Virus record (IMG/VR): IMGVR_UViG_3300030107_000200
Location: 1-22,091 of that record
Reading direction: 5' to 3' (one strand)
From: a virus
Length of the DNA: 22,091 nucleotides
Shown here: positions 1-22,091 of the stretch, piece by piece
How positions within the stretch are numbered: the first letter of the stretch is position 1
How the letters are laid out: the number at the start of each line of letters is the position of its first letter
Position numbers and translations under genes: made by a program
The notes under the pieces: generated by a model
The model's input: only the letters and a program-made list of their open reading frames with translations
What the model was told of the DNA's origin: nothing
Database searches by the model: none

Positions 1-49
1 AGAAATAAATAAGTGCAAAGAATATTAAACCTTCAATTATTGTTTTCAT
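1..49 (-). CDS. small hydrophobic protein, partial (runs off left edge)
   Basis: An ATG at 49-47 on the minus strand opens a frame that stays open to the window edge, giving 16 residues, MKTIIEGLIFFALIYF. The run from Ile-5 to the edge is hydrophobic, so a short membrane-anchored peptide is plausible. Immediately upstream (59-50) is AAGGGGAATA, almost the same ribosome binding site as the next minus-strand gene (AAGGGGAAATA). That match is the main reason to call it real. A sigma70-like promoter candidate lies about 27 bases upstream. No function can be assigned from 16 residues. It could be the start of a longer protein or a very small peptide. Confidence 0.45.
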   Translation of the reverse strand, partial: MKTIIEGLIFFALIYF

Positions 50-75
50 TATTCCCCTTGTTTGTTTTTATATTT

Positions 76-103
76 ATACTAACCATTTTGGTACTATTGT
101 CAA
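76..103 (-). promoter_or_regulatory. sigma70-like promoter candidate for leftward gene, with palindrome in spacer
   Basis: Read on the minus strand there is a perfect -35 box TTGACA (103-98). A 16-base spacer leads to TAGTAT (81-76); TATAAA lies 19 bases downstream as an alternative -10. The palindrome ACCAAAATGGT (92-82) fills the spacer, where a bound repressor would block polymerase. It would drive the partial gene at 49. The assignment is by inspection only. Confidence 0.4.
82..92. promoter_or_regulatory. palindromic operator candidate, copy 1
   Basis: ACCATTTTGGT has half-sites ACCA and TGGT separated by three bases. An identical 11-mer occurs at 448-458. Both copies sit at leftward promoter candidates. 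This suggests a binding site for a dimeric phage regulator, but no regulator gene is present in the window. Confidence 0.35.
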
Positions 104-108
104 TATTA

Positions 109-360
109 TTAAAGATATAAATGTAATTTAATTTCTTCAGGTGTTAATATTCTTACATCTTTAGGGTTGCAATTATTCTTACTCAACCATTTATTTATAT
201 GCTTTGTAGTAGTCATAGAATATTTTTTAGAAGTTTTAAAAAACCCCTTCAAATCTAAACCAGCTACAGGTGTTGAGTATGAGAAAAAAACACTTTGTCT
301 AGGTGTTTCTCCGTTTGTTATTTCTGTCTCGTTGTTTCCGTGTCTTATCAGTTTTATCAT
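109..360 (-). CDS. conserved-looking phage hypothetical protein, 83 aa
   Basis: The ATG at 360-358 is preceded by a good ribosome binding site (AAGGGGAAATA on the minus strand). The opposite-strand frame (167-385) has poorer, hydrophobic low-complexity content, so the minus-strand gene is preferred. The product is basic and soluble, without membrane segment or signal peptide. The middle holds FFSYSTPVAGLD (about residues 25-36) followed by YSMTTTKHINKWL (about 47-59). I recall similar tyrosine- and tryptophan-containing stretches (Y-S-x-T-T-x-K/R-H-I-N-K-W-L) in small early proteins of marine phages, but cannot assign a function. It lies in the leftward transcription unit, away from the virion genes, so an early or host-takeover role is more likely than a structural one. 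Confidence 0.7.
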   Translation of the reverse strand: MIKLIRHGNNETEITNGETPRQSVFFSYSTPVAGLDLKGFFKTSKKYSMTTTKHINKWLSKNNCNPKDVRILTPEEIKLHLYL

Positions 361-447
361 TATTTCCCCTTTTTTAGTTGTTTAGTGATTAGATATGTAA
401 AATGATCAACAATTTTTGTATGTACATTTATCAACCTAATCACATTT

Positions 448-458
448 ACCATTTTGGT
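448..458. promoter_or_regulatory. palindromic operator candidate, copy 2
   Basis: Identical to 82-92 (ACCATTTTGGT). It falls about 19 bases past the -10 of the minus-strand promoter candidate at 504-477, in the expected early transcribed region. A weaker relative, CCATATTGG, occurs at 824-832. Confidence 0.35.
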
Positions 459-476
459 TATATTTAATTAAAAGTA

Positions 477-504
477 AATATATATTGTGTTCATAATGGG
501 TCAA
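477..504 (-). promoter_or_regulatory. sigma70-like promoter candidate for the leftward operon
   Basis: On the minus strand, TTGACC (504-499), a 16-base spacer and TATATT (482-477) resemble a host sigma70 promoter. It lies 117 bases upstream of the 83-aa gene's start, in the divergent gap 361-551, which holds no credible gene. The rest of that gap is AT-rich; a direct repeat ATGCAACA (523-530 and 542-549) sits just before the rightward gene at 552. Confidence 0.35.
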
Positions 505-551
505 AGATATTAGTGTGATATAAATGCAACACGTGGTATTTATGCAACAGT

Positions 552-737
552 ATGAGGTATATTTATAATATTAAAGATGATGAAGGCAAAGAAGAAACAT
601 TCAAAGCTATGAGCTATAAAAAATTATTAAAACTATTAAACAATAAATATGAGCCAGGCAAGATCGTACAAGTAAAGTACACAAATAAAAAAGATCATGA
701 CTTGTTGAAGTATGTAAAGATAAAAAGGGTTGAATAG
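552..737 (+). CDS. small lysine-rich hypothetical protein, 61 aa
   Basis: The frame encodes a strongly charged, Lys/Glu/Asp-rich product, with YKKLLKLLNNKY near residues 22-33 suggesting an amphipathic helix and a VQVKYTNKKD strand-like stretch after it. There is no clear Shine-Dalgarno before the ATG; the upstream bases read ATGCAACAGT. The coding call therefore rests on composition and the absence of a better frame. It stands alone between the divergent control region and a 334-base gap. It could be a small DNA- or RNA-binding accessory protein, but no family is recognised. Confidence 0.5.
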   Translation: MRYIYNIKDDEGKEETFKAMSYKKLLKLLNNKYEPGKIVQVKYTNKKDHDLLKYVKIKRVE

Positions 738-1071
738 TTGCAATTCTAATAATCAACCACCGCCAGCTTTCCTCGTGTATATAATCGGTCAGTAGTATTG
801 ACCTATATATTATTAATATTTTTCCATATTGGTGTATCGATAATAAAAGATTATCAGACGTAATGTAATATTATCTAGGCAACTGACTATTTTAGAAATG
901 CTATACCCCCTATACCCCTATATTGACCCGCTGTTTAATATATATATATACATGGGACTCGAGGACACCTTTACAGACACAGCTTTAGCCACCCCCACAG
1001 AATAACCCACACCTTTATTTGCCAAGCCTTTCTAGTTTAAAATATTTTATAATTACTATATGTAGTATAAT
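738..1071. other. gene-free control region upstream of the packaging genes
   Basis: No credible reading frame is present; the longest ATG frame seen by eye is 17 codons at 952 without a ribosome binding site. Contents: an inverted repeat GGTCA...TGACC (about 787-803); a perfect GATAAT-AAAAG-ATTATC hairpin (839-855); a tandem TATACCCC repeat (about 902-919); an alternating TA run (939-950); and C-rich, G-poor stretches around 903-930 and 990-1015 unlike the AT-rich surroundings. Lying just before the terminase gene, it is a reasonable place for a late promoter or a packaging/terminus signal, but neither is shown. Confidence 0.5.
923..950 (+). promoter_or_regulatory. sigma70-like promoter candidate for the virion operon
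   Basis: TTGACC (923-928), a 16-base spacer and TATATA (945-950) resemble a host-type promoter pointing at the structural genes. A second, weaker candidate is TTGCCA (1019-1024) with TATTTT at 1043-1048. I see no T7-like phage RNA polymerase promoter repeats, but cannot exclude them. Confidence 0.3.
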
Positions 1072-1263
1072 ATGTGGAATTACATACAAGACGACTTAAC
1101 ATCTATAGTTTTAATTGATGAAAAAACAAATACTCTAACTATTAAGATATATGGATTACACAACAGGAAGATAGCAGAACATTTTGCTCATTATGCAATG
1201 AGTATATTAGATTTTGATTATCATAATTCTCAATATAGTATGCCATCTAAAATGATACACTAG
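1072..1263 (+). CDS. small protein preceding terminase, 63 aa (possible small-terminase-position gene)
   Basis: A compact acidic protein with a beta-rich start (SIVLIDEKTNTLTIKIYGL, about residues 11-29) followed by a probable helix (RKIAEHFAHYAMSIL, about 32-46). It ends two bases before the terminase start, so the two are probably co-translated. No clear Shine-Dalgarno precedes the ATG; TATAAT directly abuts it at 1066-1071. The position is where a terminase small subunit often lies. However, at 63 residues with no visible helix-turn-helix it cannot be named as one. I recall short proteins of this strand-then-helix pattern at the same place in other marine podophages. Confidence 0.65.
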   Translation: MWNYIQDDLTSIVLIDEKTNTLTIKIYGLHNRKIAEHFAHYAMSILDFDYHNSQYSMPSKMIH

Positions 1264-1265
1264 AT

Positions 1266-2537
1266 ATGGATATTAAAATACCTTACACCCCTAGAAAACA
1301 CCAAGCACATTTACATAAAGAAATATCTAAACATAGATGGTCGGTGCTAGTTTGCCATAGAAGGTTCGGCAAAACAGTATGTATGATTAATCACTTAATT
1401 AGGTCAGCACTATTGTCTAAAAATAAGAACCCAAGATATGCCTACATTTCGCCAACATTTAAACAAAGTAAGTCAATCGCTTGGGATTACATGAAACAGT
1501 TTACAGCAAAGATACCTTACACCAAGTTTAATGAAACAGAGTTAAGAGTAGATTTACCTAATGGTGCAAGAATAACTTTACTTGGATCAGAAAACTCCGA
1601 TGGGTTGAGGGGTATCTACCTAGATGGATGTGTAATTGATGAGTATGCAAATGTTAATGAAAAACTATTTCCTGAAATTATAAGACCAGCACTATCGGAT
1701 AGAAAAGGTTATTGCGTATTTATAGGTACGCCACAAGGAATGAACAATAACTTTTATGAATTATACCAGCACGCACAAGGAGCAGAAGATTGGTTTAATT
1801 ATAAAGCTAAAGCAAGTGATACAAAAATTGTAGATGAAGATGAGCTTGTCAAAGCAAAAGAAGTTATGGGAGAGAAAAAATATTTACAAGAGTTTGAGTG
1901 TGATTGGATAGCTAACATAGAAGGATCAATCTATAGCGATACGTTAGTAAAGATGGAAGATAAAAAACAATTAACAAGAGTACCCTACGATCCATCATTG
2001 CCTGTAAGTACATCTTGGGATTTAGGAGTATCAGATCATAGTTCTATTATATTTTATCAACAATTAGGTAGATCAATAAACATTATTGATTATCACGAAG
2101 AACGTGGTCAAGGATTACCGCACTATATTCAATTAATTAAAGATAAGGAATATGTCTATAAAGATCATTTTGCACCACATGATATAGAAGTAACTGATTT
2201 TAGTAATGGTAAGACCAGGAGAGAGGTCGCCTATCAATTAGGAATTAGATTTAAAGTCGTACCAAAAATACCATTAGAAGATGGTATACACGCAACCACA
2301 ATGACTTTACCTCGATGTTGGATTGATACAGACCATTGCAAAAAGTTAATAGATGCGTTAAGACATTACCATCGGAAGTATATAGATAAAAATCGAATGT
2401 TCCGAAGTAAACCTGTACACGATTGGTCATCTCATGCGTGTGATGCTATGAGATACTTGAGTGTAGGTTTACAAGAAATAAATACTAGACAAGCTGCACC
2501 ACAAAGTGTAGCAGATAACGAATATAGGATTATATAA
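1266..2537 (+). CDS. terL: terminase large subunit (DNA packaging ATPase/nuclease)
   Basis: This is the packaging motor that translocates phage DNA through the portal and cuts it into genome lengths. The ATPase half shows a Walker A-type HRRFGKT (residues 31-37), a Walker B VIDEYA (123-128) with catalytic Glu-126, and a coupling motif FIGTPQG (152-158). The nuclease half has the RNase H-like first acidic site in SWDLG (Asp-252) and the final HACDAMRY with Asp-393. At 423 residues it is shorter than T7 gp19 (about 586), fitting the compact terminases seen in many marine phages. Its place directly before the portal differs from T7, where gene 19 lies at the far right end. The ribosome binding site is weak, so coupling to the gene ending two bases upstream is likely. 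Confidence 0.95.
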   Translation: MDIKIPYTPRKHQAHLHKEISKHRWSVLVCHRRFGKTVCMINHLIRSALLSKNKNPRYAYISPTFKQSKSIAWDYMKQFTAKIPYTKFNETELRVDLPNGARITLLGSENSDGLRGIYLDGCVIDEYANVNEKLFPEIIRPALSDRKGYCVFIGTPQGMNNNFYELYQHAQGAEDWFNYKAKASDTKIVDEDELVKAKEVMGEKKYLQEFECDWIANIEGSIYSDTLVKMEDKKQLTRVPYDPSLPVSTSWDLGVSDHSSIIFYQQLGRSINIIDYHEERGQGLPHYIQLIKDKEYVYKDHFAPHDIEVTDFSNGKTRREVAYQLGIRFKVVPKIPLEDGIHATTMTLPRCWIDTDHCKKLIDALRHYHRKYIDKNRMFRSKPVHDWSSHACDAMRYLSVGLQEINTRQAAPQSVADNEYRII

Positions 2538-2538
2538 T

Positions 2539-2760
2539 ATGGGATCATTGTTTTCACCAAAAATGCCATCACTACCACCCGTTCAACCTTTGCCGACACC
2601 ACCATCAACTGAATTGTCTGCTGAAGAGAAAAAAAGAATTGCAGCGGAGCAAGCAGCGATAGAAAGAAAAAGAAAAGGTAGAAGATCAACTATCTTAACT
2701 GGACCATTAGGTATTGAGGAAGAAGCTGAAACAGAAAAGAAAACTTTACTAGGAGTATAA
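2539..2760 (+). CDS. small virion-module protein with KKTLLG tail, 73 aa
   Basis: The N-terminus is proline-rich (about residues 8-23). A charged alanine/lysine/arginine helix follows (about 27-48). The C-terminus reads GRRSTILTGPLGIEEE (about 47-62), then EKKTLLGV. The next gene shares this C-terminal block (GRSMTIMTGPKGIEEE...RRSLLGK), so the two are paralogues. I recall short proteins of many tailed phages ending in such a TIxTGPxG...KKTLLG block between terminase and portal. T7 gp7.3, a small virion protein, has a vaguely similar basic, low-complexity character. A role in head-tail joining or assembly is inferred from position only. Confidence 0.8.
   Translation: MGSLFSPKMPSLPPVQPLPTPPSTELSAEEKKRIAAEQAAIERKRKGRRSTILTGPLGIEEEAETEKKTLLGV
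2751..2755 (+). promoter_or_regulatory. Shine-Dalgarno formed by the upstream gene's conserved tail codons
   Basis: AGGAG lies six bases before the ATG at 2762. It is made from the Leu-Gly-Val codons (CTA GGA GTA) of the KKTLLGV tail of the preceding gene. The same arrangement recurs at 2989-2992 and 3165-3168. Confidence 0.7.
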
Positions 2761-2761
2761 T

Positions 2762-2998
2762 ATGGGAGGAAGTCCAGCAAGAGCGATTAGAAGAGTGATC
2801 AGTCCACCAAAACCCCCTGCACCTCCAACTCCTGCACCGACTACAGCAGAAGTTTCTCAAGCAACTGCAACTAGCATGGATGGATATGATTCAAGAAGAA
2901 CAAAAGCCAGAGGTAGATCAATGACGATTATGACAGGACCTAAAGGCATAGAAGAAGAAACATTAACATTAGGTAGAAGAAGTTTACTAGGAAAATAA
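2762..2998 (+). CDS. small virion-module protein with RRSLLG tail, 78 aa
   Basis: Paralogue of the preceding 73-aa gene. It has a basic start (ARAIRRVI), a Pro/Thr/Ala-rich segment (about residues 15-30), then RGRSMTIMTGPKGIEEE (about 50-66) and the tail GRRSLLGK. The Pro-rich linker followed by a conserved basic tail suggests a flexible tether with a terminal docking peptide. This is inference. It follows the previous gene by one base and overlaps the next ATG by one base. Its RBS is embedded in the upstream gene's end. Confidence 0.8.
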   Translation: MGGSPARAIRRVISPPKPPAPPTPAPTTAEVSQATATSMDGYDSRRTKARGRSMTIMTGPKGIEEETLTLGRRSLLGK

Positions 2999-3174
2999 TG
3001 GCAAGAAAAACTTTTAGACAATTAATAAAACCTGTAGCAAGAGTTGCCATAAGAGCAAGAAATAAAGCATATACTAAATCATATTCTAAAGGTAAAAGAA
3101 CCAAGGCAATAAAAAAATTTACTTTAAACTATCCAGATTTAACAATTAATAAAAAAACTTTATTAGGACAATAA
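2998..3174 (+). CDS. very short basic protein with KKTLLG tail, 58 aa
   Basis: The ATG at 2998-3000 overlaps the previous stop codon, and the frame runs 58 codons to TAA at 3172-3174, which overlaps the portal ATG. An SD (AGGA, 2989-2992) sits five bases upstream. The product starts MARKTFRQLIKPVARVAIRA, is very rich in Lys/Arg, and ends INKKTLLGQ, matching the tails of the two upstream genes. It lacks their TGPxGIEEE block. Exact fit between neighbours with one-base overlaps at both ends, good SD and the shared tail make it a real gene despite its size. Function unknown; the strong positive charge would allow DNA or RNA contact. Confidence 0.85.
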   Translation: MARKTFRQLIKPVARVAIRARNKAYTKSYSKGKRTKAIKKFTLNYPDLTINKKTLLGQ

Positions 3175-4802
3175 TGGCAAAAACAGATTTAACAAAAAAA
3201 TTATTATCACGTTTCGATAGACTAGCAGGTCAAAGACAAAACTGGGAAACGCATTGGCAAGAAGTAGCGGACTACATGATGCCAAGAAAATCAGACGTTA
3301 CAAAAAAAAGAAGTCGTGGCGATAAAAGAATGGAACTTATTTTTGATAGTTCCCCTTTACAATCTTTAGAATTATTAGCAGCATCATTACATGGTATGCT
3401 GACTAATCCGTCAACACCTTGGTTTGCATTAAGATTTAAAAATTTAGAAATTGATAATGAAGATGAAGCTAAACTTTGGTTAGAGTCTGCAACCGATGCA
3501 ATGTACACAGCATTTAACAGATCAAACTTTCAACAAGAAATATTTGAATTGTATCATGACCTTATTACCTTTGGTACAGCAGCAATGTTTATTGAAGAAG
3601 ATGATGAAGATTTTATAAAATTTTCTACAAGACACATTGACGAAGTTTATATTGCGGAAAATGATAAAGGTAGAATAGATACTATCTATAGAAAATTTAA
3701 ACTATCAGCACGAGCTATTGTACAAAAGTTTGGTGCTTCTGTATCACAAGATATTTTAGTTATGGAAAAGAAAGACCCATACAAAGAAATAGAAATTGTA
3801 CACGCAGTTTATCCAAGATCAGATTTTAATCCTAACAAAAAAGATAAAAAGAATATGCCATTTGAATCGGTATACATGGAATATAAAAATGGAAATGAAT
3901 TATCCGTATCAGGTTATAAAGAGTTTCCATTTGTTGTACCTAGATACTTAAAGGCTTCACATGAAATTTATGGAAGATCACCTGCAATGACAGCATTGCC
4001 AGATGTGAAGATGTTAAATGAAATGGCAAAGACAACAATTAAAGCTGCACAAAAACAAGTAGACCCACCTTTACTTGTACCTGATGATGGTTTCTTATTA
4101 CCAGTTAGAACTGTACCAGGTGGATTAAATTTTTACAGATCAGGTACGAGAGATAGAATTGAACCATTAAACATTGGTGCAAACAATCCTTTAGGATTAA
4201 ACATGGAGCAGCAAAGAAGAGAAAGTATTAGAGCTGTGTTCTATGTAAATCAACTCATGATGCAACAAGGACCACAAATGACAGCAACAGAAGTTATACA
4301 AAGAAACGAAGAGAAGATGAGATTACTTGGTCCTGTATTAGGTAGATTACAATCAGAATTACTAAAACCATTAATTGATAGAGTATTTAATATTCTATTA
4401 AGAAACAATCAATTACCTCAAGCACCTGAATTTTTATCAGGTCAGGATATAGAAATTGAATACGTTTCACCATTAGCAAAAGCACAGAAATCCACAGAGT
4501 TACAATCTATTATGAGAGCTATTGAAATTATGGGATCACTTGCTAATGTAGCTCCTGTATTTGATTATGTTAATTTTGATAATCTTGTTAAACATTTAGC
4601 TGATATAGTTGGTGTGCCACAAAAGATATTAAAATCACAAAATCAAGTTAATGCAGAACGACAACAAAAACAAACAGAACAACAGGAGCAAATGCAAATG
4701 CAACAATTACAACAGGTAGCAAAAGCTGGAGGAGATATAGCTCCACTAGCAAAAGCCTTACCTGAAGAAGCTAAAGCTGTTGCAAATGCTGATATAGAAT
4801 AA
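3174..4802 (+). CDS. portal protein (T7 gp8-like head-tail connector)
   Basis: This forms the dodecameric ring at one capsid vertex through which DNA enters and leaves. At 542 residues it matches T7 gp8 (about 536). The start has the family's pattern of helix, tryptophans and a YMMPRKS-type segment (residues 10-39), followed by DSSPLQSLELLAASLHGMLTNPSTPWFAL (about 59-87, key features SLHGML and PWF). A later GLNMEQQRRESIRAVFYVNQLM and MTATEVIQRNEEKMRLLGPVLGRLQSE-type helical region (about 342-395) is typical of the family's stem/crown. The last 40 residues are Gln/Ala-rich, as in a flexible C-terminal crown. It overlaps both neighbours by one base, so it is coupled in both directions. Confidence 0.93.
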   Translation: MAKTDLTKKLLSRFDRLAGQRQNWETHWQEVADYMMPRKSDVTKKRSRGDKRMELIFDSSPLQSLELLAASLHGMLTNPSTPWFALRFKNLEIDNEDEAKLWLESATDAMYTAFNRSNFQQEIFELYHDLITFGTAAMFIEEDDEDFIKFSTRHIDEVYIAENDKGRIDTIYRKFKLSARAIVQKFGASVSQDILVMEKKDPYKEIEIVHAVYPRSDFNPNKKDKKNMPFESVYMEYKNGNELSVSGYKEFPFVVPRYLKASHEIYGRSPAMTALPDVKMLNEMAKTTIKAAQKQVDPPLLVPDDGFLLPVRTVPGGLNFYRSGTRDRIEPLNIGANNPLGLNMEQQRRESIRAVFYVNQLMMQQGPQMTATEVIQRNEEKMRLLGPVLGRLQSELLKPLIDRVFNILLRNNQLPQAPEFLSGQDIEIEYVSPLAKAQKSTELQSIMRAIEIMGSLANVAPVFDYVNFDNLVKHLADIVGVPQKILKSQNQVNAERQQKQTEQQEQMQMQQLQQVAKAGGDIAPLAKALPEEAKAVANADIE

Positions 4803-5050
4803 TGGGTCAAGCAAAAGATAAAGAAAAAAATTTTGAGAAGTATGTTCAAGATTTAAAAAAAAACTACCAATACATATTCAATACAGACGAAGGCAAACAA
4901 GTAATGTCTGATTTAGAAAAAAGATGCCACCATCATACGACTACCAATGTAAAAGGTGATAGTCATGAAAGTGCATATATGGAAGGACAGCGTAGCATCC
5001 TTCTATTTATAAAAGCAATGCTACAAAACGATAATGAAAAAGGAAAATAA
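4802..5050 (+). CDS. Bbp19-like small virion protein, 82 aa
   Basis: The core YIFNTDEGKQVMSDLEKRC (about residues 24-42), then a short polar loop and YMEGQRSILLFIKAML (about 59-74), matches my recollection of the Bbp19-like family. Its members are small proteins encoded between portal and scaffold in many podoviruses, first named in Bordetella phage BPP-1. Their exact role is not established; a head-assembly or connector function is inferred from position. A CHHHTTT cluster (42-48) is a curious potential metal site. The ATG overlaps the portal stop by one base; the scaffold gene starts three bases after its stop. Confidence 0.75.
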   Translation: MGQAKDKEKNFEKYVQDLKKNYQYIFNTDEGKQVMSDLEKRCHHHTTTNVKGDSHESAYMEGQRSILLFIKAMLQNDNEKGK

Positions 5051-5052
5051 AA

Positions 5053-5931
5053 ATGTCAGAAGAAACGCAGATAACGGAGAAAACAACTCCGCCTGTAGAA
5101 ACGACAAAAACGCCTACAGAAACTAAACCTGTCGAAGCAACAATAACGCCTTCTACAGAACCAACACCACAACCTACTAAATCTTGGAAAGAAGCAATTT
5201 CTGAAGAGTTTAGAAATGATCCAAACATAGAAAAGTTTACAGAGATAGATGCACTTGCAAAGTCATATATCAATGCAACTAAAATGATTGGACAAGATAA
5301 AGTTGCTGTGCCTAACAAAAACTCAACAGAAGATCAATGGAACGAAGTATATGAAAAACTAGGTAGACCTGAATCTGCAGATAAATATACTTTAAATGTT
5401 AAATCAGATGTTGTGCCTATAGAAGATACTGCAATCAAACAGTTTGCAGAAAATGCTCATAAGCTAGGTTTAAATAACAAACAAGCTCAAGGTATTTTAG
5501 AGTTCTATAAAACAAATATGGAAGGTGTAGCTCAACAGGCTAAAGTTGATACTGAAACTGCTCAAGCTCAATCCGAGCAACTTTTAAGACAAGAGTGGGG
5601 TAGAGACTTTGAACCTAATGTTAAAAAAGCTGGAGCATTAGCAAAAGCTAATATGAATACAGAAATATTAGATATGACTTTATCTAATGGAACTAGACTT
5701 GGCGATCATCCTGAAGTAATAAAAGGTTTTGCAAAGATTGCTAACATGATGTCTGAAGATAAAATGGTTACTACAGAAAGCGAAAACGTAAGTAATGTAG
5801 GAGATATTGAGTCAGAAATATCTGAAATCATTAATAATCGTGAAGGACCTTATTGGAATAAACAACACCCTGACCATGATAAAATGGTACAGCAAGTTTA
5901 TACATTAAGAGAAATGTTAAATAGCAAATAA
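5053..5931 (+). CDS. capsid scaffolding / assembly protein (T7 gp9-like)
   Basis: Scaffolds guide capsid protein into a shell of correct size and leave before DNA enters. The first 43 residues are a Thr/Pro/Glu-rich disordered stretch; then come SWKEAISEEF (about 44-53) and a segment IDALAKSYINATKMIGQDKVAVPN (about 65-88), a pattern common to scaffolds beside T7-like capsid genes. The rest is acidic and helical, rich in Gln/Ala/Lys, and ends in a helical segment (WNKQHPDHDKMVQQVYTLREML), where many scaffolds bind capsid protein. Length (292) is close to T7 gp9 (about 307). RBS AAGGA precedes the start. The gene lies directly before the capsid gene. Confidence 0.88.
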   Translation: MSEETQITEKTTPPVETTKTPTETKPVEATITPSTEPTPQPTKSWKEAISEEFRNDPNIEKFTEIDALAKSYINATKMIGQDKVAVPNKNSTEDQWNEVYEKLGRPESADKYTLNVKSDVVPIEDTAIKQFAENAHKLGLNNKQAQGILEFYKTNMEGVAQQAKVDTETAQAQSEQLLRQEWGRDFEPNVKKAGALAKANMNTEILDMTLSNGTRLGDHPEVIKGFAKIANMMSEDKMVTTESENVSNVGDIESEISEIINNREGPYWNKQHPDHDKMVQQVYTLREMLNSK

Positions 5932-5934
5932 TTT

Positions 5935-5974
5935 TAATCCCTTGTATTTTTTCTTAAATTAATATAAGGGATTA
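5935..5974 (+). terminator. hairpin after scaffold gene (attenuator or processing site, not a classical terminator)
   Basis: Arms 5935-5948 and 5961-5974 pair over 14 bases with one G-T pair (AATCCCTTGTATT against AATATAAGGGATT plus a closing T-A), around a 12-base loop. No U-run follows on either strand, so it is more likely a transcript-stabilising, attenuating or RNase III-type processing hairpin than a full terminator. Its place between scaffold and capsid suits a need for far more capsid than scaffold. Confidence 0.6.
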
Positions 5975-6114
5975 TTACTAGGACAATTCGTAAGAACCCT
6001 AATGACAACAGGAAAGACTGTGTTCTAACAGAACTAAAATGCAAGAGATGCCTGCCTATTGGTGGAGAACCTTTCTGTTTAACTTAACAATAACAATAAA
6101 AATGGGAGACAAAT
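5974..6114 (+). ncRNA. structured leader of the capsid gene (candidate RNA element)
   Basis: This stretch is visibly less AT-rich than its surroundings. A long-range pairing is possible between AACAGGAAAG (6007-6016, one bulged G) and CTTTCTGTT (6071-6079). It encloses at least one small hairpin, GTTCT-AAC-AGAAC (6022-6034). After it come an unstructured AAC-repeat-like run and the capsid RBS. The layout resembles a capped multi-stem 5' leader. The same stretch also carries a Cys-rich open frame without a standard start codon, so RNA and protein explanations compete. Pairing was found by eye only. Confidence 0.35.
6104..6108 (+). promoter_or_regulatory. ribosome binding site of the major capsid gene
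   Basis: GGGAG lies six bases before the ATG at 6115 and fixes this start. The upstream ATG at 6102 (AAATGGGAG) is in another frame. Confidence 0.7.
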
Positions 6115-6969
6115 ATGTCATCACAAATAACTACAGCTTTTGTACAGCAGTATTCTGCTAACGTACAAATGCTATCTCAACAAATGGGATCGTTATTGAG
6201 AGACAAAGTCAGATTAGAAAGCGTTGTAGGAAAAAATGCTTTCTTCGATCAAGTTGGTTCAGTTACTGCAGTTGAAAAAACTAGCAGACATTCAGACACT
6301 CCACAAATAGATACACCTCACGCTAGACGTAGAGTATCTCTTGCGGACTATGAATTCGCTGATCTAATTGATCAACAAGACAAAGTAAGACTCTTAATCG
6401 ATCCGACTTCATCTTATGCTCAAGCCGCTGCTATGGCAATGGGAAGAGCTATGGATGATGTGATCATATCTGCTGCACTAGGTACTGCGTTTACTGGTGA
6501 GACAGGATCAACTAGCACATCAAATGCGAATCAAATCGTACATGGTTCTGCTGGTTTAACTATTGCAAAATTAAGAACTGCAAAACAGACTCTTGATTTA
6601 GGTAATGTTGATCCTTCTATACCAAGACACATCATAGTATCTCCGAAGCAGATTACTGATCTATTAGGAACAACCGAGGTAACAAGTTCAGACTTCAACA
6701 CAGTCAAAGCATTGGCTAATGGTGAAGTAAACTCATTCCTTGGTTTTAACTTCATTGTATCAAACAGACTATCATTATCTAGCACAACTAGATCATGTAT
6801 AGCTTTCGCACAAGATGGAATAGCTCTAGCGGTTGGAAAAGATGTCCAAGCGAGAATAGACGAAAGAGCTGACAAATCTTACGCTACTCAAGTGTACTAC
6901 TGCATGAGCATTGGTGCTACTAGAATGGAAGAAGCGAAAGTTGTTGAAGTACAATGTACAGAATCATAA
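6115..6969 (+). CDS. major capsid protein
   Basis: Position directly after the scaffold, high-quality RBS and sequence pattern identify the shell protein. The N-terminal helix FVQQYSANVQMLSQQMGSLL (about residues 9-28) and the following segment through DQVGSVTAVEKTSRHSDTPQ (about 45-64) are typical of the phage capsid family found in marine and Bordetella-type podophages with an HK97 fold. The helix AQAAAMAMGRAMDDVIISAA (about 102-121) matches the spine region. At 284 residues it is smaller than T7 gp10A (about 345). There is no sign of a frameshifted longer form: the frame ends cleanly at 6969 and a new strong RBS follows. Confidence 0.92.
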   Translation: MSSQITTAFVQQYSANVQMLSQQMGSLLRDKVRLESVVGKNAFFDQVGSVTAVEKTSRHSDTPQIDTPHARRRVSLADYEFADLIDQQDKVRLLIDPTSSYAQAAAMAMGRAMDDVIISAALGTAFTGETGSTSTSNANQIVHGSAGLTIAKLRTAKQTLDLGNVDPSIPRHIIVSPKQITDLLGTTEVTSSDFNTVKALANGEVNSFLGFNFIVSNRLSLSSTTRSCIAFAQDGIALAVGKDVQARIDERADKSYATQVYYCMSIGATRMEEAKVVEVQCTES

Positions 6970-6970
6970 T

Positions 6971-6976
6971 AGGAGG
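6971..6976 (+). promoter_or_regulatory. consensus ribosome binding site
   Basis: AGGAGG, nine bases before the ATG at 6986, is the strongest Shine-Dalgarno in the window. It suggests near-stoichiometric expression of the following gene with the capsid protein. Confidence 0.7.
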
Positions 6977-6985
6977 AAATAAATT

Positions 6986-7483
6986 ATGGCAAACGTAAAT
7001 ACAGATATAGTTACGAATTTCGTAGCGACTCCGCCAGTAAAGAATGATTCCCAACAGTTACATGGTGCAAAAAGAATTGCACAGGGAACTATTGCTTTAG
7101 CGGCAGGAGATTTATCAGCGACTGACACAGTCATGTTAGCACCTGTACCAACAAATGCTAGTATATCCTCAATCAAGTTGTTTAATGACGACTTGGATTC
7201 TGGATCAACAAATACTACAGACGTTGGTTTATGGACAACAGATGTTGTTGCTGTGGATGATGATGCTTATGCTTCTGCGATTACAGACTTAAGAGGTGCT
7301 GTAACGACAGGAACTGAAGTAGCATTTGAAGCTAGAAACATAAACAAAATGGGACAAAAAGTTTGGGAAGATGCAGGACAATCTTCTGACCCAGGTGGTT
7401 ACTACTATGTCGGATTATTATTCGATGCAGCTGGTGATACTGCGGGAGACTTAAGTTTCATTATTGAATATGTAATAGACTAA
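6986..7483 (+). CDS. probable capsid decoration / head-associated protein, 165 aa
   Basis: An acidic, beta-rich, Asp/Thr/Ala-rich protein without signal peptide or membrane segment. It lies 16 bases after the capsid gene with the best RBS of the window, and an intrinsic terminator follows. It is therefore co-expressed with capsid at the highest level. That context is characteristic of cement/decoration proteins. Visible features include APVPTNASISSIKLFNDDLD (about residues 51-70, a typical strand-loop pattern) and DPGGYYYVGLLFDAAGDTAGDLSFIIEY (about 135-162). I recall similar proteins after the capsid gene in marine podophages, but no domain name is certain. A head-tail joining role is an alternative. 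Confidence 0.7.
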   Translation: MANVNTDIVTNFVATPPVKNDSQQLHGAKRIAQGTIALAAGDLSATDTVMLAPVPTNASISSIKLFNDDLDSGSTNTTDVGLWTTDVVAVDDDAYASAITDLRGAVTTGTEVAFEARNINKMGQKVWEDAGQSSDPGGYYYVGLLFDAAGDTAGDLSFIIEYVID

Positions 7484-7492
7484 TAAGTAATT

Positions 7493-7520
7493 AAGATAGG
7501 GGAGAAATCCCCTATCTTTT
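7493..7520 (+). terminator. strong intrinsic (Rho-independent) terminator after the capsid genes
   Basis: A perfect 11-base-pair stem (7493-7503 with 7508-7518) is closed by a GAAA tetraloop and ends in TTTT (7517-7520). The core is GATAGGGGA/TCCCCTATC. It lies nine bases after the decoration-gene stop, at the same place as the T7 T-phi terminator, and would lower transcription of tail genes relative to capsid genes. Confidence 0.92.
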
Positions 7521-7546
7521 AAATAAATTTTAGATTATAAATTATT

Positions 7547-8128
7547 ATGGCATCAATAGTAGACATTTGTAACGGAGCATTAAATCAATTAGGTGCAACA
7601 ACTATTCTTTCACTTACGGAAGATTCAAAAAATGCAAGACTATGTAATGCTAGATATACTCAAGTAAGAGATGCTCTTTTTAGATCACACCCTTGGAATT
7701 GTTTACAAAAAAGAATAGAGATTGCAGCAGACACAGATACACCTGCTTGGGGATTTAGTTCTCAATATACCTTACCTGCAGACTGTTTAAGATTATTAAG
7801 AATATTAGATTATGATTCTAATCATAAAGTAGAAGGTAGAAAGATTTTAAGTAATGCTTCTTCAATGAAAATTTTATATGTAGCAAGAATTACAGACCCC
7901 AATGAATACGATGAATTATTAAGAGAAACTTTATCATCTGCATTAGCAGCAGATATAGCATACGGAGTTACATCTTCAAATCCTGTAACTAAAAATATGT
8001 ATGAGTTGTTTCAAGATAAATTAAGAGATGCTAGGTTTGTAGATGCAACTGAAGGTCAAAATACATCACCTGATCTCGGTATGACAGACGAAATAGAATC
8101 TAGTAGCTTTATTAACTCAAGGTATTAA
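7547..8128 (+). CDS. tail tubular protein A (T7 gp11-like)
   Basis: The dodecameric adaptor that plugs the portal to the tail nozzle. Its start, MASIVDICNGALNQLGA (residues 1-17), then ARYTQVRDALFRSHPWNCLQKR (about 35-56) and YTLPADCLRLLRI (about 74-86) are hallmark motifs of this family (N-A-L..LG; R-D..LR..PW; LP.D..R). Length 193 equals T7 gp11 (196). No clear Shine-Dalgarno is visible before the ATG (TTATAAATTATT). It is the first gene after the terminator, so it depends on read-through or on a promoter I cannot see. Confidence 0.93.
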   Translation: MASIVDICNGALNQLGATTILSLTEDSKNARLCNARYTQVRDALFRSHPWNCLQKRIEIAADTDTPAWGFSSQYTLPADCLRLLRILDYDSNHKVEGRKILSNASSMKILYVARITDPNEYDELLRETLSSALAADIAYGVTSSNPVTKNMYELFQDKLRDARFVDATEGQNTSPDLGMTDEIESSSFINSRY

Positions 8129-8131
8129 CAC

Positions 8132-10693
8132 ATGGCACGAGTTGCAGCACAGCTGACCAACTTTACAGGTGGAGAACTTTCACCACGTTTAGATGGTCGT
8201 AATGATCTAACAAAGTATTCATCAAGTTGTAAAAGATTAGAAAATTTTATTGTTTACCCACATGGTGCGGCAGCAAGAAGATCAGGTACTACTTTTGTAG
8301 CTGAAGTAGCAAGTAGTGCTAACAAAACAAGATTAATCCCTTTTGAATTTTCTACAACTCAAACGTATATGCTTGAGTTTTCTAATCTTAAGATAAGAGT
8401 TTATAAAGATGATGGTTCTGTTTTAGAAGGCGACAAAACTATTACTGGTATTACTCAAGCTAATCCTGCTGTAGTAACTGCTAGTTCACATGGTTATGAA
8501 AATGGTGATGAAGTTGTTATTACTGCTGTTGCAGGTATGACAGAAGTAAATGGTAAAAGATTTTTAGTTGCAGATAAAACAACAAATACATTTGAACTAC
8601 AAGACAAAGATGGAGTAGATATAAATAGTTCAAGTTTTACTGCTTATAGTTCTGGTGGAGTATCTAATAAAGTTTTTGAAATTACAACACCTTACACAAC
8701 TGCACAACTTTTTGATCTTAAATTTGCACAGAGTGCTGATGTTATGTACATCACTCATCCATCACACGAAGTAGAAAAATTATCTCGTACTGGTCATACC
8801 TCTTGGACATTAACAGATGTAGATTTTACCAAAGGACCAATGCAAGATGCTAACACAACAGACACAACTTTAAATCCAGGTCAATCAGCAGTAGGAACAG
8901 GTATAGCTTTAGTTGCTTCTGCGGTTACTGGTATTAATGGTGGATCAGGATTTCAATCAACAGATGTTGGTAGATTTGTTTTTTTAAATGCAGGTTATGC
9001 AAAAATAACAGGTGTTACTGATACTACAAATGCAACAATAACAATTATTACAGCTTTAGATAGTGCTAGTGCTACAGCAGATTGGCGACTAGGAGCTTTT
9101 TCAGATACCACAGGACATCCTTCTTGCGTTACTTTCTTTGAACAACGATTAGTATTTGCAGGTACAACAGATCAACCACAAACAATATTTTTTTCAAAGT
9201 CAGGTGATTATGAAAACATGGATGCTAACATTGGTGGTACTGTAGCAGATGATGATGCAATTATTTATACCATAGCTTCTAACCAAGTTAATGCTATTAG
9301 ATTTATGACTGCTACAAGAACTTTAATTATTGGTACAGCAGGTGGTGAGTTTACTGTATCAGGAGGTGGTACAGATAGTGCCATTACACCAACAAATATA
9401 TTAATTAAAAAACAATCTAATCATGGTGCAGCTAATGTAGATTCTATTGCAGTAGGTAACGTAACTTTATTTCTTCAACGAGCTAAAAGAAAGTTAAGAG
9501 AACTAGCTTATAACTTTGATGTTGATGGTTACATTGCACCTGATATGACTATTCTTGCAGAGCATATTACTGAAGGTGGACTAACACAATTAGCTTATCA
9601 ACAAGAGCCTAATCAAATTATTTGGGGAGTTAGAAATGATGGTGAGCTTGTAGGTTTAACTTATCAAAGAGAACAACAAGTTACAGCTTGGCACAGACAT
9701 ATTTTTGGTGGTCGCTTTGGTAATGCAACAATTACAGTTACAGATTATGCAAACATAGCTGATGGCACACGAATAGTTTTAACAAAAGCAGATGGTACAA
9801 CGACAACCTTTACATCTGCTACATCTTCTACAACTGGTAAATTTCATACAACATCTAGCAACAACCAAACTGCAACAAATTTACAAACATTAATAAATGC
9901 TGATTCTGATTTTACAGCAACAGTTAGTAGTAATGTCGTTACCATTACAGAGACATCACCATTGTCTACAGGATTTTTAACTATTACATCTTTAGATGAT
10001 GATGTTAGATTAGCAAAAACTGACGAAGGTAAAGCAGTTTGTGAAAGCATTTCAGTTATACCTACAGATGATTCTGAATATCAAACGTGGGTTATTGTTA
10101 AAAGAACAATTAATGGTGCTACAAGAAGATTTGTAGAATTTATTAATAATTTTGATTTTACAGAAACAGATAACACAACATTTAATTTTTTAGATAGTGC
10201 GTTAGCTTATAGTGGTTCAGCTGCTACAACTATTACAGGTTTAGATCATCTTGAGGGACAAACAGTTTCTATATTAGCAGATGGTGCAACTCATCCTGAT
10301 AAAACAGTATCAAGTGGTTCAATTACATTAGATCGTTCAGCAACCAATGTTAAAGTAGGTCTAGCTTATAAATCAATATTACAAACAATGAGACTTGATG
10401 CTGGTTCACAGAATGGTACATCACAAGGAAAGACAAAAAGAATATATGAAATTACAATTAGATTATATGAATCTATTGGTGTTGAAGTTGGAGAATCTTT
10501 AAGTAACATGGAAAGAATACCATTTAGAACATCATCTGATCCTATGGATGAAGGTATACCTGTGTTTACTGGGGATAAAGCTGTAGAATTTAGAGGTAAT
10601 TATGATACTGATGGTTTTATCTTTGTTAGACAAACTCAACCTTTACCTTTAACAGTATTATCTTTATACCCAGAGTTACAAACTAATGACTAA
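8132..10693 (+). CDS. tail tubular protein B / tail nozzle (T7 gp12-like)
   Basis: The hexameric nozzle of the short tail. The N-terminus QLTNFTGGELSPRLDGR (about residues 7-23) and the following CKRLENFIVYPHGAAARRSGTTF (about 33-55; key: N-F-x-x-x-P-x-G-x-x-x-R-x-G-T) are diagnostic. Two modules appear inserted. Residues about 103-176 (ITGITQANPAVVTASSHGY, a GMTEVNG turn and NTFELQDKDG) resemble the E1_FCCH-type beta domain seen in many phage tail proteins. Residues about 528-629 (TTSSNNQTATNLQTLI with VSSNVVTITE) resemble another recurrent virion beta module. The protein is longer than T7 gp12 (853 against about 794). It starts three bases after TTPA. Confidence 0.92.
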   Translation: MARVAAQLTNFTGGELSPRLDGRNDLTKYSSSCKRLENFIVYPHGAAARRSGTTFVAEVASSANKTRLIPFEFSTTQTYMLEFSNLKIRVYKDDGSVLEGDKTITGITQANPAVVTASSHGYENGDEVVITAVAGMTEVNGKRFLVADKTTNTFELQDKDGVDINSSSFTAYSSGGVSNKVFEITTPYTTAQLFDLKFAQSADVMYITHPSHEVEKLSRTGHTSWTLTDVDFTKGPMQDANTTDTTLNPGQSAVGTGIALVASAVTGINGGSGFQSTDVGRFVFLNAGYAKITGVTDTTNATITIITALDSASATADWRLGAFSDTTGHPSCVTFFEQRLVFAGTTDQPQTIFFSKSGDYENMDANIGGTVADDDAIIYTIASNQVNAIRFMTATRTLIIGTAGGEFTVSGGGTDSAITPTNILIKKQSNHGAANVDSIAVGNVTLFLQRAKRKLRELAYNFDVDGYIAPDMTILAEHITEGGLTQLAYQQEPNQIIWGVRNDGELVGLTYQREQQVTAWHRHIFGGRFGNATITVTDYANIADGTRIVLTKADGTTTTFTSATSSTTGKFHTTSSNNQTATNLQTLINADSDFTATVSSNVVTITETSPLSTGFLTITSLDDDVRLAKTDEGKAVCESISVIPTDDSEYQTWVIVKRTINGATRRFVEFINNFDFTETDNTTFNFLDSALAYSGSAATTITGLDHLEGQTVSILADGATHPDKTVSSGSITLDRSATNVKVGLAYKSILQTMRLDAGSQNGTSQGKTKRIYEITIRLYESIGVEVGESLSNMERIPFRTSSDPMDEGIPVFTGDKAVEFRGNYDTDGFIFVRQTQPLPLTVLSLYPELQTND

Positions 10694-11141
10694 AAATTTA
10701 TTACAAATAGTTCCTTATATCTCAACTCATGGTAAGATCATTCTTGCTAATCAAATGAACCACGTTCTTATGGATAAAGATGCACAATACGAAGGCGATG
10801 CCATGGAGTTAGAACAGAATGGTTTAGCTTATACTTGCATGATTAATAATGAACCTATTGCATCTGCAGGTATGAAAATTATTTGGGATGGTGTAGCGGA
10901 AGGTTGGGTGTTAGCGACAAGTAAAGTTTGGGATCACCCGCTAGTTATTGCTAGAGCTATCAAGAAAAATTTTGCAAGACTAGCAAAAGAAAATAATATA
11001 AAAAGAGTACAAACAGCTGTAAGAGCAGATTTTCAAATAGGTTTAAAGTTTGCTTCATGGCTAGGTTTACAAAACGAAGGATTGATGAAACATTATGGTT
11101 TTGATGGTTCAGATCACTTCAGATATGCGAGGATTTTTTAA
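10686..11141 (+). CDS. GNAT-fold internal virion protein (T7 gp13-like, DUF2833-type)
   Basis: The sequence has the layout of a Gcn5-related acetyltransferase fold: a beta-hairpin core (LAYTCMINNEPIASAGMKIIWDG, about residues 47-69), then VAEGWVLATSKVWDHPL (about 70-86), helices, and a C-terminal block VQTAVRADFQIGLKFASWLGLQNEGLMKHYGFDG (about 110-143; LG..NEG...YG.DG is typical). T7 gp13 is of this type and affects assembly of the internal core. No clear acetyl-CoA-binding R/Q-x-x-G-x-G/A loop is visible, so catalytic activity should not be assumed. It overlaps TTPB by eight bases and the next gene by one. Confidence 0.85.
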   Translation: MTKNLLQIVPYISTHGKIILANQMNHVLMDKDAQYEGDAMELEQNGLAYTCMINNEPIASAGMKIIWDGVAEGWVLATSKVWDHPLVIARAIKKNFARLAKENNIKRVQTAVRADFQIGLKFASWLGLQNEGLMKHYGFDGSDHFRYARIF

Positions 11142-11578
11142 TGACTTGGGTTACAGCAGCAGTATCAGTAGCAGCAGCAAGACAAGCAAGTGCAGCAGGT
11201 AAATTTAATCAAGCCATACAAGAACGTAATGCTCAAATAGCAGAACAAGAAGCTGAACTAATAGAAAAACAATCTGAATTTGATTTAGCACAATTTGATA
11301 AAAAATTTGCAAGATTTCAAGGAGAAACTAAAACAAAAATATTAAATTCAGGTGTTGAGTTATCAGGATCGGGTTTAAGAATATTAAGAGCAAATGCTGA
11401 ACAAGCTGAATTAGAAAAAGATATTATAGATTATAATGCTAAAATAAAACAAGCAAGAACATTTGAACAAGCAAACTTTGCTCGTATGCAGGGACAAGTT
11501 GCTAGAAATAATGCTAGAGCAGCTGAACTAGGATATTATGCTCAAGCAGGTGAAAGTTTATTAAAGGCTTACGGATAA
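11141..11578 (+). CDS. internal virion protein B (T7 gp14-like), ejection protein
   Basis: Small Ala/Gln/Glu-rich, mostly helical protein. It has a short mildly hydrophobic N-terminus (VTAAVSVAAA, about residues 3-12) and then heptad-like helices (FNQAIQERNAQIAEQEAELIEKQ, about 22-44), a break at SGVELSGSGLRILRANAEQAE (about 70-90) and another helix to the end. This matches T7 gp14-type proteins, which on infection form the outer-membrane part of the DNA-ejection channel. It is shorter than T7 gp14 (145 against 196). Start overlaps the upstream stop by one base, with GAGGA as RBS. Confidence 0.85.
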   Translation: MTWVTAAVSVAAARQASAAGKFNQAIQERNAQIAEQEAELIEKQSEFDLAQFDKKFARFQGETKTKILNSGVELSGSGLRILRANAEQAELEKDIIDYNAKIKQARTFEQANFARMQGQVARNNARAAELGYYAQAGESLLKAYG

Positions 11579-11580
11579 TT

Positions 11581-12996
11581 ATGCCAAAGATACCAACATA
11601 TACTACACAAGGTAGACCAACAGCAGAAACAACTGGAGTAAGAAGTAATATTTCTATATCTCCAACAGCAACTGTTGCAGCTAGAATACTACCTGCTGCT
11701 GAAAAAACATCAAATTACTTTATAAAACAAAGAGACAATACTGAAAAGTTAGAAGCAAAAAAAGCTGTGTTAGATTTAAAAGCAGATGCTGATAAAATTA
11801 TTCATGCTCAAAAAGATAATCCTAATGAACAAGAGGCAATTAAGATTTATAACGATCAATTTAAACCTATTATTGAACAAAAATTATCAACTGTAAAAAA
11901 TAGAAGAGTAAAAAAATTAATTCAACAAGGTATTGATTTAGAAAATTCTGAAAGTGTTTATCATTTAAAAACAAATTCATTTAAAGCATACGAAAAAGAA
12001 AGTAACAAAGTTTATAATGATGAAATGGGTGTTGGAGTCAATAAATATAAAGCAACAGACAATTCAATATTAAAAGTAAAATATAAAACAGATTTAAAAG
12101 ACAAAGCAGAAAAATTTAATAAAGAACATATGCTTGGAAAAAATGATCTTAAAAAAAGATTTGAAGCAATAGATGCAGTTTTACTTTTAACAGATGCAGA
12201 TTCTTTTATTGGTTTACCAAATGCTGAAAAACAAATAGCTAATTTAGATTCATCTTTAAAAGGAGAAACATTTTTATCTAATGAAGATTTTAACAAAAGT
12301 ATTTATAGTTCTTACGAAGCTAAAATAAATGGTTTAGCTGTAGAAGGTGATCCTAATGCAGATTATGATGAAGCTATTAGATTGATTAATGAGTTAGAAA
12401 ATTTTAAAAGATACAATGGCAACAAAGTTGTATCAGGTACTATTGAAAAAAATTTTGCACAATTAAAAGAAAGAGTTTTAGGCGAAAGCATAAGGCACGA
12501 AGATAAGGTTACAAAAATACAACAAGGTAATGCTTTTTTTGAATATACCAAAGGTCAAAAAAATATATTAGAATTAACTTTTTTTAATCAATATGATGCT
12601 AGTTACAATAAACCAGCTAACAGAGAGAAAGCATTTGAAGCTGGTCAAGAATTTGATCAAAGAATTGATGAATATCTCTCTGCAAATCCTGATGCTACTT
12701 ATTCCGAACAACAACAATTTTCAAGAGAACTTCGAATGAATATTATAGATAAATATGAAGACATTGATATTGCAAAAATTACTGCATTTAATTTAACATC
12801 AAATAAATATAATGTTGTTAGAGAAACAGCAGATGTTAAAAAATTAAAAGAAGCATACGATGCTGATCCTACTCAACCTAATATGTTAAAAACTTTAGCA
12901 AAATTAAATGGTTATGTTGATAAAAAAGGTAATCCTGATGTTGGAGCATTATTGAATGATTATGTTCCTATTTTACAGGAAAGAGAAAAAAATTAA
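11581..12996 (+). CDS. internal virion protein C (T7 gp15-like), ejection protein
   Basis: Position between the gp14-like and gp16-like genes identifies it as the periplasmic tunnel component of the ejectosome. The sequence is Lys/Glu/Asn/Asp-rich and predicted largely helical, with no signal peptide, as expected for a protein carried inside the head. The N-terminal 30 residues are Thr/Pro-rich (PTYTTQGRPTAETTGV), then SPTATVAARILPAAEKTSNYF (about 27-47) starts the helical part. It is shorter than T7 gp15 (471 against about 747), so the channel may be differently built. Direct sequence motifs are weak, and the call rests mainly on context. Confidence 0.8.
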   Translation: MPKIPTYTTQGRPTAETTGVRSNISISPTATVAARILPAAEKTSNYFIKQRDNTEKLEAKKAVLDLKADADKIIHAQKDNPNEQEAIKIYNDQFKPIIEQKLSTVKNRRVKKLIQQGIDLENSESVYHLKTNSFKAYEKESNKVYNDEMGVGVNKYKATDNSILKVKYKTDLKDKAEKFNKEHMLGKNDLKKRFEAIDAVLLLTDADSFIGLPNAEKQIANLDSSLKGETFLSNEDFNKSIYSSYEAKINGLAVEGDPNADYDEAIRLINELENFKRYNGNKVVSGTIEKNFAQLKERVLGESIRHEDKVTKIQQGNAFFEYTKGQKNILELTFFNQYDASYNKPANREKAFEAGQEFDQRIDEYLSANPDATYSEQQQFSRELRMNIIDKYEDIDIAKITAFNLTSNKYNVVRETADVKKLKEAYDADPTQPNMLKTLAKLNGYVDKKGNPDVGALLNDYVPILQEREKN

Positions 12997-12998
12997 TT

Positions 12999-15900
12999 AT
13001 GGTTGATATACCTACTATAACTATTACCAAAGCTCCTGAAAGAGAAGGTGATACACCATTAAATCAAAACACATTAGATTTTTTTAAACAATTTGAAGAA
13101 GGTACAAAAAAAATAGAACCTGTAAATTCAGGTTTGATAACTAATCCTGATGAAAAAGATTTTAATTTCTGGCAAAAAACTGGTAGTTTAAGTTTGTCTG
13201 CTGCTCAAGGTGTGGTTAATGCTGTTGAAGAAATAGGTGATTTTGCAGATGAAAATATTGTTTCATTAGGTGGAATAGAATTTGGTGATCCTGAAACTTT
13301 GGGTAAATTAACTTTTACAGATTTCATCCCTAGATTTATTTCACCTACTAAATGGAAAGAAGAAGAATATTCAAAAAAAAGACAACTACCTGTATTTCAC
13401 CAACCTGAAGGATTAGCAGAAAATATGACAGAAGGAGCTACTCGTTTTGTAACTGGTTTTATAGGACCAAGTAAAATTTTAAAAGCTGTAGGTTTATCAG
13501 GTGGTTTATTAAAAACAGGATTAAGAGGTTTAACAGCAGGAGGTGTATCTGATTTAACTGTTTTTGATCCTAATGAAGGTAGATTAGCAGATATGCTAGT
13601 TCAGTTTGATAGTCCTGTTTTAAATAATGCAGTTACTCAATATCTTGCAACAGACGAAGATGATACTGAAATGGAAGGTAGATTAAAAAATGTTCTTGAA
13701 GGAATGTTAATTGGTGGACCACTAGAAATACTTTTTGGTCTTAAAGCATTTAAAAAAGCAAAAGCAACTAAAAATTTAAAAGAAAAAGAAAAAATTTATA
13801 AAGAAGCTGGTGAAGCTATTGATGATTTAAGAAAGGGTAAAAAAACAAAAAAAGTATACAAAAAAATAGCTGAAAATAATCCAGCTATTAATATGAAAGA
13901 ATATTTGAAAAAATTAAATATTGGTCAGAAAGAAGCTAAAAAAGAAACAGAATCTTTTATTAAAAAAATATTAAATACAAAATCTTTACGAAACTCTGCT
14001 CAAGTTTTAAAAACAATAGATGATGTTGCTGAAAGATTTGATGAACCTACAAAAGATTTTTTACAAAATGATGTTTTGAAAAATGCTGAAGCTGAAGAGT
14101 TAGCAACTCTTATGGCAAGAGATAAGAAAGAAGTGTTAAAAGCATTACCTAAAGAAGGTGAAAGAGCTAAAACAGCAACTGTAAGAATGATTGCATCAAA
14201 GCAAATACTTCAAGAACTAGCTTTTCAATTAAAAGAAACATCTGAAAAATATGTAAAACAGTTTGGTAAAGAAACGGAAAAATGGACTAAAAAAGCAAAA
14301 GAAGATGTTGCTTTACAAAGTCAAGTTGTAAGAGATACTGTGGTTGCTCTTAAAAATCAAATTAGAGGTGCTGCAAGAGTTACTCAAGCTGGTAATATTA
14401 AAGTTGCTAGATCAGAGGGTAAAATTTTAAATGTTGAAGAGTTAGTTAATATTATAAAAAACTTTGAGGGTGATTCTGCTGTTATGGCTCGACTAATAAA
14501 AGATGCTCCTTTAGAAGAAGTTATTAACAAAGTTTCAAAAAGTAAATATCAGAGAATACAAGAAGCATTTAACTCTGCTTATATTAATTCATTATTATCA
14601 GGTGTTTTTACACAAGCGATTAACGTAAAGTCAGGTATTTATGAAGCCTTGATAAGACCTTTAGAACAAATAGCAGGTGGAGCTTTAAGAGCTGACACTA
14701 GAGCTATTCAATTAGGCTTTGCACAATACAGAGGTTTGATGATGCACTTTGGCGAAGTAGTTGAGATGACACGACTTGCATTAAAACAAGGTGATGCAAT
14801 TCTTGATCCTACCTCAAGAACTCAAGATAACTTGGAAATTGTAAATGGAAAAGCAACAAGACCTATTAGTGGTGCAAATTTAGGTGTAGAAGGAGCTGCT
14901 GGTACAGCGATTGATTGGGTTGGTAAAGTTATTGAATTACCATCGAGACTTTTAATGACAGGTGATGAATTTTTAAAACAATCAAACTATAGAGCTAGAC
15001 TTTTTGTAAATGCTTTAGATAACACTATGGAAAGAGGATTAGATATTCAATCAAAAGCAGGAAGAGAAAATATAAATAAAATTTTTAAAAATGGTTTTAC
15101 AAAAAATGGTGCTGCAAATATAAAAGAGAGTTCAATCAATCAAAATGCTCTTCAGTATGCAAGAGAATCAACTTACACAAATGATTTAATGGGTGGTAGT
15201 TATTTAAACATTGGTTCACACATACAAACTTTTTTAAATAATGTTCCTTTTTTTAGATTTTTAGCTCCGTTTATAAGAACACCTACAAATTTATGGAGAC
15301 ACATGTCAAATCGTGTACCTGGATTAGGTGCATTTACAAAACAAAATAGAATGATGTGGAATAGTGGAGATCGAAGAGCTAGAGCAGAAGTTTTAGGTAG
15401 ACAATTTATGGGAACTGCTGTTGTTATGTATGGTCTACATTTAGCAACAGAAGATGTTGTAGATAAGAATGGTAAAAAATATCCTAAAATAACTGGTAAT
15501 GGACCATCTAATTTTCAAATTAAAAAAACTTGGTTATCTTTAGGATGGCAACCTTATTCTATTGCACAACTTAATGATGATGGCACAGTAACATATAAAC
15601 AATATAACAGAATGGACCCTCGTTTTATGGTGTTGGGTTTTGTTGCGGATATAAAAGAAAATTTAGCAAATATAAATGATCAAGAAAAAGAAGAAATGTT
15701 TACAGCAGCTATTATGACAATTATGAGAAACGCAGCTAATAAAACTTATTTAAGAGGTATTACAGATGCTATGGCTCTTATTGGTAGTCCTTCAGAGAAA
15801 AAATTTGAACAATTTTTTGGTGGTGTTGTTGGTAATTTAATACCTTATGCTTCTTTGAGAAATCAGGGTATACCTGGTATTTTAGACCCTGAAACAGATG

Positions 15901-16526
15901 CTTTTGAAACAAGAAGTTTTTTAGATAAAATAATAGAAAGATCAGGTTTAGGTGAAAAATATTTAGAACCTAGAAGAGATATTATCACAGGAGAACCTAT
16001 AGAAAAAACACCAAGTAGTTTATATTTTAATCCTGATGGTATTTTGTCATTTTCCTCATTCTTTCAAGGACCATCGTTGGTTGGTAGACAAATAGACGTT
16101 AAAGATAATCCAGTAGCTTATGAAATAGCAAGACTACGAATAGCACTAACACCCCCACAAAAAATAAAAAATAGAGTTGTTGATTTAACTGAATTTAAAA
16201 AAAATAATCAATCAGCTTATGACTATCTTATGGAAAACATAGGAAAAGTAAAAATTAATGGTAGAACTTTTCAAGAAGAAGTATTAAATCAAATGAACTC
16301 TACCTTTTATAAAAGTAGACAAGAAGGTGATGTAAATTTTGATGGTGGAAAAGAAATGGTAATTAAAAAGGTTTTTAAAGCATACAAAGATGCAGCTTAT
16401 GCTCAAATGATTAAAAATTACCCAGAGGTTAAAGAGGCATTAATCAAAGCTCAAAAACAAAAATATGATCTTTTAGGTAAAAGTAAAGAAGGAGAATTAG
16501 ATCAAATAAATACCCTATTACCTTAA
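12999..16526 (+). CDS. internal virion protein D (T7 gp16-like), large DNA-ejection protein
   Basis: At 1175 residues this is the largest gene. It holds two blocks recurrent in large phage ejection proteins: LTAGGVSDLTVFDPNEGRL with YLATDEDDTEMEGRLKN (about residues 178-230), and FFRFLAPFIRTPTNLWRHM (about 748-766; key PF.RTPTN). T7 gp16 forms the inner-membrane part of the ejection channel. T7 gp16 also carries an N-terminal lytic transglycosylase; I see no such catalytic segment at this N-terminus, which is acidic and ends in glycine-rich hydrophobic stretches (about 153-184). The long middle (about 250-470) is Lys/Glu-rich and helical. The start follows the previous stop by two bases, and its purine-rich RBS is weak and distant. 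Confidence 0.87.
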   Translation: MVDIPTITITKAPEREGDTPLNQNTLDFFKQFEEGTKKIEPVNSGLITNPDEKDFNFWQKTGSLSLSAAQGVVNAVEEIGDFADENIVSLGGIEFGDPETLGKLTFTDFIPRFISPTKWKEEEYSKKRQLPVFHQPEGLAENMTEGATRFVTGFIGPSKILKAVGLSGGLLKTGLRGLTAGGVSDLTVFDPNEGRLADMLVQFDSPVLNNAVTQYLATDEDDTEMEGRLKNVLEGMLIGGPLEILFGLKAFKKAKATKNLKEKEKIYKEAGEAIDDLRKGKKTKKVYKKIAENNPAINMKEYLKKLNIGQKEAKKETESFIKKILNTKSLRNSAQVLKTIDDVAERFDEPTKDFLQNDVLKNAEAEELATLMARDKKEVLKALPKEGERAKTATVRMIASKQILQELAFQLKETSEKYVKQFGKETEKWTKKAKEDVALQSQVVRDTVVALKNQIRGAARVTQAGNIKVARSEGKILNVEELVNIIKNFEGDSAVMARLIKDAPLEEVINKVSKSKYQRIQEAFNSAYINSLLSGVFTQAINVKSGIYEALIRPLEQIAGGALRADTRAIQLGFAQYRGLMMHFGEVVEMTRLALKQGDAILDPTSRTQDNLEIVNGKATRPISGANLGVEGAAGTAIDWVGKVIELPSRLLMTGDEFLKQSNYRARLFVNALDNTMERGLDIQSKAGRENINKIFKNGFTKNGAANIKESSINQNALQYARESTYTNDLMGGSYLNIGSHIQTFLNNVPFFRFLAPFIRTPTNLWRHMSNRVPGLGAFTKQNRMMWNSGDRRARAEVLGRQFMGTAVVMYGLHLATEDVVDKNGKKYPKITGNGPSNFQIKKTWLSLGWQPYSIAQLNDDGTVTYKQYNRMDPRFMVLGFVADIKENLANINDQEKEEMFTAAIMTIMRNAANKTYLRGITDAMALIGSPSEKKFEQFFGGVVGNLIPYASLRNQGIPGILDPETDAFETRSFLDKIIERSGLGEKYLEPRRDIITGEPIEKTPSSLYFNPDGILSFSSFFQGPSLVGRQIDVKDNPVAYEIARLRIALTPPQKIKNRVVDLTEFKKNNQSAYDYLMENIGKVKINGRTFQEEVLNQMNSTFYKSRQEGDVNFDGGKEMVIKKVFKAYKDAAYAQMIKNYPEVKEALIKAQKQKYDLLGKSKEGELDQINTLLP

Positions 16527-16573
16527 GAATGTGGTATTGAGTAATTAAAGTATTTGATATATAGAAATAAAAT

Positions 16574-18442
16574 ATGACAGTATCATCAACAACAGTAAAA
16601 AATTCATATTCAGGTAATAGCTCAACTACAGCTTTTGCTTATAGCTTTAAAATATTTGCAGACACAGACCTACAAGTTATTATACGTTCCTCAACAGGAG
16701 CAGAAACAACAAAGACTCTAACAACACACTATACAGTATCTGGTGCGGGAGATGCTTCAGGTGGAAATGTAACTTTCACATCTGGCAATACACCTGCTAC
16801 TGGAGAAACTGTGGTTATTAGAAGAGCTGTCCCGCAAACACAGGCTATAGATTATATAGCCAATGATCCATTCCCTGCGGAGACTCACGAAGAGGGTTTG
16901 GATCGTGCAACAATGACGATTCAACAAATGCAAGAAGCATTAGATCGTTCATTTAAAGTCTCAAGAACAAACACGATTACCTCATCAGAGTTTACAGATA
17001 GTGCATCTGACAGAGCATCTAAAGCTTTAGGGTTTGATAGTTCAGGTGATTTAACAACAGTAGCTGATTTTTTACCTGCAGGTGGAGATTCAGCAATGTT
17101 TCAATATTCAACAACAACAGCAGACGCTGATCCTGGAGCAGGAAAATTTAGATTAAACAATGCAACAATATCTAGTGCAACTGAAATGTACATAGATGAT
17201 TTAGAATTTAATGGCACAGATGTTTCAGCATGGGTACAAAGTTGGGACGATGTTGCAGGTAACGACACAAACAGAGGTCGAATAAGAATTTCAAAAGCTA
17301 ACACACTAGATACTTGGATGGTATTTAAAGTAACTGGTGCAATTACAGATGCAAGTGGTTATTCAAAAATAAGTTTAGTTTACATTGATACCGCTGGTAC
17401 ATTTGCTGATGATGATAAAGTATTTATTTCATTTGTAGCAAGTGGAGAAGATGGTGCAATACCAGGATATTTCTATAAGTTTGACACAGGCACATCTGAT
17501 GCAGACCCTGGTGCTGGAGAGATAGCATTTAATAATGGAACATACGCTTCAGCTACAGAAATTTATATTGATGATGCTGATGCTAATGGTGTTACAGTTT
17601 CAACAGATATTTTAACGTGGGATGATAGCACCTCTACGATTAGAGGTAGCTTAATGATCTATGATATTAATGATAGCTCAACTTATGCTAGGTTTAATAT
17701 AACTGGTGCGTCTACAGATGCTTCAGGATATGTCAAACTAACAGTTACTCACGTAGCAAGTAATAATACATTTAGTGCTGCTGACGAACTATCAGTACAT
17801 TTTTCAAGGTCTGGTAACAAAGGAGATACAGGCTCAACAGGTGCAACAGGATCAACAGGTTCTACAGGAGCAACTGGAGCTGCAGGAACTAACTCACAAC
17901 TATCAATGACTTTTGAAAGCACAACAAGTGATGCTGATCCAGGTGCAGGTAAAATAGCTTTTAATAATGGAACACTATCAAGTGTATCTGTTTTATATGT
18001 AGACGATGCAGATGACGCTGGAGCTGATATTTCTGGTTATGTTCAATCTTGGGATGACGTATCAAACACGACTGCAAGAGGAATTGTAACTATAACTAAA
18101 GAAGGTACAGCATCTACTTACGCAACATTTAAAATATCTGGTGCAGTAACTGATGCGAGTGGTTACACAAAAGTTGCAGTAACACATATTGTATCAAGTG
18201 GTACATTTTCAGATAATGATGGAGTTGGAGTACACTTTAGTTATTCAGGAGCTGATGGTTCAGACGGAGACATGACGAGTTTTACTTTAGCTGGATCAAG
18301 TGGTTCAAACCAAACGATAACAAATGGCAATACAGTAACCATAGCCGCAGGGACAGGCATTACAACTACTGGAGGATCAACAGATACAGTTACGATAGCT
18401 GTTACTGATGACCCTACAGCACTTGCAATCGCACTCGGCTAG
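16574..18442 (+). CDS. tail fibre protein with T7-type N-terminal domain and three repeats
   Basis: Residues 1 to about 135 form a T7 gp17-type tail-attachment domain (TTVKNSYSGNSSTTAFAYSF, then TVVIRRAVPQTQAIDY and FPAETHEEGLDRATMTIQQM). Three repeats of about 115 residues follow (about 176-292, 300-414, 445-560), each with DADPGAGK/E, a YIDD/YVDD strand, a SWDD/TWDD block, GAxTDASGY and a final F-S-x-S-G. A nine-glycine collagen-like G-X-Y stretch (414-438) separates repeats 2 and 3. The C-terminus has TVTIAAGTGITTTGG, often seen in marine phage fibres, and ends soon after. No receptor-binding tip or intramolecular chaperone is visible, so tip proteins may be the separate genes downstream. 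The gene follows a 47-base gap. Confidence 0.88.
   Translation: MTVSSTTVKNSYSGNSSTTAFAYSFKIFADTDLQVIIRSSTGAETTKTLTTHYTVSGAGDASGGNVTFTSGNTPATGETVVIRRAVPQTQAIDYIANDPFPAETHEEGLDRATMTIQQMQEALDRSFKVSRTNTITSSEFTDSASDRASKALGFDSSGDLTTVADFLPAGGDSAMFQYSTTTADADPGAGKFRLNNATISSATEMYIDDLEFNGTDVSAWVQSWDDVAGNDTNRGRIRISKANTLDTWMVFKVTGAITDASGYSKISLVYIDTAGTFADDDKVFISFVASGEDGAIPGYFYKFDTGTSDADPGAGEIAFNNGTYASATEIYIDDADANGVTVSTDILTWDDSTSTIRGSLMIYDINDSSTYARFNITGASTDASGYVKLTVTHVASNNTFSAADELSVHFSRSGNKGDTGSTGATGSTGSTGATGAAGTNSQLSMTFESTTSDADPGAGKIAFNNGTLSSVSVLYVDDADDAGADISGYVQSWDDVSNTTARGIVTITKEGTASTYATFKISGAVTDASGYTKVAVTHIVSSGTFSDNDGVGVHFSYSGADGSDGDMTSFTLAGSSGSNQTITNGNTVTIAAGTGITTTGGSTDTVTIAVTDDPTALAIALG
17099..18253 (+). 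repeat. three tandem beta-repeat units in the tail fibre
   Basis: Units at about 17099-17449, 17471-17815 and 17906-18253. They share DADPGAG, NNxT, IDD, WDD, TDASGY and a closing SG at protein level, with clear divergence at DNA level, so they are old duplications and not recent slippage. Confidence 0.8.
17813..17887 (+). repeat. collagen-like Gly-X-Y segment
   Basis: Nine glycines at every third residue (for example GDTGSTGATGSTGSTGATG) encode a short triple-helical linker, expected to trimerise the fibre and give it a rigid rod between repeat units 2 and 3. Confidence 0.85.
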
Positions 18443-18468
18443 TATATAAAGGCAATATAGGAGAATAA

Positions 18469-18834
18469 ATGGCAAATACTTTTAAGGCAATCACTTTCGC
18501 AGCAGAACCTGCTTCAGCAGGAACACCTTATGTTATGTATACAGCAGCGGGAAGTACAACAACTGTAGTTCTTGGTCTTGTATTAGCTAACATTCATACA
18601 ACAGCAGTAACAACTGAAGTTGAACTTGTTAGTACAACATCAAACAGAGGTGGAGCAAACAATGTTGCTAATGGTACATCATTATTAGTTAAAGATGTAA
18701 CGATACCAACAGGAAGTTCATTAGAAATTTTATCAGGTTCTAAAGTTATTTTAGAAGCTGGAGACAAAATTCAAATTGATTGTTCAGTTGCTGATAAACT
18801 ATCAGGAACATTATCAGTCATGGAAATAACGTAG
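18469..18834 (+). CDS. small beta-rich tail/virion protein, 121 aa
   Basis: RBS AGGAGA precedes the ATG. The product begins MANTFKAITF, has a conserved-looking core TTTVVLGLVLANIHTT (about residues 30-45) and ends VTIPTGSSLEILSGSKVILEAGDKIQIDCS...SVMEIT (about 76-121). From memory, small proteins with this ending (P-x-G-S-S-L-E...G-x-K-x-x-L-x-x-G-D...EIT) are common near fibre genes in marine phages and are annotated as structural. The probable fold is a single beta-sandwich; there is no signal peptide. It lies between the T7-type fibre and the adhesin-like cassette and may be an adaptor or fibre-associated protein. Its stop codon overlaps the next gene's RBS. Confidence 0.8.
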   Translation: MANTFKAITFAAEPASAGTPYVMYTAAGSTTTVVLGLVLANIHTTAVTTEVELVSTTSNRGGANNVANGTSLLVKDVTIPTGSSLEILSGSKVILEAGDKIQIDCSVADKLSGTLSVMEIT

Positions 18835-18837
18835 GAG
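18833..18837 (+). promoter_or_regulatory. RBS fixing a TTG start
   Basis: AGGAG overlaps the upstream stop codon and lies six bases before TTG at 18844. That codon begins a product with (M)AYIGKVP, parallel to MPYIGQSP of the paralogue at 19851. No ATG gives that N-terminus. Confidence 0.75.
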
Positions 18838-18843
18838 TTTTAA

Positions 18844-19611
18844 TTGGCTTACATCGGAAAAGTACCTGCTAACGCACCTTTAACATCAAGCGACATTGCT
18901 GATGGTATTATCTCTACTGCTGATATAGCTAACACAGCTGTAACAGGAGCAAAGGTAAATACAGATGTTATATCAGCTCAAACTGCTCTAGCCTCTGCAC
19001 CTGCTGATACTGATGAATTATTAATTAGTGATGCTGGAGTTCTTAAAAGAATTGATTACAGTTTATTAAAATCTACTCCAGGACTTACATTTCTTGCAAC
19101 AGCAACTGGGTCTGATGCTTCTGCAATATCTTTAGATGGTTATTTTTCTTCAAGCTATGATCATTATGTTATTTTTTATTCAGTTTATGCTCAAACAGAT
19201 AACACAGACACAGTAGTTAGAGTTAGACAAAGTGATTCAGATGTAACTAGCAGTAATTACAGATATGCTGGTCAAGGTCAATACATAACTTCATCAGCAA
19301 GTTCTGCAAACGATGCTGGCGGTTGGGATGCTACATATTGGAGAATTTCGTCAGGTGATAATACAAACAATATTCTTTATCAAACAACTGGTCAAATGAT
19401 TTTGTCAAATCCTTTATCAACATCAACTTACAAAACTTTTACAACAACAAGCATTGGATATAACTCTGGTTCACCTCCAAGTGCAATAAGAGTTTGGAAT
19501 TACGCTGGATATTTTAAAGCAAATACTTCTGCCTTATCAGGTATAAGTTTTCTTTATGATGGTGGTAATATTAATGGAACAATTAAATTATTTGGAGTTC
19601 AAAATAGTTAA
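18844..19611 (+). CDS. modular tail fibre / adhesin-like protein (TTG start), 255 aa
   Basis: The start codon is TTG, chosen because AGGAG is correctly spaced and the N-terminus AYIGKVPANAPLTSSDIADG aligns with common marine phage fibre proteins. Layout: an attachment-type segment with ADIANTAVTGAKVNTDVIS (about residues 25-44), a linker QTALASAPADTDELL then SDAGVLKRIDYSLLK (about 46-77), and a C-terminal beta domain (about 80-255) ending NGTIKLFGVQ. The linker is nearly the same as in the gene at 19851, while the tip domain is different. This fits a shared docking part with exchangeable receptor-binding tip. Ser/Thr/Asn-rich composition supports an extracellular fibre. Confidence 0.8.
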   Translation: MAYIGKVPANAPLTSSDIADGIISTADIANTAVTGAKVNTDVISAQTALASAPADTDELLISDAGVLKRIDYSLLKSTPGLTFLATATGSDASAISLDGYFSSSYDHYVIFYSVYAQTDNTDTVVRVRQSDSDVTSSNYRYAGQGQYITSSASSANDAGGWDATYWRISSGDNTNNILYQTTGQMILSNPLSTSTYKTFTTTSIGYNSGSPPSAIRVWNYAGYFKANTSALSGISFLYDGGNINGTIKLFGVQNS

Positions 19612-19619
19612 GGAGATTT

Positions 19620-19850
19620 ATGGCTAGAAAAAGAATATTAGTTAACCCTTTAAATCCAAATGGAATTGAAGTGGCATTTACAGCTGAAGAAGAAGCTCAA
19701 GCTGATACTGATGCAGCAAATGCTGTTACTAGAAGAGCAGCAGAAGCAGAAGCTAAAGTTGCATCAGATGCAAACAAGGCATCAGGGAAACAAAAATTAA
19801 AAAATCTTGGATTAAATGATGCCGAGATTAAATCTTTAATAGGAGTATAA
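19620..19850 (+). CDS. small helical protein, 76 aa (possible fibre-associated or chaperone-like)
   Basis: RBS AAGGAG lies close upstream. The product begins with a short beta segment mentioning its own framework (ILVNPLNPNGIEVAFTAEEEAQ, about residues 6-27), then a long Ala/Lys/Glu/Asp helix (about 28-58) and a conserved-looking end KQKLKNLGLNDAEIKSLIG (about 57-75). Short proteins with this layout (A-E-E-x-A-Q helix then L-G-L-x-x-x-E-I) lie among fibre genes in many marine phages; some are called fibre assembly factors. I cannot confirm that. The last codons (ATA GGA GTA) also form the next gene's Shine-Dalgarno. Confidence 0.75.
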   Translation: MARKRILVNPLNPNGIEVAFTAEEEAQADTDAANAVTRRAAEAEAKVASDANKASGKQKLKNLGLNDAEIKSLIGV

Positions 19851-20828
19851 ATGCCATATATAGGACAATCACCATCAATAGGAAACTTTCAAGTCTGCGA
19901 TGCTATTAGTGTAGTTAATGGTCAAGCTGCATACACGATGCAAGTATCATCTGTTAATGTAGTACCTGAAACAGCTAACCACATGATCGTATCTTTAAAT
20001 GGTATTATTCAAAAACCAGGAAGTTCTTATACTGTATCAGGTTCAACTATTACCTTTGCATCTAATTTAGCAACAGGTGATGTTATAAACTTTATTCATA
20101 TACTAGGATCAGTTCTTGATCTTGGTGTACCTAGCGATGACACAGTAAGTACAGCTAAAATATCAGCTAATGCTGTAACAGCTGCTAAATTTAATGCAGA
20201 TGTAATATCAGGACAAACTGCTTTAGCAAGTGAACCAGCAGACACAGACGAATTTTTAGTTAGTGATGCAGGTGTCTTAAAAAGAATAGACTACTCACTT
20301 ATAAAAGGTGGTGGTTCTCACGTTTTACTTTCTACAACAACAGTATCAAGTGCAGCTAGTGAAGTTGCTGTTACTTCTAACATAGACAGTACATACAACA
20401 GATATATGATTAGCATAATAAATTTAAAACCAGCTAGTAATGCTACACATTTACAAATGAGATTTTATCAAGGTGGAAGTGTTGATAGTGGAAGTGTTTA
20501 TGATAGCACTTCTGCTTACAATGGGTCTGATGATGGTTCAGGACCAAGTATTAATAGAGTAGATGGTGGTACTGCTATGAAACTTGCAGATGAAGTTGGT
20601 AGTGATGCAACCGAACCTTTTAATGGAATTATTTATTTACACGATCCATCTAACACAACAACACACACACGAATGACGGGATTCGGAACTTGGTCAAGAG
20701 GTAATAATGCAACTACAGCAATGATTGGTGGTAGAATAGATCAAGCTGCAGCTGTTGATGGTTTTGATTTTAAAATGTCATCAGGAAATATAGATAGTTG
20801 TATCATCAAACTTTATGGCATAACATAG
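19851..20828 (+). CDS. modular tail fibre / adhesin-like protein, 325 aa
   Basis: Residues 1-88 form an N-terminal domain (MPYIGQSPSIGNFQV, then HMIVSLNGIIQKPGSSYTVS and GSTITFASNLATGDVINFI) recurrent in marine phage fibres. A short coil with VSTAKISANAVTAAKFNADVIS (about 99-120) leads to the linker shared with the gene at 18844 (about 121-152). The C-terminal beta domain (about 158-325) has NIDSTYNRYMISIINLKP (about 177-194), LHDPSNTTTHT and ends SGNIDSCIIKLYGIT. The same tip pattern recurs in the next two genes. It is probably a trimeric host-contact protein. RBS AGGAG, five bases before ATG, fixes the start. Confidence 0.82.
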   Translation: MPYIGQSPSIGNFQVCDAISVVNGQAAYTMQVSSVNVVPETANHMIVSLNGIIQKPGSSYTVSGSTITFASNLATGDVINFIHILGSVLDLGVPSDDTVSTAKISANAVTAAKFNADVISGQTALASEPADTDEFLVSDAGVLKRIDYSLIKGGGSHVLLSTTTVSSAASEVAVTSNIDSTYNRYMISIINLKPASNATHLQMRFYQGGSVDSGSVYDSTSAYNGSDDGSGPSINRVDGGTAMKLADEVGSDATEPFNGIIYLHDPSNTTTHTRMTGFGTWSRGNNATTAMIGGRIDQAAAVDGFDFKMSSGNIDSCIIKLYGIT

Positions 20829-20838
20829 GAGTTAAACA

Positions 20839-21444
20839 ATGGCTCTTAACTTTGCTAACAACAATTCCTTATCTGCAATAACATCTTTACCAGCTTCAAT
20901 ATCAGGTGGTGGATTAAATTTAATTTCTACACAGACAGCTAGTAGTAGTTCAACAATAGATTTTACTTCAGGAATAGATAGTACATATAAAGAATATATA
21001 TTTAAATTTATTAATATGCACCCAGCAACAAATAATGTAAAATGGACTTTTCAATCTGATACAGGAACAAATACTAGTTATAATCAAACTATAACTTCTG
21101 TTGATTTTATTTCACAGCATAGTGAAAGCGGTAGTGCAACTGAACTTGGAGAAGCATCTGCTAATTATCAATCACAAGATACAGCATTTCAACCTATTGG
21201 TCAATTAGTAGGCAATGGTAATGATGAGTCTGTTAGTGGAACTTTACACATTTTTGATCCAAGTAATACAACATTTGTAAAACATTTTATTGCTAACACT
21301 AATGTATACAGACAAGATGATTACACAAGACAACATTTTACTTCTGGTTATATTAATACAACTACAGCTTTAACAAGATTTAGATTTAAATTTGATTCAG
21401 GTAATACAGATTCAGGAGTTATAAAATTATATGGCGTTAGTTAA
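20839..21444 (+). CDS. fibre tip-domain protein, 201 aa
   Basis: After a short leader (MALNFANNNSLSAITSLPAS, residues 1-20), almost the entire protein is the tip-type beta domain also seen at the end of the 325-aa gene: IDSTYKEYIFKFINMHPATNN (key: STY, Y-x-F-K-F-I-N, HP), then FDPSNTTFVKHF and a final SGVIKLYGVS. It lacks the N-terminal docking and linker parts. It may therefore attach through its leader or act as a free accessory tip. RBS AGGAG precedes the ATG. It overlaps the following paralogue by 14 bases. Confidence 0.82.
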   Translation: MALNFANNNSLSAITSLPASISGGGLNLISTQTASSSSTIDFTSGIDSTYKEYIFKFINMHPATNNVKWTFQSDTGTNTSYNQTITSVDFISQHSESGSATELGEASANYQSQDTAFQPIGQLVGNGNDESVSGTLHIFDPSNTTFVKHFIANTNVYRQDDYTRQHFTSGYINTTTALTRFRFKFDSGNTDSGVIKLYGVS

Positions 21445-22039
21445 ATACAATAATAATTCTATAAGTGCTATTACAGCAGCTGCAGGTATAGCTAGTGGTG
21501 ATATGAATTTAATTACTACAAATACTATTTCATCAGGGGTAACATCCTCTTCTTTTACTTCTAATATTGATAGTACATATGATACTTATATGTTTAAATT
21601 TATTAATTTGCATCCAGCTACTAACAATATTAAATTTCAATATAATTTTACAACAGATGGAACTAATTTTAATGTTAGTAAAACAACTACATTTTTTTTA
21701 GCTTATCACGCAGAAGATGGATCGGCAAGCACGCTAGCTTATGATACAAATAGTGATTTAGCAAATGGAACAGGTTATCAATTTTTTGGAAATGATGTTG
21801 GTAATGATAATGATCAAGGAATAAGCGGAACAATGTTTTTATTTTCACCATCTAATACAACTTTTGTAAAACATTTTATGACAGTAACATCAGTAGCAAA
21901 TCAAGCAGATCTTATGGTAAATGTTTATACTGGTGGATATTGTAATACTACATCAGCAATTACAGGAGTAGATTTTAAAGCTAATTCAGGAAATATAGAT
22001 AGCGGTGTAATAAAAATGTATGGATTAAGTAAATCATAA
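21431..22039 (+). CDS. fibre tip-domain protein, paralogue, 202 aa
   Basis: A close paralogue of the preceding gene in organisation: leader MALVKYNNNSISAITAAAGI (residues 1-20), then IDSTYDTYMFKFINLHPATNN, FSPSNTTFVKHF and an end SGNIDSGVIKMYGLSKS. The ATG lies inside the codons for the previous gene's conserved Tyr-Gly (TATGGC). The nearest AGGAG (about 21414-21418) is 12 bases upstream, farther than ideal, so translation probably depends on coupling. Central regions differ strongly from the neighbour, as expected for diversified receptor-binding surfaces. Confidence 0.82.
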   Translation: MALVKYNNNSISAITAAAGIASGDMNLITTNTISSGVTSSSFTSNIDSTYDTYMFKFINLHPATNNIKFQYNFTTDGTNFNVSKTTTFFLAYHAEDGSASTLAYDTNSDLANGTGYQFFGNDVGNDNDQGISGTMFLFSPSNTTFVKHFMTVTSVANQADLMVNVYTGGYCNTTSAITGVDFKANSGNIDSGVIKMYGLSKS

Positions 22040-22091
22040 TGAGCATAGTTAAATTAAATAACAGAGGAGTAAAAGACGCAACTGCTTTTGG
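22039..22091 (+). CDS. start of another fibre tip-domain protein (cut by right edge)
   Basis: The ATG at 22039-22041 overlaps the previous stop codon by one base. The 17 visible residues, MSIVKLNNRGVKDATAF, parallel the leaders MALVKYNNNSISAITA and MALNFANNNSLSAITS of the two upstream paralogues (pattern M-x-x-V-K-x-N-N-x). I recall this opening from marine phage fibre genes. It is therefore very likely a further member of the same cassette. Confidence 0.7.
   Translation, partial: MSIVKLNNRGVKDATAF

Follow-up and report, generated by a model that had tools for sequence, protein, structure and literature searches.

Few components of podophage virions are understood as poorly as the small proteins encoded ahead of the portal gene, and a locus at which three of them end in nearly the same way raises the question of what this common ending is for. 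The window, which is the whole stretch of DNA analysed here, comprises 22,091 nucleotides (a 22-kb virus record) and belongs to an HTVC010P-type pelagiphage, a virus of the ocean bacterium SAR11, with a portal protein 89% identical to that of HTVC034P and 88% identical to that of HTVC010P. The original prediction, made from the letters of the window, described three abutting ORFs of 73, 78 and 58 residues between terminase and portal, and this description was confirmed. All three genes start with ATG and lie on the plus strand between the gene for the terminase large subunit (terL; 1266..2537; PF03237, phrog_2), the upstream border of the cluster, and the gene for the portal or head-tail connector, its constant downstream neighbour (3174..4802; PF12236, E 2.8e-161). 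Their products end EKKTLLGV (gene 1, 2539..2760), GRRSLLGK (gene 2, 2762..2998) and NKKTLLGQ (gene 3, 2998..3174). Gene 1 starts one base past the terL stop and gene 2 one base past the gene 1 stop, while TAATG overlaps join the gene 3 start with the gene 2 stop and the portal start with the gene 3 stop. Searches for promoters and terminators gave no excess, and Rfam gave no match.

Genes 1 and 2 both match the profile of phrog_831 (E 1.4e-17 and E 2.4e-14) and are therefore paralogues, so that the tail on these two proteins is ordinary family conservation. The block TI-x-TGP-x-GIEEE, described earlier as common to both and lacking in gene 3, is present and absent just as stated and turned out to be the core motif of this family (GRRSTILTGPLGIEEE at 2677..2724 in the proline-rich gene 1, GRSMTIMTGPKGIEEE at 2912..2959 in gene 2). 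Together with the tail (KKTLLG at 2737..2754, RRSLLG at 2975..2992) it forms the most conserved block of our alignment A1. The family is annotated as being of unknown function and has epsilon15 gp3 among its members; the phiV10 homologue of this protein matches phrog_831 with E 2.4e-36 and is encoded next to the portal gene, on its upstream side. Homologues of gene 1 are present in isolated pelagiphages, and in the window, in phage isolates and in prophages members of phrog_831 are found immediately 5' of a PF12236 portal gene. Enterobacterial, Vibrio and prophage homologues at this place keep TLLG. The epsilon15 gp3 type thus resembles genes 1 and 2 in position, core motif and TLLG end, whereas pelagiphages differ from it by having two copies and additional passenger genes with the same tail; gene 3 is not a member of the family. 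In Baldr-type phages a few residues follow the tail core (KTVLGGGIK), and a free end right behind the motif is therefore not essential. Sequence and profile searches of the PDB returned nothing relevant, no entry matching the phrog_831 profile, and nothing on an LLG motif or on phrog_831 came up in searches of the literature.

How common the tail is was read from 256 sequences, mostly IMG/VR loci collected by portal queries, among which 195 complete terL-portal gaps contain two to six called genes each. At HTVC010P/HTVC028P-type loci an LLG-type tail ends 264 of 415 gap genes, as against one of 839 ORFs of at least 60 aa counted from the portal gene onward; among the latter, the strict form [KRST][TS]LLG was found in none and the relaxed form [LIV][LI]G in one. 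Such a difference is not due to chance. When the gap proteins were clustered by their bodies, leaving out the last ten residues, one large cluster emerged that corresponds to phrog_831 and is represented at 191 of 195 loci, besides numerous small clusters, and the tail recurs in five clusters outside phrog_831, namely C4, C8, C11 (which is gene 3), C16 and C19 (binomial P 2e-10). Counted as unique proteins outside the family, 19 of 129 carry it compared with 1 of 839 (Fisher P 1e-16); both P values are optimistic since the contigs are partly dependent, and it is the effect size that counts. Ten of 20 PF12236 portal genes located in assorted bacterial genomes are preceded by a small protein ending in [LIV]LG plus one residue, and four more by one ending in LG plus one residue. 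Judged by sequence, the tail signature at the portal locus is real, old and widespread, and what was unexpected is its spread to unrelated passenger genes of pelagiphages.

The passengers differ in how much they tell about the tail. Proteins of the C4 family (about 104 aa) carry it in 12 of 12 members at a median body identity of 40%, with LG invariant and changes in the tail core confined to the conservative exchanges I/L and S/T. Having diverged bodies and a tail kept in all twelve, C4 is, as far as sequence comparison goes, better evidence for a function of the tail than gene 3. The bodies of C4, gene 3, C16 and C19, taken without the tail, gave no match to the phrog_831 profile. C8 and C18 keep a TS..G core that resembles phrog_831, and C8 may be a remote member of that family. 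Modelled with AlphaFold, a C4 protein and gene 3 reached a mean pLDDT of 62 and 66, with tails of low confidence, and these models are too weak for fold searches. A further family, C1 (44 small proteins in the gaps of 52 loci), has a conserved end of its own, TKSSLTFG[EKV], which may be an anchor of another type. In HTVC010P a C1-family gene (MLEKIKKIF...; L081:2056-2258) sits between two phrog_831 genes; near its start it reads AAAAATT where relatives have AAAAAATT, and the gene, out of frame and unannotated, is either broken or affected by a sequencing error.

Gene 3 encodes a basic protein of net charge +16 for which neither Pfam nor PHROG (up to E 1) offers a family, and a profile made from 295 gap members did not retrieve its body without the tail. 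As it matches no phrog_831 body, the tail (KKTLLG at 3151..3168) is the sole feature that it has in common with genes 1 and 2; the earlier statement that one tail is kept on otherwise dissimilar proteins therefore applies to gene 3 and not to the paralogous genes 1 and 2. The gene is rare. The phage collection contained no relative and a direct viral scan gave one contig only; altogether gene 3 was found in the window and in two other contigs, L011 and L046 (L256 being the same contig as L011). A lost tail or a broken frame in close relatives had been named as evidence against the original prediction, and both relatives have an intact frame and keep the tail, with T or S before LLG. A dN/dS of 0.32 to 0.79, calculated from few changes, is weak evidence for constraint. 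In other phages the slot of gene 3 is often taken by different small basic proteins without the tail (C3, C5, C7 and C9), and the tail is thus not required in this slot. That gene 3 might be a shortened C4 member was considered and is not supported, as a profile of the C4 body does not find it. The gene is bordered by an imperfect direct repeat of 59 nt and 73% identity made up of its two gene junctions (2963..3021, gene 2 end and gene 3 start; 3139..3197, gene 3 end and portal gene start; spacing 176); in L046 the corresponding repeat measures 73 nt at 74% identity and includes an identical stretch of 27 nt. Repeats of this kind are what one would expect if recombination at the junction had added a gene, and gene 3 is best described as an accessory gene; its tail may have a function or may have been inherited with the junction.

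A counterpart of this arrangement is found in T7, in which genes 6.7, 7, 7.3 and 7.7 lie just 5' of the portal gene. In the cryo-EM structure twelve copies of gp6.7 are placed between portal barrel and core, with residues 2-15 on the barrel, while six copies of gp7.3 are anchored at the adaptor-nozzle junction (PMC11784390). The ordered part of gp7.3 is confined to its C-terminal loop (residues 84-98, beginning KKSL); this loop is held between nozzle subunits on two gp12 molecules, and K84/K85 are at the DNA end with the basic N-terminus around the DNA (PMC11784390). Virions of phiPsa17 contain both proteins (PMC4517105), a core stack like that of T7 is present in epsilon15 (PMC8954989), and in Vibrio phage Peru-2 orthologues of gp6.7 and gp7.3 could not be identified (PMC13320782). 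Like the products of the pelagiphage cluster, gp7.3 (PF11653, tail assembly protein) is small and basic, and its gene lies a short way upstream of that for the portal; the part that anchors it is a C-terminal segment, where the pelagiphage proteins have their tail. It differs in ending SSGGGINI and not LLGx, in being present as one copy and in the lack of a significant sequence match. For gp6.7 (PF17570, core protein), also encoded upstream of the portal gene, the likeness is at the other end of the protein, its N-terminus MCFSPKIKTPK, part of the segment on the T7 portal barrel, resembling the MGSLFSPKMPSLPP start. In Baldr-type loci (L083:1672-2109 and related) a putative acetyltransferase gene lies between two phrog_831 genes, which reproduces the T7 order 6.7-7-7.3; neither this gene nor T7 gene 7 has a Pfam match. 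In phiKMV the portal gene is preceded by genes for a GNAT protein and for a virion protein.

Whether likeness to T7 extends to common descent was addressed with profiles. A wide phrog_831 profile matches the protein whose gene immediately precedes that for the portal in the T7-like pelagiphage HTVC019P (E 3.8e-5) and ranks gp7.3 first of 338 scored T7 ORFs, at 10.1 bits and a database E of 0.1, a score reached by one of 2000 shuffles; the alignment covers the linker of gp7.3 and not clearly its tail. With hhalign no alignment to gp7.3 was obtained (probability 0.5%), PF11653 matched none of genes 1-3, a profile of the HTVC019P type did not find gp7.3, and when this profile was pooled with the wide one gp7.3 dropped to third place. 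Given the non-significant E value and these negative tests, homology of phrog_831 to gp7.3 is not claimed; the comparisons only suggest it. On the side of gp6.7, a mixed alignment gave an N-terminal hhalign probability of 70% over 24 proline-rich columns, a match that may reflect low complexity and the HTVC019P and P-SSP7 members in the alignment and is not relied on; genes 1-3 have no Pfam match to this family.

The shared position next to the portal gene, on its upstream side, and the analogy with T7 together suggest that the cluster probably works like gp6.7 and gp7.3. The reading which we favour, though tentatively and with somewhat less than even confidence, is that these genes encode minor virion proteins of the portal-tail channel and that the tail serves as their anchor. 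Genes 1 and 2 would encode mostly unstructured proteins, consisting of a proline-rich N-terminus, the core motif GRxSTILTGxxGV and the C-terminal KKTLLG. We infer that each protein is docked by its tail on a surface that stays constant in the assembly of portal, adaptor and nozzle, in the way in which the C-terminal loop of gp7.3 is held between nozzle subunits, and the basic segments would touch the DNA end. Pelagiphages would have added this anchor to further small passenger proteins such as the 104-aa family, gene 3 and others, probably through recombination at the junction that is repeated between the genes, and one site would thereby have received new bodies. A docking peptide as originally proposed fits the conservation of the tail at the protein level, its presence on several unrelated bodies and, by analogy, the gp7.3 loop; it fits less well with the rarity of gene 3, with slot proteins that lack the tail and with a pelagiphage tail that is itself part of a repeated junction containing a ribosome-binding site.

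This last property could mean that the tail exists only as the Shine-Dalgarno sequence of the next gene, for translation coupling and without any function in the protein. In pelagiphages the codons for the second Leu and Gly (TTA/CTA GGA) do hold the AGGA of the following gene: CTA GGA in the tails of genes 1 and 2 serves genes 2 and 3, TTA GGA in that of gene 3 serves the portal gene, and TAGGA thus stands shortly before the next ATG in all three. Throughout the tails A is the last base of the second Leu codon in 98%, and GGA encodes Gly in 87%, compared with 41% elsewhere. However, the distant homologues retain TLLG by means of codons that do not form this site or are otherwise different (ACG CTG CTT GGT in phiV10, ACC CTG CTC GGG in Klebsiella phage BUCT711, ACG TTG CTA GGG in Vibrio phage 1.185, and ACC CTG CTG GGG or ACG CTC CTC GGC, among others, in prophages of 41-59% G+C), and this constancy in spite of different codons indicates that selection acts on the peptide. 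Moreover, 54 gap genes without the tail have an AGGA- or GGAG-type site near their stop yet no LLG end, and K, T/S and the first L of the tail are left unexplained. A purely ribosomal role is therefore highly unlikely and largely refuted by the distant codon variation, and it holds as an added constraint: the codon data argue that the tail is selected as a peptide, on which a further demand at the DNA level is imposed in pelagiphages. More weight, although still doubtful, can be given to the view that the tail on gene 3 and other passengers is a by-product of the DNA, in that genes recombined at the repeated junction carry the phrog_831 end without needing it. The direct repeats on both sides of gene 3 in the window and in L046 agree with this view, as do the tail-less proteins that make up most of the small basic proteins in its slot and the biased codons of the tail, in which Thr is nearly always ACT (36% elsewhere), Ser nearly always AGT (14% elsewhere) and Gly mostly GGA. 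The recurrence of the same codons on unrelated bodies does point to inheritance at the DNA level as well. Against a by-product speak the C4 proteins, all of which keep the tail over diverged bodies with only conservative core changes, and the two gene 3 relatives, in which it persists through a T/S change.

Two other accounts leave the tail a function or an ancestry of a different kind. All tail-bearing families could be one ancient family with bodies diverged beyond recognition; the TS..G core of C8 and C18, two apparent passengers that are probably remote phrog_831 members, is in line with this, but the C4, gene 3, C16 and C19 bodies escape the phrog_831 profile and the C4 profile misses gene 3, and we regard a single origin as quite improbable. 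About equally improbable is that the tail targets small proteins to the capsid, loading them into the head for injection, and does not anchor them in the channel. Precedents for such tags exist. The capsid-targeting sequence of T4 is a single short tag borne by a number of small internal proteins that are otherwise unrelated, and the cargo-loading peptide of encapsulins, whose shells have the common HK97 fold and bind C-terminal peptides, is a short C-terminal segment on unrelated proteins. The T4 and pelagiphage tags are alike in being attached to unrelated bodies, whereas that of T4 is N-terminal and cleaved and that of pelagiphages is C-terminal and seen at the gene level; with the encapsulin peptide the tail has a likeness of arrangement only. 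Variable passengers with a constant short tag, differing in number and identity among close relatives, would suit capsid targeting. The tail genes, however, adjoin the portal gene and not the capsid genes, and in T7 the analogous proteins are located at portal and nozzle (PMC11784390).

Should the tail indeed anchor minor proteins of the portal-tail channel, KKTLLG might even be a transferable C-terminal tag for incorporation into the virion: at a cassette site between terL and portal, small proteins with interchangeable bodies would gain it by recombination at a fixed junction, be mounted at the channel in this way and be passed into the SAR11 cell when infection begins; this extended version is unlikely. 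A tag of this kind would be a minimal signal by which proteins are built into podophage particles, and it would explain the swapping of passengers. The C-terminal signature combined with position yields a testable anchor hypothesis and finds candidates across phages of Pseudomonadota, including very abundant ocean phages. Under-reporting of such genes, which had also been suspected, was borne out in places, as in MW202510 (L088), where an unannotated ORF ending RKTLLGQ lies immediately before the portal gene at 2495. At another locus (L051) a gene for 202 aa, extending from 610 to 2 bases before the portal gene, is found between gene 2 and portal; its product contains LHEVRHKAF and ends QSRSLLNK. 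Just upstream of terL, HTVC034P has a Mom-like gene (L090:655-1122; PF25680, E 6e-7). Far from the portal, a gene for 76 aa among the tail-fibre genes of the window (19620-19850) ends DAEIKSLIGV with TAGGA before the next start, and it is probably unrelated to the tails of the portal locus.
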